Part shown: piece by piece, positions 1 to 59,308 of the stretch | How positions within the stretch are numbered: position 1 is the stretch's first letter | Layout of the letters: every line of letters begins with the position of its first letter | From: Rivularia sp. MS3 | GTDB taxonomy: Bacteria; Cyanobacteriota; Cyanobacteriia; Cyanobacteriales; Nostocaceae | DNA: 59,308 bases | Direction of reading: 5' to 3' | Assembly: GCA_019192545.1 (NCBI GenBank) | Contig: JAHCMI010000059.1 | Span: 1 to 59,308 of the forward strand | Position numbers and translations under genes: made by a program | Notes under the pieces: generated by a model | Database searches by the model: none | Told to the model about the DNA's origin: nothing | Seen by the model: the letters and a program-made list of their open reading frames with translations, nothing else

Positions 1-3000
1 TTGTGGTGGAATCAGATATTGTCGGAGTTGAAGAAATTACGTTAATAACAGTTGGGGAAGTTAAATCAGCTTCTCGGCTTAATTGTGTTGCAGCAATATT
101 ATTGTTACCAGGAATATCAGTTGCAACTGCTGAATTTATATCTATTGTGACTTCACCAGTATTGATAGGTGTGACATCAAAAGTGTAGTTAGTAAAGTTT
201 TCAACGAAATTACTTGCTGTAGCGTTGGTTAATGTAATGTCGTTAATGTCAAAGTCGTTTACTAATTCTGAGAATTGAGCAATGACAGCGAATTTACCAT
301 TCACCGTTGCTGGTGCTGTTGAATTTAAGCTAACTCCCGGATTTTGATTATCAATGCTAAATACATCTTGCTGGGTAAAAGACTGTTGAAGATTACCAAC
401 TTTATCTTCAGCGTTTTCTACCGTGATATCAATATCGGCAACTTCTTCATTCGCATCGGCAACGCTGTAAGTTGCTTTATAAGTTTTATTATCGCTATTC
501 CAACTTCCCCCAGTTAATAAAATCGTATTATCAGGATTTTCTGTTGGGAAGCTGATAACCGGATTAACCGAAATATCCATTTCTTCGGAATATTCCACCG
601 TTAACTCAAATGTTGTGGTGGAATCAGATATTGTCGGAGTTGAAGCAATTACGTTAATAACAGTTGGGGAAGTTAAATCAGCTTCTCGGGTTAATTGTGT
701 TGCAGCAATATTATTGTTACCGGCATTATCAGTTGCAACATCAGAATTAATATCTATTGTGACTTTACCTGAAGATGAAGGTGTGACATCAAAGCTGTAA
801 TTATTTCCGCTTTCAACAAAGTTATCAACTGTAGCGTTGTTTAAAGTAATGTCGCTGATATCGAAGTCGTTTACTAACTCTGAAAATTCAGCAGTAACGT
901 TAAATGTCGAGTTTACCGTTGCTGGTGCTGTTGAATTTAAGCTAACTCCCGGATTTCGATTATCAATGCTAAATACATCCTGCTGGGTAAAAGACTGTTG
1001 AAGATTACCAAATTTATCTTCAGCGTTTTCTACCGTGATATCAATGTTAGATAATTCTTCATTGGCATCGGCAACGCTGTAAGTAGCAATATAGGTTTTA
1101 CTATCGCTATTCCAACTTCCCCCAGTTAATGAAATCGTATTTTGAGTATTTTCGATTGTGATAACCGGATTAACCGAAATATCCATTTCTTCGGAATATT
1201 CCACCGTTAACTCAAATGTTGTGGTGGAATCAGATATTGTCGGAGTTGAAGCAATTACGTTAATAACAGTTGGGGAAGTTAAATCAGCTTCTCGGGTTAA
1301 TTGAGTTGCAGCAATATTATTGTTACCAGGAATATCAGTTGCAACCGAGGCATTAATATCTACCGTAACGCTACCAGTTTCTGTAGGTGTGATATCAAAA
1401 CTGTAATTCGCATCGCTGCCGCTAAAGTTGCTGATTGTAGCGTTGCTTAATGCAATATCATTCTCATCAAAGTTATTTACCGATTCTGAAAATTGTGCGC
1501 TGACGCTAAATTTATCGTTTACTGTTTCTGATGCTGCTGAATTTAAAGTAACCCTTGGCGCGATCGCATCAATTACGATATCCTTATTATCACTCAGAGA
1601 ATCCGTTTCGCCGGGATTTGGCAAAGTTAAATCAACTTCATTCCCATTCTCATCTTTAATTGTGCTGCTATACTCTAAAGCTGTTTTAGATAAATAGTCT
1701 AAATCAAGACTTTCATCGCCAGATTGCACTGTATAAGTAAACGTCAGAGTATCGCTGTTGTTACCGCTTTTATAAGTTGCAACTCTATCGTTATTCCCAG
1801 TCTCTAAAGCTAGTTGCGGCAAACCATCTGCACTATTGAAGCTAACTGGTTTAGCAAATTTAACCGTAATATCTACAGTATCCCCGGTTTTATAAATGCC
1901 ATCGGCATTAGTAGCACTAACTTCTACGACAGATACAATTTCATAAGCACCAATATCAACTGTATTATCAAGAATTCTCTCGAATCCTACTCCCCTCTGC
2001 TCAAAGGGTAAATTTTCTGTTGTATTACTATTTCCATCTAAATCAAAAGTATCTTCAGCAATATTATTATTACTTCCGGCATTAATTGCTAAACTACCGT
2101 TTAATAATGCATGAGTTTTAGTTAATCCGCCGTTATCTTGTAAATTAGCAAGTAGTGGATTTATCGGATTGCTAGAATCACCAACAATATCACCGTTGTC
2201 TCCATTAGTAAAACTAGTTCCCTCACCGTTACCAATTAAATTGCTTCCACCACTATTACTAATACCATTAAAAGTAAAACCGAAAGCAGTAAATGTATTT
2301 TCTATATCATCATTATTAGTATTGCCTGCAATAATACTATTACTAACCGTTAAGACACCAACGTTAGCAATACCTCCTCCTAATTGATTACCTGCGGTAT
2401 TATTAGTAATAGTGCTATTAATAATTGTTGCATTACCACCTCCTGTCGGATCGAATGGATTATTAGGATTTACTGTATTAACTAATCCACCACCGCTTTG
2501 AGATGCAGTATTACCGCTAAGAGTACTATTAATTAAATTTAAAGTACCATCATTACGAATTGCTCCACCATTTTTACCCGTATTACCGAAGAAAGTACTA
2601 TTAATAATAGTTACTGTTGCATTAGCTGCATTAGTATTAAGTAATCCCCCACCACCGCTAGTATCGGAAGCTGTTTCAAGAGAAGCGTTATCAGCTACTG
2701 TACTATTAATAATCGTTAAATTACCGTCATTGCGAATACCACCACCATCGTCAGCAGCTTGGTTATTTCTAACTACAGAATTTTGTAAAGTTAAATTACC
2801 CTTGTTGTAAATACCACCACCGTCATCGTTAGAATTACCGTCAGCAATTGTCAAACCATCTAAGATTGTGGTGCCGGAAGTATTGTTAAATTTGACTACG
2901 CTATAACTTATATTATCACCGCTAAGAATAGTTTCATTATCCTTAATATCCGCGATTACTCTGTCAGATAAATTAACTTCGTTACCTACAAATCCACCGT

Positions 3001-3199
3001 AGACAGCAACATTATCTTTTAACTCAAAACTTATACTTCTATCAGTTGTGATAGTAGGTTTATAAATACCTTTAGCAACCCAAATTTCATCACCCGAATT
3101 AGCAGCAGCTAAAGCCGATTGTAAATCTGTAAAAGCATCATTCCAGGAATTACCGTTTTTAGCTCCTGCTGCGTTTATATTTACGTAAATGCTTGCCAT
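1..3199 (-). CDS. Large beta-helix and Ig-like repeat surface protein (5' part, runs off the window)
   Basis: The frame is open from the ATG at 3199 to the left edge, so about 1066 N-terminal residues are visible and the stop is missing. The N-terminus MASIYVNINAAG is followed by Asn/Gly-rich stretches with recurring LTIINSTV and GGGI motifs, as in right-handed beta-helix (choice-of-anchor Q) proteins. From about residue 400 the protein becomes tandem bacterial Ig-like domains with motifs such as FSELVNDFD, ATDNAGN and TREADLTSPTV. The last visible unit repeats at 612 and 606 bp (matching blocks begin at 3, 615 and 1221), all in frame. Family knowledge suggests an extracellular adhesin or sheath protein; no signal peptide is seen, which is common in such cyanobacterial proteins. 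The frame stays open for about 55 codons upstream of the ATG but offers no better start there. The exact role is unknown. Confidence 0.85.
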   Translation of the reverse strand, partial: MASIYVNINAAGAKNGNSWNDAFTDLQSALAAANSGDEIWVAKGIYKPTITTDRSISFELKDNVAVYGGFVGNEVNLSDRVIADIKDNETILSGDNISYSVVKFNNTSGTTILDGLTIADGNSNDDGGGIYNKGNLTLQNSVVRNNQAADDGGGIRNDGNLTIINSTVADNASLETASDTSGGGGLLNTNAANATVTIINSTFFGNTGKNGGAIRNDGTLNLINSTLSGNTASQSGGGLVNTVNPNNPFDPTGGGNATIINSTITNNTAGNQLGGGIANVGVLTVSNSIIAGNTNNDDIENTFTAFGFTFNGISNSGGSNLIGNGEGTSFTNGDNGDIVGDSSNPINPLLANLQDNGGLTKTHALLNGSLAINAGSNNNIAEDTFDLDGNSNTTENLPFEQRGVGFERILDNTVDIGAYEIVSVVEVSATNADGIYKTGDTVDITVKFAKPVSFNSADGLPQLALETGNNDRVATYKSGNNSDTLTFTYTVQSGDESLDLDYLSKTALEYSSTIKDENGNEVDLTLPNPGETDSLSDNKDIVIDAIAPRVTLNSAASETVNDKFSVSAQFSESVNNFDENDIALSNATISNFSGSDANYSFDITPTETGSVTVDINASVATDIPGNNNIAATQLTREADLTSPTVINVIASTPTISDSTTTFELTVEYSEEMDISVNPVITIENTQNTISLTGGSWNSDSKTYIATYSVADANEELSNIDITVENAEDKFGNLQQSFTQQDVFSIDNRNPGVSLNSTAPATVNSTFNVTAEFSELVNDFDISDITLNNATVDNFVESGNNYSFDVTPSSSGKVTIDINSDVATDNAGNNNIAATQLTREADLTSPTVINVIASTPTISDSTTTFELTVEYSEEMDISVNPVISFPTENPDNTILLTGGSWNSDNKTYKATYSVADANEEVADIDITVENAEDKVGNLQQSFTQQDVFSIDNQNPGVSLNSTAPATVNGKFAVIAQFSELVNDFDINDITLTNATASNFVENFTNYTFDVTPINTGEVTIDINSAVATDIPGNNNIAATQLSREADLTSPTVINVISSTPTISDSTT
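3..1800 (-). repeat. Tandem Ig-like domain repeats inside the large surface gene (about 612 and 606 bp periods)
   Basis: Nearly identical DNA blocks starting gtggtggaatcagatatt lie at 3, 615 and 1221. The periods are multiples of three, so the frame is kept. The copies differ at scattered positions, most often in the middle of the unit. This points to fairly recent amplification or recombination between copies; the array probably continues beyond the left edge. Confidence 0.9.
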
Positions 3200-3822
3200 G
3201 ATTGAATTAATAGTAGTGTTTATAAAATTTGTTGAAGCTGCGCTACTTCCACCGTTGCTTGTGATATCAAAAGTCGTAGCAAATCTACTCAGACTTAATG
3301 ATGTACAGTTGAAACTTCCATTAGAAAGAAAACGATTTCTCGAATGATGATTATAGGTAGAGTTTGATTGTGGTTTTCAACAAACAGTTTCATCGAAATT
3401 TATTAAGCAATATCATTGATTATAAAATTAAATATTGTCAAAATTGTGACTTATATATCTCATAAAATAGATTGCGATCGCGACTTGAATTAAGAGCAAT
3501 TTGATAAAAATAGATTAGCTGTATATCAGAACGCAAAATACTTACACCCCAAGCAAAAGGCATAAGTTAATAAAATATAAACTATATAGATACTGATAAA
3601 ACTACAGTATAAAAAAATATAAAGTTATAGTAAATAATCTATTGTCTTACTCAGAAAACAACCACTGTATTTGTACTTAATTAGTTGATATTGCTCTGAT
3701 TAAAGTCATTTACCCGGCGGTTGAAACCGCTGCTAAACAAACAAAACCTAACGAAGGTGAGTTACGAACACCCACAAACCATTACCATAAGAAGAAAGCC
3801 TTTACTAAACTTCACAAAAACC
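3200..3822. other. AT-rich spacer between divergent genes
   Basis: About 620 bases lie between the large minus-strand surface gene and the plus-strand hydrolase. A HIP1-like octamer is at about 3476. No convincing ORF, RNA gene or terminator was seen. The promoters of both neighbours should be here. The first 100 bases of the hydrolase's open frame (TTG at 3721) fall in this stretch but look non-coding. Confidence 0.5.
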
Positions 3823-4707
3823 GTGACTATCACACAATCAACATTTAATATTGAAAAACTGTTTTGGACTTGGAAGGGTTACAAAATTCAATACACCGTC
3901 ATGGGTACGGGAAAACCTTTAGTATTAATCCACGGTTTCGGTGCATCTATCGGACATTGGAAGAAAAATATACCGGTATTAGCCGATGCTGGCTATCAAG
4001 TATTTGCTCTGGATTTATTAGGATTTGGTGGCTCGGATAAAGCTCCAATTGAATACAGCGTTGATTTATGGGTGGAGTTACTTCAAGATTTTTGGCAAGA
4101 GCATATCAAACGCAGAGCCGTATTTATTGGTAATTCTGTAGGTGCTTTGATAAGTTTGACAATAGCCGTAGAGCATCCCGAAATCACCACCGGAGCAGTT
4201 TTAATTAATGCTGCCGGAGGATTAAGCCATCGCCCTAACGAACTAAACCCACCGCTAAGATTTGTCATGGGCAGTTTTAACAAACTAGTCAGTCATCCGA
4301 TAACGGGTAAATTCGTATTTAACAATATTCGCAGAAAATCGCAGATTAAACGCACGCTTTATCAAGTGTATCGCGATCGCAATGCCGTCACTGACGAATT
4401 AGTAGATATGCTTTACGAGCCATCTTGTGACGAAGGAGCGCAACAAGTATTTGCATCAATTTTAACTGCACCTCCCGGTAAATCCCCAGAGGAGTTATTA
4501 CCCAAAGTTGAGAAACCTTTGTTGGTAATTTGGGGTGCAGATGACCCCTGGACACCAATTACTGGCGCTAGAGTTTACGAACAAGCTAGAGATAATGGTA
4601 AAGACATCAAAATCGTTCCGATACCCGGAGCAGGGCACTGTCCCCATGATGAAGTACCCGACTTGGTGAACCCGGAGATTGTTGAGTGGGTAGAGGATAG
4701 GGCATAG
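3823..4707 (+). CDS. Alpha/beta-fold hydrolase
   Basis: A 294-residue alpha/beta hydrolase. It shows the oxyanion-hole motif LVLIHGFGASIGHW near the N-terminus, the nucleophile elbow GNSVGA with the catalytic Ser, the acid in WGADDPWTPITG and the catalytic His in GAGHCPHDEVP. The frame opens at a TTG at 3721, but the first 34 codons are rich in unrelated residues. The family normally begins with a TIT-type stretch, so I place the start at GTG 3823. This subgroup is widespread in cyanobacteria and plant plastids, where some members are annotated as pheophytinase-like. The substrate cannot be read from the sequence. Confidence 0.85.
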   Translation: MTITQSTFNIEKLFWTWKGYKIQYTVMGTGKPLVLIHGFGASIGHWKKNIPVLADAGYQVFALDLLGFGGSDKAPIEYSVDLWVELLQDFWQEHIKRRAVFIGNSVGALISLTIAVEHPEITTGAVLINAAGGLSHRPNELNPPLRFVMGSFNKLVSHPITGKFVFNNIRRKSQIKRTLYQVYRDRNAVTDELVDMLYEPSCDEGAQQVFASILTAPPGKSPEELLPKVEKPLLVIWGADDPWTPITGARVYEQARDNGKDIKIVPIPGAGHCPHDEVPDLVNPEIVEWVEDRA

Positions 4708-4774
4708 GAAATTGGGCATGGAGGATTGGGAGACAAGGAGACAAAAATCATGACTCTATCATCATGCTTTATTC

Positions 4775-4844
4775 GCTACTTGCTACTTGCTACTTGCTAC
4801 TTGCTACTCCTAACTCCTAACTTCTAACTCCTGACTCCTAACTC
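4775..4844. repeat. Tandem heptanucleotide repeat (gctactt then ctaactc units)
   Basis: Ten 7-bp units sit head to tail: about five of gctactt, then about five of ctaactc with single-base variants. The array runs into the 3' end of the metallopeptidase gene, whose last two codons and TAG stop (4838-4840) are made of repeat sequence. Confidence 0.9.
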
Positions 4845-5677
4845 TTAAAAGTATTGCAAGCATCGATATTACCCGTCTGAATCCCGCGTTTAAACCATTT
4901 GACGCGCTGTGCGGAACTTCCGTGAGTAAATGATTCGGGGACGACATATCCTTTGGAACGCTTTTGCAGTCTGTCGTCTCCGATGCTTGCCGCAGCATTG
5001 ATAGCTTCTTCAACGTCCCCTTGTTCGATAATTTGTCTTTGTCTTTGTGCGTGATGTGCCCAAATACCTGCAAAACAATCTGCTTGTAATTCTAATCTGA
5101 CGGAAAGCTGATTTGCTTGAACTTGGCCAACTCGATTTTGTAAATTTCTAACTTTGTCGGATATTCCCATCAAATTCTGGACGTGATGTCCGACTTCATG
5201 AGCAATTACATAGGCTTGAGCAAAGTCACCGGGAGCGCCAAGTTTATTTTTTAAATCTCGGAAAAAGCTTAAATCTAAGTATACCTTTTGATCTGGGGGA
5301 CAGTAAAAAGGACCAACGGCAGAACTAGCATAACCGCAAGCTGATTGTACTGCATTCTCAAACAGAACTAATTTTGGTTCGCGATAGTTTCTTCCCATCT
5401 TCCGAAATAAAGGATTCCAAGTATCTTCGGTATCGGCAAGCACTACCGAGACAAATTGTCCCATTTCATCTCTTGGTTGGGAAGTTGTTTGAGTGGGGAT
5501 TGAAGAACCATTATCTCTAGGTGTTACTTGTTCGATAATTGCTGGATCTACACCGAGAAATACCGCAATCAAAGTCAGAATTAAACCACCTAATCCACCA
5601 CCAACTACACCAGGTGAAACGCTTCTACCCCGTCTATCTTCAACATTGTCACTTCTTCGACCAAATTCCCAACGCAT
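4838..5677 (-). CDS. Neutral zinc metallopeptidase (YpfJ-like, Zn_peptidase family)
   Basis: A 279-residue membrane-anchored metallopeptidase. The N-terminus MRWEFGRRSDNVEDRRG is typical of the family and is followed by one hydrophobic segment at about residues 28-45 (LGGLILTLIAVFLGVD). The zinc-binding motif is HEVGHH within AYVIAHEVGHHVQNLMG, and the further zinc-ligand region LELQADCFAGIWAH follows. Cysteines occur in SACGYAS and FYCPPD. The physiological substrate is not established for the family. The last residues and stop codon (FKS then TAG) come from an adjoining heptamer repeat array, so the native C-terminus may have been trimmed or extended. Confidence 0.93.
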   Translation of the reverse strand: MRWEFGRRSDNVEDRRGRSVSPGVVGGGLGGLILTLIAVFLGVDPAIIEQVTPRDNGSSIPTQTTSQPRDEMGQFVSVVLADTEDTWNPLFRKMGRNYREPKLVLFENAVQSACGYASSAVGPFYCPPDQKVYLDLSFFRDLKNKLGAPGDFAQAYVIAHEVGHHVQNLMGISDKVRNLQNRVGQVQANQLSVRLELQADCFAGIWAHHAQRQRQIIEQGDVEEAINAAASIGDDRLQKRSKGYVVPESFTHGSSAQRVKWFKRGIQTGNIDACNTFKS

Positions 5678-5858
5678 AATAATAATTAGTAGATAGTCAC
5701 TCTAGTTCGTAATTATTATACAGATGGGTTTTGATACCTATTCTTTATTAATTACGAATATTAATGTTTGTCCGTAGTATGAATGATTTAAACTAACTTT
5801 GAAAACTAACTTTAGTCTGACCTGTGAATTTTTTGTTTACAACTCAAGAGAGAGAAAG

Positions 5859-5915
5859 GTTCGTAGTTGCGCTTCAGCGCCAAACTGGAATCGGCGCTGA
5901 AGCGCAATTACGAAC
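5859..5915. repeat. Palindromic repeat just upstream of the fibrillin-family gene
   Basis: Two 23-bp arms (5859-5881 and 5893-5915, one mismatch) flank an 11-bp centre. The outer arm is gttcgtagttgcgc. The same arm forms a perfect 40-bp palindrome at 50481-50520, so this is a dispersed mobile-like repeat. It ends 11 bases before the ATG of the downstream gene and creates an artificial upstream TTG frame. Confidence 0.88.
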
Positions 5916-5926
5916 ATAATAAAAAT

Positions 5927-6532
5927 ATGACAGCAACAAATCAAACTATTCAATCTTTAAAAACACAGTTAATTGAGCAAGTAGAAGCTTTACCATTACA
6001 GCAAGCTATTTTTCCTCAATCGGAACCGAATATAGATAAAATTATCCAAAACTTAGAAGAAATTAACCCGAATCCACAACCATTAAGTTTAAATAATCAA
6101 GCTTTAATATCTGGTAAGTGGGAATTAATTTATGCTTCCAACGGAACCGTGGTAACTCGTCAAGTTGCTGAAATTCCAAGCTGGATGGAAATAAAAATCA
6201 AAGAGGTATATCAAATATTGAACTATTCCGATACGGGAATAAAAACTTCTAACAGTGCCAAAATCGAATTACCTTTATTAGGAGAGTGGAAAATCGAAGC
6301 TTCGGGTATTTGGAAGCGCGAGGAAGACGAAAAAACTGCTTTAGTCAGCTTCGATGCATTTGCACTTCAACCTACAAAGCCCTTTAATTTACCATTTGAT
6401 TTACCCGAATTGAAAATCCCAGTTATTGAAGCTCTCCGCAACGAAGCTGTATGGATAACTTCTTATCTAGACGAGGAAATCCGTGTCGGCAGGGGGAAGA
6501 CAGGGAATTTGTTTCTGTTTCGGCCAGTATAA
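5927..6532 (+). CDS. PAP/fibrillin family protein
   Basis: A 201-residue protein of the plastid lipid-associated protein (fibrillin) family. It shows the conserved block SGKWELIYASNGTVVTRQ and a C-terminal block YLDEEIRVGRGKTGNLFLF. In cyanobacteria and plastids these proteins associate with thylakoid or lipid droplets and with photoprotection; the specific function here is inferred from family only. I use the ATG at 5927, because the longer frame from the TTG at 5867 translates a palindromic repeat. The 3' end overlaps the convergent small secreted gene by 70 bp. Confidence 0.85.
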   Translation: MTATNQTIQSLKTQLIEQVEALPLQQAIFPQSEPNIDKIIQNLEEINPNPQPLSLNNQALISGKWELIYASNGTVVTRQVAEIPSWMEIKIKEVYQILNYSDTGIKTSNSAKIELPLLGEWKIEASGIWKREEDEKTALVSFDAFALQPTKPFNLPFDLPELKIPVIEALRNEAVWITSYLDEEIRVGRGKTGNLFLFRPV

Positions 6533-6846
6533 AGGGGCGTTTGAAGTAACATTTCCGTGTGATTGAATTCAGCCCATAATTTACACATCGGTTTATTTCC
6601 CCTGACACAGTGTTCCCTGAAAATATTTTGGATACGATGAAACCTTGTACACTCATGGACAAGATTGTTATTGTAACAGTTAAATACAGCAGTGTTGGCT
6701 GCGTTAACAAGTTTTAAAAATAGAGTTGTGTTCATAGGAGCAAGTTTTTGCACTTGTACGGGTTTTTTTTGTGCTTTTACTTGAGTAGGCACAACAACAC
6801 AAGTGCTAACAAATATCCCCGTGAGTAATAAAGACCACTGGCGCAT
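6463..6846 (-). CDS. Small secreted Cys-containing protein of unknown function
   Basis: A 127-residue protein with a clear signal peptide: MRQW, then the hydrophobic SLLLTGIFVSTCVVVP, then a VKAQ-type cleavage region. The mature part carries four Cys (FNCYN, HECTR, EHCVR, MCKLW), which could form two disulfides. No family recognised. Its last 23 codons lie antiparallel over the end of the fibrillin-family gene, an unusual 70-bp convergent overlap, and that tail is basic and low in structure. The signal peptide argues that the gene is real; the annotated C-terminus is less certain. Confidence 0.65.
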   Translation of the reverse strand: MRQWSLLLTGIFVSTCVVVPTQVKAQKKPVQVQKLAPMNTTLFLKLVNAANTAVFNCYNNNLVHECTRFHRIQNIFREHCVRGNKPMCKLWAEFNHTEMLLQTPLYTGRNRNKFPVFPLPTRISSSR

Positions 6847-7157
6847 TAGATAGATGCTCCGATTTATTTTTATATATTTATTGAAATGTATAGCGTTTTA
6901 TTTTGCAATGCAGTTTTCAGAAATTAACTTTTTATGTATTAATTACTCAATCAGAAAGCAATAACTATAAGACCCCCTCTAACCCACCTTATAAAAGGGG
7001 GGCTTTTAGGTAATAGGTCAAAGGTTGAAATTTATTTTTGTAATTTTCCGAAATTGTTTGTAGCTATTTAGTAGCAGTATATTAGGTGGTCATGGTATTG
7101 AGTTTAAATAACCTTGTAAATAACTTTTTAATACATCGGTAGGCACATCCCGAGAAG

Positions 7158-7190
7158 AACCCAGCCATTATGGTTGGGTTTTTTATTTTT
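7158..7190 (+). terminator. Rho-independent terminator with no assigned gene
   Basis: The stem aacccagcc / ggttgggtt (one G-T pair) with a 5-base loop is followed by a long T-rich tail, ttttttattttt. The nearest plus-strand gene ends more than 600 bases upstream, so it may end a short unannotated transcript starting at about 6900-7100. Confidence 0.7.
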
Positions 7191-7226
7191 AGGGGAGATG
7201 GGGAAGAGGGGGTCGAACAAGCAGAC

Positions 7227-7348
7227 GTAGGTTGGGTTGAACGGAGTGTAAGCGGAGCTTTCTCGTTAGCGAAGCGTCTCCCGGAGGGAGATAGAGTAAC
7301 CCAACATTATCAGCCGTTTGTTGGGTTTCGTTCCTCAACCCAACCTAC
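7227..7348. repeat. MITE-like inverted-repeat element (gtaggttgggttga ends)
   Basis: The terminal 14-bp arms gtaggttgggttga (7227) and tcaacccaacctac (ending 7348) are perfect inverted copies around a 94-bp centre. A shorter relative with gtaggttggg ends lies at 47634-47701. There is no coding capacity, so it would be non-autonomous. Confidence 0.8.
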
Positions 7349-7508
7349 AATCTAATTATGACTCAAGACTTTTGGCGCGGGCATCGCAACTACGAACCAA
7401 CTACCCATTACCCAATTCCCAAATTTAAAGTACGATTGTTCTACCATAACAGCAGCATCAATAGTATTATTAAGGATTGTCCCTTGCCGCCATTCCCAGA
7501 AAGCTGAT

Positions 7509-10412
7509 ATGTCAGAAACTAAATTAGCTGCATCCTTAAATGGAAAACTCTCTAACTCTAACCAAAATACAATCCGCGTTCGCGGTGCTAGGCAGCATAA
7601 TTTAAAGAATATCGATGTAGAAATTCCTTCGCGTCAGTTGGTTGTGTTTACTGGGGTTTCTGGCTCTGGTAAGTCTTCTTTGGCTTTTGATACTATTTTT
7701 GCTGAAGGGCAGCGCCGCTATGTTGAGTCCCTTAGTTCCTATGCGCGGCAATTTTTGGGACAAATGGATAAGCCGGATGTGGAAGCGATTGAAGGTTTAA
7801 GCCCTGCGATTTCTATCGATCAAAAGTCAACTTCTCATAACCCGCGCTCGACTGTAGGTACGGTGACGGAAATTTACGATTATCTACGTCTGCTGTTTGG
7901 TAGGGCTGGCGAACCTCATTGTCCGATATGCGATCGCTCTATTGCTCCCCAAACCATAGATGAAATGGTAGATAAAATCATGGAGCTACCGGAGCGGACT
8001 AAGTTTCAAATTTTAGCTCCGGTGGTGCGCGGTAAGAAGGGTACTCACGCGAAGTTATTATCTAGTCTCGCTTCTCAGGGTTTTGTTCGAGTGCGGATTA
8101 ATGGTGAGGTACGAGAACTTTCTGACTCTATTGAGTTAAATAAAAAACATTCTCATACAGTAGAAGTTGTTATCGACCGTTTGATTAAAAAAGACGGAAT
8201 TCAAGAGCGTTTGGTTGATTCACTATCTACATGCTTGAAACAGTCTAATGGAATTGCAGTAATTCTTTATACTTTACTTGAAGGTGTAGAATCCCCCCTT
8301 AATCCCCCCTTGGAGAAGGGGGGAGAACAAGAATTAGTGTTTTCGGAAAACTTTGCTTGTCCGGAACATGGTGCGGTAATGGAAGAGTTATCGCCGCGCT
8401 TATTTTCCTTCAATTCTCCTTATGGTGCTTGTCCTAATTGTCACGGAATCGGCACATTAAAAAGATTTTCTCCCGACTTAGTTGTACCGGATGCTCAATC
8501 GCCAATATATGCTGCGATCGCGCCGTGGTCGGAGAAAGATAATTCCTATTATCTGGAGCTACTTTATGCTCTGGGACAGGATTACGGCTTTGAGCTACAA
8601 ACTCAGTGGCAAAATTTAACCCAGGAACAGCAAGAAATAATTTTACATGGAGAAAAGAAAATTCCGGATTCGGAACGAAGCAAGAAATTTAAGGGCGTGT
8701 TACCGATTTTACAGCGTCAGTATGAAGGTGGTTCGGAGCTAATTAAACATAAATTAGAGCAATATATAATTGACCAACCTTGTCCGGTATGCGATGGGAA
8801 GAAGCTGAAGCCGGAAGCTTTAGCCGTAAGATTGGGACAGTACAAAATTTTGGATTTAACCGGAGTTTCAATTACTGAAGCTCAGGAAAGAATTAATAAC
8901 TTGCAGTTAAGTAAACGGCAATTCCAAATTGCAGACTTGGTATTGCGCGAAATCAAAGCGCGTTTGCAGTTTCTTTTGGATGTCGGCTTGAATTATTTAA
9001 CCTTGAATCGGACTGCAATGACGCTTTCGGGTGGTGAAGCGCAGCGGATTCGGTTAGCGACACAAATCGGTTCTGGTTTAACTGGAGTATTATACGTACT
9101 GGATGAACCAAGTATCGGTTTGCACCAGCGTGATAATGCCAAATTGCTGCAAACTTTATTTAGATTGCGCGATTTAGGCAATACGTTAATTGTTGTAGAA
9201 CACGATGAAGAGACAATTCGCGCCGCCAACCACGTTGTTGATATTGGTCCCGGTGCGGGTATTCACGGAGGTCATATTGTAGCTCAGGGCGATTTGCAAA
9301 CGTTATTAGATGCCGGAGATTCTCTTACCGGAGCTTACCTATCGGGAAGAAGAGTAATTCAAACTCCCGCACAAAGAAGGGAAGGAAACGGTATAAATTT
9401 AGTAATTCAAAATGCTCGCCGCAATAACCTACAAAATATAGATGTAGAAATTCCTTTAGGTAAATTGGTTACGGTAACTGGTGTTTCAGGTTCGGGTAAA
9501 TCAACTTTAGTCAACGAATTGCTTTATCCCGCACTAAAACATCATCTGACTAAAAAAACTCCCATGCCCAAAGAAATCGATGGCATGAAAGGATTGAAAG
9601 CCATTGATAAAGCAATTGTTATCGATCAATCTCCTATCGGTAGAACTCCTCGTTCCAACCCAGCAACTTATACTGGTGTATTCGACGCAATTCGGGCGGT
9701 ATTTTCTGAAACCATAGAAGCCAAAGCAAGGGGTTACAAACCGGGGCAGTTTTCGTTTAACGTCAAAGGTGGACGTTGCGAAGCTTGTTCTGGACAAGGT
9801 GTCAACGTCATAGAAATGAATTTCTTGCCAGATGTTTACGTACAGTGCGAAGTCTGCAAAGGTGCTAGATATAACCGCGAAACATTGCAGGTCAAATATA
9901 AAGATAAATCAATTTCCGACGTTTTGAATATGACAGTTGAGGAAGCATTAGGATTTTTCACTAATATTCCCAAAGCAGTTAATAAATTACAAACCTTGGT
10001 AGATGTAGGTTTGGGATACGTACAACTCGGACAACCCGCGACTACTTTATCGGGTGGCGAAGCGCAACGGGTGAAATTAGCAACAGAATTATCCCGTCGA
10101 GCTACCGGGAAAACCCTTTATTTGATTGACGAACCCACCACGGGTTTATCATTTTACGACGTACATAAATTATTAGATGTACTGCAAAGATTGGTGGACA
10201 AAGGTAATTCGATTTTAGTTATTGAACATAACTTAGATGTAATTCGCTGTGCCGATTGGGTAATAGATTTAGGTCCCGAAGGAGGAGACAAAGGAGGAGA
10301 AGTTATTGCTGTAGGAACTCCCGAAGATGTAGCGAAAAATAAAAAGTCTTATACGGGGAGGTATTTAAAGCAGGTTTTGGAGCAGTATCCGCCAGTAGGT
10401 GCGAATAACTAA
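7509..10412 (+). CDS. uvrA: Excinuclease ABC subunit UvrA
   Basis: A 967-residue DNA damage-recognition ATPase of nucleotide excision repair. The first Walker A is GVSGSGKSS (residues 49-57) and the second, GVSGSGKST, is near residue 660. There are two LSGGEAQR signatures and two Walker B motifs ([11 protein letters not shown] and LIDEPTTGL). The zinc-module Cys pairs are CPIC, CPNC, CPVC and CEAC. Length and order match the family. At about residues 260-272 the sequence [12 protein letters not shown] is encoded by a palindromic C-run/G-run repeat that appears to have inserted in frame into the variable insertion region. The gene stands alone and is convergent with the restriction-modification genes downstream. 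Confidence 0.98.
8289..8333. repeat. Palindromic C-run/G-run repeat inside uvrA
   Basis: Two runs of six C separated by ttaat are followed by ttggagaa and a run of six G. This is a short dispersed palindrome like the C/G-run repeats at about 6970, 14562 and 53942. It is translated in frame as [11 protein letters not shown]. Confidence 0.75.
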
Positions 10413-10532
10413 AATAGGTATTTTGTTTTTAATTAGGAGATTTGTACTTTTCCTATTTTCTCGTACAATCTCCACGATTAAAATTTTGACTTTACCAAAT
10501 AGTAGTGATTTTAAAATAACTAAAAAGATTGA

Positions 10533-11522
10533 TTAATTATCGCCAAAATTCAATACAAGCTGTTTAGGCTCTAACTGAGGTTTTGCTTTACCTTGAATAT
10601 ATTCAATGATTGCATTCGCAACATATTCGCCTAATTTTACGGGAACAGCATTACCAATCATTTGTTCCAAATCAGTTTTTGATTGATTTTCGATATCAAA
10701 ATCAAAGTTTTTAGGGAATGTCTGTATGTAGCTTCTTTCAATTGTTGTTAGCGGTCGAATTTCTTTTATCAAAGAACTAGCATCAGCTTTATGCAGTTTG
10801 TATGTTTTAGGTATCGGTCGATTTACGCCTCTGATAGTCGGACTTGGCTCATCAATACTAAAAATACCTCTTCTAGCATAAGTTCTTGGATGTCTATAAT
10901 AATATTCTATTCCTAAAGTATCTCCTAAATAATCTCTTACAGACATAGGTTTTTCAGCTAAATTATGATTAATGTATGGTAAAAGTTCGTCATCTTTACC
11001 ATTTAATTGACCTATACATATATACCTTTTTCTGTTTTGAGGAACCCCACAAAGACTTGCTTTTATTATTGTCTCAGTTAACCCATAATTATTAGCTTTA
11101 AATATATCTAATACTTGACATCTCTTTTTACTTTTCTGATATCTTTCAACATTCTCCATTAAAAACCACCGAGGCTTAATAGAAGAAATTATATGAGCGA
11201 AAATAACACTTAAGTCACCTCTACCCAAATTTTCATTTCTTTTTCCTGCACTAGAAAAATCTTGACAAGGTGGTCCTCCAATAACTACATCGCAATCAAA
11301 CTCTGCAAAAATGGAATAATCATTATTTAAATTGCTTAAATCATAGTTATATATTGGATGCTGAAAATTTTTCTGATAAACTTGAATCGCAGGTTTCCAA
11401 TTATCAAAAGCACCTATTACTTTAAATCCAGCATTCTCAAAACCAAGCGATAAGCCTCCACATCCTGCAAAAATATCTAGTGCTTTTAAATTTAAACTTT
11501 TGTGATTATTACAAAATTGCAT
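10533..11522 (-). CDS. DNA (cytosine-5) methyltransferase, type II modification enzyme
   Basis: A 329-residue C5-cytosine methyltransferase. Motif I is DIFAGCGGLSLGFENAGF (SAM binding). Motif IV is GGPPCQDFSSAGKR, with the catalytic Cys at about residue 85. ENVERY is motif VI, GVPQNRKRYICIG is motif VIII, and QMIGNAVPVKLG is motif X. The target-recognition region between motifs VIII and X is short. It starts 9 bp after the stop of the HindVP-type endonuclease gene on the same strand, so the two form one operon and this enzyme protects the host site. Codon use is more AT-rich than in uvrA next door, which suggests horizontal acquisition. Confidence 0.95.
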   Translation of the reverse strand: MQFCNNHKSLNLKALDIFAGCGGLSLGFENAGFKVIGAFDNWKPAIQVYQKNFQHPIYNYDLSNLNNDYSIFAEFDCDVVIGGPPCQDFSSAGKRNENLGRGDLSVIFAHIISSIKPRWFLMENVERYQKSKKRCQVLDIFKANNYGLTETIIKASLCGVPQNRKRYICIGQLNGKDDELLPYINHNLAEKPMSVRDYLGDTLGIEYYYRHPRTYARRGIFSIDEPSPTIRGVNRPIPKTYKLHKADASSLIKEIRPLTTIERSYIQTFPKNFDFDIENQSKTDLEQMIGNAVPVKLGEYVANAIIEYIQGKAKPQLEPKQLVLNFGDN

Positions 11523-11531
11523 AGTCGTGTT

Positions 11532-12632
11532 TCAAATATCCTTTAGTGTCTCATCAAAAATTTCAGGATTACTCAGAACAATAGCATCAAAACGCCTTTC
11601 CGGACTTAAATAGTTTTGTCCTCCACCCATAATAATATTTCTTATCTCTTCTTTTCTAATTCTTGGTGTTAGTAATTCCTGAGATGTCATATAAGGATGA
11701 GTGTTTAATCCATTAATTGCAAAAGCTTTATCGTTTTTAGTATTATAGGTGTAATAATCTATAACTTGCTGATGATTTATTTTGCCATTCTTTCCAAAAT
11801 CATATAGCATCTTTGCTAACCAAATTACAGTTCGGGTATATCTATTTATTGATTCTTCACTTTTAAGCTTTTTTTTTGCAACATCGAAGAATAACCTTGT
11901 AAATGCAAAATCGCTCCATACAAACATATCTAAGCAATTTGAAAATAACTTAGAAGTTTTACCTACAGTTTTCCAGACTGGCTGTATAACTAAAGGTGAT
12001 TGTAAATCAATATAATTTATTAGCAAATTATCTATTGAATTTATAATTTCATATTTTTTTGGCACAACATACTTAATTTTAGTTAAGTCTTCAATATTAG
12101 CAAATGCTGGTTCTAAAAAATTAGTTATATTTTGTCTATCATTTTGCAACTTGCTTGCAATACTTAGAGCTAAATACACTATCGTATCTGGTCTTACAAC
12201 TATTTCACACCCATATTTATCTTCATCCAATTTATAAGTTGAATTATCCGGTAAAGCTGTTAATTTTATTTCAACACTTTTCAAACATGAGTCTTCCGGT
12301 ACAATGTTTTGTGTAACTAAATCAACTCTTGGCAGTTTTCCAACAACAAATTTTCTATATGGGAGATAATCGCTTTCAAAAGCAAAAAATAAATTTTCAG
12401 ATAATGGTATTTCTCCAAAAACTTCTGAGACATCAATTTTATAATGCTCTGTTTTCAAAGCTTTATTAAGCTTAATATATACAGGTTTTATTCCACAGGA
12501 ATACATATAACATGCTAATGAAGCAGGAAAAGAAGAATTAAACTGATTTTTTCCCCAAGCTTCCTTTTGAGTAAAATCTCTATTAGATTGCGAAAGACCA
12601 AATAATGATGGCGTAGTTTTATCTTCACTCAT
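11532..12632 (-). CDS. HindVP-family type II restriction endonuclease
   Basis: A 366-residue protein that I recognise as the HindVP restriction endonuclease family from the N-terminus (PSLFGLSQSNRDF, then KEAWGKNQFNSSFP) and from LPRVDLVTQN and VEIKLTALPDNSTYKL. Family members cut at GRCGYC; this is from memory of the family, and the specificity here is inferred. The SVEIKL stretch looks like a PD-(D/E)XK-type catalytic segment. It lies first in the operon, directly before its methyltransferase with a 9-bp gap. No control (C) protein gene is visible. The gene is AT-rich relative to its neighbours and looks intact. Confidence 0.88.
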   Translation of the reverse strand: MSEDKTTPSLFGLSQSNRDFTQKEAWGKNQFNSSFPASLACYMYSCGIKPVYIKLNKALKTEHYKIDVSEVFGEIPLSENLFFAFESDYLPYRKFVVGKLPRVDLVTQNIVPEDSCLKSVEIKLTALPDNSTYKLDEDKYGCEIVVRPDTIVYLALSIASKLQNDRQNITNFLEPAFANIEDLTKIKYVVPKKYEIINSIDNLLINYIDLQSPLVIQPVWKTVGKTSKLFSNCLDMFVWSDFAFTRLFFDVAKKKLKSEESINRYTRTVIWLAKMLYDFGKNGKINHQQVIDYYTYNTKNDKAFAINGLNTHPYMTSQELLTPRIRKEEIRNIIMGGGQNYLSPERRFDAIVLSNPEIFDETLKDI

Positions 12633-12939
12633 ATTTCATAACCAAATATGACATAATTTTATTTTTATTTGCAAGAATTTTAACATTTACAATTATAAAT
12701 TTATTGTTAAAATTACGTCGCTCTCATATCGATTGATGAAGATAAGTAATATAGACGGATTATAAACCGAAGGTTACTTGCTCAAACTAATATTCTATGC
12801 ATTTTAAATAACTATTTTTTTACTTCTACTTATATATTTATTCCTGATACTGAAAGTAGTAGAATGTAACTATATAAGCAAATAATTAAAATTTCACGAA
12901 AAATTCATATTTGATTTAAATAAAAAATAAATAGTAAAT
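12633..12939. other. AT-rich divergent promoter region
   Basis: About 300 bases separate the restriction-modification operon (minus) from the VTT-domain gene (plus). Promoters of both must lie here. No ORF, RNA gene or clear palindrome was seen. Confidence 0.5.
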
Positions 12940-13515
12940 ATGCAATTCACCTCTAAACTGAAAAACATTTTATTAGCAATCTTTGCTGTAGTAGTTTTGT
13001 ATTTAATAATGGCATTAGCCTTGCAAACTATAGGTTTGGATAATGCTCAGATGCTAATTAACAAAACAGGAATATGGGCACCTGCTGTATTTATACTTTT
13101 ATGTGCCTTAAGCTTGATTCTTGCACCTTTAAGTGGAAGTTCTTTATTTGTAATAGGTGGAACGTTATTTGGAAAACATAATGCTTTTTTATTTAGTTAC
13201 ATTGCTAGTATTATTGGATGTAGTATTAATTTTTGGATATCTAGAAAATTCGGGAGAAGAGTAGCTATAAGGTTTATCGGAAAAGATAATTTAAATGAAT
13301 TAGATAAATTTATTAATAAATTTAAAAGTAGTCGTAATATTATTTCTATGATAGTAATTATGCCTTTGTCTCAGGATATAGTCAGTTATGCTATTGGTTT
13401 AACAAAAATTAAATATACCCATTTTTTAATTGCGTTAATTTTAAGCAGTACAATAGTCATTGCTGGATATGTATATATTGGTTCTAGTTTATTAGAATTA
13501 TTTGTAAAAAAATAA
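12940..13515 (+). CDS. VTT-domain (TVP38/TMEM64, DedA-like) membrane protein
   Basis: A 191-residue integral membrane protein with an N-terminal transmembrane helix (ILLAIFAVVVLYLIMALAL) and several further hydrophobic segments. It has the VTT-type core: PLSGSSLFVIGGTLFG, then INFWISRKFGRR, then a re-entrant-like region MPLSQDIVSYAIGLT near residue 145. Family members are proposed lipid scramblases or transporters; the substrate is unknown here. The gene has unusually high AT content and stands alone. Confidence 0.8.
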   Translation: MQFTSKLKNILLAIFAVVVLYLIMALALQTIGLDNAQMLINKTGIWAPAVFILLCALSLILAPLSGSSLFVIGGTLFGKHNAFLFSYIASIIGCSINFWISRKFGRRVAIRFIGKDNLNELDKFINKFKSSRNIISMIVIMPLSQDIVSYAIGLTKIKYTHFLIALILSSTIVIAGYVYIGSSLLELFVKK

Positions 13516-13666
13516 AGATTTTAGTTAACAAGTAATTAGTCAACAAGTAATTTGATAAAACTATTACTAATAGTACCGCTGCGCGGAAGTAAAAGGTATT
13601 ATATGATAATGCTTCTTACTTTTTGAAGGGATAGCTTATTTACGTGGTGCTGTACTATTGATATAT

Positions 13667-14353
13667 TTAAATAATTGTCATAGCAGCTAAAATAACTACA
13701 CTTGGTATCAAAAGATTATCAATTTCTTTGGGACTACAGGCTTCTACTACTGTTGCAATAACAGATAATAATAAAATTCGCGTAATGTCGAGTTCGTTAG
13801 GTATAATTAACCAGACAAAAAATACGCTAGCAGTAAAAGCAGCAACGAACATCGATAAACTTCCTTCTACACTTTTGCTACTCAGTAATTCATATTTGAA
13901 TTTACCATAGCGAGAACCAATTATAGGAGCAATTCCATCTCCCCAACCGAGAATGGCGATCGCGACTATTCCGGGAAAGGTTTTGTAAAACAGACTACCA
14001 CAAATAGTAGCTACAATTACGAAATATAAAGGTCCTTTCAGAAGTTCCTTTTTATCTCCGGTACGAGTCATTGTTTTAACAGCTTCATCATCATCGCTTG
14101 CGAATAAACCTTTTTGAATTAAAAGTATTATCCAAACGATAAAAATAGTGACATTAAGATATTTTGACCAATGATAATCATTATAAAATACTAAAAAACC
14201 AATTATAGAACCTGCCCCAATATGAGTAATTTTACGGCTAATATCTTGGGGTAAATTAAACCGAGTTACACAAAAGTTTAACAGTGCAACCAGTCCAAAA
14301 ACATAAATAAATGTCAGTGCTGTGACGATTAAATTTTGAATGAAAGGATTCAT
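13667..14353 (-). CDS. Phytol/polyprenol kinase-like (CTP-dependent lipid kinase) membrane protein
   Basis: A 228-residue protein with about six transmembrane segments. The SRKITHIGAGSIIGF motif near residue 39 and GWGDGIAPIIGSRYGKFKY near residue 137 are typical of the dolichol/phytol kinase and CDP-diglyceride synthase superfamily. KSVEGSLSMFVAAF follows, with the conserved KSxEGS element. In cyanobacteria and plastids such proteins phosphorylate phytol released from chlorophyll to recycle it into tocopherol or chlorophyll. Phytol kinase is the most likely role, but a farnesol or other polyprenol kinase is possible. Confidence 0.8.
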   Translation of the reverse strand: MNPFIQNLIVTALTFIYVFGLVALLNFCVTRFNLPQDISRKITHIGAGSIIGFLVFYNDYHWSKYLNVTIFIVWIILLIQKGLFASDDDEAVKTMTRTGDKKELLKGPLYFVIVATICGSLFYKTFPGIVAIAILGWGDGIAPIIGSRYGKFKYELLSSKSVEGSLSMFVAAFTASVFFVWLIIPNELDITRILLLSVIATVVEACSPKEIDNLLIPSVVILAAMTII

Positions 14354-14561
14354 CAGCTTAAAACTAACTAGACGTTTATCATACCGTTTTCTGAGTTAGT
14401 TTTTTTGTTTATTTCTCTTCTGCACTTTTTTAAGCTTACCTCGCCCTATGGACACCCCTGTGCGATATTTTAGAAAGGGGGAAGAAATAAGTTCTTAAAT
14501 TGTTATTGATGATAATCTGTTTTTTCGCTTTTCAAATACCCCTCTTATTAACAAAGGAAAT

Positions 14562-14622
14562 AACCTCACCCCGCCCTACGGGCACCCCTCTCCTTGTTAA
14601 GGAGAGGGAAAGGGGTGAAGTT
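14562..14622. repeat. Palindromic C/G-run dispersed repeat
   Basis: The arms aacctcaccccgcc... and ...ggggtgaagtt surround a cctctccttgttaaggagagg core hairpin. It abuts the stop codon of the DUF2358 gene at 14622. A close relative sits in frame inside the DUF6816 gene at 53942-54004, and a partial relative lies at about 14438. Confidence 0.8.
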
Positions 14623-15050
14623 CAACTTTCTTGCGGTAAAAATTGACGTAAAATCTCGCTGGGTTTTCTATCCCAAGTATCAATATGTTCGTATATTAAA
14701 CCATCTTGATTTAATCTATAATTTGAGTGACCGTTGAAAAATATTTTTGCTTTCCAAGGCAGCCTCAAGGTACCGCGTACAGTCCACTTTGCAAAAATAG
14801 TATTTTTATCTAATTGATACACATCATGTAAATCAAAGTGGATATCTGTAAAAAACAATCCTGCGTGAAATCTTAGAGTCCAAAAAATTATTCTATAATT
14901 AAATTTCCATTTAAATTTACTTATTGGGTCTTTAAATAAGATATCTGACGTGTAAATATTATAGGAAATATCTTTTTCAAACAAAGTCGGTAAATCATCC
15001 TTGAGAATTTTTATATTTTCTTCTATCTGCGATTTATATTCTAATTGCAT
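14622..15050 (-). CDS. DUF2358 family protein
   Basis: A 142-residue protein. The conserved pattern LKDDLPTLFEKDISYNIYTSDILFKDP, then FHAGLFFTDIHFDLHDV, then WTVRGTLRLPWKAKIFFNG matches the cyanobacterial and plastid DUF2358 family, an NTF2-like fold. The function is unknown. Its TGA stop lies directly against a palindromic dispersed repeat. Nothing in the neighbourhood suggests a partner. Confidence 0.85.
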   Translation of the reverse strand: MQLEYKSQIEENIKILKDDLPTLFEKDISYNIYTSDILFKDPISKFKWKFNYRIIFWTLRFHAGLFFTDIHFDLHDVYQLDKNTIFAKWTVRGTLRLPWKAKIFFNGHSNYRLNQDGLIYEHIDTWDRKPSEILRQFLPQES

Positions 15051-15168
15051 GATTAATTTTAATATAATTTATTATCCGAATTTCCTCTATACCCTCTTTC
15101 TCTGTGCCCTTAGCGTCTCTGCGGTTATTATTTATTTAACTATTTATCGAATTGAAACATAATCGCCA

Positions 15169-16323
15169 TCAAAACCAATTCTTCAAAAAGTTAAACAAAC
15201 CCTTCTTCTGGGACGCTATTTCTTCTTTATTCCCATTACCTTGATTCAAATCCTCTAAACAAGGAAATGCAGCGGAATTTGCATAATAATGCTGTTTCAA
15301 CACTTTTGCTAAAGCATTATGATTATCTCGCAAACCTTCATAAAAGAAAAATACTTCTCCTTGAATACCGCAAGTACGATTATATTCTATTAGTTGCTTT
15401 AAATAATCCGGACTGATATTATAAGAACCTAACTTCATTAACACCCCAGGTGCAAATTTAATTCGCGTTTCTTTCGGAAACTGCTGTTTAATTAATCTAT
15501 CAACTATATTCTTATAACTATTAAAATCGCGACGATAGATTTGGGGATGAATAATATCTACTAAACCTTTTTTCAACCATGTCTGCGAGTCTTGTAAATA
15601 CTCTTTCAATGCCCAATCGTGAATATTAGGAGCCATTGAAATCAGTAAATTATTATTTACAGCTTTGACTTCTTTATATAAACGCTCTAAAAAATCAGTT
15701 AAAATATTTGCTCGCCACTGCAACCATTGACTGTCTTTATGATTTTGCGGTGGATTTTTACCAAATTCTTGTTTGTAGCGTTTTAGAGTATCATTATCGT
15801 AACCACCTTCACTAGGTAAAGCTGGTAAACGGTCGTCTCCTTGTATACCATCTACATCATAATTATTCACAACTTCTAGTATCAGGCTCAACAAAAAACT
15901 CTGTACCTCAGAATCGAGAGCATTAAGCCATTCAAAACCGTTTTTATTTAATAAATTTCCTTTACTATCTCGGGCAGCCCAATGTGGTTTTTTTGCTAAT
16001 AACATACCTCCATTAGAATTGTAAGAACTAGCAAAACCATATTCAAACCAGGGAATAACTTTTAACCCTACGTCATGGGCTGCGGTAATCACTTCGCCTA
16101 AAACATCTCTTCCCCGATATTGCGGGTTGATTTCTACGCCAAAATTCTTCTGCATTACCCGAGAAGGGAACTGTGTTACTGCCTTATTCCATACAACAGG
16201 AAAGATAACATTGAAGCCAGTTTCAGCAATAAAATCCATTGCTGAAACTATATTTTCCTGAGAATTAAATACAGTGCTTGCCGTAGTTGTTAACCAAACG
16301 CCGCGTATTTGTGTAACTGACAT
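15169..16323 (-). CDS. Glycoside hydrolase family 10-like (GHL10) protein
   Basis: A 384-residue TIM-barrel-like protein. The N-terminal RGVWLTTTASTVFNS, the motif GLKVIPWFEYGFASS near residue 98, DVDGIQGDDRLPALP near residue 156, and LVDIIHPQIYRRDF all match the GHL10 (DUF187-type) group. That group contains predicted glycoside hydrolases acting on cell-wall or exopolysaccharide glycans. There is no signal peptide, so this member appears cytoplasmic or is exported by another route. The C-terminus (SQKKGLFNFLKNWF) is an amphipathic tail. Substrate unknown. Confidence 0.85.
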   Translation of the reverse strand: MSVTQIRGVWLTTTASTVFNSQENIVSAMDFIAETGFNVIFPVVWNKAVTQFPSRVMQKNFGVEINPQYRGRDVLGEVITAAHDVGLKVIPWFEYGFASSYNSNGGMLLAKKPHWAARDSKGNLLNKNGFEWLNALDSEVQSFLLSLILEVVNNYDVDGIQGDDRLPALPSEGGYDNDTLKRYKQEFGKNPPQNHKDSQWLQWRANILTDFLERLYKEVKAVNNNLLISMAPNIHDWALKEYLQDSQTWLKKGLVDIIHPQIYRRDFNSYKNIVDRLIKQQFPKETRIKFAPGVLMKLGSYNISPDYLKQLIEYNRTCGIQGEVFFFYEGLRDNHNALAKVLKQHYYANSAAFPCLEDLNQGNGNKEEIASQKKGLFNFLKNWF

Positions 16324-16436
16324 TTTTGGAACAGTGAACAGTGAAGTTAAAAACGTTAACTAGATATATTGAGTTTTTTATTTAATTTAGTTACTATCCA
16401 TTACCCATTACCCATTACCAATTATCACTTACCTAA

Positions 16437-17255
16437 CTACATATTAGGATCGAGATTACGATATCTTGCTTGAACAACCATATATACCCCATAGGACATT
16501 AATCCTAAAGCCACAAAAGTCAGTAACCAAGGACCGTAAGGCTGACCTGCTAAAGTTTCCAGTGCTTCATTAAGTCCTCCAACTTGACTTGCTCTAGCCA
16601 TATATGCAGCTTCAATAACGAACCAACCAATTAAAAAGAATACAATACTTCTTGCCGCTAAGCCAAATCTACAAATAGCTATAATCCATTCGCGCTCGGT
16701 ACTGCTTAACTCTGATAAATCCAATTTTCTACGAAACTTAGCACTAAAAGCTCGATATATATAATAAAATCCGAAAGCAATCACACCTGCGCCAATAGTT
16801 CCCACTAGCCACTGTCCAAAAGGTTGATTTAACAAGCGAGCAGTCCAATCTTGCTTCGCATCCCCATTACCACTGCTTGCACTGCCAATAATAATCTGTA
16901 CGGCACTCCAAGCTAAAGCAGTATAAGCTAAACCGTTAGCGACATAACTTAATCTTGTCGCAATACCTTTTAAATCCTTACCTTTTCCTTCCGGATCGTT
17001 GATGGCTTCAACAAAACGCCACATTGAATAACTTATCAAACCAATTGCGATCGCGGCTAGTAAAAATTGACCGAAAGGTTGCCGCACCAAAGTTTTTAAA
17101 GCTCCTTCGGTACCAGTAGTTTTTCCACCTTTACCAAAAGCGGCTTGTACGGCAAGTAATCCCACTAAAAAGTACACAGTTCCTTTTGAAGCGTAACCGA
17201 ACCTTGCTAACCGTTCAATCCATGCCGCAGGATGGTGTGATATCTGTTGTGTCAT
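16437..17255 (-). CDS. DUF1206 six-helix membrane protein
   Basis: A 272-residue integral membrane protein built from three repeats of a two-helix unit. Each unit begins with an RFG or RLAR segment and continues with a GTVYFLVGLLAVQAAFG-like helix. It then has a QPFGQFLLAAIAIGL-like turn and second helix (QPFGQ, QPFGQ and QPYGP occur at about residues 59, 146 and 238). This is the DUF1206 architecture. The function is unknown. Confidence 0.88.
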   Translation of the reverse strand: MTQQISHHPAAWIERLARFGYASKGTVYFLVGLLAVQAAFGKGGKTTGTEGALKTLVRQPFGQFLLAAIAIGLISYSMWRFVEAINDPEGKGKDLKGIATRLSYVANGLAYTALAWSAVQIIIGSASSGNGDAKQDWTARLLNQPFGQWLVGTIGAGVIAFGFYYIYRAFSAKFRRKLDLSELSSTEREWIIAICRFGLAARSIVFFLIGWFVIEAAYMARASQVGGLNEALETLAGQPYGPWLLTFVALGLMSYGVYMVVQARYRNLDPNM

Positions 17256-17350
17256 AGTTGTTAAAAGCAGTAACTATGTCTATCTACCCACATGTAACTA
17301 CGAAACACATCTATCCCCAGAATAATCCAAAGTATAGAGATTTTACGGTT

Positions 17351-17400
17351 AACAGCGAACAGCGAACAGCGAACAGCGAACAGCGAACAGCGAGCAGTTA
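17351..17400. repeat. Tandem heptamer repeat aacagcg x6
   Basis: Six perfect aacagcg units are followed by a diverged agcagtta. This is a variant of the aacagtg heptamer seen at 32622, 34234, 51230 and 56261. A C-rich tract (about 17424-17482, runs of ctcccc) follows between this array and the downstream hydrolase. Confidence 0.95.
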
Positions 17401-17537
17401 ATAATTAATTATTAAAATTTTTTCTCCCCCCTCTCCCCCTCTTCCCCCTCTCCCCCTCTCCCCCTCTGTTTCCCCTCTTCCCATTACCTTAAGCTTGTAA
17501 GATAAATTAGCAGAGATTTATTTTTTGTTTAAAGCTT

Positions 17538-18389
17538 ATGGAAACTCCGCAGCACGATTACATCACAACTAATGGGATAAAGCTACATTACGTTACTCAA
17601 GGTAGCGGCCCTTTAATGCTGATGCTGCATGGTTTTCCTGAGTTTTGGTATTCTTGGCGATATCAAATTCCCGAATTTGCTGCGGATTTTAAGGTAGTTG
17701 CTCCCGATTTACGAGGTTACAACGATAGCGATAAACCATCAGAACAATCGGCTTATGTAATGAAGGAGTTTGTCAAAGATGTTGAAGGTATGATTCGCGG
17801 TTTAGGATATGAAAAGTGCGTGCTTGTAGGTCATGATTGGGGAGGAGGCATTGCTTGGAATTTTGCTTATGCTTATCCGCAAATGGTAGAGCGATTAATC
17901 GTGATGAATCATCCCCATTATGCAAAACTCTCTGAAGGTTTCCGAACACCTCAACAATTGCGACGTAGCTGGTATGTATTCTTGTTCCAACTTCCGATAA
18001 TTCCAGAATTATTTGTTCAATCTCAAGATTACAAATTTATTGAGGATGCTTTTTTAGGTATGGCTGTCGATAAAAGCACTTTTACTAAGGAAGATATCGA
18101 CGCTTATAAAAATGCCATAAAGAAACCAGGAGCTTTGAGTGCAACAATCAATTACTACCGAAATGTTTTTAGTACTCAAATGTTGAATCAAAATTGGAGC
18201 ATACTGGAAGTTCCAACTTTGATGATTTGGGGAGAAGAAGATACTGCATTAGGAAAAGAATTAACCTACGCAACCCAAGATTACGTCAAAGATTTTCAAA
18301 TTAGATATATTCCTAACTGTAGTCACTGGGTACAGCAAGAACAGCCGCAATTAGTAAATCAGTATATGCGAGAATTTCTCAGGGCTTGA
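17538..18389 (+). CDS. Epoxide hydrolase-like alpha/beta hydrolase
   Basis: A 283-residue alpha/beta hydrolase. It has the HGFPEFWYSWR oxyanion region near residue 31, the nucleophile Asp in VGHDWGGGIAWN near residue 97, an acid in WGEEDTALG near residue 232, and the catalytic His in NCSHWVQQEQP near residue 262. An Asp nucleophile with HGFPE is typical of soluble epoxide hydrolases and haloalkane dehalogenases. Epoxide hydrolase is more likely, because the Trp patterns of dehalogenases are not obvious. It is monocistronic. Confidence 0.88.
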   Translation: METPQHDYITTNGIKLHYVTQGSGPLMLMLHGFPEFWYSWRYQIPEFAADFKVVAPDLRGYNDSDKPSEQSAYVMKEFVKDVEGMIRGLGYEKCVLVGHDWGGGIAWNFAYAYPQMVERLIVMNHPHYAKLSEGFRTPQQLRRSWYVFLFQLPIIPELFVQSQDYKFIEDAFLGMAVDKSTFTKEDIDAYKNAIKKPGALSATINYYRNVFSTQMLNQNWSILEVPTLMIWGEEDTALGKELTYATQDYVKDFQIRYIPNCSHWVQQEQPQLVNQYMREFLRA

Positions 18390-18663
18390 TTTGATTTGTA
18401 TTTTCTGCGATCGCGGTTTGCAAACTGATTAGATAAGGATGATAGACAAATTCACGTATTCAGCTTATTAATATTATGTACTTAATCTTTTTTTAAACTC
18501 CCATTATCATACAAATCACAAATATTATCTAAATAATTTTTGAGTTTATTGCGAAAATATTTGATATCAACTAATTACTTCGGGAGATGTATTGTTTTGT
18601 CAAAAACGTACATATAGAATTATTAAAAATTTAATTTGTCTGTGTTTTGCAAACAATAATAAA

Positions 18664-20313
18664 ATGAACTCGCCATTAAGTTTATTGACAGAACCGTTTT
18701 TACAATTTCCGACTCAAACTTCAATTAAAGTTGTCTGGTTCACCGAATTTATGGGTGAAGGACATGCAGTTTCCTACGGCAGTAACTTATTAGAAAGTGT
18801 TTTTACCAAAAACATTAGACCAATTCATTTAAGGGAAGATAGATACTCGCGAGTCGGAAACCAAACGGCAGACGGGCAAGTTTATGAAAAACCAGTTTTA
18901 CGAGAAATTTGGCGGCATGAGGCTTACTTAACAGATTTAACTCCGGGCAAAAGAATTTCTTATCGAATTACAAGTATTGCTGAAGATAACGAGCTAATTA
19001 GCAGTCGCACATTTACTCTTGAGCCTGCTCCACTACCTGGCAAACCCCTAAAGATTTTATTAACCTCCGACCATCAGATTAAGCCGATGGTAGCAGCTAA
19101 CTTACAAAAAGTTAGAGAAACTTTTAAGCGAATAGACGCGGTTTTCTTTGCTGGGGATTTAGTTAACATACCCGATCGTGCCAGTGAATGGTTTGATGAT
19201 AATCGCGGCAATGCTTTCTTTCCTTGTTTGCAAGGACGTGCTAAATACATCATGAACTACGATGGCGAAGAGATAACTTACAAGGGGGGACAAATTATTC
19301 AAAACGCTCCTATATTTCCCTGTATTGGCAATCATGAAGTTATGGGAAGATTTTATACGGAGAAAAGTCTGAATGAAGAATTCAACGATACAATTCCTCG
19401 GGATGTTGCGAGGGAACTGTACGGGGAAGAATCATTAATAGATAATTCTTTTAATACCGATACCTTTGAGAAAATATTTAGTTTACCGGAAACAGAAACA
19501 GGTCAAAAAGGTTACTATGCCGTGAGTTTTGGCGATATACGTCTAATAGTTTTATATGTAACTAATATGTGGCGATATCCTAGGACAGAAAACTCTCGTA
19601 GAGGAAAATATGCAGAACCGCAAGCGGAATTAAACCATCCGGAGAATTGGGGATACGGGCAGCATATTTACGAACCAATTGCTAAAGGCAGTACTCAATA
19701 TAATTGGCTTGTTAAAGAACTCAACAGCGTCGAATATCAGCAAGCTAAATATAAGGTAGTGATGTTTCATCATCCTCCCCACACTTTAGGAGATAATATT
19801 GTACCTGCTTACACTGACCCAGTACAAATAATAGAAAAGGACGACAACGGTAATGTAACATCGGTACGATATGAATATCCTAAAGACAAAGATTATATCA
19901 ACCGCGATTTAATACCCTTATTAGAAGAAGCAAAAGTACAGTTAGTCTTTTACGGACATTCTCATTTATGGAATCGTTTTGTAAGTTCTAATGGAATGCA
20001 TTTCTTGGAATCATCAAATGTAGGTAATTCCTACGGTGCGGCATATGGAGATAGAAAACGAACTAATTTGCCAGATAACCATAATGATAATTATACAGAA
20101 ACTGGCGACCCTTACGGATTAGAACCGGTAGTACCGACAATTGCTCCACTTCTTGACGAAAACGGAAAGCCCCTACCTTATATTGCCAGTAACGAGATTA
20201 CCGTTTTCAGCGTCTTCGATACAGAACAAGGTACTGTCAGTAGTTATCGTTTTGATACCAGTAAACCAAACTCTGAAGTCATTAAGTTTGATGAGTTTCG
20301 GTTGAAAAGTTAG
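18664..20313 (+). CDS. Calcineurin-like metallophosphoesterase with purple-acid-phosphatase-like N-domain
   Basis: About 549 residues. An N-terminal fibronectin-like region (TSIKVVWFTEFMGE, LTDLTPGKRISYRI) precedes a binuclear-metal phosphoesterase domain. The motifs, in order, are LLTSDHQIK, FFAGDLV, CIGNHEVMG, MFHHPP and VFYGHSHLW, which gives the full D/GD/GNH/H/GHxH set. This layout resembles purple acid phosphatases. No signal peptide is seen from the ATG at 18664, which I prefer over the upstream TTG at 18592. The final codons and stop (LKS, TAG) run into an agttagg heptamer array. Confidence 0.88.
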   Translation: MNSPLSLLTEPFLQFPTQTSIKVVWFTEFMGEGHAVSYGSNLLESVFTKNIRPIHLREDRYSRVGNQTADGQVYEKPVLREIWRHEAYLTDLTPGKRISYRITSIAEDNELISSRTFTLEPAPLPGKPLKILLTSDHQIKPMVAANLQKVRETFKRIDAVFFAGDLVNIPDRASEWFDDNRGNAFFPCLQGRAKYIMNYDGEEITYKGGQIIQNAPIFPCIGNHEVMGRFYTEKSLNEEFNDTIPRDVARELYGEESLIDNSFNTDTFEKIFSLPETETGQKGYYAVSFGDIRLIVLYVTNMWRYPRTENSRRGKYAEPQAELNHPENWGYGQHIYEPIAKGSTQYNWLVKELNSVEYQQAKYKVVMFHHPPHTLGDNIVPAYTDPVQIIEKDDNGNVTSVRYEYPKDKDYINRDLIPLLEEAKVQLVFYGHSHLWNRFVSSNGMHFLESSNVGNSYGAAYGDRKRTNLPDNHNDNYTETGDPYGLEPVVPTIAPLLDENGKPLPYIASNEITVFSVFDTEQGTVSSYRFDTSKPNSEVIKFDEFRLKS

Positions 20314-20339
20314 GAGTCAGGAGTTAGGAGTTAAGAGTT
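20308..20339. repeat. Heptamer repeat agttagg forming the 3' end of the phosphoesterase gene
   Basis: Units agttagg, agtcagg, agttagg and agttaag lie head to tail. The first unit supplies the last Ser codon and the TAG stop (20311-20313) of the metallophosphoesterase. The reverse complement of the same heptamer recurs at about 20500-20527. Confidence 0.9.
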
Positions 20340-20530
20340 GTAAATTATCAATAAATAGTGACTAGTTTGATAATTTTTTCAATTTATTTTTGTAGTGAAG
20401 CATTTTGAACACATTTTTGCTAGCAAGCATGATGCTTTCACTATTAGCCAAATGTTTAACGCACAAATTAGTATATCCATAACTTTCACTTCTTTATTCT
20501 TAACTCCTAACTCCTAACTCCTAACTCAAA

Positions 20531-23500
20531 TTAAATCATCATGCGTATTTTAGAACCATCTTGAGTTTTATTTACTTCAATGCGAGCGGCGAAGGCTTCT
20601 TTTAGGTGAGGCATATGAGTTACTGTGAGGATACAGGCAAAATCGGGAGCTATGGCATTGATTGCTGCGATTAATCTGTCGCATCCTTCGTTATCTTGAG
20701 TACCGAATCCTTCATCAACTATCAGTAATTGCAATGCTGCTCCGGCTCGCTGCGCTAGTAATTTGGCTAATGCTAAACGAATTGCAAAGTTAATTCTGAA
20801 AGCTTCTCCGCCAGAATAGGTTTCGTAGGCTCTGGTGCCTCTAGCATCGGCGATTAAAATATCTAAGGTGTCTATTAATTTTGCGTTTTTCTTTTTGGCT
20901 TTACTGGTTTTCCCCGCCCTCTGTGTAACGAATTGTACGTGTAGTTGATTGGCACTTAATCGAGAAAGCAGTTGATTTGTCTCGGCTTCAAGCTGCGGCA
21001 ACACGTTTTCAATCATTAATGCCTGGATACCATTTTTACCAAATGCCTGAGCTAATTCCTGATACACCCGCTGTTGCGATCGCACTGTTTTTAGTTGCTG
21101 TTGCTTTTCGGTATGCTGGACTTGCAAATTTTCTAAATATTGAGACTGTTGCTGTAAACGTCCTAAATAGCCGAGCTTATCATCAAGTTGACGACGGCGG
21201 TTAGCTAGCTTCTGTTCTAAATCTTGAATTTGAGCGGTGGGGTTGGTGGTTTGTTCCAACTGAGCAACAATACCGTTAATATTTGTTGCTAACTGTTGTT
21301 TTTCGCTCAACCTAGCTTTTAAAGCTTCCTCTACATGTTGCGATCGCTTTTTAATTTCCGGATATTGAGAAAGAGCCGAAACTAACTGCTGATGTTGCAA
21401 ATGCCAAGATTGAGCTTGTTTTACATCTATGCGAATTTGGTTATGACGTTCGTTATCGTAACCCATGTTAACAATTTGATTTTCCAAATCTTTGATTGCT
21501 CGGGCAATTTCGGAATCGACTTGCTCTACCTCGATTTGATGTTCTAATTGATTAATCGTTGCTTGAATTTCGGGTTTTCTTGCTGCTAAGTGCGCTTGTC
21601 GCTTGCGTGCATCTTTTATTTGCCCTTGTTTAATTTCCGCCCATCGCCATTTTTCAACTTCGCTACGAGCTAAAGCATGATTCTGTTCGTTGTAGTCAAG
21701 CTGTTGTAGATACTCTTCTAACTCCTGCAATTCTTGTTGCTTTTGCGGCGCATAATCACCTAAACGCAAAGTTGTTTCTAATCTCTCCTTTTCATCAGTA
21801 ATTTGCTGTATCTGTTTGTCAACTTCACTAGTTGCTTGCAGTTGCGCGGCTAATTCTCCTTTTTGCTCGCGTAAAGCTTCATAAGGAGATAATTTACTAT
21901 TAACACTGCGGTATTCTTGCCTAAAAAGCTGAATTTCTCGCTCTGAGACTGCTAGCTGTTCGCGGAATACCCATAATTGCCCTTGAGTATCGTTGTATTC
22001 AACCTCGGTTTTATCTACTACCCGATTCCAGTGATGCTCGTCTAAAGGGCGCTCGCACAAAGGACAAATCGCATCAGGGTTTTGCAACATTTGCAATTTT
22101 TGCTCTAACTCTCCTAATAGACGCTCGTATTCGCGCTGCTGAGCGTGCAAACGCTCCATAAAACTCCGTTTTTCGAGTCCTTTTTCCTGTAGTCTTTGCA
22201 GATAAACCTTATCTTTATCTAACTGTTCAATCTTCGTTTCTACCTCCATAACCGCTTGCTGGATTTGCGGTTGTCTGCGAGATTGGTTTTGCAATTGTCT
22301 GTGGGTAGTTTCGAGTTGTTCAACTCGCGCTACTATTCCTGCTTGAGTGCGATGCAGTTCGGTTTGTAATGTAGAGCGCTGCTGCAACAAAGGAGAAACC
22401 TGCATTTGCAAATTATCTAAATGATTTAAATGCCCGCGAGCTGCTTTCAATTTTTCTAGCGCTGTATCCACGTCACCAGTATGCTTGAGAGTCCGCTCGA
22501 TATCTTTTTCCTGCTGCTGTAGCGCTTCTAATTGCGCTTGAGATTGCTGCAACTGCCGCTCAATTCCTTGAATATGCTTGGTCAAATGCTGCTGTTTTTG
22601 CTGGAGCAATTGAGAAGCACGGGTATATTGTGCAAACAAAGCTGCCATTGATTCTTCTTCAGATTGCAGAGTTTGATAATGGGCATATCCGGCTTTAATT
22701 TCTGCTTCTCGATTTAATAATTTTTCTAAAGAATCAAGCTGAGTTTTCAAACTCAATTGCTCGCCTTCGAGACGCTTGCTATCTTGAGTGAGATTATTAT
22801 ACTGCTGACGAACGAAATGTAATTGCTCTTCCCAACCTTGTCGCTGGTGTTGGATAACCTGCAAATTTTGCAGCCCAATATTATCAAAACCCTGTAACTT
22901 TTGTAGTTCGTTGAGTTCGGCTTCTAGTTCGGTTCTTTGTTGAGCAATAGTTTCTTGCTGTTGGAGTTGAGTTTTGATCGAGCTTAAGGTACGCTCTAAT
23001 TCTTCTCCTCGCGCTTTTAACTGACGGGATAATTCTTTAGCTTTGTCTTCGAGTTCGTCGTACTGATTTAACTTTAATAATTCGGCTAAAATCTCTTTAC
23101 GTTCGCTTGGACGTTTGAGCATGAACTCATCAGCTCGCCCCTGACGTAAGTAAGCAGAATTGATAAAAGTATCGTAATCGAGCTTAATATGACTCAGAAT
23201 TACTTCTTGAGTCGCCCTTAAACCTTTGCTTGTCAGGGACTTAAACCCTTCTTGGGTTTCAATCTGAAACTCTAAAGCGCTGCTTGAACCCCGACGGCGA
23301 GTCCGAATTACTCTGTAAGTTTCTCCGTTGGCTTCAAAAGTAAAATCGACTCGGACATCTTTGGCCCCAGTATGGATAATATCATCCTCTGAAGCGGCTC
23401 TGCTTTCACCCCAAACTACCCAGGTGATAGCCTCTAAAAGCGAAGACTTGCCAGCTCCATTAGAGCCACAAATACAGGCCGTATGCAATCCGCTAAAATC

Positions 23501-23557
23501 TAAACTTGCATCTTGATAACTAAGAAAGTTTTTTAATGTTACTTGTACCGGAATCAT
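20531..23557 (-). CDS. sbcC: SbcC/Rad50-type SMC exonuclease subunit
   Basis: A 1008-residue SMC-like ATPase for DNA double-strand end and hairpin processing. Walker A is GSNGAGKSSL (residues 31-40). Two long Gln/Glu/Leu-rich coiled coils flank a zinc hook CPLCERPL near residue 500. The ABC signature YSGGEAFRINFAIRLALAKL is near residue 914, and Walker B LLIVDEGFGTQD is near residue 942. Its usual nuclease partner SbcD (Mre11) is not in the window. It is convergent with the metallophosphoesterase, whose motifs do not look like SbcD. The protein appears complete. Confidence 0.95.
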   Translation of the reverse strand: MIPVQVTLKNFLSYQDASLDFSGLHTACICGSNGAGKSSLLEAITWVVWGESRAASEDDIIHTGAKDVRVDFTFEANGETYRVIRTRRRGSSSALEFQIETQEGFKSLTSKGLRATQEVILSHIKLDYDTFINSAYLRQGRADEFMLKRPSERKEILAELLKLNQYDELEDKAKELSRQLKARGEELERTLSSIKTQLQQQETIAQQRTELEAELNELQKLQGFDNIGLQNLQVIQHQRQGWEEQLHFVRQQYNNLTQDSKRLEGEQLSLKTQLDSLEKLLNREAEIKAGYAHYQTLQSEEESMAALFAQYTRASQLLQQKQQHLTKHIQGIERQLQQSQAQLEALQQQEKDIERTLKHTGDVDTALEKLKAARGHLNHLDNLQMQVSPLLQQRSTLQTELHRTQAGIVARVEQLETTHRQLQNQSRRQPQIQQAVMEVETKIEQLDKDKVYLQRLQEKGLEKRSFMERLHAQQREYERLLGELEQKLQMLQNPDAICPLCERPLDEHHWNRVVDKTEVEYNDTQGQLWVFREQLAVSEREIQLFRQEYRSVNSKLSPYEALREQKGELAAQLQATSEVDKQIQQITDEKERLETTLRLGDYAPQKQQELQELEEYLQQLDYNEQNHALARSEVEKWRWAEIKQGQIKDARKRQAHLAARKPEIQATINQLEHQIEVEQVDSEIARAIKDLENQIVNMGYDNERHNQIRIDVKQAQSWHLQHQQLVSALSQYPEIKKRSQHVEEALKARLSEKQQLATNINGIVAQLEQTTNPTAQIQDLEQKLANRRRQLDDKLGYLGRLQQQSQYLENLQVQHTEKQQQLKTVRSQQRVYQELAQAFGKNGIQALMIENVLPQLEAETNQLLSRLSANQLHVQFVTQRAGKTSKAKKKNAKLIDTLDILIADARGTRAYETYSGGEAFRINFAIRLALAKLLAQRAGAALQLLIVDEGFGTQDNEGCDRLIAAINAIAPDFACILTVTHMPHLKEAFAARIEVNKTQDGSKIRMMI

Positions 23558-23970
23558 TTAGGCTACAGGAGAGCTATGACTTTGTATTAATAGCAGTACA
23601 TATGCTGTTTCTGTAGTCTAACTATGTAGAAATATTCTTTCTAGTTTTTAATCCCTCATTTTTACAAAACTTAACATTTTTGCTAGTTTTTGTTTCCTAT
23701 TAAGCAAAATATTTTTTCTTTGTCAGCGAAAAATAATATTTAGAATAGGCATATAAGGAGTTATAAGTTAAGAGTTAGGAATTAGGAATTAGGAATAATA
23801 AACCATAGCTATGGTTTTCATTTTGAAATCTTGTTCTTTAATTACTTTGACTCTAAGGGATACGTATAAATTTTAAATCCAAAATCTCAACAAAAACCTA
23901 TCCGTAACTAAAATCTCAAATTTCTCATTTTTGTCATTACCAACTCCTAACTCCCAACTCCTAAGTGCAT
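23558..23970. other. AT-rich spacer with heptamer remnants
   Basis: About 410 bases lie between sbcC and the TPR-like gene. It contains heptamer-like runs (agttaagagttaggaattagg at about 23767, and ctaactcccaactcct at about 23944). The sbcC promoter side is free of repeats. No gene was seen. Confidence 0.55.
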
Positions 23971-24756
23971 TCAGTCTTTTTTCGGGAATTGTATTTGATT
24001 TCCTTGGGGCGTAACCACTACTTTTCCACCTAAAGCTTCGATTTCACGAATTGCTCTTTCATAGGTTTGTTTATCGGTGCCGTGACTTAACACCATACCC
24101 CAAGCAGATATTTGAGCATATTTACTATCAGGATTTGTTTTCAGAAATTCAGCAGTTCTTCTTGAAACTGATTGTGCCAACCTGCTTTCTTCGTTTGAAT
24201 GTTCGGAAGCCCATTCGGAAGCTTTAGTAAAAGATTTGATTGCTGCTTGAGAGTCTCCTAAGAATAGTAGCTCATCAATTGCTTTGTAGCGCCATACATA
24301 GTAAGAATTTTCGGGAACCCAAGGGTTAAGAGACTGTAATGCATTATTCATAATATTTACAGACTTTTCTGGCATCCCGGCATACATAGAAGTGCTTGCA
24401 GAAAGTGCCAAATAGGCATTTACAAACCGAGGGTCGCGCTTTAAAATAACTTCAAAATATTGCGGACTTAATCCATAACCCGTTTTTTTACGAATTTCAT
24501 CATCTCCGAAATATTGTAAAAAATTAAGATATATCCAATTTGCAATTAAGTTATCATAGCCAAATGTAGGAATTTTTTTGAGAAGTTTTAGACGGACTTG
24601 TTCCGCGTTGATTTCTCTTTCTAAGGCTTCTACGGAAGTAGTTGGTTTGTCAGAGAGCAATTTTTGCATTCGCGGAAATTGTAACAAACTAACTGCAAAT
24701 AAGCATAAACAGGCTACACTTGACGAGGTAATGACTTGACGAGATAGAGCGAGCAT
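23971..24756 (-). CDS. Exported or membrane-anchored TPR-like protein, conserved in cyanobacteria
   Basis: A 261-residue protein. The N-terminal hydrophobic segment (VITSSSVACLCLFAVSLL) looks like a signal anchor or signal peptide. Helical repeats follow, of TPR-like appearance: YFEVILKRDPRFVNAYLALS, KSVNIMNNALQSLNPWVPEN and QAAIKSFTKASEWASEH. The pattern suggests a periplasmic or membrane scaffold protein. No specific family was recognised beyond uncharacterised cyanobacterial proteins. A 459-bp spacer separates it from the divergent gene pair. Confidence 0.75.
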   Translation of the reverse strand: MLALSRQVITSSSVACLCLFAVSLLQFPRMQKLLSDKPTTSVEALEREINAEQVRLKLLKKIPTFGYDNLIANWIYLNFLQYFGDDEIRKKTGYGLSPQYFEVILKRDPRFVNAYLALSASTSMYAGMPEKSVNIMNNALQSLNPWVPENSYYVWRYKAIDELLFLGDSQAAIKSFTKASEWASEHSNEESRLAQSVSRRTAEFLKTNPDSKYAQISAWGMVLSHGTDKQTYERAIREIEALGGKVVVTPQGNQIQFPKKD

Positions 24757-25215
24757 TGTGAGGAAGGACTAAAAGGTATTGTATTACTACCTCATAGTTC
24801 CCTCATACCTGGTAAAAGTAACAGGTTCGATTCCGCAAAGCTGATTGCAGTTTGGTGTTTGTCTGACCGAACTAAAACATCATAGAGGGATTTGAATTGT
24901 TGCTTTGCAGCTTAAGAGGGGATTTTATAGTATCTTACATTCTTGTTGGTTTTGAACTAACATCCCCGATTTTTTCGACTCCAGTCGAGTTATTAGTCTG
25001 TAAAAAGCTATTATGACTACTTCAGTCATATATAGTTTTGTAGAAAATAGACAAACGTATTAATGGTACTTACCGACTTTGCTTCTTTCCCGGATAACTT
25101 AAACGGTGAATAGAAACATCAAATTATGTGCCTCTTACCGGCGGAGTCTATTGAAAGCAAGCACATTCTTCGGTTTGAATGACTGTATTTGGACAAGATT
25201 TGAAACTTAGTAATC
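24757..25215. other. Divergent promoter region
   Basis: About 460 bases lie between the TPR-like gene (minus) and the zinc-ribbon/winged-helix pair (plus). No ORF or RNA gene was recognised. A T-loop-like ggttcga at 24824 is not part of a foldable tRNA. The long leader before the ATG at 25216 could hold regulatory sequence. Confidence 0.5.
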
Positions 25216-25464
25216 ATGGCAAGCAAGACAATTAACGTTAGAGAATATACCGTTCGAGCGCACAAGCGCGAAATTCATACAAGGGTATTCTCGTTTGTAT
25301 GTAAAGAGTGCAACAAGCCTACAGAACGGGAAACTTATGGGCCTCGACCGCTTTATTGCGAAAAATGTCGTCCACCTCAACCGTCTTATCGCAAATCGAA
25401 TTCTAGGTCTAGCAAAGCTAAACCTAGAGCAATGAAATATAAAGGAGAGGCTGAAGTTAGTTGA
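25216..25464 (+). CDS. Small basic zinc-ribbon protein
   Basis: An 82-residue protein with two Cys pairs, CKEC and CEKC, separated by about 17 residues ([19 protein letters not shown], then YCEKCRPP). This is a classical zinc ribbon. The C-terminal half is Ser/Lys/Arg-rich ([14 protein letters not shown]) and likely binds nucleic acid. Its stop overlaps the TTG start of the next gene by four bases, indicating translational coupling. No named family recognised; a DNA- or RNA-binding accessory to the downstream winged-helix protein is the reasonable inference. Confidence 0.8.
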
Positions 25465-26552
25465 ATCAGAACCCTATGAAACCAGAGTCGCAGCAAAACT
25501 TTGAAACACCACCCCAAGCTTTACTCGAACCCCTGTTAGGTTTAAGAGAATATTATGCTCGCTTAGTACAAGAGTACGAGGTAAAGGTCACTACTGCCAG
25601 AATCCAACTTGCTCATATTGAAGCGCTGCTGTCTAATTCTTCCGCTTTAATCAACGGTAAAAGCTTCCCCGGTCTTGAGATACTCGATGTTACAGCAATT
25701 ACGCAAACATCCCCTTATCTATCTAAAGAAGCATTTGAATCTCAGCTTAAGGGTAGTAGTACTCAAGAAACTGATTTAGTGGAAAAAGGGGAAGATACCG
25801 AGTCTGAACCTGATGCTGGGGACGAAGCGGGTGCAACAGCTTTAGATGATGAAGATACCCAGCAAGAAAGTGAAGCAGATGAAACCGCTCAAGATTCTAA
25901 ACTTGAAAAAGCTTCATCGTCTAAGGGCAAATATAATGCGAAAAATAGCTCCGAAATTCAAATGTTGCCCGAATTTCGCCATATTTCCCGCATAGAAGCC
26001 ATAAAGCAGCTTTTAGAAGATAACAAAGCTAAAGTCTGTCACATCGATTTCGTTGTGCGATCGCTCTATGGAGATTTAGAATCAACTGCATTTAAAGTCG
26101 TTAAAGGTAGAGTCCATTCTTCTCTCACCCACGGTAAAGAACAAATGTACTGGGAGTCGGTTCCCGATGAGCCTGGTTGTTATACCTTGGATTTAAGTTT
26201 GGTAGTACCGCCTGGTAGCAAATCTAAATCTAAAAAATCTCGACCTAAAGCCAAGAAGCAGTTGGTTCCCCAGAGGACAAAAAAAATACCAATGCTTCCT
26301 CAGTATGAAGGTCAGTTTTTAATTGATGCTATTTCTTCATTTCTGGAAGATAATTCCGGCAAAATCTATTCTGTGAGTGAAATAATCGAACAGATTTATG
26401 GAGCGCTTGATGACGAAGAGATTAGAGACATGAAGATTCGCAGCATGGTGCTAGGGGAACTTTCCCGAGGTTACCGTATCGGCAGATTTGCCAGAGTCCC
26501 AAATAAATTGGGTTATTACACGTGGGATTTAGATACGGTAGATGCTGCTTAA
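25461..26552 (+). CDS. Tandem winged-helix-like protein with acidic linker
   Basis: A 363-residue protein. The N-terminal helix ([20 protein letters not shown], near residues 27-46) looks coiled-coil. It is followed by an acidic low-complexity linker (about residues 95-150, rich in E, D, S and T). Two similar domains then follow, at about residues 175-255 and 278-360. Each has a pattern of two helices, a basic third helix and a closing strand: [10 protein letters not shown]...GCYTLDL and [10 protein letters not shown]...GYYTWDL. This resembles HARE-HTH or other winged-helix domains. A Lys-rich segment lies between them. The start is TTG 25461, overlapping the upstream stop; ATG 25476 is an alternative. 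Function unknown. Confidence 0.75.
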
Positions 26553-26593
26553 GTATCTTGCTCCATAGCTCAACGTGATATGCTTAACTCAAC

Positions 26594-26626
26594 AATGCCC
26601 GTGCTATTAATGGTGACGGGCATTTG
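26594..26626 (+). terminator. Probable terminator after the winged-helix gene
   Basis: The perfect 9-bp stem aatgcccgt / acgggcatt with a 13-base loop lies 40 bases after the stop codon. The tail tttgttgaata is only weakly T-rich, so it may be a weak terminator or an mRNA-stabilising hairpin. Confidence 0.55.
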
Positions 26627-26801
26627 TTGAATAAGAGATTTGGCATGTTATGTAGGGCGTGGGAAACCAAAAATTAAGAGGTGTCAGTAGAAATTAACAG
26701 CCAGAGTGATGAATTGTAAATTGCTGAGGATAAATAGGACTATTTAATGGTATGTCTGCATATAGATGTTATGTTTACAATATATGATATTTTTTCAGTC
26801 C

Positions 26802-28028
26802 CTATACCTGATGAGCGATTAGCTCGTAGCATTCCCGAGCAATTTGCCAATTTTCTTGGGTGTGTATAACTAATACTTTTACTGCTGAGTCGGATGTGGA
26901 AATATCTTCGTCTATGGGTTTATGAATATTTTTATCAGTATCAATTTTGATTCCTAAAAATTCAAAGGCTTCGCAAGCAGCTTGGCGAATTTCGGGGCTG
27001 TTTTCACCAATCCCAGCAGTAAATATCAAAGCGTCTAAGCCTGCTAAACTTCCTAACATCGATCCAATATTTGAGCGCAAGCGATGCACGTAGATATCGA
27101 AAGCAAGTTGAGCGCGATAGTTTCCTTGAGAAATTGCTGCTTTTATTTGCCGCATATCGCTTGATATTCCAGATATACCCTTTAAACCCGAGGCTTTATT
27201 TAAAATATTATCTAACTGCTCTACTGTATAATTGTCTTGTTGCAACAGGTAGATAAGAATTCCAGGATCTACGCTACCAGAACGGCTGCCCATCATTAAT
27301 CCTTCTAAAGGGGTAAAGCCCATAGTAGTATCTACGCTGCGAGCATTTTTGATTGCAGCTAAAGAGCAACCGTTTCCCAGATGACAGGAAATTAAACGTA
27401 GAGACATTAAATCTTTGCCAAGAATATCCGCAGCCCTTTGAGAACAGTATTGATGGCCGATCCCATGAAATCCATAACGAATAATATCCTGTTGTGTCCA
27501 CTCAAAAGGACCGGGATAAATCGCAGCCTTATCGGGTATATTGCTGTGGAAAGCAGTATCAAAAACTGCAACTTGCTTAATATCCCCTAAAATATTTTCT
27601 ACTGCTTCAATACCTGCTAAATTTGCCGGGTTATGTGCTGGAGCTAGCTTTGCAAGATGTGCGATCGCGTCTTTTACCGATTGATTAATTACCGTACTTT
27701 CTCTGTATTTTCTACCACCATGCACAACTCGATGTCCCACCACATCAATATCCGCAAGTTTATTTATGACTTTGGTAGAACCCTCACATATAGTATCAAG
27801 CAAGCGAGACATAACTTCAGACTGGGAATCTGTGGCAATTTCTTCTGTGAACTTGTCACCCCTTGCTGTTTCTACTTCAATTTCTGCCACTCCTTGATGA
27901 TGGCTCCAATCAACTTTGCCTTCCCAAAGCGGCGGAGGTGGTAAAGAAGGAAGATTGTTATCGTAATCCAAATCGTACAAACAACTTTTTTGGCTGCTTG
28001 AACCTGCGTTTAATACGAGTATTTTCAT
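26802..28028 (-). CDS. ackA: Acetate kinase
   Basis: A 408-residue acetokinase (acetyl phosphate + ADP to acetate + ATP). It carries the family signature MKILVLNAGSSSQK at the start, RVVHGGRKY, FDTAFHSNIP, YGFHGIGHQY, the nucleotide-binding SCHLGNGCSLAAI and FTAGIGENSPEIR. It is the last gene of the minus-strand carbon-catabolic island, whose phosphoketolase supplies acetyl phosphate. No phosphotransacetylase gene is next to it. A 776-bp spacer, including a MITE-like element, separates it from tal, so it likely has its own promoter. Confidence 0.97.
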   Translation of the reverse strand: MKILVLNAGSSSQKSCLYDLDYDNNLPSLPPPPLWEGKVDWSHHQGVAEIEVETARGDKFTEEIATDSQSEVMSRLLDTICEGSTKVINKLADIDVVGHRVVHGGRKYRESTVINQSVKDAIAHLAKLAPAHNPANLAGIEAVENILGDIKQVAVFDTAFHSNIPDKAAIYPGPFEWTQQDIIRYGFHGIGHQYCSQRAADILGKDLMSLRLISCHLGNGCSLAAIKNARSVDTTMGFTPLEGLMMGSRSGSVDPGILIYLLQQDNYTVEQLDNILNKASGLKGISGISSDMRQIKAAISQGNYRAQLAFDIYVHRLRSNIGSMLGSLAGLDALIFTAGIGENSPEIRQAACEAFEFLGIKIDTDKNIHKPIDEDISTSDSAVKVLVIHTQENWQIARECYELIAHQV

Positions 28029-28082
28029 AAAATTGATTTCTTTATTATTTCCTATCTTGCTTGATATAAGAATAATTTATTG

Positions 28083-28239
28083 CTATAGGATTACTATTTG
28101 ATTATTGAAAAACACGTAGGGTGTGTTGCTTGCTGCGCGCAACGCACCATCCTATCTAGGTTTCGGTGCGTTAGGCTAAAGCCATAACACACCCTACAAA
28201 TACTTAATTTCATTCAAAAATCAAACCGGATTCCTATAG
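28083..28239. repeat. MITE-like element (ctatagga ends, gtagggtgtgtt inner arms)
   Basis: The outer 8-bp inverted ends ctatagga / tcctatag enclose inner arms gtagggtgtgtt (28116) and aacacaccctac (ending 28197). A related copy in opposite orientation lies at about 41408-41620 and shares the inner block ggtgcgttgcgcgcagcaag and the flank aatccggtttga. No coding capacity. Confidence 0.82.
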
Positions 28240-28752
28240 TAAGGCCATTAAAACAAATAAAGTCGGGAGAAAGAGAAAAATCTCAAACTATACAGTACTC
28301 CTGTATGCATCTGCTATATTTATAAATTAAAAACCTCTTAAGGAATAATTTCACTATTCAATTTTATATACAAAAAGTATTGTACGAAACAAATAAGAAT
28401 TATTGCTTAAGATTTATTGACTTTACCGAAGAAAAAAGATAAAAAGTATTTAAGTATAGTATTTTCTACTTTCAAAATTAGAGATTAGTAATTTATCGCT
28501 CGAATTAAGTCTTCTGAATTTGTTAGTGGAATAGTCATTAAAAGAAAACAGCCTCGTTTTAGCGGAACGAAGCTGATAATCAATTCGGTTACTTGTAAAG
28601 TTTTTTAAACATTACATCGAGTATTTTTACTCTTATTTATGAAAAAAAGTAGTATCAAAAGTAGCAATAATTTGGAAAAAAATTGTTACTTTTGATATTA
28701 ATTTTGTATAGGGGAATGCTTGATTTTTGTTAGAGAGCGTGAAAAACGCTAC

Positions 28753-28782
28753 AAAAAAGAGACATTGCATTGCAACGTCTCT
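28753..28782 (-). terminator. Rho-independent terminator of tal
   Basis: On the minus strand the stem agagacgttgc / gcaatgtctct (11 bp with one G-T pair, 3-base loop) is followed by six T. It begins about 22 bases after the transaldolase stop. The same gagacgttgc palindrome is a common dispersed repeat in cyanobacteria (from memory). Confidence 0.85.
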
Positions 28783-28804
28783 ACATTCATCTAGCTAATT
28801 TGAA

Positions 28805-29806
28805 TTAAGCAACCTTAGCTTCTCCATCAAGATTGGCTAATCTTTGGGCTAATAGTTGCTCTAAATTTTCCAAAGCTTTAGAAAATCCTTTGATTCCTTC
28901 GTCTAATTTATCAGAAGCCATTTTGTCTTCTGCGTGCATTTTCTCGAAGGTAGCTTTGTCCATAGAGATTTTTTCAATGTCCATAGCTGAAGCTTTTTGG
29001 GCATCAAGCTTACGAGGTAATTCGTCGGTGCTATTTTGCAATTCAGCCAAGAATTTCGGAGCAATAGTTAGTAAGTCACAACCGGCGAGTTCAGTTATTT
29101 CGCCTAAATTACGGAAGCTGGCTCCCATAACTTCTGTTTTATAGCCAAACTTTTTGTAGTAGTTGTAAATCTGAGTAACAGATAGGACACCTGGGTCTTC
29201 TGGAGCAGGGTAGCTATCTTTTCCGGTATCTTTCTTGTACCAGTCGAGAATACGTCCGACAAAAGGAGAAATCAAAGTTACATTCGCTTCCGCACAAGCA
29301 ATAGCTTGATGGAGACCGAACAACAATGTTAGATTGCAGTGAATGCCTTCTTTTTCAAGAATTTCCGCAGCTTTGATACCTTCCCAAGTAGAAGCGATTT
29401 TAATTAAAACACGTTCGCGGGAAACTCCTGCGGCTTCGTATTGCTTGATAATTTCCCGTGCAACGTTAACGGTAGCTTCTGTATCATAAGAAAGACGCGC
29501 ATCAACTTCAGTAGAAACTCTACCGGGAATGATTTGCAGAATTTTTAAACCAAAAGCAACAGCTAAACGTTCAAAAGCCAATCTTGTAATATCAGTTTGG
29601 CTCGCACCCGCACCAGCATCTTTTTGAGCTTGAATTAAAGTATCGTCAACGATTCCTTGATATTCCATCATTTGAGCCACTGTAGTAATCAAGGAAGGAT
29701 TAGTAGTAGCATCTTGAGGCTTAAATTTTTCGATTTGTTGGATATCACCAGTATCGGCTACCACAACAGTCATTGAGCGTAATTGTTCTAATAAATCTTT
29801 GGACAT
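28805..29806 (-). CDS. tal: Transaldolase
   Basis: A 333-residue class I transaldolase, exchanging C3 units between sugar phosphates in the pentose phosphate pathway. It shows [28 protein letters not shown] near the start and the Schiff-base Lys in [17 protein letters not shown] near residue 135. [20 protein letters not shown] and [13 protein letters not shown] follow. The length is slightly above that of E. coli TalB because of a C-terminal helical extension ([19 protein letters not shown]). It can feed pentose phosphates to the phosphoketolase in the same island. It is followed by a strong terminator. Confidence 0.97.
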
Positions 29807-30175
29807 AACTTACTCCGTTTAATTTTATCGATGTGTCGAGGATTGACGCTTTTTTGTTTAATACTGCTATTACTTACAAAATTTAGTAATCAGTAATTGA
29901 TACATTTGGGTAAGGCATAATTACTAATTACCGATTAAAGATTCCTTTTTATGCAGCAAATCCTATTCTATTTACCAATTCCCGATATTGGCTGTCGGAT
30001 TGTATGCACTTTGATTAAATTGTTATTAAGAATTCATACTGTTTGGTAATTGGTAATCGGTAATTGGGGATGGAAAGAGGAGGATATAGGGAGAGGGAAT
30101 ATAGGGGGAGAGGGAAAAAAGAGGAGTCAAAATTCTTAACCTTTAACCTTTAACCTCTAACATGCAGACCTGTAA
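29807..30175. other. Spacer between tal and gpmA
   Basis: About 370 bases with short repeats (aattggtaatcggtaattgg at about 30045), a G-rich tract (about 30067-30125, ggggatgg...gggggagaggg) and ttaaccttt heptamers (about 30136-30163). No gene was seen. The tal promoter should be near 29810-29900. Confidence 0.55.
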
Positions 30176-30871
30176 TTACTTTAATATCAATTTATTAACA
30201 ACGTTACCTGATTCATCTAAGTCGTATACTATTGGTTGTCCGGTTGCTAATTCTAGATTCGGAACCTCTTCAGGTTTAAGCTTATCTAATTCCATGATAA
30301 TCGACCGCAAAGAATTGCCGTGAGCAGCCACTAGAGTGCAATCGCCTTTCTTGAGGTGAGTTAAAATACGTTCTTTGAAAAACGGTACAGTTCGATTCAT
30401 TGTATCTTCAAGACTTTCACCGTTAGGAGGACGTACTGAAAACGAGCGTCGCCATTTATGAACTAATTCTTTACCTAATTTTTCGGCTGTTTCGGCTTTA
30501 TTCAATCCTTGTAAATCGCCGTAATACCTTTCATCTAAAGCCATGCTAGTAAATATAGGCAATTCCTGAAAAGCATCTCCTTCGTACTTATCCCATCCAT
30601 GCCACTGAGATTCATCTAAGTTATGTTTTACTACCGGGTTTTTACCGCTACAAATTTCTTCGTTTTCAGTCAAACAGATAACAGCCGTTTCAATAGCGCG
30701 AACTAATAAGCTAGTAAAACAAATATCAATTTTATAATCTTTTAACTTGTAAGCTGCTAAAGCCGCTTCCAATCTTCCCCTTCTATTTAAAGGAACATCA
30801 ACCCAACCGCTAAAACGATTGGCAGCATTCCAAGTACTTTGTCCGTGACGAATTAATATAAGTTTGGTCAT
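30176..30871 (-). CDS. gpmA: 2,3-bisphosphoglycerate-dependent phosphoglycerate mutase
   Basis: A 231-residue histidine phosphatase-fold mutase (3-phosphoglycerate to 2-phosphoglycerate). The phospho-His motif is LILIRHGQSTWNAANRFSGW (residues 4-23). It also has TSLLVRAIETA, ALDERYYGDLQGLNK with the catalytic Glu, RRSFSVRPPNGESLEDT and the second His in VAAHGNSLRSI. This is the dPGM type. It lies between tal and pyk in the island and fits the lower-glycolysis branch. The flanking spacers are heptamer arrays. Confidence 0.96.
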   Translation of the reverse strand: MTKLILIRHGQSTWNAANRFSGWVDVPLNRRGRLEAALAAYKLKDYKIDICFTSLLVRAIETAVICLTENEEICSGKNPVVKHNLDESQWHGWDKYEGDAFQELPIFTSMALDERYYGDLQGLNKAETAEKLGKELVHKWRRSFSVRPPNGESLEDTMNRTVPFFKERILTHLKKGDCTLVAAHGNSLRSIIMELDKLKPEEVPNLELATGQPIVYDLDESGNVVNKLILK

Positions 30872-30982
30872 AACAGGTTATAGGTCAAAGGTTAAAGTTT
30901 AAAGGTTAAAGGTTAAGAGTAGGTATTTATTTCATTACCTATCACTAATTACCAATTACCTATTACCTATTACCCATTAACA

Positions 30983-32413
30983 TCATGCCGAAATAGCTTG
31001 TCCAATAGTATGCACTTTGATTAAACTAGTGCTTCCTGGCTTACCTACGGGTATACCGGATGTAATTACTACCTTGTCTCCTTCTTGAACAATTTTCATT
31101 TCTACTATTGTATTGATGAGATTAATCAACATTTCCTCTGTTTCAGAAGCTTGTTGAATTATCAAAGGTTCGACTCCCCAGGAAAGGGCTAATTGCCGAT
31201 ATGAAATGTCTGCGGGTGTAAGAGCTACTATTCTAGTCGTAGGACGATATTTAGAAACCAATCTTGCCGTATCTCCCGATGAAGTATGGCATAAAATAGC
31301 TTTTGCCCCAACTTCATAAGCCATGCGACATACAGCTTCGGCGACAGATTCGGTAACGCTAAGACTACCCGCTTGATAAGCATATGATTTCAAAGTGCCG
31401 TCGGGTAATGATTTTTCTGTTTCTACGGCTATTTTTCCCATCATCTCAACTGCCGCAATCGGGTATTTACCAACTGCCGTTTCTCCGGAAAGCATAATTG
31501 CATCAGTACCATCAACTATGGAGTTAGCAACATCGGTTACTTCTGCTCTCGTAGGGTCGGAAGCATTTATCATTGATTCCAACATTTGAGTGGCAGTGAT
31601 AACGGGTTTTCCAGCTTGGTTACAACGACGAATAATGTCTTTTTGAATTAACGGAACTTGTTCTAAGGGAACTTCAACACCCAAATCGCCACGGGCTACC
31701 ATAATTCCGTCAACGACTTCTAAAATATCATCGAAATTTTCAACAGCTTCCCGTCTTTCAATTTTGGCAATAATCCGAATTTTCTTATCGGCAGCTTCAA
31801 TCATTCGCTGGGCTGGTTCTAAATCAGCAGGAGAGCGAACAAAAGAAACTGCAACTAAATCCAAATTATTTTGAATGCCGAAGCGTAAATCTAATAAATC
31901 TTTTTCAGTAATCGAACTCACCGGGAGATGAGTTTGAGGTAGATTTACTCCTTTACGAGAAGAAATTTTACCGCCAATTTTGACTTGAGCGCGAATTTTA
32001 TCCGCATCTCTATCAATAACAGTCAACTTAATTCGTCCGTCATTAATAGCAATCGGTTCGCCAACTCTAACCATTGCGAATAAAGTTGGTATAGGTAAAG
32101 GCAACTCATCAATATTGCTGCCTTTTTCTTGTTCGACAAAAGTAACTTCTTCTCCCTCTTCCACCATCAAACCTGCATCCGGAAGCATACCCAAACGGAT
32201 TTTTGGCCCGCATAAATCCTGCATTAAAGCTAAAGGTTTTTCTGGAGTAGTAGGTATACTTCTGAGAATTTCAATAGTTCTACCGTGGAATTGATAATCC
32301 CCGTGAGAAAAATTGAGTCGAGCTACATTCATTCCTGCATCTACTAAAGCTTTTAAACTTTCCGGTGTTGATGTAGATGGCCCTACAGTGCAAATAATTT
32401 TGGTTTTACGCAT
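30983..32413 (-). CDS. pyk: Pyruvate kinase
   Basis: A 476-residue pyruvate kinase (phosphoenolpyruvate + ADP to pyruvate + ATP). The N-terminus MRKTKIICTVGPSTSTPESL is followed by VARLNFSHGDYQFHG. The active-site Lys region is RIIAKIERREAVENFDDI, then GIMVARGDLGVEVPLEQVP and PVITATQMLESMI. The C-terminal regulatory domain ends in VHTIGQAISA. It shares strand and spacing style with gap and gpmA. It lacks the extra C-terminal domain found in some cyanobacterial isoforms. Confidence 0.98.
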   Translation of the reverse strand: MRKTKIICTVGPSTSTPESLKALVDAGMNVARLNFSHGDYQFHGRTIEILRSIPTTPEKPLALMQDLCGPKIRLGMLPDAGLMVEEGEEVTFVEQEKGSNIDELPLPIPTLFAMVRVGEPIAINDGRIKLTVIDRDADKIRAQVKIGGKISSRKGVNLPQTHLPVSSITEKDLLDLRFGIQNNLDLVAVSFVRSPADLEPAQRMIEAADKKIRIIAKIERREAVENFDDILEVVDGIMVARGDLGVEVPLEQVPLIQKDIIRRCNQAGKPVITATQMLESMINASDPTRAEVTDVANSIVDGTDAIMLSGETAVGKYPIAAVEMMGKIAVETEKSLPDGTLKSYAYQAGSLSVTESVAEAVCRMAYEVGAKAILCHTSSGDTARLVSKYRPTTRIVALTPADISYRQLALSWGVEPLIIQQASETEEMLINLINTIVEMKIVQEGDKVVITSGIPVGKPGSTSLIKVHTIGQAISA

Positions 32414-32621
32414 GAGAACAGTGAACAGTTATCAGTTATCAGTGAGCAGTTGTTCACCCGGAAGGTGTGGTTCATCAGTTACCTGTAATCAATAACTAGT
32501 TAACAGTTAATTGGAAAAGAACCTAACCTACTAGACTTAATGCAGTAATAGTAATGCCAAATGAACACTAATTACTAATGAATAGTACATCAGCGAAACT
32601 CGATACAGTTACGATAATTTT

Positions 32622-32677
32622 TCACTGCTCACTGCTCACTGCTCACTGTTCACTGTTCACTGTTCACTGTTCACTGT
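32622..32677. repeat. Tandem heptamer repeat tcactgc/tcactgt x8
   Basis: Eight uninterrupted 7-bp units end exactly at the base before the gap stop codon (32678). The same family occurs at 34234-34289, 51230-51290 and 56261-56344. Confidence 0.95.
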
Positions 32678-34233
<1,556 letters not shown>

Positions 34234-34289
34234 TAACTGATAACTGTTAACTGTTCACTGCTCACTGTTCACTGTTCACTGTTCACTGT
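34234..34289. repeat. Tandem heptamer repeat overlapping the 3' end of the lactate dehydrogenase gene
   Basis: Eight 7-bp units (taactga, taactgt x2, tcactgc, tcactgt x4) overlap the last codons of the dehydrogenase gene. On the minus strand, in-frame reading gives TVNSEQ followed by TGA at 34269-34271. Confidence 0.93.
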
Positions 34290-35267
34290 ATTCTCACATT
34301 TACCTGTTTTTTCAAATTCGCTGATATTATTGATAGTTGTTTGAGCGATATTTTGTAGAGCGTTTTTGGTAAAAAAGGCTTGATGGGCTGTAATTACTAC
34401 GTTAGGAAATGTTAATAAACGCTGAAATATGTCGTCTTGGATAACTTCTTGCGATAAATCTTCAAAAAATAAATCGCCTTCTTGCTCGTATACGTCTAAA
34501 CCTACATAGCCTAATTTTTGCGATTTTAAAGCGTCTATTACTGCTTTCGTATCGACAAGCCCGCCGCGACTAGTATTTATTAGCATTGCTCCCGTTTTGA
34601 ATTGCTCTAAAGTTGTAGCGTTGATTAAATGATGGGATTCGGGAGTCAAAGGGCAGTGAAGAGAAACAATGTCCGATGTTGCAAGCAATTTTGATAATTC
34701 TACATATTTAACCCCCATCTCTAAACATTCTGGATTTTGGTAAATATCATATGCGAGTAAATTACAGCCAAATCCTTTCATGATGCGAGCAAAACACATA
34801 CCGATTTTTCCGGTACCAACTATTCCGACAGTGGAATTGTGTAAATCAAATCCTAATAAACCATTTAGAGAAAAATTTGATTCCCGAACTCGATTATAAG
34901 CGCGATGATACTTACGATTTAAAGTTAAAATTAATCCCGCTGCATGTTCGGCGACTGCATAAGGAGAATAAGCCGGAACTCGTACTACAGTAATTCCTAA
35001 TTCTTTGGCAGCTTTTATATCTACATTATTAAAACCCGCAGAACGCAAAGCAATCAGCTTAGTTCCTTTTTCGGCGATCGCGCTTATTGTATGGCGATCA
35101 ATTTGGTCGTTGATAAAAGCGCAAACTGCTTTAAAGCCTGCGGCTAAGGCAGTAGTTTCACTGGTTAAATTTGGTTCAAAAAATACAAGCTCATGACCGC
35201 CATCGGAATTAGCTTCGGAAAGAAAGTGACGGTCGTATTTTTTAGAACTGAATACTGCTACTTTCAT
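34269..35267 (-). CDS. ldhA: D-lactate dehydrogenase (2-hydroxyacid dehydrogenase family)
   Basis: A 332-residue D-2-hydroxyacid dehydrogenase. The NAD-binding motif is [20 protein letters not shown] near residue 148. The catalytic Arg is in [10 protein letters not shown], the Glu in [15 protein letters not shown], and the His in [11 protein letters not shown]. The sequence is closest to fermentative D-LDH ([20 protein letters not shown]). It reduces pyruvate to D-lactate and would regenerate NAD+ from the neighbouring GAPDH. The last residues TVNSEQ and the TGA stop are translated from a heptamer repeat array, so the natural C-terminus has been replaced or extended by repeat DNA. Confidence 0.92.
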
Positions 35268-35515
35268 GGCAAGAGGTTAAAAGTTAAAGGTCAAAGGTCA
35301 ATTAATATGGAAGGTTAGGAGAACTTAAAGAGTCCCGTTGGTGCGTGACACTAAAAACATTGTCACTACGTTCATAAATAGTCGAAGTGTCACAGCACCC
35401 TACGAAAAAAATATGCTATTTGCGTAAGTCCTGAGAAAATTTAAATTACTACCTTTAACCTCTAACCTTTGACCTTTAACCTATTTTTTACCTCTCTTTA
35501 TTTGGTAATAAAGAA

Positions 35516-38086
35516 CTACGACATTTTCAATCCTGCTCTATCAGCTGAATATTCGTCGAGTTTGATTTCACAGGGTTCTATGTTCCAAATTTCTTGACAA
35601 TATTCCCAAATTGCCCTATCTGAAGAAAATTTACCCATGCGTGCGGAGTTAATTATAGACATGCGAGTCCAGTTTTCTGTATCCCGATAAGCTTCAGAAA
35701 CTCGATCCTGGGTATCAATGTAGGATTGATAATCGGCAAATAACATAAACCTATCTTGGTTAAACAGCGAGTCTAAGAGAGGTTTAAATAAATTGCGATC
35801 CCCGTCGGAAAAATGTCCGCAAATAATTAAATCAATGACTTCTTTTAAATCGGGATTGGATTCGTAATATTTTCTGGGGTTGTATCCTTTAGCTTTCAAG
35901 TCATAAACTTCTGGGGTGGTTAAACCACATAAGAAAAAGTTTTCCGCGCCGACTTCTTCACGGATTTCGACGTTGGCACCGTCGAGGGTTCCGATTGTCA
36001 AAGCACCGTTGAGAGCAAATTTCATATTACCAGTTCCGGAAGCTTCTTTCCCCGCAGTAGAAATTTGTTCGGAAAGTTCTGCACCTGCGTAGATAAATTG
36101 ACTGGAGGATACGTTGTAGTTGGGGATAAATGCGACTTTTAAACGCCCTGCGACATCAGTGTCATTATTAACGACACTACCAACGGCATTGATTAACTTA
36201 ATAATCAATTTAGCAATGAAGTAACCGGGGGCTGCTTTACCTGCAAAAACAAAGGTTCTGGGTTGAATATCAGCGCTGGGATTTTTCTTAATGCGATTGT
36301 ACAAGGTGATGATGTGGAAAGCATTGAGTAGCTGACGCTTGTATTCGTGGAGTCGTTTTACCTGTACGTCAAACAAGGAATTAGTATCTACTGTAATTCC
36401 GGTAGATTTGTTGATTAGCTTTGCTAAGTCTTCCTTGTTTGCTTGTTTGATTTCGCGCCAAGTTTTTCTGAACTCTTTGTCATCCAAGAATTTTTCTAAT
36501 TTCCGGAGCTCATCAAGATTCTTAATCCAGTCGGTACCAATCTTGTCAGTAATTAAACGAGAAAGTCGGGGATTACCCATTAATAACCAGCGGCGGGGAG
36601 TTACACCGTTCGTCTTGTTAATAAACTTCTCGGGGAATAGCTCGTAAAAATCGTGAAGCACGTCTGTTTTGAGCAATTCGGTATGCAGCGCTGCTACACC
36701 ATTGATTTTGTAACTACCGACGCAAGCTAAATGTGCCATGCGGACTTTCTTTTCGCCACCTTCTTCAATCAAAGATAGTCGAGAAATGCGTTCTAAATCT
36801 TTGGGATAGCGTCTTCTGACTTCACTTAAAAAGCGGAAGTTGATTTCGTAGATAATTTCTAAATGTCTGGGTAATAATCTACCGAACAATTCCACCGGCC
36901 AGCGTTCTAAAGCTTCTGGCAGCAAGGTATGGTTAGTATAAGCAAAGGTATTTTTAGTAATATTCCATGCTTTATCCCAAGGCATTTGATGCTCGTCAAT
37001 CAGCAGACGCATTAATTCAGCGATACCAACTGAAGGATGGGTATCGTTAAGCTGAATTGCAGCTTTTTCATGCAAATTATCTAAAGTGTCAAAAAGTCGG
37101 TGGTGTCGGCGCAGAATATCTTGCAAAGAACAAGAAACAAAGAAATATTGTTGCTGCAAGCGTAATTCTTTACCCTGCATTGTATCGTCGTTAGGGTAGA
37201 GAACTTTTGAGATGTTTTCCGAGAACATTTGACTACCTACCGCGCCGATGTAGTCACCAGCATTAAACGCCTGTAAGTCAAATTCATCAGTTGCCTCAGC
37301 TTTCCACAACCGCAGAATATTGACTGTATCAACGCCATAGCCCGGTACCGGAGTATCGTAAGGGACTCCAGATACTTTTTGCTGCGGTACCCATCGTACT
37401 TGAAAGCGTCCGCTTCTATCGTTGTATACTTCAGTATGACCGCCGAACTTTACTTCTACGCGATATTCGGGAAGCGGAAGTTCCCAAGCATTGCCAAACA
37501 GCAACCATTTATCGGGGTTTTCAACTTGCCAACCGTTGCGAATAACTTGTTCAAAAATCCCGAACTCATAGCGAATACCATAACCGACGGCGGGGATTTC
37601 CAGAGTTGCTAAAGAATCGAGATAGCAAGCTGCAAGCCTTCCCAAACCACCGTTACCCAATCCCGGTTCCCGCTCTTGCTCTAATAAATCGTCTAATTCT
37701 AAGCCCGATTCTTGCAGAACAGTTTTGATTTTTTCGTAAAGACCAAGATTAATTAGACTATTACCCGTATAGCGTCCCATCAAAAACTCAGCCGAAAGGT
37801 AATAAACAGTTTTTACACCATTCTCTGAATGAGTTTTAGCTGTTTGAATCCGTCTTTGCAAGATGCGATCGCGAACGCTATGAGCGACAGCCATATAGTA
37901 ATCGTGGGGAGTCGCAAAATACTCACCTTTACCTTGAACGTAATAAAGACTATCGGCAATGGCACGTTTGAGGGTTTCCTCACTCATACCAGTTCTGTCA
38001 TCTTCTACCCTCACTTTAGCCGTGGTAGGTACAGAAACATCTTCCGGTGCTAATCTATTATATTTTTGCTCGGATGAACTAGTCAT
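35516..38086 (-). CDS. glgP: Glycogen phosphorylase
   Basis: An 856-residue GT35 phosphorylase, releasing glucose-1-phosphate from glycogen. It has YYLSAEFLMGRYTGNSL, the glucose-binding loop REPGLGNGGLGRLAACYLDS, QLNDTHPSVGIAELMR, and the PLP-Lys region EASGTGNMKFALNGALTIGT near residue 684. NVEIREEVGAENFFLCG follows. The length fits bacterial enzymes. It lies in the island between the phosphoketolase and D-LDH genes, consistent with glycogen mobilisation feeding fermentation. Heptamer-rich spacers flank it on both sides. Confidence 0.98.
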   Translation of the reverse strand: MTSSSEQKYNRLAPEDVSVPTTAKVRVEDDRTGMSEETLKRAIADSLYYVQGKGEYFATPHDYYMAVAHSVRDRILQRRIQTAKTHSENGVKTVYYLSAEFLMGRYTGNSLINLGLYEKIKTVLQESGLELDDLLEQEREPGLGNGGLGRLAACYLDSLATLEIPAVGYGIRYEFGIFEQVIRNGWQVENPDKWLLFGNAWELPLPEYRVEVKFGGHTEVYNDRSGRFQVRWVPQQKVSGVPYDTPVPGYGVDTVNILRLWKAEATDEFDLQAFNAGDYIGAVGSQMFSENISKVLYPNDDTMQGKELRLQQQYFFVSCSLQDILRRHHRLFDTLDNLHEKAAIQLNDTHPSVGIAELMRLLIDEHQMPWDKAWNITKNTFAYTNHTLLPEALERWPVELFGRLLPRHLEIIYEINFRFLSEVRRRYPKDLERISRLSLIEEGGEKKVRMAHLACVGSYKINGVAALHTELLKTDVLHDFYELFPEKFINKTNGVTPRRWLLMGNPRLSRLITDKIGTDWIKNLDELRKLEKFLDDKEFRKTWREIKQANKEDLAKLINKSTGITVDTNSLFDVQVKRLHEYKRQLLNAFHIITLYNRIKKNPSADIQPRTFVFAGKAAPGYFIAKLIIKLINAVGSVVNNDTDVAGRLKVAFIPNYNVSSSQFIYAGAELSEQISTAGKEASGTGNMKFALNGALTIGTLDGANVEIREEVGAENFFLCGLTTPEVYDLKAKGYNPRKYYESNPDLKEVIDLIICGHFSDGDRNLFKPLLDSLFNQDRFMLFADYQSYIDTQDRVSEAYRDTENWTRMSIINSARMGKFSSDRAIWEYCQEIWNIEPCEIKLDEYSADRAGLKMS

Positions 38087-38315
38087 TATGGTGATGTTGG
38101 TAAGATATTAAATCTACAATTATTTCTAACCTATAGCTTTATAACATTCTCTTCGTTTTGCTTGGGTTTCTTATTAAGAATTAAGAATAATAATGGGGAA
38201 TGGAGAGAGGGGAGAGGGGGAAACAGTGAGCAAGTAGTAAGTAGCAAGTAGCAAGTTACCAATTACCTATTACCAATGCCCTATACCCAATCCTCCATGC
38301 CCTATTCGCAAATTT

Positions 38316-40694
38316 TTAATATTCCCACTTCCAGTCGCGAATTTCGGGCATATCCTCGCCGTGTTCCCGAACGTATTGCTTGTGTTCGATTAGTTTTTCA
38401 TGCAACATTTGTTTGATATGAGCCGCTTTATATCCCAGATGAGGAACTCTGTCAATTACATCATCTGCTAAGTTAAAACGGTCTAAATCGTTCATGACCA
38501 CCATATCAAAAGGTGTGGTTGTAGTTCCTTCTTCTTTGTAACCTCGGACGTGGAGGTTTTTGTGATTTGTGCGACGATACGTTAAACGATGAATCAACCA
38601 GGGATAACCATGAAAGGCGAAAATTATTGGTTTGTCGGTGGTGAAAATGCTATCGAAGTCTTTGTCGCTTAAACCGTGGGGATGCTCGCTCTCTGGCTGT
38701 AAGGTCATTAAGTCTACTACGTTGACTACCCTAATTTTTAGTTCTGGAAAATGATCCCGCAATATATCTACCGCTGCTAAGGTTTCTAGGGTGGGAGTGT
38801 CTCCAGCGCAAGCCATGACTACATCTGGTTCGTGTCCTTGGTCGTTAGAAGCCCAACCCCAAATACCTACACCTGTAGTACAATGCTTGATTGCTTCATC
38901 CATATTTAGATACTGCAATGCTGGTTGTTTGCCCGCTACAATTACGTTAACGTAATGACGACTTCTCAAGCAATGGTCTGTTACGGATAGCAGACAATTG
39001 GCATCGGGTGGTAAATATACTCTCACTACTTCGGCTTTTTTATTCACAACGTGGTCGATAAAGCCGGGATCTTGATGGCTAAAGCCGTTGTGGTCTTGTC
39101 GCCATACGTGAGATGTTAATAAATAAGTTAAAGAAGGAATTGGTCTGCGCCAGGGAATATCGCGAGTAGTTTTCAACCATTTTGCGTGCTGGTTGAACAT
39201 AGAATCGATGATATGAATAAATGCTTCGTAGCAAGAAAATAATCCGTGACGACCTGTAAGCAAGTATCCTTCTAACCAGCCCTGACAAGTATGTTCGCTG
39301 AGTATTTCCATTACCCGACCGTCTGCGGCTAAGCTATCGTCGTATTCTAAAGTTTCTGCTACCCAAGTTCTTGAAGTTACATCCAATACATCAGCTAGGC
39401 GGTTGGATGCAGTTTCATCCGGCCCAAATAAACGGAAGTTTTTAGTATCTAGATTAAGTTTCATTACATCGCGCAGCAATTTACCCATAACGCGGGTTGC
39501 TTCGGCGACGGTATTCCCTGGTTCTACTTCTACTGCATAGTTACGAAAGTCGGGCATTTTCAATTCTCGCAGCAGAATACCGCCGTTAGCATGGGGATTG
39601 TCGCCCATGCGCCGATTTCCTTCGGGTGCGAGTTCGGCTAATTCGACAATTAATTTACCATTTTCGTCAAATAATTCTTCTGGCTTATAGCTTTTCATCC
39701 ACTCTTCTAACAACTTAACGTGAGCGGGTTCTGCTGCCATATTTGATAGCGGTACTTGGTGCGATCGCCAGTAATCTTCAGTCTTTTTACCATCAACTTC
39801 TTTCGGTCCAGTCCAGCCTTTGGGACTCTTAAGAATAATCATCGGCCATTGCGGACGCTGCTTAAAGCCATTTTGACGCGCATCTTCCTGAATTTCTCGG
39901 ATTTCATGCAAAGCTGTATCCAGGGTTGCTGCCATTAATTGATGCATGGCAACTGGATCGGAACCTTCAACAAAATAAGGCTTGTAACCGTAACCTTCAA
40001 ATAATTTTTGCAGTTCCTCATGACTCATCCGAGCTAATAAGGTGGGGTTAGCAATTTTATAACCGTTGAGGTGTAAAATCGGCAAAACTGCACCATCATG
40101 AATGGGATTAAGAAACTTATTAGAATGCCAGCTTGTTGCTAAAGAACCGGTTTCTGCTTCACCATCACCAACAACGCAAGCCACAATCAAATCGGGATTA
40201 TCAAAAGCAGCACCATAAGCGTGAGAAACCGAATAGCCGAGTTCGCCACCTTCATGGATGGAGCCGGGAGTTTCCGGCGCTACGTGAGAGGGAATGCCAC
40301 CGGGGAAAGAAAACTGTTTGAATAGTTTTTGCATTCCCTCGCTATCTTGAGAAATATTCGGATAATATTGGCTGTAAGTTCCTTCAAGATAGGTATTAGC
40401 AACCAAACCGGGACCACCATGTCCGGGGCCTGCAATATAAATTATATTTAAATCATCTTTTTTGATTACCCGATTGAGATGAACGTAAATAAAGTTCAAA
40501 CCAGGGGTAGTTCCCCAATGTCCTAAAAGTCTGGGTTTAACGTGTTCTAATTTCAGCGGTTGCTTAAGTAAAGGATTATCTAATAAATATATTTGTCCCA
40601 CCGAAAGATAATTCGCCGCATTCCAGTAGGCGTTCATCTTTCTTAATTCGTCGTTTTGCAGTGGTTTAGTGTTGGGAAGAGTAGAAACAGTCAT
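38316..40694 (-). CDS. xfp: Xylulose-5-phosphate/fructose-6-phosphate phosphoketolase
   Basis: A 792-residue thiamine-diphosphate phosphoketolase, splitting xylulose-5-P or fructose-6-P with phosphate to acetyl phosphate. Diagnostic blocks are [20 protein letters not shown], the TPP motif [34 protein letters not shown] and [17 protein letters not shown] start at ATG 40694, because aaggag lies six bases upstream, rather than at the TTG two codons earlier. Its product is the substrate of ackA in the same island, and transaldolase can replenish its substrates. A 1-kb promoter-side spacer precedes it. Confidence 0.97.
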
Positions 40695-40700
40695 GGACAA

Positions 40701-40706
40701 CTCCTT
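40701..40706 (-). promoter_or_regulatory. Strong Shine-Dalgarno before xfp
   Basis: On the minus strand aaggag is followed by ttgtcc and then ATG 40694. The TTG in that spacer is too close to the SD to be the start. Confidence 0.7.
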
Positions 40707-41331
40707 AATATTGATAAATTTGTTTTAGTAATTACACAGTGGTTTCAAATATTAAATATTCTCTATTTTACTAACTATGAACCTGGAAAAATTTAATTAA
40801 ATATTTTAATTATGAATTAAATAAATCAATAGTTTCAATGTATATAAATGTTTTCCAATTATGCTAAATGATAGCTAACTTTGATAACTTCTAAGATAAT
40901 CTATAAAAGTATTGTCAAAAATACTATCGACTTATAAAACATAAAAAATGATTGCAGCTATTTTAGCTAACAATCTTTTTGGGAGTTTAACACAACATCT
41001 ATTTGCTTTTTCAAATTTAACCGCGATTTAACCGAAAACGAGACTATAGATGAATTTTGAATCCTTTGAAACAATAATACTGATATTAATTACTTAGAAA
41101 AACTACTTCTTCAGATAGAAGATAATTATTTTTATTTATCTATCAATAAACGATTAAAAGATTATCGGTTCAATAAATTATAGAAAGGAGAAGATTGATA
41201 AATTAGAGGTATATGAATTTAAATCTTTAATGATTGAGATTAATTATCATAGAGATTCCAAAGTTAAATTAAAAAAATAGTTTATATTCAGAAGCTAATC
41301 TATAGCATTCCTAAATTATTTATGAGATTTA

Positions 41332-41365
41332 AGAAACCCGATTTTTCAAAAAAAACCGGGTTTCT
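41332..41365. repeat. agaaacccg hairpin repeat, possible rimM terminator
   Basis: Perfect 9-bp arms agaaacccg / cgggtttct flank a 16-base AT-rich loop. The same agaaaccgggtttct palindrome occurs twice at 46509-46576, so it is a dispersed element. On the minus strand it could end rimM transcription, though it lies 350 bases downstream. Confidence 0.65.
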
Positions 41366-41407
41366 AGCACCTATCTTTCTCACGAGTCATATAGGATTGC
41401 TATATAT

Positions 41408-41620
41408 AGGAATCCGGTTTGAATATTGAAAACAATTAAGTACTTGTAGGGTGTGTTATGGCTTCAGCCGTGAGCGCACCGAAATGTATATATGATGGTG
41501 CGTTGCGCGCAGCAAGCAACACAACGGCAGTATTGGGGGAGGAAAATCCACACCCGGACACTTGCTCGTACTGCGGGAACCTCCGCAACGCAGTGTCCTC
41601 CCAATCTGCCTCCCCTACGT
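41408..41620. repeat. MITE-like element with a nested insertion
   Basis: The outer part matches the reverse complement of the element at 28083-28239: aatccggtttga flank, gtagggtgtgttatggct, ggtgcgttgcgcgcagcaag, then ccctacgtgtttt. About 89 bp (41524-41612) interrupt it between aacaca and ccctacg. The inserted block has its own imperfect inverted ends (ggcagtattgggggagg and cctcccaatctgcctcc), as if a second small element jumped in. Confidence 0.8.
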
Positions 41621-41718
41621 GTTTTATGCCCTCTGGGCACGCTGCGCTAACAAAAATCTGCGGAGCAATCCTATATCTACAAAGCTATTTCGTAGTTAAA
41701 GAAATCAAAATTATAAAA

Positions 41719-42279
41719 TTAATTAATTTCTAGCAAACCAATTGGTGGGGTAATTTCGATTCTGCCCGATTCCAAATCAACTACAGGAACAATCTCTTTG
41801 ACAAAAGGAATTAAAACATTCTTCTGCTTTTTAGTTTTTTTAGTTTCTTCTAACCCTTCTGAGTGCAAACGAACCTCTAACAAATCGTTGCCAGCATTAA
41901 TCAAATCGACTACAGTACCAATTAATTTTCCATCTTCGAGCATAAACACGGGTAAACCCAGTAAATCCATTAAATGATATTCATCTTCACCTAACTCAGG
42001 GCGATCGCTTTCAGGTACAAGTAACTTACAGCCACGTAAATCCTCAGCTTCATCGCGGTAATTCACACCAGCGAGTTGAATCACATAAAGATTTTTGCCT
42101 TCAATAAAACGCCCTTTGACTAACTCCACCTCTTCCGGTTGGGTTGTATTTTCACGCAACAGCCAGCGCTTACCAGGCTTTTGAAAGCGTTCGGGAAAAT
42201 CCGTATCCGGATAAACCCGTAATTCACCCTTCATACCTTGAGGCGCAACAATCTTACCAATTTCCAACCAACCATCCAT
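41719..42279 (-). CDS. rimM: Ribosome maturation factor RimM
   Basis: A 186-residue 16S rRNA processing/30S assembly factor. The N-terminal RimM domain starts [29 protein letters not shown]. The PRC-barrel begins at about residue 100 ([25 protein letters not shown]), and the family C-terminus [16 protein letters not shown] follows. A KKTKKQK insertion in the barrel loop is basic. The downstream neighbour on this strand is a long repeat-rich spacer. Upstream, avtA is separated by a spacer made almost entirely of heptamers. Confidence 0.96.
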
Positions 42280-42280
42280 T

Positions 42281-42413
42281 TTCAGTTATCAGTTATCAGC
42301 GAACAGTTATCAGTTAATAGGTTAAAGGTTAAAGGTTAAAGGTTAAAGGTCAAAGTTAAATTTTGTATTCTTAATTCCTAACTCCTAACTCTTAACTCTT
42401 AACTACTAACTCC
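42281..42413. repeat. Spacer made of heptamer arrays (ttatcag, ggttaaa, cctaact families)
   Basis: Nearly the whole rimM-avtA spacer is built from three 7-bp families in succession: cagttat-type, then four or more ggttaaa units, then cctaact/cttaact units. It begins within a few bases of the rimM ATG and ends at the avtA stop. Confidence 0.9.
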
Positions 42414-43697
42414 TCAAACGCTTACGGTGGCATTGCGATAAACTTCTTCAGCAACTTTAGCAAAACGCCGCATTCCAGTTTTTATTTCTTCGTCGCTACC
42501 GGTGAGCGAGATGCGGAAACATTGATTTTTGTGCTGCCAGTCTTCTCGCAATCCAGGGAAAAAGGAATTTCCGGGGACAACTATTAAACCTACCTTTTTA
42601 AGTTGTTGATAGAATTCCCAATCGCTTATAGGTAAATCTTGCAGCCATATCCAAGCAAAAATAGCTCCTTCACCAAGATGGAGAAACCAAGGTAAATCCT
42701 TTGGCATTGCTGATTCTAAAGTAGTTTCTAAAACAGTAAACTTATTTTGATAAAAAGGACGAATTACGTCTTGGCTAATATGTGCTAATTTACCAGAATC
42801 TATGGCACGAGCGGCTATAGCTTGTCCGTATCTAGATGAGTGCAAGCTCGCATTTGCTTGGAAACACTCTAAAGCGTCAATTAGTTTTTCGCTACCAATG
42901 GCAATACCAACTCTTTCCCCAGGTAATCCCGCTTTTGATAAACTCATGCAGTGCAATATATTTTCACCAAAAGTTGGTGTCATATTGGTATAGTTTAAAG
43001 CAGGGAATGGAGGTGCGTATGCTGAATCAATTAATACTGGAACATCTGACTGTGCAGCAATTGAAGAAATTTTATTAACTTCTTCTTCGGTGACAACGTT
43101 ACCTGTAGGATTGCAGGGGCGAGAAAATAAAACACAACCTGTTTTTTCGGTAATTGATAATTTGCTGAAGTCAGGACGATATTTAAATCTATGGGCAGCT
43201 GCATCAATATCTAAAGTTGGTTTATAAGCAAATAATGCTTCAGGAGCTAAACTAACTCCACCGTAGCCGGTATAGTCGGGACTCAAGGGAAAAACAATTT
43301 GCTTGAGTTCGCCGCTAGTAGTGTAACCACCAAAAACATTTGCAGCGTAAAAATAAAGCGTTTGACTGCCAGGAGTAATTAAAACGTTACGTTCGTTAAG
43401 TTCTAAACCGTAGCGTTTATTAAAGTCTTTCGTCACAGCTTCAATCAACGGCGAGTAACCTTTAGAATAACCGTAGCGACAAACAACTTCACCATACTCC
43501 GGACTAGCTAAAAGCTCCGCAGTGCAATCGCGCCATAGTTGTTCTACTTCCGGCAAAATCAACGGATTACCCGCACTCAAATTAGTCAAATCCTGCCCTT
43601 TACCAGCGCGCAAAGTTTCATTAATATCTTTCATAATCGCTCTCACGCCGGTAAGTTTGGACATTTGAGCGCCGAATTTAGTTAGGGCAGGTTTCAT
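42414..43697 (-). CDS. avtA: Valine--pyruvate aminotransferase
   Basis: A 427-residue fold-type I PLP aminotransferase of the AvtA group (valine/alanine interconversion with pyruvate or 2-oxoisovalerate). The N-terminus LTKFGAQMSKLTGVRAIMKD is diagnostic, with LSAGNPLILPEVEQLWRD, VLFSRPCNPTGNVV and the PLP Lys in CMSLSKAGLPGERVGIAIG. The C-terminus has CFRISLTGSDEEI. Length matches the family. It shares strand with rimM, but a repeat-filled spacer lies between them, so an operon is doubtful. Confidence 0.94.
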   Translation of the reverse strand: MKPALTKFGAQMSKLTGVRAIMKDINETLRAGKGQDLTNLSAGNPLILPEVEQLWRDCTAELLASPEYGEVVCRYGYSKGYSPLIEAVTKDFNKRYGLELNERNVLITPGSQTLYFYAANVFGGYTTSGELKQIVFPLSPDYTGYGGVSLAPEALFAYKPTLDIDAAAHRFKYRPDFSKLSITEKTGCVLFSRPCNPTGNVVTEEEVNKISSIAAQSDVPVLIDSAYAPPFPALNYTNMTPTFGENILHCMSLSKAGLPGERVGIAIGSEKLIDALECFQANASLHSSRYGQAIAARAIDSGKLAHISQDVIRPFYQNKFTVLETTLESAMPKDLPWFLHLGEGAIFAWIWLQDLPISDWEFYQQLKKVGLIVVPGNSFFPGLREDWQHKNQCFRISLTGSDEEIKTGMRRFAKVAEEVYRNATVSV

Positions 43698-43739
43698 AAG
43701 CAGTCAATTATAAATACAGATATTCTAACTATAATATTC

Positions 43740-43850
43740 GATGGACAATGGAAATTGAATATGGGGCATAGGGCATTGGGCATTGGGCGTGGGTAATGGG
43801 TAATAGGTAATTGGGGATTGGGCATTGGTAATTGATAATTGGTAATTGAT
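43740..43850. repeat. Low-complexity repeat (gggcatt, ggtaatt units) upstream of frmA
   Basis: Runs of gggcatt and then ggtaatt/gataatt 7- to 8-bp units fill the divergent spacer between avtA and the alcohol dehydrogenase gene. This is the same short-repeat style as the other spacers, with a different unit. Confidence 0.8.
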
Positions 43851-43955
43851 AATTATTAACTCTTCATTCTTAACTTCTAACTTATTCTCTCCATGCCCAA
43901 TTCCCCACACAGCTATACACTCAATAAAGAAGATTGACTGAAAAAGGGGTGACAA

Positions 43956-45068
43956 GTGGAAGTTAAAGCGGCAGTAGCTTATGAAGCGGGTAAGCCATTA
44001 AGTATTGAAACGGTTCAGCTAGAGGGGCCTTCATCTGGTGAAGTATTGGTAGAAGTTAAAGCCAGCGGGATTTGTCATACGGATGCCTATACGCTTTCTG
44101 GTAAAGATCCTGAAGGTTTATTTCCAGCAATTTTAGGACATGAAGGTGCGGGAGTTGTTGTAGATGTAGGAGCAGGTGTTACTAGTGTCAAAAAAGGGGA
44201 TCATGTTATTCCTCTCTACACTCCCGAATGCCGTCAGTGTGAATATTGTTTAAGCTTAAAAACTAATCTTTGTCAAGCAATTCGCAGTACTCAAGGTAAA
44301 GGTTTGATGCCAGATGGTAGCAGCCGTTTTTCTATCGGCGATCGCCAACTTTATCACTATATGGGTACATCAACTTTTGCTAACTATACGGTGTTACCGG
44401 AAATTGCCGTAGCCAAAATTCGCGAAGATGCTCCTTTTGAAAAGGTTTGTTATATCGGTTGTGGCGTAACAACGGGAATTGGTGCTGTTATTTATACGGC
44501 AAAAGTGGAACCTGGTTCAAAAGTTATAGTTTTTGGTTTGGGTGGTATCGGTTTAAATGTAATTCAAGGTGCAAGAATGGTTGGTGCCGATATGATTATC
44601 GGCGTAGATATTAATCCTGCAAAACGCGAATTAGCAGAAAAGTTCGGGATGACGCACTTTGTTAATCCCAAGGAAGTTGAAGGGGATTTAGTTCCTTATT
44701 TAGTCGATTTAACTAAGGGTGGAGCCGACTATACTTTTGAATGTATTGGTAACGTAAAAGTGATGCGTCAAGCCTTAGAATGCTGTCATAAAGGTTGGGG
44801 AGAAAGTATTATTATTGGCGTTGCTGGTGCCGGAGAAGAAATAAGTACCCGTCCGTTTCAATTAGTAACTGGAAGAGTTTGGAAAGGTTCGGCTTTTGGT
44901 GGTGCTAGAGGACGTACCGACGTGCCGAAAATTGTTGATTGGTATATGCAAGGAAAGATAAATATCGACGATTTAATTACTCATGTAATGCCAATTGAAA
45001 AGATAAACGAAGGTTTTGAATTGATGCATAAAGGTGAGTCAATTCGCAGCGTTGTGACATTCGATTGA
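43956..45068 (+). CDS. frmA: S-(hydroxymethyl)glutathione dehydrogenase / class III alcohol dehydrogenase
   Basis: A 370-residue zinc alcohol dehydrogenase of class III, glutathione-dependent formaldehyde and S-nitrosoglutathione metabolism. Catalytic zinc ligands are in [18 protein letters not shown] and [11 protein letters not shown]. The structural zinc lobe is [15 protein letters not shown]. The Rossmann motif is [17 protein letters not shown]. Class III marks include [32 protein letters not shown] and [10 protein letters not shown]. The start is GTG 43956, preceded by a weak ggggtg. It is transcribed divergently from avtA. Confidence 0.95.
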
Positions 45069-45086
45069 TATTTCTTATTGTTTATC

Positions 45087-45109
45087 ATTCCCAGTTGACT
45101 GCTGGGAAT
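45087..45109 (+). terminator. Hairpin after frmA
   Basis: A perfect 8-bp stem attcccag / ctgggaat with a 7-base loop lies 18 bases after the frmA stop. It lacks a T-run, so termination is only likely, not certain. Confidence 0.5.
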
Positions 45110-45334
45110 ATATATCATCAAAGCGCAACGCACTATAAAAATTTTTATTTTGTCAACGTTATGGAGCGTTAGATGATGTATTAATTTTTTTGTCTTCACA
45201 GATAGACAATCGTTCATCTAACACACCCTTATATATTAAGATTTATTAAATATCTTCAGGTTTTATAATTTATAAATCAGAATGTGTGCTTTAACATTCA
45301 TAATCAACTAACTCGTATAAACTTCGTATAAATT

Positions 45335-46450
45335 ATGAACTGGTGGCAAAGACTTAAGAAAAACCCTTTAGCGCGATTTGGGGCAATTTTACTGATAATC
45401 TTCTATATAACGGTAATTTTCGCGGATTTTGTCGCTCCTTATGACCCTTATTATTCGCAGCCAAATGGTTCCTTATTGCCACCAACTCGCGTATATTTAA
45501 ATAATCAGCAAGGAAGGTTTATCGGGCCTCACGTTTATCCCACTACTCAAGGGGATACCGATTTAGAAACTGGCGAACGGGAAATTATTGTAGATTACAG
45601 CAAACCTTCTCCTCTTGGTTTATTTGTAAAAGGTTCTAAATATAATTTGTTTAAATTCGGTTTACCGCTACCGCCAAGATGGAATGAAGTGACTATATTT
45701 CCCGGTATTCCGTTAAATGTACATTTGTTTGGCACTACCAACGATACAAGATTCAATATTTTAGGTACCGACGATCAAGCCAGGGATGAATTCAGCCGTT
45801 TGGTGTATGGTGGGCGCATCAGTTTATTTATCGGTATTTTAGGTGTGGCGATTTCTTTCCCACTGGGTATGTTAGTTGGCGGAATTTCCGGTTACTTCAG
45901 CGGTTGGACTGATTCAATAATTATGCGGATAGTGGAAGTATTAATGACTTTCCCGAGTATCTACCTGTTGGTAACATTAGGTGCCGTCTTACCACCGGGA
46001 TTAAGCAGTACTCAACGCTTTTTGTTAATTGTTTTAATTACTTCTTTCATTCGTTGGGCTGGTTTAGCGCGGGTAATTCGCGGACAAGTTTTATCAATTA
46101 AAGAAAGAGAATTTGTGCAAGCAGCAAGAGCAATGGGGGCTAAACCTTTATATATTATTATCCGCCACGTTTTACCCCAAACTGCAACTTATATTATTAT
46201 CTCGGCTACTCTTTCTATACCCAGCTTCATCGGTGCCGAAGCAATACTGAGCTTAATTGGTTTGGGAATTCAGCAACCAGATCCTTCTTGGGGTAATATG
46301 CTATCACTCGCAACTAATGCTTCTATTTTAGTATTGCAACCCTGGTTAATTTGGCCTCCTGCTTTAGTAATTATTCTTACCGTACTTGCATTCAATTTAC
46401 TTGGAGATGGATTAAGAGATGCACTCGATCCTAGGAGTTTTGGACGGTAA
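45335..46450 (+). CDS. ABC transporter permease, peptide/nickel (DppC/OppC) type
   Basis: A 371-residue inner-membrane permease. An N-terminal helix (ARFGAILLIIFYITVIFADFV) is followed by VAPYDPY. A periplasmic insert of about 110 residues precedes the ILGTDDQARDEFSRLVYGGRISL motif. The five-helix permease core carries the EAA-like loop REFVQAARAMGAKPLYIIIRHVLP. The long first loop explains the size above the usual 290-300 residues. Substrate-binding protein, ATPases and the DppB-type partner are absent from the window, so the transporter must be assembled from distant genes. Confidence 0.93.
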   Translation: MNWWQRLKKNPLARFGAILLIIFYITVIFADFVAPYDPYYSQPNGSLLPPTRVYLNNQQGRFIGPHVYPTTQGDTDLETGEREIIVDYSKPSPLGLFVKGSKYNLFKFGLPLPPRWNEVTIFPGIPLNVHLFGTTNDTRFNILGTDDQARDEFSRLVYGGRISLFIGILGVAISFPLGMLVGGISGYFSGWTDSIIMRIVEVLMTFPSIYLLVTLGAVLPPGLSSTQRFLLIVLITSFIRWAGLARVIRGQVLSIKEREFVQAARAMGAKPLYIIIRHVLPQTATYIIISATLSIPSFIGAEAILSLIGLGIQQPDPSWGNMLSLATNASILVLQPWLIWPPALVIILTVLAFNLLGDGLRDALDPRSFGR

Positions 46451-46454
46451 TTTA

Positions 46455-46497
46455 GGTTAAAGGTTAAAGGTTAAAGGTTAAAGGTTAGAGGTTAAAA
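46455..46497. repeat. Heptamer repeat aggttaa x6
   Basis: Tandem aggttaa units start just after the permease stop codon. It is the same unit as at 42319-42358, 30873-30925 and 35271-35301. Confidence 0.9.
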
Positions 46498-46508
46498 TAA
46501 TAGTTATC

Positions 46509-46576
46509 AGAAACCCGGTTTCTTTACGATTTCGCAACAAGATATTAATGTTTTCACGATTAGAAACCGGGTTTCT
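46509..46576. repeat. Paired agaaaccgggtttct palindromes
   Basis: Palindromic 15-mers at 46509-46523 and 46562-46576 are inverted copies of one another around a 38-base centre. They lie in the convergent spacer after the permease and DM13 genes and could act as a bidirectional terminator. Confidence 0.75.
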
Positions 46577-46613
46577 TTGAGCTTCTTGGAATTGATACAA
46601 GGTATCGGGTTTA

Positions 46614-47450
46614 TTAGACATTTTGTAAGCTAGCATAACCGAAAGTAGCATTAAACTCTTCGCACCAAATTCCTACAGATTTATAGTCAGCAAGGTTGAC
46701 GTTTTCAGGAATTGCATAGCGTTGAGCGCCTTTGAAGCTTTTGATGGGAGCGAGTGTAATATAATTACCTTCTTTAATATTTAGGGGTATGTTGCTGTTG
46801 CGGTGTAAAATAATTTTGACATCTGGACCTTCACCACTACTAAAAGCTCTATCAAACTCTAAATAATTTTTGCCATTGATATTTACAATTGTTGCTTTAC
46901 CGCTAGTAGCTTTCTCTTGTTTAACAAAGTTACCGGATGCTATAGGTTTAATAGAGTTAGCAGTCGCAATAGTTGATTGTAGGGGAGCGTAACCGAAGGT
47001 AGCATTAAACTCTTCGCACCAAATTCCTACAGATTTATAATCAGCAAGGTTGACATTTTCAGGAATTGCGTAGCGTTGAGCGCCTCTAAAGCTTTTGATG
47101 GGAGCAAGTGTAATATAATTACCTTCTTTAATATTTAGAGGTATATTGCTGTTGCGGTGTAAAATAATTTTTACATCTGGACCTTCACCACTACGAAATG
47201 TTCTGTCAAACTCTAAATAACGCTTACCGTTGATACTTACAATTCTGGCTCTACCATTGGTGGCTTTTTCCTGTTTGACAAAGTTACCGGATGCCAAGAT
47301 TGCATTAGCTTTAGTTGCAACTTTTGTAGTTCTATTTCTTCTAAAAATGAAAGAAGCCTCAGCAACTTCAGAATTAGCTATCACAGAACCAACGCTACTG
47401 AATAATACAACTGATGCAATTCCCAAGCCAGCTAATTTATTGAATTTCAT
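46614..47450 (-). CDS. Secreted protein with two DM13 domains
   Basis: A 278-residue protein. The signal peptide is at residues 1-32 (LGIASVVLFSSVGSVIANS core). Two DM13 domains follow at about residues 52-160 and 170-277. Each has SGNFVKQEKAT, LEFDRxFxSGEGPDVKIIL and SVGIWCEEFNATFGYA, with the conserved Cys. DM13 domains are proposed extracellular redox or electron-transfer modules. The copies are almost identical at DNA level with a 354-bp period, which shows a recent in-frame duplication. Partner unknown; the protein is probably periplasmic or extracellular. Confidence 0.9.
   Translation of the reverse strand: MKFNKLAGLGIASVVLFSSVGSVIANSEVAEASFIFRRNRTTKVATKANAILASGNFVKQEKATNGRARIVSINGKRYLEFDRTFRSGEGPDVKIILHRNSNIPLNIKEGNYITLAPIKSFRGAQRYAIPENVNLADYKSVGIWCEEFNATFGYAPLQSTIATANSIKPIASGNFVKQEKATSGKATIVNINGKNYLEFDRAFSSGEGPDVKIILHRNSNIPLNIKEGNYITLAPIKSFKGAQRYAIPENVNLADYKSVGIWCEEFNATFGYASLQNV
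46646..47353 (-). repeat. 354-bp tandem duplication encoding the two DM13 domains
   Basis: Matching blocks begin at 46646 and 47000 (tagcattaaactcttcgcac). They differ by only a few substitutions over about 330 bp and are separated by a multiple of three. Confidence 0.9.
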
Positions 47451-47633
47451 GATTAATGTCTCCTCGATAAAAGTATGCAGGTGTTTGTCGTTTCGCTTAA
47501 TTACTAATATCGGGGATAACTCTGAAGCTTGAATGAATGGTATCTGAGCTTTTAATTAAAGTTTTCTGAGAAAGCTGAGAGGGGGAGAAAAAACTATTTA
47601 ATTTTGAATTTTGAGAAGCTAGGAAGTCTCTAC

Positions 47634-47701
47634 GTAGGTTGGGTGAAGTGAAGCGCAACCCAACACCCGAGTTGGGTTACACTGCGTTTCACCCAACCTA
47701 C
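47634..47701. repeat. Short MITE-like inverted repeat abutting the CRISPR array
   Basis: The ends gtaggttgggtgaa and ttcacccaacctac are inverted copies, and the centre contains caacccaacac...gttgggtt. It is related to the element at 7227-7348. Its right end lies two bases from the truncated first CRISPR repeat (47704). Confidence 0.82.
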
Positions 47702-47703
47702 AA

Positions 47704-50115
47704 CTAATAGGTATTAGATTTAGTTTCAACAATAATACAAAAGATGAATTCCCAATGTATTATTAGTTTCAATCCCTAATAGGGATTAGATTTAGTTTCA
47801 ACACTTCTCAGGAAATAAAAACTTCTGAAGCGCCAGGTTTCAATCCCTAATAGGGATTAGATTTAGTTTCAACTTTTTACTGTCTGTCATGGGTATACTG
47901 GTGTAAGTGTTTCAATCCCTAATAGGGATTAGATTTAGTTTCAACTCATACATTTGATGAAAATATATTTCAGTTTATTGTTTCAATCCCTAATAGGGAT
48001 TAGATTTAGTTTCAACCAGACATTTGAGAAAGCAGGATAGGTAGTTTAGCGTTTCAATCCCTAATAGGGATTAGATTTAGTTTCAACTATAGTGCATTGC
48101 CCCCCACAACCAAAAATGAGCGTGTTTGTTTCAATCCCTAATAGGGATTAGATTTAGTTTCAACGATTGCGGTTTGAACTACTCGCGCTACTTAAAGAGT
48201 TTCAATCCCTAATAGGGATTAGATTTAGTTTCAACAGATAGTAATTAGTTTATGTGAGTCTAGGTGGTAGTTTCAATCCCTAATAGGGATTAGATTTAGT
48301 TTCAACTAAGGAAGAATATCGACCTTTGATAGTTTGGTCGTGTTTCAATCCCTAATAGGGATTAGATTTAGTTTCAACCAAGGCTTTGGTACCTGTGTAG
48401 GGGGATAGACAAGTTTCAATCCCTAATAGGGATTAGATTTAGTTTCAACAAGAAATGGCAAGGGTTAACAGATGAACTGGCTGTGTTTCAATCCCTAATA
48501 GGGATTAGATTTAGTTTCAACAAAAGCAACGGTTGAGGAAGATACAAGACTTTGGAGTTTCAATCCCTAATAGGGATTAGATTTAGTTTCAACAGTTGTC
48601 AGAAGAAATTGATATGAGTGATTTCTTTTCAGTTTCAATCCCTAATAGGGATTAGATTTAGTTTCAACTCAACCCGAGCAGGTAAGGTAATACCCTCTAC
48701 GTCAAAAGGTTTCAATCCCTAATAGGGATTAGATTTAGTTTCAACAATAATTAATCAATCGTGATAAATATAGAGGATAAAGTTTCAATCCCTAATAGGG
48801 ATTAGATTTAGTTTCAACAATAAATGCCTGGAATTTAGCGATCGCCTTTTAAGTTTCAATCCCTAATAGGGATTAGATTTAGTTTCAACAATTATTAAAA
48901 TTAAATTTAAATTGAAATGTTTTTTGTTTCAATCCCTAATAGGGATTAGATTTAGTTTCAACTGTTGAAAATATATCAAATTATATTTCTCTTAAGTTTC
49001 AATCCCTAATAGGGATTAGATTTAGTTTCAACTATTCGATGAAATTGTTCTTCAGTTAAAAGAAAATGTTTCAATCCCTAATAGGGATTAGATTTAGTTT
49101 CAACTTGAATTAATAATAATTTCTTCATTGTATGTATTGTTTCAATCCCTAATAGGGATTAGATTTAGTTTCAACTGTCTGCATACTCTTTTAAAAATTC
49201 ATGTAAATTGTTTCAATCCCTAATAGGGATTAGATTTAGTTTCAACCTTACCTAGTGTCGATACACGTAATTTAGGCGTAGTTTCAATCCCTAATAGGGA
49301 TTAGATTTAGTTTCAACTATTAGTATTGCCGGTGCGATTGTGTGGTTCAAGTTTCAATCCCTAATAGGGATTAGATTTAGTTTCAACGCCGTCCCCTCTC
49401 GCCTCGGCCTTGCGAGACATACCAGTAGGTTTCAATCCCTAATAGGGATTAGATTTAGTTTCAACCACAAGACGGAGAAAGTAGCGCGGTACGTTTGTTG
49501 TTTCAATCCCTAATAGGGATTAGATTTAGTTTCAACCGCTAAAAAAACTAGTTATTTTCAGGTTTTGAATGAGTTTCAATCCCTAATAGGGATTAGATTT
49601 AGTTTCAACAATTCAAAAATTTTCCAATTCAGAAGTCTTTTGTGTGTTTCAATCCCTAATAGGGATTAGATTTAGTTTCAACAAATTTTTGGTGTCAGTA
49701 AAAATATTACGTGGCAGTAGTTTCAATCCCTAATAGGGATTAGATTTAGTTTCAACCTTTAGCAGAACTTTTAGACAAAGATCTTATTTCAGTGTTTCAA
49801 TCCCTAATAGGGATTAGATTTAGTTTCAACGTCAAATTAAAAATCATAATCCTGCCAAAAATCCTGTTTCAATCCCTAATAGGGATTAGATTTAGTTTCA
49901 ACATTATCAATCGTAGATATTGGTAAGTTACCTCGCGTTTCAATCCCTAATAGGGATTAGATTTAGTTTCAACAAGGAATTACATCAAGTTCTTGAGAAG
50001 CGTCAGGTTTCAATCCCTAATAGGGATTAGATTTAGTTTCAACCTGCTGGAATTTTTTATTTACTCGAAAGCGCAGTTGTTTCAATCCCTAATAGGGATT
50101 AGATTTAGTTTCAAC
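47704..50115 (-). CRISPR. CRISPR array, 33 intact 37-bp repeats plus one truncated repeat
   Basis: The repeat unit (first at 47766-47802, last at 50079-50115) begins gtttcaatccctaatagg on the plus strand and ends tttagtttcaac. All 33 copies look identical. Spacers are 33-41 nt, mostly 34-36. A further repeat at 47704-47730 keeps only its last 27 bases with one mismatch. On the minus strand the repeat ends in ATTGAAAC, the usual 5' handle of type I and III crRNAs, with an AATCCC/GGGATT hairpin. Together with the degenerate end at 47.7 kb, this places the leader at the 50.1-kb side. No cas genes are in the window. Confidence 0.97.
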
Positions 50116-50480
50116 TGCTCGCTGTAGAAGCCTTACTATATTTAGTTTTCAAGGTACAGAAGTGCAAACCTGTTAGTAAAGTACAATTTCAGCGACTAAG
50201 ATGTCAAGAGGCTGTAAAAAAAAATGGCTGAGATATAGTCATAGAAAGGCTTTCAGGGATAGTGCAAACCTCTGTTTGGGTGAAAACGGCTAAAACGCAG
50301 GCAGAGTATGGATTACAGCTTCAAAAAAAGCTCTCTTGTTTCAAACACCCTACTGCTTGCACCGTAGTTAGGTCAAAAACATCCTTTGATGACGGATTTT
50401 AATTGGGAACTCTGTGCTACATAGATCAATTTTCAAGGTAGTAATAAGACTTTTAGTGTAACGCACCATCTGACTGAGGG
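50116..50480. promoter_or_regulatory. Probable CRISPR leader and adjacent gene-free region
   Basis: This region flanks the leader-proximal end of the array. On the minus strand it reads accttgaaaa, then AT-rich sequence, then the first repeat. The motif tttcaaggta occurs at 50147 and 50431, and agtgcaaacct at 50161 and again 100 bp later at 50261, so part of the leader seems duplicated. No coding frame of note; the open frame at 50368-50577 is not credible. Confidence 0.6.
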
Positions 50481-50520
50481 GTTCGTAGTTGCGCTTTAGC
50501 GCTAAAGCGCAACTACGAAC
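50481..50520. repeat. Perfect 40-bp palindrome forming the 3' end of the phosphopantetheinyl transferase gene
   Basis: The two 20-bp arms beginning gttcgtagttgcgctttagc are exact inverted copies with no spacer. It is related to the imperfect palindrome at 5859-5915. The transferase's final Ser codon and TAG stop (50513-50515) are inside it. In RNA it would form a strong hairpin at the gene end. Confidence 0.93.
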
Positions 50521-51226
50521 AATAATCCCAATATTTAAACTGTAAACCTTTACCAGTACAAGCAACCGTTGCAGCACAATTAGAAAAAGGCTGTATTTCT
50601 AATAAACTCCATTTATCAGAATTGGGAATATTTAAATGTGCGGGTTGTTCTGGAGTTAAACAAATCTCGACTTTTTGTAAATCTTTTAATCCCGTTCCTG
50701 TTGCTTTTAAATAAGATTCTTTACAAGTCCAATAGCGGAAAAATAACTGTTGCTGTTGTTCTTGAGGAGCAGATTCTATAACTGCAAATTCACTCGGTGA
50801 AAAAAATCTTTGAGCAAGAGAAACTACATCGGTTTTTGAGTTTATGCATTCTAAATCAGCACCAATAGAATGATTTAAACTGACTGCATACAGCGCAAAG
50901 TTTTCCGAGTGAGATACATTAAATTTGAGATTAATTTGATTGCACTTTTTATCTAAAAACGGCTTTCCGCGAGGCTCGTAACCAAATTCTATTTTGGAAG
51001 CTTCTATATTTAAATAACGACCTAATATATTTCTGAGAATACCCCTTGCGGCAATAAAACGCTGCCGATGCATCTCAAAATGAAATCTTCTTGCTCTAAC
51101 TAACTCATCTTCCGAAAGTATTTGAGTCAAATCTTCCAACAACGGTTTGACATTGTCGAGATTTTCTCGCCAAATATGAACTTCGTTAGATAATAATTCT
51201 ATATTCTTCGGTGCTTTCAACCACAT
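50513..51226 (-). CDS. 4'-phosphopantetheinyl transferase (Sfp/HetI-like)
   Basis: A 237-residue Sfp-type transferase that loads the phosphopantetheine arm of CoA onto carrier proteins of polyketide, peptide or fatty acid synthases. Family motifs are RGKPFLDKK, NLKFNVSHSENFALYAV, the magnesium-binding IGADLEC and FRYWTCKESYLKATGTGL. Size matches Sfp and the heterocyst-associated HetI; which one cannot be decided, as no hetN or hetM-like genes are adjacent. The C-terminal Ser and the stop codon are contributed by a palindromic repeat, so the end of the protein has been reset by that insertion. Confidence 0.93.
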   Translation of the reverse strand: MWLKAPKNIELLSNEVHIWRENLDNVKPLLEDLTQILSEDELVRARRFHFEMHRQRFIAARGILRNILGRYLNIEASKIEFGYEPRGKPFLDKKCNQINLKFNVSHSENFALYAVSLNHSIGADLECINSKTDVVSLAQRFFSPSEFAVIESAPQEQQQQLFFRYWTCKESYLKATGTGLKDLQKVEICLTPEQPAHLNIPNSDKWSLLEIQPFSNCAATVACTGKGLQFKYWDYCS

Positions 51227-51229
51227 TTT

Positions 51230-51290
51230 TCAGTGAACAGTTATCAGTGAACAGTGAACAGTGAGCAGTGAACAGTGAGCAGTTAACAAA
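51230..51290. repeat. Heptamer repeat cagtgaa/cagtgag array
   Basis: About eight cagtgaa/cagtgag/cagttat 7-bp units lie directly upstream of the phosphopantetheinyl transferase ATG, followed by ctaactc units and a C-rich tract to 51353. It is the same family as at 32622, 34234 and 56261. Confidence 0.9.
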
Positions 51291-51353
51291 TCAATATTTA
51301 TTAACTCCTAACTCCTAACTTCCCCCTCTTCCCCCTCTCTCCCCATCTTCCCC

Positions 51354-52397
51354 TTACTTCTCAATCCATTCTAAGAACCGATTCCACGCCCACCAGGGGT
51401 CTTTGTCACCGTATTGTTGCTGACACTGCTTGCTACTTAAATAACCGACGTGTCCGCCGTGGGGAGTCAATATTAAGTCTATATTGGGATTTTGGGCGCA
51501 GGCTACTTGTAACTCTGGGATGATGGCTGGTGCAAAAAATGGGTCGTCTGCTGCGTAAATTATTAGAGTTGGTTTGTTAAGGTTTGGCAGAATATGCAAA
51601 GCACTACTTGCTTCATAGTAAGCTTCGACTGAGGGGAAACCTAATTTTTCTATGACTAATTCATTGTCAAAGCCCCATATACTATTTGCTCTTTCTATTG
51701 CTGCTGCATCTAAACTGCCTGGATGATTGTCATGAATTTTCCATGCTAGTTTTTTCAATGCTTTGGCAATTCTTTGTTCTAAAAACCTACCAACTGGATA
51801 ACTTGTTAAATATTTGAGGGAAGGATTGGAATTTAAGCTGGGACAAATCACCGCACCACCAGCAATATCGCTTTCTTTGATGCCAATTTCCGCATTTTTG
51901 GTGGAGTCTAGTGCTGCTTTAACTGCCCATAACGCTAACTGCCCTCCCAAGGAAAATCCTGTAAACCAAAATTTTGGGGGACATCCCATTGATAAAGCTT
52001 TTGCTGCAATGCGAACAAAATCCTCTCCTTCATACAAACCATCGCTGGTTAAAGTCGGCGATAATTCTGCTGTTTTACCGTGGGCGCGCCAGTCAAATAA
52101 TACTACTGCATAACCTTGAGCGTAAGCTTTACGTCCTAAAATTTCCAGAAACCATTCTTCTTCTAAATCGCCGATAATGCCGTAGGTTCCTATAATAGTG
52201 CCGCGAGGGTTTTCTGGAATAGCTACCAAGCCAAATATAGGAACTCCTTGCGCGCCGGTAAATATTTGTTCTTGATAATTAGGCTTGGGTAGGTTGAGAC
52301 TCTTTTGCCAATTCTTTTTTCCCCACAACGCTGCACCAATAGTCATTAGCACGCCGTTTCGTAAAAACAAAGGTGGATTGTAGGCTAAAACACGCAT
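51354..52397 (-). CDS. YheT-family alpha/beta hydrolase
   Basis: A 347-residue alpha/beta hydrolase. The N-terminus YNPPLFLRNGVLMTI resembles YheT-like proteins. RGTIIGTYGIIGDLEEEW occupies the oxyanion region, with the nucleophile in WFTGFSLGGQLALWAVK near residue 170. An acid is in YAADDPFFAP near residue 288 and a His in LTPHGGHVGYL near residue 320. A quasi-conserved DWRAHGKTAEL motif is present. The substrate is unknown, as for most of this family. It is transcribed divergently from rpaA across about 160 bases. Confidence 0.85.
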   Translation of the reverse strand: MRVLAYNPPLFLRNGVLMTIGAALWGKKNWQKSLNLPKPNYQEQIFTGAQGVPIFGLVAIPENPRGTIIGTYGIIGDLEEEWFLEILGRKAYAQGYAVVLFDWRAHGKTAELSPTLTSDGLYEGEDFVRIAAKALSMGCPPKFWFTGFSLGGQLALWAVKAALDSTKNAEIGIKESDIAGGAVICPSLNSNPSLKYLTSYPVGRFLEQRIAKALKKLAWKIHDNHPGSLDAAAIERANSIWGFDNELVIEKLGFPSVEAYYEASSALHILPNLNKPTLIIYAADDPFFAPAIIPELQVACAQNPNIDLILTPHGGHVGYLSSKQCQQQYGDKDPWWAWNRFLEWIEK

Positions 52398-52555
52398 TAT
52401 ATAAGATATTCTGTCTAGTTTGGAGTAAGTTTTCAGAATATTTTAATTTTAAGGTTTATGTTATATTTAAAATTTTTTTTATAATCATTAAAGCAATCTT
52501 TGTATTTTCCAAAGATTCTTAACTTACCTTAATACCCAGTAACAATTACTTTATA

Positions 52556-53311
52556 ATGCCGAGAATTCTTGTCATAGATGACGATCCAGCAATTTCCGAG
52601 TTGGTAGCCGTTAATTTAGAGATGGCTGGTTACGATGTTAGCCAAGCTGAAGACGGTATCAAAGGGCAGGCTTTAGCACTTCAGCTACAGCCCGACTTAA
52701 TTATGTTGGATTTGATGTTACCGAAGGTTGATGGATTTACTGTCTGTCAGCGCTTGCGGAGAGATGAGCGTACAGCCGACATCCCGGTTTTAATGTTAAC
52801 CGCTTTAAGTCAAACTCAAGATAAAGTCGAAGGTTTTAATGCTGGTGCGGATGATTACCTCACCAAGCCTTTTGAAGTCGAGGAAATGCTAGCGCGGGTG
52901 AGAGCTTTACTTAGACGTACCGATCGCATTCCTCAAGCTGCGAAACACAGCGAAATTTTGAATTATGGGCCATTAACTTTAGTTCCCGAGCGATTTGAGG
53001 CTATTTGGTTTGCTCAAACTGTGAAGTTAACTCATTTAGAATTTGAATTACTTCACTGTCTCCTGCAACGTCACGGGCAAACGGTTTCCCCCAGCGAAAT
53101 TCTCCGAGAAGTTTGGGGTTACGATCCAGATGATGATATTGAAACTATCCGGGTTCACGTTAGACATTTGAGAACCAAATTAGAACCAGATCCTCGCCAT
53201 CCTAGATATATCAAAACCGTATACGGTGCTGGATATTGTTTGGAATTACCAAGTACTCCCCCGTCTGAGACTGAATTATCGACAACAGAAGTCGGAACTA
53301 GTACAAGTTAA
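52556..53311 (+). CDS. rpaA: OmpR-type response regulator RpaA
   Basis: A 251-residue response regulator. The receiver domain has the acidic pocket [11 protein letters not shown], the phospho-Asp in [14 protein letters not shown] (about residue 53), the Thr/Ala switch [11 protein letters not shown], and Lys in [12 protein letters not shown]. The OmpR/PhoB winged helix at about residues 140-235 has [34 protein letters not shown] and [14 protein letters not shown]. The near-continuous similarity to cyanobacterial RpaA ([17 protein letters not shown]...[17 protein letters not shown]) makes it RpaA rather than RpaB, judged from memory. RpaA is the output regulator of the circadian clock, phosphorylated by SasA. 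The Ser/Thr-rich tail ([18 protein letters not shown]) is variable. Confidence 0.9.
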
Positions 53312-53479
53312 TTCCTAAGTTCTCAAACAAATTGACGATAATTTTCTCCCATGTCAATCCCTTTCGGTGAATACTTGGGGAATCTTTTCTATGGAATCTT
53401 GAATTTTAGATTTTGAATTTTAGATTTTACAAGACTAGCTAAGAGTAGTTAAATAAATAATTCTTGTTGTTCCCAATCG

Positions 53480-54313
53480 CTAATTAGCCATTATTTTTTT
53501 ATCTATAGGGAAAAATTCCAAACGATATTTATATAAAGCAACTGGTTGATTTACTGCTTTAAAATAATTTGGATCTTGAGATGAAAGATAAACTGCTGTA
53601 ACTTGATTCGCTTCTATTATGGGATTCAATGCAGATGCTTGAGACAATTGCTTATATGCCGTAGTTGATTCAACGGTATTAATGTACGGAACCGAACTAC
53701 CTTTAAATAGCTGTTCAAATACTTCTGCTGTAATAAATTTACCGTCGTCTGTATTTTCTATGGCGCGATTTTTGACGATGGATACTAACTGGCGATCGCA
53801 ATTAATTCTTTGCGTACATTCACTGCGTAAAAATGTAATTTGTCGATTAGGAGAATCGGGATCTACTTTAACTGCTTTAACTGCCTCCTCACCTAAAACT
53901 GCTCGGGCTAGATTCAATCCGTTGTAAGCTCTGTCGGCAATAACCTCACCCCCCTCCCCTCTCCTTGTAAAGGAGAGGGGTGTCCGATAGGACGGGGTGA
54001 GGTTTTTTACCTTTGATTGATTAACAAATCGAACTTTAAAACTAATTGGTTGGTTAAGATACTGACGATTACTTTCAAACCCCGGTGTCACAATATCTGG
54101 CGCTAGCGGAGCAAATAAATCTATTAAGGTACTTTTTACTTCCCATTCCCCCTTCATCCATTCGGGATAAATTAAGTCTCCAACCGCAGGTTTTACGGAA
54201 GTTAACTTTTGCCATTCGGGAAAGTTGTTTAATTTTTGATTCAATTCTCCAGCAGTGGCATCGCTACAGAAAACTGATAAAAAAATCATGCAAATAATTA
54301 TTAAGAGCTTCAT
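53480..54313 (-). CDS. DUF6816 family secreted protein with a repeat insertion
   Basis: A 277-residue protein. The N-terminal signal peptide (KLLIIICMIFLSVFCSDATA) precedes FPEWQKLTSVKPAVGDLIYPEWMKGEWEVKSTL and LAPDIVTPGFESNRQYLNQPISFKVRF, which I recognise as the DUF6816 pattern of cyanobacteria and plastids (from memory; function unknown). Residues encoded at 53942-54004 (NLTPSYRTPLSFTRRGEGG) are read from a palindromic dispersed repeat of 63 bp, that is 21 in-frame codons, inserted between KVK and IADRAYNG. I start at ATG 54313, not the upstream TTG at 54322. Confidence 0.78.
   Translation of the reverse strand: MKLLIIICMIFLSVFCSDATAGELNQKLNNFPEWQKLTSVKPAVGDLIYPEWMKGEWEVKSTLIDLFAPLAPDIVTPGFESNRQYLNQPISFKVRFVNQSKVKNLTPSYRTPLSFTRRGEGGEVIADRAYNGLNLARAVLGEEAVKAVKVDPDSPNRQITFLRSECTQRINCDRQLVSIVKNRAIENTDDGKFITAEVFEQLFKGSSVPYINTVESTTAYKQLSQASALNPIIEANQVTAVYLSSQDPNYFKAVNQPVALYKYRLEFFPIDKKIMAN
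53942..54004. repeat. 63-bp palindromic repeat in frame inside the DUF6816 gene
   Basis: The arms aacctcaccccc... and ...ggggtgaggtt surround a ctctccttgtaaaggagag core. It is a close relative of the repeat at 14562-14622. Its length of 63 bp keeps the frame and adds 21 residues to the protein. Confidence 0.88.
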
Positions 54314-54864
54314 AGTCAGCAATTTTTCCTATATTACAAAGTGTTAATTATTATGTGATTGAATGCTTATTTAATCACACGATATGTTGCAATTTATTCA
54401 TTAAAATTAACTTTTCTGTTAAAAATCTCAATATAAACATGGTTTTATATAGAGGTAATGAAATAGACAATAGCTATTAATAAAATGCGATAAATTTTTC
54501 ATTTCAAATAGCCGATACTAACAGGCTTTCGAGTATATTATAGAAACATAATAAGTATTTATTCCAGGAAACATAAATATATAATTTCTAATTGGTTAAT
54601 AAAAATACTTTTTGTACTGAATGCAGATAATACTAAAAAAAATTAATAAATAGGGTGATTTTACGTATGAAGCGTTAGGTTGATAGAACGGCAATCGCTT
54701 GAGGTGGCAGCCTTAAATGATTGGAAACTATTACCATGCTCTTGAGGCGGTATTTAAGGGCGATCGCTGATAGGTAAATAGTTACGAAAAATACCTGATA
54801 TCAGAAATTGCTGAGATAGAATTTCAGTCACAAATTAATCATTATTGAAAATAATTAAACCATT
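54314..54864. other. Divergent spacer upstream of the DUF4388-GTPase genes
   Basis: About 550 bases. AT-rich to 54650, then a more structured block at 54690-54770. In that block a cttgaggtgg / cttgaggcgg direct repeat (54698 and 54741) and a perfect ccttaaat / atttaagg inverted repeat (54711 and 54752) are followed by a HIP1 octamer at about 54760. No ORF was seen; it may be a promoter or 5' UTR structure. Confidence 0.55.
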
Positions 54865-55746
54865 ATGAGTCTTAGTAGTTCTTTTACAGATTTTTCCTTA
54901 GCTGAGTTGTTTCAACTTATCGAGCAAGGGCGTAAATCGGGTTGTTTGAGTGTATGTACTTTGCCAGATATTAATTCTCCAGAATCTAGAGCAAAATACT
55001 TTTATATTTGGTTTAGAAGCGGACGTATTATTGCTGCGGCGAATCGTTTAAGCGGTAGAGGTTTAGTTTCTAAAATCGCACAAAGAAGTTGGGCAGAGCC
55101 GCAGGTTATAGAAACCATTTATAGTAATGCATCTGCAACTACACCTTTAGGATTGCAGTTCAAAACACAAGATGTTTTAAGTGCCGAACAATTAAATTTA
55201 TTATTTGCCAGTCAGTTACAGCAAGTCAGACAATTATTTGAAATTCAGAAAGGTGTATTTAAACTTGATTGCAAAGCTGTTTTACCAATGTCTGAAATGA
55301 CAGGATTAAGCTTAAAAGCTACAGAAGTGACTTTAATGGCTTTGAGAGTATTGAAAAACTGGAAACTTCTTGAAGATGCGCTTCCGAATATAGAATCCGG
55401 GTTTAAAAATATTAGTAATAATCAACCACAACTTCGCTTGAATCCTTTTGAATGGAGATTATGGGAATTTGCTTCTGGGGATATTTCCATAAAAGATATT
55501 GCCATGCAATTAAATCAGCCAACCATCAAGATTCAGCAAACAGTTTTCCGATTAATGCTTGTAGGTTTAATAGAAGAAGTACCTCAGATAACATCAAATA
55601 CTCACGAGTACCATTATGATATGGATTTAACTTGGGTCAAAAAATACGGTTCGCGAGCAGCTAAAAAACATCAAGAATCGCAAACACCCAAAGTTAGTAG
55701 TTCGCTACTGCAAAATCTTGTAGGGTATTTAAGGAGTAAAGCTTAA
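54865..55746 (+). CDS. DUF4388 domain protein
   Basis: A 293-residue protein. The N-terminal SSSFTDFSLAELFQLIEQGRKSGCLSV and FYIWFRSGRIIAAANRLSGRGL are the DUF4388 (PATAN-like) pattern found in bacterial two-component and gliding proteins. The second half is helical, with a possible winged-helix-like region (GDISIKDIAMQLNQPTIKIQQTVFRLMLVGLIEEV, about residues 210-245). Its stop TAA shares one base with the ATG of the next gene (TAATG at 55744-55748), so it is translationally coupled to the GTPase. A role as scaffold or partner of the GTPase is inferred from this coupling. Confidence 0.85.
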   Translation: MSLSSSFTDFSLAELFQLIEQGRKSGCLSVCTLPDINSPESRAKYFYIWFRSGRIIAAANRLSGRGLVSKIAQRSWAEPQVIETIYSNASATTPLGLQFKTQDVLSAEQLNLLFASQLQQVRQLFEIQKGVFKLDCKAVLPMSEMTGLSLKATEVTLMALRVLKNWKLLEDALPNIESGFKNISNNQPQLRLNPFEWRLWEFASGDISIKDIAMQLNQPTIKIQQTVFRLMLVGLIEEVPQITSNTHEYHYDMDLTWVKKYGSRAAKKHQESQTPKVSSSLLQNLVGYLRSKA

Positions 55747-56291
55747 TGTCATCAGAAATTCTCCGTATTGTAGTTACAGGAGGTGTAGGAGCAGGAAAAA
55801 CAACATTTATTCAAACAATTAGCGAAATTGATGTCGTTGACACTGATAAAAGAGCAACTGATGAGTTAGCAGAATTAAAAGAAAAAACTACAGTTGCTCT
55901 GGATTTTGGCAAATTAACAATTACAGCTAATCAATCATTACACTTATACGGTACTCCCGGACAAAGTAGATTTGATTTTATGTGGGACATTTTAATTCAA
56001 AAAGCCCACGCTTTCATTCTTTTGATAGATGCACATCGTCCAAATCAGTTCCGTCACGCCCGTAAGCTTTTGAACTATATGAATCAATTTGTGTCTATTC
56101 CAAAATTGATTGGAATAACTCATACTGATTGTGCTGATGCATGGGAAATAGAGGATATAGCTTTAGCGTTAGGGTTTCAAGATGAGGCTGATTCAACTCC
56201 CATAATGGCTGTTAATGCTAACCAACGCGAATCGGTATTTCAAGCATTAATTACAATTGTTGAGCAGTTAGTAGTGAACAGTGAGCAGTGA
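55746..56291 (+). CDS. MglA-like small Ras-type GTPase
   Basis: A 181-residue small GTPase. The G1 P-loop is GGVGAGKTTF (residues 12-21). A switch-I-type Thr-rich segment (KEKTTVALDFGKL, about residues 46-58) follows. G3 is LYGTPGQSRFDFMW, G4 is ITHTDCADAWE (THTD in place of NKxD) and G5 is possibly VNANQ. The GTPGQ and TVALDFG features match bacterial MglA-group and related GTPases. It overlaps the DUF4388 gene by one base. The last nine residues (EQLVVNSEQ) and TGA are encoded by a heptamer repeat array, so the protein's tail has been rewritten by repeat DNA. Confidence 0.88.
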   Translation: MSSEILRIVVTGGVGAGKTTFIQTISEIDVVDTDKRATDELAELKEKTTVALDFGKLTITANQSLHLYGTPGQSRFDFMWDILIQKAHAFILLIDAHRPNQFRHARKLLNYMNQFVSIPKLIGITHTDCADAWEIEDIALALGFQDEADSTPIMAVNANQRESVFQALITIVEQLVVNSEQ

Positions 56292-56344
56292 GCAGTGAGC
56301 AGTGAACAGTGAATAGTTAGCAGTGAACAGTGAATAGTTAGCAG
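56261..56344. repeat. Heptamer array of 12 units overlapping the GTPase 3' end
   Basis: Twelve 7-bp units (tgagcag, ttagtag, tgaacag, tgaatag variants) run from inside the coding region to 56344. In-frame reading gives EQLVVNSEQ and TGA at 56289-56291. Confidence 0.92.
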
Positions 56345-56565
56345 CTTTCTTTATGAGTAGTAAGTAATAAATAGCGGGTTACTAGTTATTAATACTCAAT
56401 GTCTCATGCTCAAATTTAAATTTGTAAAACATAAAGTATAAATAATATCTTCTTATTCTTAAGTTAACCTATTTCGTTTTAAAATTTACCAAGTCTTGAG
56501 GCAAGCGTATAAATTACGCTTTAAAGTAATCAATCCCCAAGATAACGCTCAGGAGTCTGCAATCA

Positions 56566-57165
56566 ATGCCTCTGGGTAACATAATCAAGCTTCTAAAAGA
56601 AGCATTTCAAAAGCCTCCTGCGGAGTCGGTAGACTCTTCGGAGTTGACAGAAACAGAAACTTCTCAACCAAGAGAAAGTTCGGAAAATACTGACTTAACG
56701 CAAAAACAAGTTAATGAAACAACATTAACTCAGCCTTATACAGAAACTAGAGAAACTACTCAAACATCTTTACCAACAATTCTGGAGGAACAAAAAATGA
56801 TTAACGTTTCTATGTTGCAAGACGAACTGCAAAATTTTGTAAGTGCTGCTTCTGACGTTCAAGGTGCTGCTTTAGTAAGCCCTGATGGTTTGGCTTTAGC
56901 TTCAGTTTTACCTGGAGGAATGGACGAAGAACGTACTGCTGCTATGTCTGCATCCATGCTTTCCCTAGGCGAACGCATCGGAAGGGAATTAGCCCGTGGA
57001 AGCATTGATAGAATTGTAGTTGAAGGTGAAAAAGGATACGGGGTATTAGTTGGCTGTGGAGCTGATGCTGTTTTATTGGTTTTAGCTGGTGCTGGTGTTA
57101 AACAAGGTTTATTGTTTTTAGAAGTTAAAAGAGTTGTTGCTAAAATTGCGCCGTTAATGGCTTGA
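56566..57165 (+). CDS. Roadblock/LC7 domain protein (MglB-like)
   Basis: A 199-residue protein. The N-terminal 77 residues are Ser/Thr/Glu/Gln-rich and probably disordered. A Roadblock/LC7 domain follows (about residues 82-198), with LQDELQNFVSAASDVQGAALVSPDGLALASVLP, ASMLSLGERIGRELARG and VEGEKGYGVLVGCGADAVLLVLAG. Roadblock proteins such as MglB are GTPase-activating partners of MglA. Being the next gene after the GTPase, it is the likely regulator. A second start with a strong SD exists at 56797 and would give the bare domain. Confidence 0.92.
   Translation: MPLGNIIKLLKEAFQKPPAESVDSSELTETETSQPRESSENTDLTQKQVNETTLTQPYTETRETTQTSLPTILEEQKMINVSMLQDELQNFVSAASDVQGAALVSPDGLALASVLPGGMDEERTAAMSASMLSLGERIGRELARGSIDRIVVEGEKGYGVLVGCGADAVLLVLAGAGVKQGLLFLEVKRVVAKIAPLMA
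56784..56799 (+). promoter_or_regulatory. Strong internal ribosome binding site and start in the Roadblock gene
   Basis: The sequence ggaggaacaaaaaatg places a near-consensus SD seven bases before an in-frame ATG at 56797 (residue 78). A product from here, MINVSMLQDEL..., is a complete 122-residue Roadblock domain without the disordered N-terminus. Confidence 0.65.
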
Positions 57166-57461
57166 GTAGAAACTCCAAATAATCCATATACCGATGTTTG
57201 GATTGGTGATTTTATTTAATTCCAGTCCAAATTTTTTATGCGGTTGGTAAACGCTTTCAAGACAAGCACAGTAGGTTTGTGCTTAGCGATGACAAAAATA
57301 GTGTATTGGAATTCTACGAATTTCAATAGATTCATTTGTTTTTTTTATAACCAATTGTAGCGAATTAGCTTGACTTAGTTTCAGTATTAAGGAATAACTT
57401 GACTGATACTAAGATTTATATTTTTGACGATTTTTTTGATAAATAACAGGAGTTACTTGGA
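57166..57461. other. Spacer before the protoglobin gene
   Basis: About 300 bases. A hairpin aagcaca / tgtgctt (57264-57284) without T-run lies in the middle. A caggag SD (about 57448) nine bases before ATG 57462 serves the protoglobin. No gene was seen. The spacing suggests the protoglobin may have its own promoter. Confidence 0.5.
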
Positions 57462-58016
57462 ATGGCTATAGAACCACAAGCGTTTATGTCAACCTTGGAG
57501 CAGCGCGTTGGCTTAAGTGCAGAAGATAAAGCGCTATTAAAATCTCAAGCAGAGTGGGGAAAGGAAATTGCTCCAGAAATGGCAGAACATTTTTATGCTT
57601 ATCTAGGGCGCGATGAAGAAATGAATTCAATCTTAACTGCCACCGAAGGACGCATTCATCGTTTGCGAGAAACGTTTATAGAATGGTTCTACGAGATGTT
57701 TACAGGTATGGATGATTGGGGTAAAGATTATGCCGAACGCCGTTGGAATATTGGTTTAGTTCACGTGAAGATTGGTATCGGACCGCAGCATGTTGTCCCT
57801 GCAATGGCAACTGTAATTAGAGAAGCCGGACAGCGTGCAAAAACCGACGGCAAAAGCGAAGAAATTAAAGATGCTTTAGGGCGTATTTGCATGATTGATT
57901 TAGCTTTTATTGAACAGGCTTATGTAGAAGTATCTTCAGAAGCTGTGTTAAGAGAAACTGGTTGGACTCAAGGTTTATTTAGACGTTTAATAGCTACTGG
58001 GGCTAATTCTATGTAA
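57462..58016 (+). CDS. Single-domain protoglobin (haem gas-sensor globin)
   Basis: A 184-residue protein composed of one protoglobin/globin-coupled-sensor domain. It has the N-terminal QRVGLSAEDKALLKSQAEWG, a helix ending in FIEWFYEMFTGMDDWGKDYAERRW, and the proximal haem His near residue 101 in NIGLVHVKIGIGPQHVVPAM. The sensor family binds O2, CO or NO; ligand preference cannot be read. There is no output domain, so signal must pass through a partner. The GTPase/Roadblock genes just upstream are candidates by location only. A terminator follows. Confidence 0.9.
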   Translation: MAIEPQAFMSTLEQRVGLSAEDKALLKSQAEWGKEIAPEMAEHFYAYLGRDEEMNSILTATEGRIHRLRETFIEWFYEMFTGMDDWGKDYAERRWNIGLVHVKIGIGPQHVVPAMATVIREAGQRAKTDGKSEEIKDALGRICMIDLAFIEQAYVEVSSEAVLRETGWTQGLFRRLIATGANSM

Positions 58017-58027
58017 ATTCATTCAGG

Positions 58028-58060
58028 AGGTAGAAATTATCGTTATTTTTTCTACCTTTT
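58028..58060 (+). terminator. Rho-independent terminator after protoglobin
   Basis: The stem aggtagaaa / tttctacct with a 12-base loop is followed by tttt. It starts 12 bases after the protoglobin stop codon. Confidence 0.8.
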
Positions 58061-59308
58061 GATTTCAATTCTTGTTTAATAAAAAAACTATTCTTTGTAA
58101 AAAAGTTTTTACTATAGTTGTTATCAATGTAATGGCTTGATGCCGTTTTTTTATTCTTTAATTCAAAAAGTAATATTTTGCATTTTTTATCATATATGTA
58201 TAGCAAACAACTTTTATTTTGCAGGCATTACAGCCGCTTTATAACTGCTTATAGACATTAATATTAATGAAATATATTAGCAACTAATTATATTAGAAAG
58301 AAGCAATTTATACGCATAATCATCAAATATTGTCAACTGACATAGGGTTAGATTTATCAAAATATTAACTGCGCTATCACTTACTTGACAAAAACAATAA
58401 TTTATATATACTGATATTTATACTGACAAAAGAATAAAAACTACAAACGGTGGTTCTACCTGGTATATGCTGTGTTTTTATCAAGATGCAGGGTATAAAA
58501 GCAAGTTTGTTTGTAGTTGATTTACACTCAGCGCAAATAAGAGCATAGGTGTGTTTTTGAGATAGTTGATTAAATTTATTAAAATTACTTTCAAGGCGCA
58601 TATTAAGCGTAAATTGATGTAGTTAGTAAGCAAATTTTCTGTCTCGCAAATTAGATTCCCCAACAGCGTGCTTCAAGAAAATGATATTAGCCTATTGGCT
58701 TCTATTTGCGTAAATAAATAGCTAAGCAATAGAGATATCTATATTGCTTGATAAACTAATGATTTAAAATTTGTTTTCATGGCTGAAGTTAGACTTTGAT
58801 TAGTCTTAAGCTTCGTGCTTTTGTTTACCTCTATGAAAGGTATTTAATCTATGTAATCGAGTTTAAGCTTTTATAAACAGTTTTTTAGTTTGCTGTCGTA
58901 GATAAAATTTTTTGTCTCGACTAAAACTACTTAGACTTAACTATGCCTGCCATGAATAGATGAATTTAATTAGTAAGCTAATAGATGCAAACCGTATAAA
59001 AGCAAGCAAAGCTTAGACTATAGGCATAATTAAACGATCAAATTTCTTCGATTGCCCAAGGCTTTCATGAAGATTTTATGGCAGACTTATTTAAACGCTA
59101 AGCTAATTATAATTTTGCAGTTTTCGTTGAATACAGGAATTGAAAACTGCTACATATCAAATATTTCTTTTTTAATCTTCTTCCCAACATCATCGTTAGA
59201 CTTATTTTTATGCCCTAAGTATGGGTAAATATTAGCGTGCCAAATTTTAAAACTTTTGGCTCATCAGTTGTTAGTATGCTAAATTCTGAATAAAAATTAC
59301 CGAAATAT
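58061..59308. other. Gene-free AT-rich right end
   Basis: About 1.25 kb with no credible gene on either strand. The two or three short open frames here are AT-rich, lack ribosome sites and have no recognisable domains. No tRNA-like cloverleaf or CRISPR unit was seen. The stretch could be the long leader of a gene beyond the window or hold an unrecognised small RNA. Confidence 0.5.

What the first reader, a model, noticed from the sequence alone, without database searches (positions are those of the whole stretch)
54865..58016. DUF4388 - MglA-like GTPase - Roadblock - protoglobin gene set
The DUF4388 and GTPase genes share one base (TAATG). Next come an MglB-like Roadblock gene and a stand-alone protoglobin with no output domain, all on one strand. 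In myxobacteria and Thermus, MglA/MglB control polarity and motility. Here the GTPase switch is paired with DUF4388 and sits beside a haem gas sensor. The hypothesis is an oxygen- or NO-gated GTPase pathway controlling gliding, hormogonium behaviour or cell polarity. I know of no described system with this make-up, but I cannot search. The protoglobin lies 296 bp from the Roadblock gene and could be independent.
Basis: partly seen in the sequence, partly recalled or inferred. Interest (0 to 1): 0.72.

Follow-up and report, generated by a model that had tools for sequence, protein, structure and literature searches.

The report
Haem-globin-linked Ras-like GTPase gene module
Many cyanobacteria keep a globin of the haem gas-sensor type next to a small Ras-like molecular switch, its likely regulator and an adaptor related to known pilus-motor regulators, which suggests that oxygen or a similar gas sets this switch, possibly to steer movement.

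Summary
In all 80 cyanobacterial loci fetched with the GTPase (G), whichever of DUF4388/PATAN (D), Roadblock (R) and protoglobin (P) are present lie on one strand, in shuffled orders (DGRP, PRGD, RGDP, GDPR). P is in the chain in 48 of 80 (40 of 53 with complete flanks). In a 60-genome family sample, 26 of 27 P genomes carry a strong G match, always within 1.8 kb; in a 156-genome phylum sample 14 of 14 do. Its haem-ligand His and distal Tyr (by alignment) are invariant in 71 sequences. A protein identical to Tlr1989 (PDB 8h17) heads a tight P-R-G-D set. I also found a fifth partner (F5, about 153 aa; V4R likeness weak). The own genome's second module (F5-R-G-D) abuts a chemosensory cluster. 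Against one transcript here: a terminator-like hairpin follows R. PATAN-MglA-MglB linkage and a globin-Roadblock fusion are published; my capped, open-licence searches found no paper on this combination. Gas gating and motility output remain inference.

The parts
54865..55746 (+). D: DUF4388/PATAN protein, 293 aa, no receiver domain; conserved C-terminal tail (S-x-SFLQNLVGFL-like)
   Evidence: Pfam PF14332 E 1.3e-23; tail seen in most rows of alignment A3, 35 homologues; weak HTH_47 hit (E 0.022) on the paralogue only
55746..56291 (+). G: small Ras-like GTPase, 181 aa, overlaps D by one base
   Evidence: YGTPGQ, RF and the THxD histidine and aspartate are invariant in 86 sequences
56566..57165 (+). 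R: Roadblock/LC7 protein, 199 aa from the first ATG; possible internal start at 56797 giving 122 aa
   Evidence: solved relatives include 7f8m (E 3.2e-23) and CvnB5 3leq (6e-10); start choice
57196..57232 (+). terminator-like hairpin between R and P (11-pair stem, loop 15, then T-run)
57462..58016 (+). P: single-domain protoglobin-type globin, 184 aa; His101 and Tyr45 align with HemAT positions 123 and 70
58023..58062 (+). hairpin just after P (possible terminator)
   Evidence: z -3.46 for 58017-58110

Best explanation
The set is a gas-sensing input module on a bacterial Ras-like GTPase switch. The protoglobin (P) binds O2 (or NO/CO) at a His/Tyr haem pocket and signals through protein contact, because it has no output domain of its own. 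It acts on the Roadblock protein (R), which is the GAP or scaffold of the GTPase (G). G-GTP then controls D, a PATAN adaptor without a receiver domain. D, like the PATAN regulators PixG and PixE, acts on a motor such as the type IV pilus extension ATPase PilB and so alters where or whether pili extend. Shown here: gene identity, conserved linkage of all four families, invariance of the aligned haem-pocket residues, a solved globin orthologue whose gene lies inside such a set, and absence of the Group 1 MglA arginine. Inferred: haem and gas binding, P-R contact, GAP activity, G-D coupling and the pilus output. My own split: P is a working partner of the module 0.85; haem ligand sensing 0.7; pilus or motility output 0.4.
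For: Same strand in 80 of 80 loci and P in 48 (40 of 53 with at least 2.5 kb on both sides). P is kept through different gene orders: at least 4 changes of P-containing order and at least 10 changes of P presence on a quick G tree. P-R gap 81 bases or less in 14 of 20 PR cases. Family sample: both 26, P only 1, G only 9, neither 24 (Fisher 2.9e-8). Phylum sample, strong matches: both 14, P only 0, G only 2, neither 140 (3.8e-18). Tyr45 and His101 invariant in 71 of 71 P (69 distinct at 99%). The P of L162 is 100% identical to Tlr1989/8h17 and sits P(72)R(34)G(24)D. Globin-Roadblock fusion HGbRL is known (PMC4476040, passages). PATAN-REC PixG interacts with PilC and PilB1 (PMC12288463, passages). 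The own genome's second module is followed by PATAN-REC, REC, CheW, GAF-MCP and CheA-like genes.
Against: 9 of 35 strong-G genomes in the family sample lack P, so the module can work without it. Six sampled genomes carry a second, lone P away from a full module, so the globin can act elsewhere; one genome has R-F5-P without G (L159). A terminator-like hairpin separates R and P in the window. The chemosensory link was seen in only 2 of 60 family genomes. No interaction, enzyme or phenotype data exist here. G4 is THxD, so even guanine specificity is inferred. Fisher tests ignore shared ancestry, and the 80 loci were chosen by similarity to G.
Confidence: 0.45

Rival explanations
1. The globin is a co-located protective or NO-metabolising haem protein that guards the cell or the GTPase machinery; proximity reflects co-regulation, not signalling.
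For: Lone P copies exist in 6 sampled genomes, 4 of them (L154-L157) in a shared other neighbourhood. Nitrite-reductase and peroxynitrite isomerisation activities are reported for Methanosarcina acetivorans protoglobin (PMC4020757, title and abstract start in the listing). A terminator-like hairpin precedes P in the window.
Against: P is rarely found without a strong G (1 of 27 family genomes, 0 of 14 strong phylum genomes) and persists through order changes. The 27-residue C-terminal tail is as conserved as the globin core, which fits a partner surface.
Confidence: 0.2
2. The module is a gas-gated GTPase switch whose output is not motility but development or gene expression (PATAN was named after PatA of heterocyst patterning; D's C-terminal part may be a winged helix).
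For: D lacks a receiver domain and its paralogue has a weak HTH_47 hit (E 0.022). In 6 Anabaena-type loci a histidine kinase and a LuxR-type regulator lie upstream on the same strand.
Against: The module occurs in lineages I recall as lacking heterocysts, such as Pseudanabaena, Nodosilinea and the genome with the Tlr1989 protein, so heterocyst patterning cannot be the general output. The own genome's paralogue abuts a chemosensory cluster.
Confidence: 0.2
3. Chance or inherited synteny: the genes are neighbours only because of common descent.
For: Fisher tests ignore phylogeny. Upstream genes (DUF6816 and others) are also shared within the nearest group.
Against: Order differs between lineages while membership holds. 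No ORF cluster outside the module and F5 is shared by more than 16 of 80 loci, against 48 for P.
Confidence: 0.04

Closest known systems
MglA family Group 5 / Group 1 GTPases near PATAN genes and MglB (Wuichet and Sogaard-Andersen 2014, PMC4316618; Makarova 2006 cited there)
   Same: Small GTPase with Roadblock partner and, occasionally, a PATAN gene nearby; Group 5 is reported from Cyanobacteria (passages)
   Different: No globin: the word occurs 0 times in that paper by the listings. G4 here is THxD, whereas Group 5 is said to fit [NT]KxD
HGbRL of Methylacidiphilum, a globin-Roadblock/LC7 fusion (PMC4476040)
   Same: Globin input coupled to a Roadblock domain, proposed by its authors to relay ligand binding (passages)
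   Different: One polypeptide; its globin is grouped with HGbI and flavohaemoglobin-like globins, not protoglobins; reported unique to Methylacidiphilum; an MglB-MglA-like pair is encoded separately
Tlr1989 (PDB 8h17), Thermosynechococcus protoglobin
   Same: Full-length match to P, E 1.2e-87; an identical protein lies in a P-R-G-D set
   Different: I recall it as studied in isolation; no paper naming Tlr1989 was found. I did not see the structure's ligand content
Actinobacterial conservon CvnA-D
   Same: GTPase plus Roadblock operon; G also lacks the Group 1 arginine and the G4 lysine; R matches CvnB5 3leq E 6e-10
   Different: PATAN, globin and F5 instead of CvnA kinase and CvnC, as far as flanking families were identified
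PixG/PixE/PatA PATAN regulators
   Same: PATAN/DUF4388 domain
   Different: D has no receiver domain
Asgard GTPase / Roadblock / TRAPPC3-V4R proteins (PMC10933270, passages)
   Same: If F5 is V4R-like, the same three folds are combined
   Different: F5-V4R homology is weak; PATAN and globin are added; the paper says MK-D1 GTPase genes are generally not in operons with Roadblock, longin or TRAPPC3 genes

Membership tests
MglA Group 1 | intrinsic arginine next to the G2 threonine | tested here: not met
   T48 and T49 are Thr in 86 of 86 sequences; definition from PMC4316618 passages
MglA Group 1 | G3 motif TVPGQ | tested here: not met
   GTPGQ in 86 of 86
MglA family, Groups 2-5 (broad) | threonine in place of the G2 arginine, and coupling to a Roadblock/MglB gene | tested here: met
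   R cluster present in 67 of 80 loci, some loci being cut by contig ends
MglA Group 5 | G4 motif [NT]KxD | tested here: not met
   position 126 is His in 86 of 86; no tree with named Group 5 proteins was built
Conservon (Cvn) | dedicated CvnA histidine kinase and CvnC protein | tested here: inconclusive
   not seen among the flanking clusters I identified, but not every flanking ORF was scanned; a HisKA_3 kinase is upstream in 6 loci
Protoglobin / sensor globin | Protoglobin domain, proximal His and distal Tyr | tested here: met
   Pfam 4.1e-18; His101 and Tyr45 aligned to HemAT positions 123 and 70 and invariant in 71 of 71; the ligand role of those HemAT residues is recalled
Protoglobin / sensor globin | binds haem and a gas | not testable with these tools
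   needs spectroscopy
Globin-coupled sensor | output domain on the same chain | tested here: not met
   184 aa, one Pfam domain
PATAN | PATAN/DUF4388 domain | tested here: met
   PF14332 E 1.3e-23; the PATAN-REC protein beside the paralogue also hits PF14332 (E 1.2e-5); that DUF4388 equals PATAN is recalled
V4R/TRAPPC3 (for F5) | V4R profile match over cut-off | tested here: not met
   3 of 37 members match at E up to 1, best 19.9 bits against a cut-off of 31; hhalign: 5-protein V4R subset scored best of 21 profiles (31.3, probability 34%), all 11 V4R 27.1 (13%), but the other 6-protein subset 17.8, inside the control range 9.4-20.5

The most novel reading that the evidence does not exclude
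A five-part bacterial Ras switch in which a haem gas sensor and a V4R/TRAPPC3-like ligand-binding protein (F5) both feed a Roadblock-GTPase core with a PATAN effector: a cyanobacterial operon with the ingredients of eukaryotic Rab/Rag regulators, converting oxygen and perhaps lipid signals into local control of pilus motors.
Probability: 0.12. Interest if true: 0.88.

Novelty: new variant of a known kind. Interest (0 to 1): 0.66.

Why it matters
The Thermosynechococcus phototaxis paper says that how cyanobacterial cells rapidly switch direction remains unclear (PMC9090330, passages), and the words GTPase and MglA occur 0 times in the main text of a 2025 review of cyanobacterial type IV pili (PMC12288463). 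A conserved GTPase-Roadblock-PATAN module with its own sensor globin is a concrete candidate for such a switch, and would be the first Ras-like GTPase pathway I know of with a separate dedicated gas-sensor subunit. One globin of this kind has a solved structure, and its genus is one in which single pili have been imaged, so the idea is directly testable.

Tried and rejected
When I rechecked I found 21 profiles, not 20, and one of the two V4R subsets inside the control range, so I lowered the novel-case probability from 0.15 to 0.12. The simple promoter and terminator scan was at chance level (18 promoter-like against 16.1 expected; 2 terminator-like against 2.2) and missed the 15-base-loop hairpin found by alignment. 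The hairpin scan had no shuffled control. Plasmid search with P: no match. PDB profile searches: with G, 194 chains of which the best 60 were shown, all Ras/Arf/Rab type; with D, nothing below E 0.18; with F5, nothing below E 0.44. NCBIfam was run on only two F5 members. Searching 292 genomes with the F5 alignment gave close members in 15 genomes and broken pieces in one, no useful remote members. The idea that the globin is an unrelated neighbour was rejected. A general chemosensory link was judged weak: at E 1e-60 or better the PATAN-REC relative lies near G only in G000 and G049, compared by eye.

Paper searches: searches listed every paper that met the terms; some searches showed only the top of longer lists (20 of 38, 20 of 21,807, 10 of 658, 8 of 45, 8 of 183), and one search was swamped by unrelated uses of 'Patan'. 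Open-licence PMC only; subscription papers are not covered. So 'no paper found' is limited.

Rows dropped before counts: weak G matches (23-30% identity; G010, G019, G036 in the family sample, G081 and G067 in the phylum sample) and weak or broken P matches in the phylum sample (G108 at 31%, G151 fragment, G063, G097) were left out of the 'strong' tables; G108's weak P lies 1.4 kb from its G. In the family table G014 counts as both although its neighbouring G and P copies are broken pieces, and the G match of G003 has one stop inside. ORFs use the first start codon, so gap lengths are approximate.
Full report
Observation. The four genes are exactly as described. D (54865-55746) overlaps G (55746-56291) by one base, R is 56566-57165 and P is 57462-58016. 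Pfam gives DUF4388, a small GTPase (ATP_bind_1, Ras, Arf), Robl_LC7 and Protoglobin. Upstream are phosphopantetheinyl-transferase (HetI-like, name recalled), alpha/beta-hydrolase, response-regulator and DUF6816 genes. A same-genus genome in the sample (G045) has a contig of the same length, 150,286 bases, as that of Rivularia sp. T60_A2020_040, so a Rivularia-like host is likely (inference).

Conservation. A scan of named genomes with G returned 80 loci, the best of 426 relatives. ORFs were matched to D, G, R and P by phmmer. In 80 of 80 the chain is on one strand. P is in the chain in 48 of 80, and in 40 of the 53 with at least 2.5 kb on both sides. P-containing orders: D-first types such as DGRP with variants (20), PRGD (19), RGDP (8) and GDPR (1). 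When D precedes G the gap is between -4 and +6 bases in 28 of 38 cases. When P precedes R the gap is 81 bases or less in 14 of 20. On a quick G tree of 82 rows, P presence changes at least 10 times and the P-containing order class at least 4 times. Apart from F5 no ORF cluster outside the module is shared by more than 16 loci. Gene order is therefore labile while membership holds.

Genome samples. Family, 60 genomes: strong G in 35 and P in 27; both 26, P only 1 (G032), G only 9, neither 24. By hand from the two coordinate tables, P lies within 1.8 kb of a G match in 26 of 26, G014 being broken remnants. Phylum, 156 genomes: strong G in 16 and P in 14, all 14 inside the 16; weak matches are told under Tried and rejected. 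Counting G108's weak P, 15 of 15 genomes with both have them within about 1.7 kb. Some genomes are in both samples. Fisher values are 2.9e-8 and 3.8e-18, not corrected for kinship.

The globin. The best solved relative is Tlr1989, 8h17, full length, E 1.2e-87; the alignment to HemAT puts His101 on chain position 123 and Tyr45 on position 70, which I recall as its proximal and distal residues. Both are invariant in 71 of 71 P sequences (69 distinct at 99% identity), and the 27-residue tail is as conserved as the globin core (0.78 against 0.77). In one sampled genome with a 2.59 Mb contig the P protein is 100% identical to Tlr1989 and stands first in P-R-G-D with gaps 72, 34 and 24. PMC1457004 (passages) lists a Thermosynechococcus elongatus protoglobin found by Alam's group.

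The GTPase, Roadblock and PATAN parts. In 86 G sequences G1 is canonical, G2 is TT without arginine, G3 is YGTPGQxRF and G4 is T-H-x-D with Thr in 84. [quoted passage not shown] Of 72 R ORFs, 43 are 120-139 aa and 28 exceed 150 aa; 21 of those 28 are in the D-first clade, where the extension opens with a conserved stretch in the ten rows aligned. D is PATAN without a receiver and ends in a conserved tail in most of 35 rows.

A fifth partner. A family of about 153 aa (F5) lies in or within 0.5 kb of the chain in 37 of 80 loci, always on the same strand. In the 60-genome sample it is in 34 genomes, 32 of them with strong G; 3 strong-G genomes lack it. It is absent from the window locus but present at the own genome's second module. 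No member reached a Pfam cut-off among 37 scanned. 3 of 37 match V4R below cut-off, the best at 19.9 bits over the last 50 residues; DUF7317 also matches weakly (E 0.0021). Profile comparison against 21 profiles gave its best score to one V4R subset, a lower one to all V4R proteins, and nothing above controls to the other V4R subset. I call the V4R likeness weak.

Second module. On contig C139 the own genome has F5-R-G-D followed by PATAN-REC (Pfam), REC-like and CheW-like genes (named by eye), a GAF-MCP and a CheA-like protein (Pfam; coordinates). Genome G049 has the same order (its MCP and CheA-like genes judged by position and sequence start, not scanned). The PATAN-REC relative is near G in only these two of 60 genomes. 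This is a lead to chemosensory control, not proof.

Evidence against one transcript. Just after R, at 57196-57232, is an 11-pair hairpin followed by a T-run. The stem is kept in L034 and L035, two of the nearest relatives, but L035 has no T-run by my rule and the L034 fold is not better than shuffles (z -0.72; window -2.55, L035 -2.87). A uniform scan finds such hairpins in 4 of 21 R-P gaps (window, L034, L046, L055), 1 of 39 R-G, and 0 of 20 P-R, 0 of 39 D-G, 0 of 28 G-R and 0 of 45 G-D gaps. P may therefore be transcribed partly on its own in this lineage.

Mechanism. HGbRL joins a different globin to a Roadblock domain and its authors propose relay of ligand binding (PMC4476040, passages). 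In Myxococcus, MglA and its effector SgmX recruit PilB (PMC11580455, passages). In Synechocystis the PATAN regulator PixG interacts with PilC and PilB1 (PMC12288463, passages). The simplest joint reading is globin to Roadblock to GTPase to PATAN to pilus motor. Only the linkage and the residues are shown; each arrow is inferred.

Novelty. PATAN-MglA-MglB linkage and a globin-Roadblock fusion are known. The stable four- to five-gene cyanobacterial set with a stand-alone sensor globin was not found in the searches listed under Tried and rejected, several of which showed only part of their hits. I rate it a new variant of a known kind.

Noticed in passing
L003 6453-6914 and 37 loci among L038-L112: F5, an uncharacterised family of about 153 aa tied to the module; V4R likeness weak
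   Followed up: partly
L066, L071, L085, L090, L103, L107: A HisKA_3 histidine kinase and LuxR-type regulator pair lies upstream of the R-G-D-P set in six Anabaena-type loci, same strand (clusters; Pfam on the L066 copies)
   Followed up: partly
L153-L158: A second, lone protoglobin in six sampled genomes, four of them (L154-L157) in a shared different neighbourhood
   Followed up: partly
window 56566-56800: N-terminal extension of the Roadblock protein, shared in the D-first clade and opening with a conserved M-x-LGx-like stretch; possible membrane anchor or alternative start
   Followed up: partly
window 56275-56345: Short repeats (GTGAACAGTGAGCAGTGA...) form the 3' end of the GTPase gene and the start of the G-R gap (by eye)
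   Followed up: no
window 53940-54000: A palindromic repeat sits inside the DUF6816 reading frame (by eye)
   Followed up: no
G014 C1:239829-241537: Broken G and P remnants side by side in one family genome
   Followed up: no
window 35516-40700: Glycogen phosphorylase-type and phosphoketolase genes adjacent on the - strand
   Followed up: no
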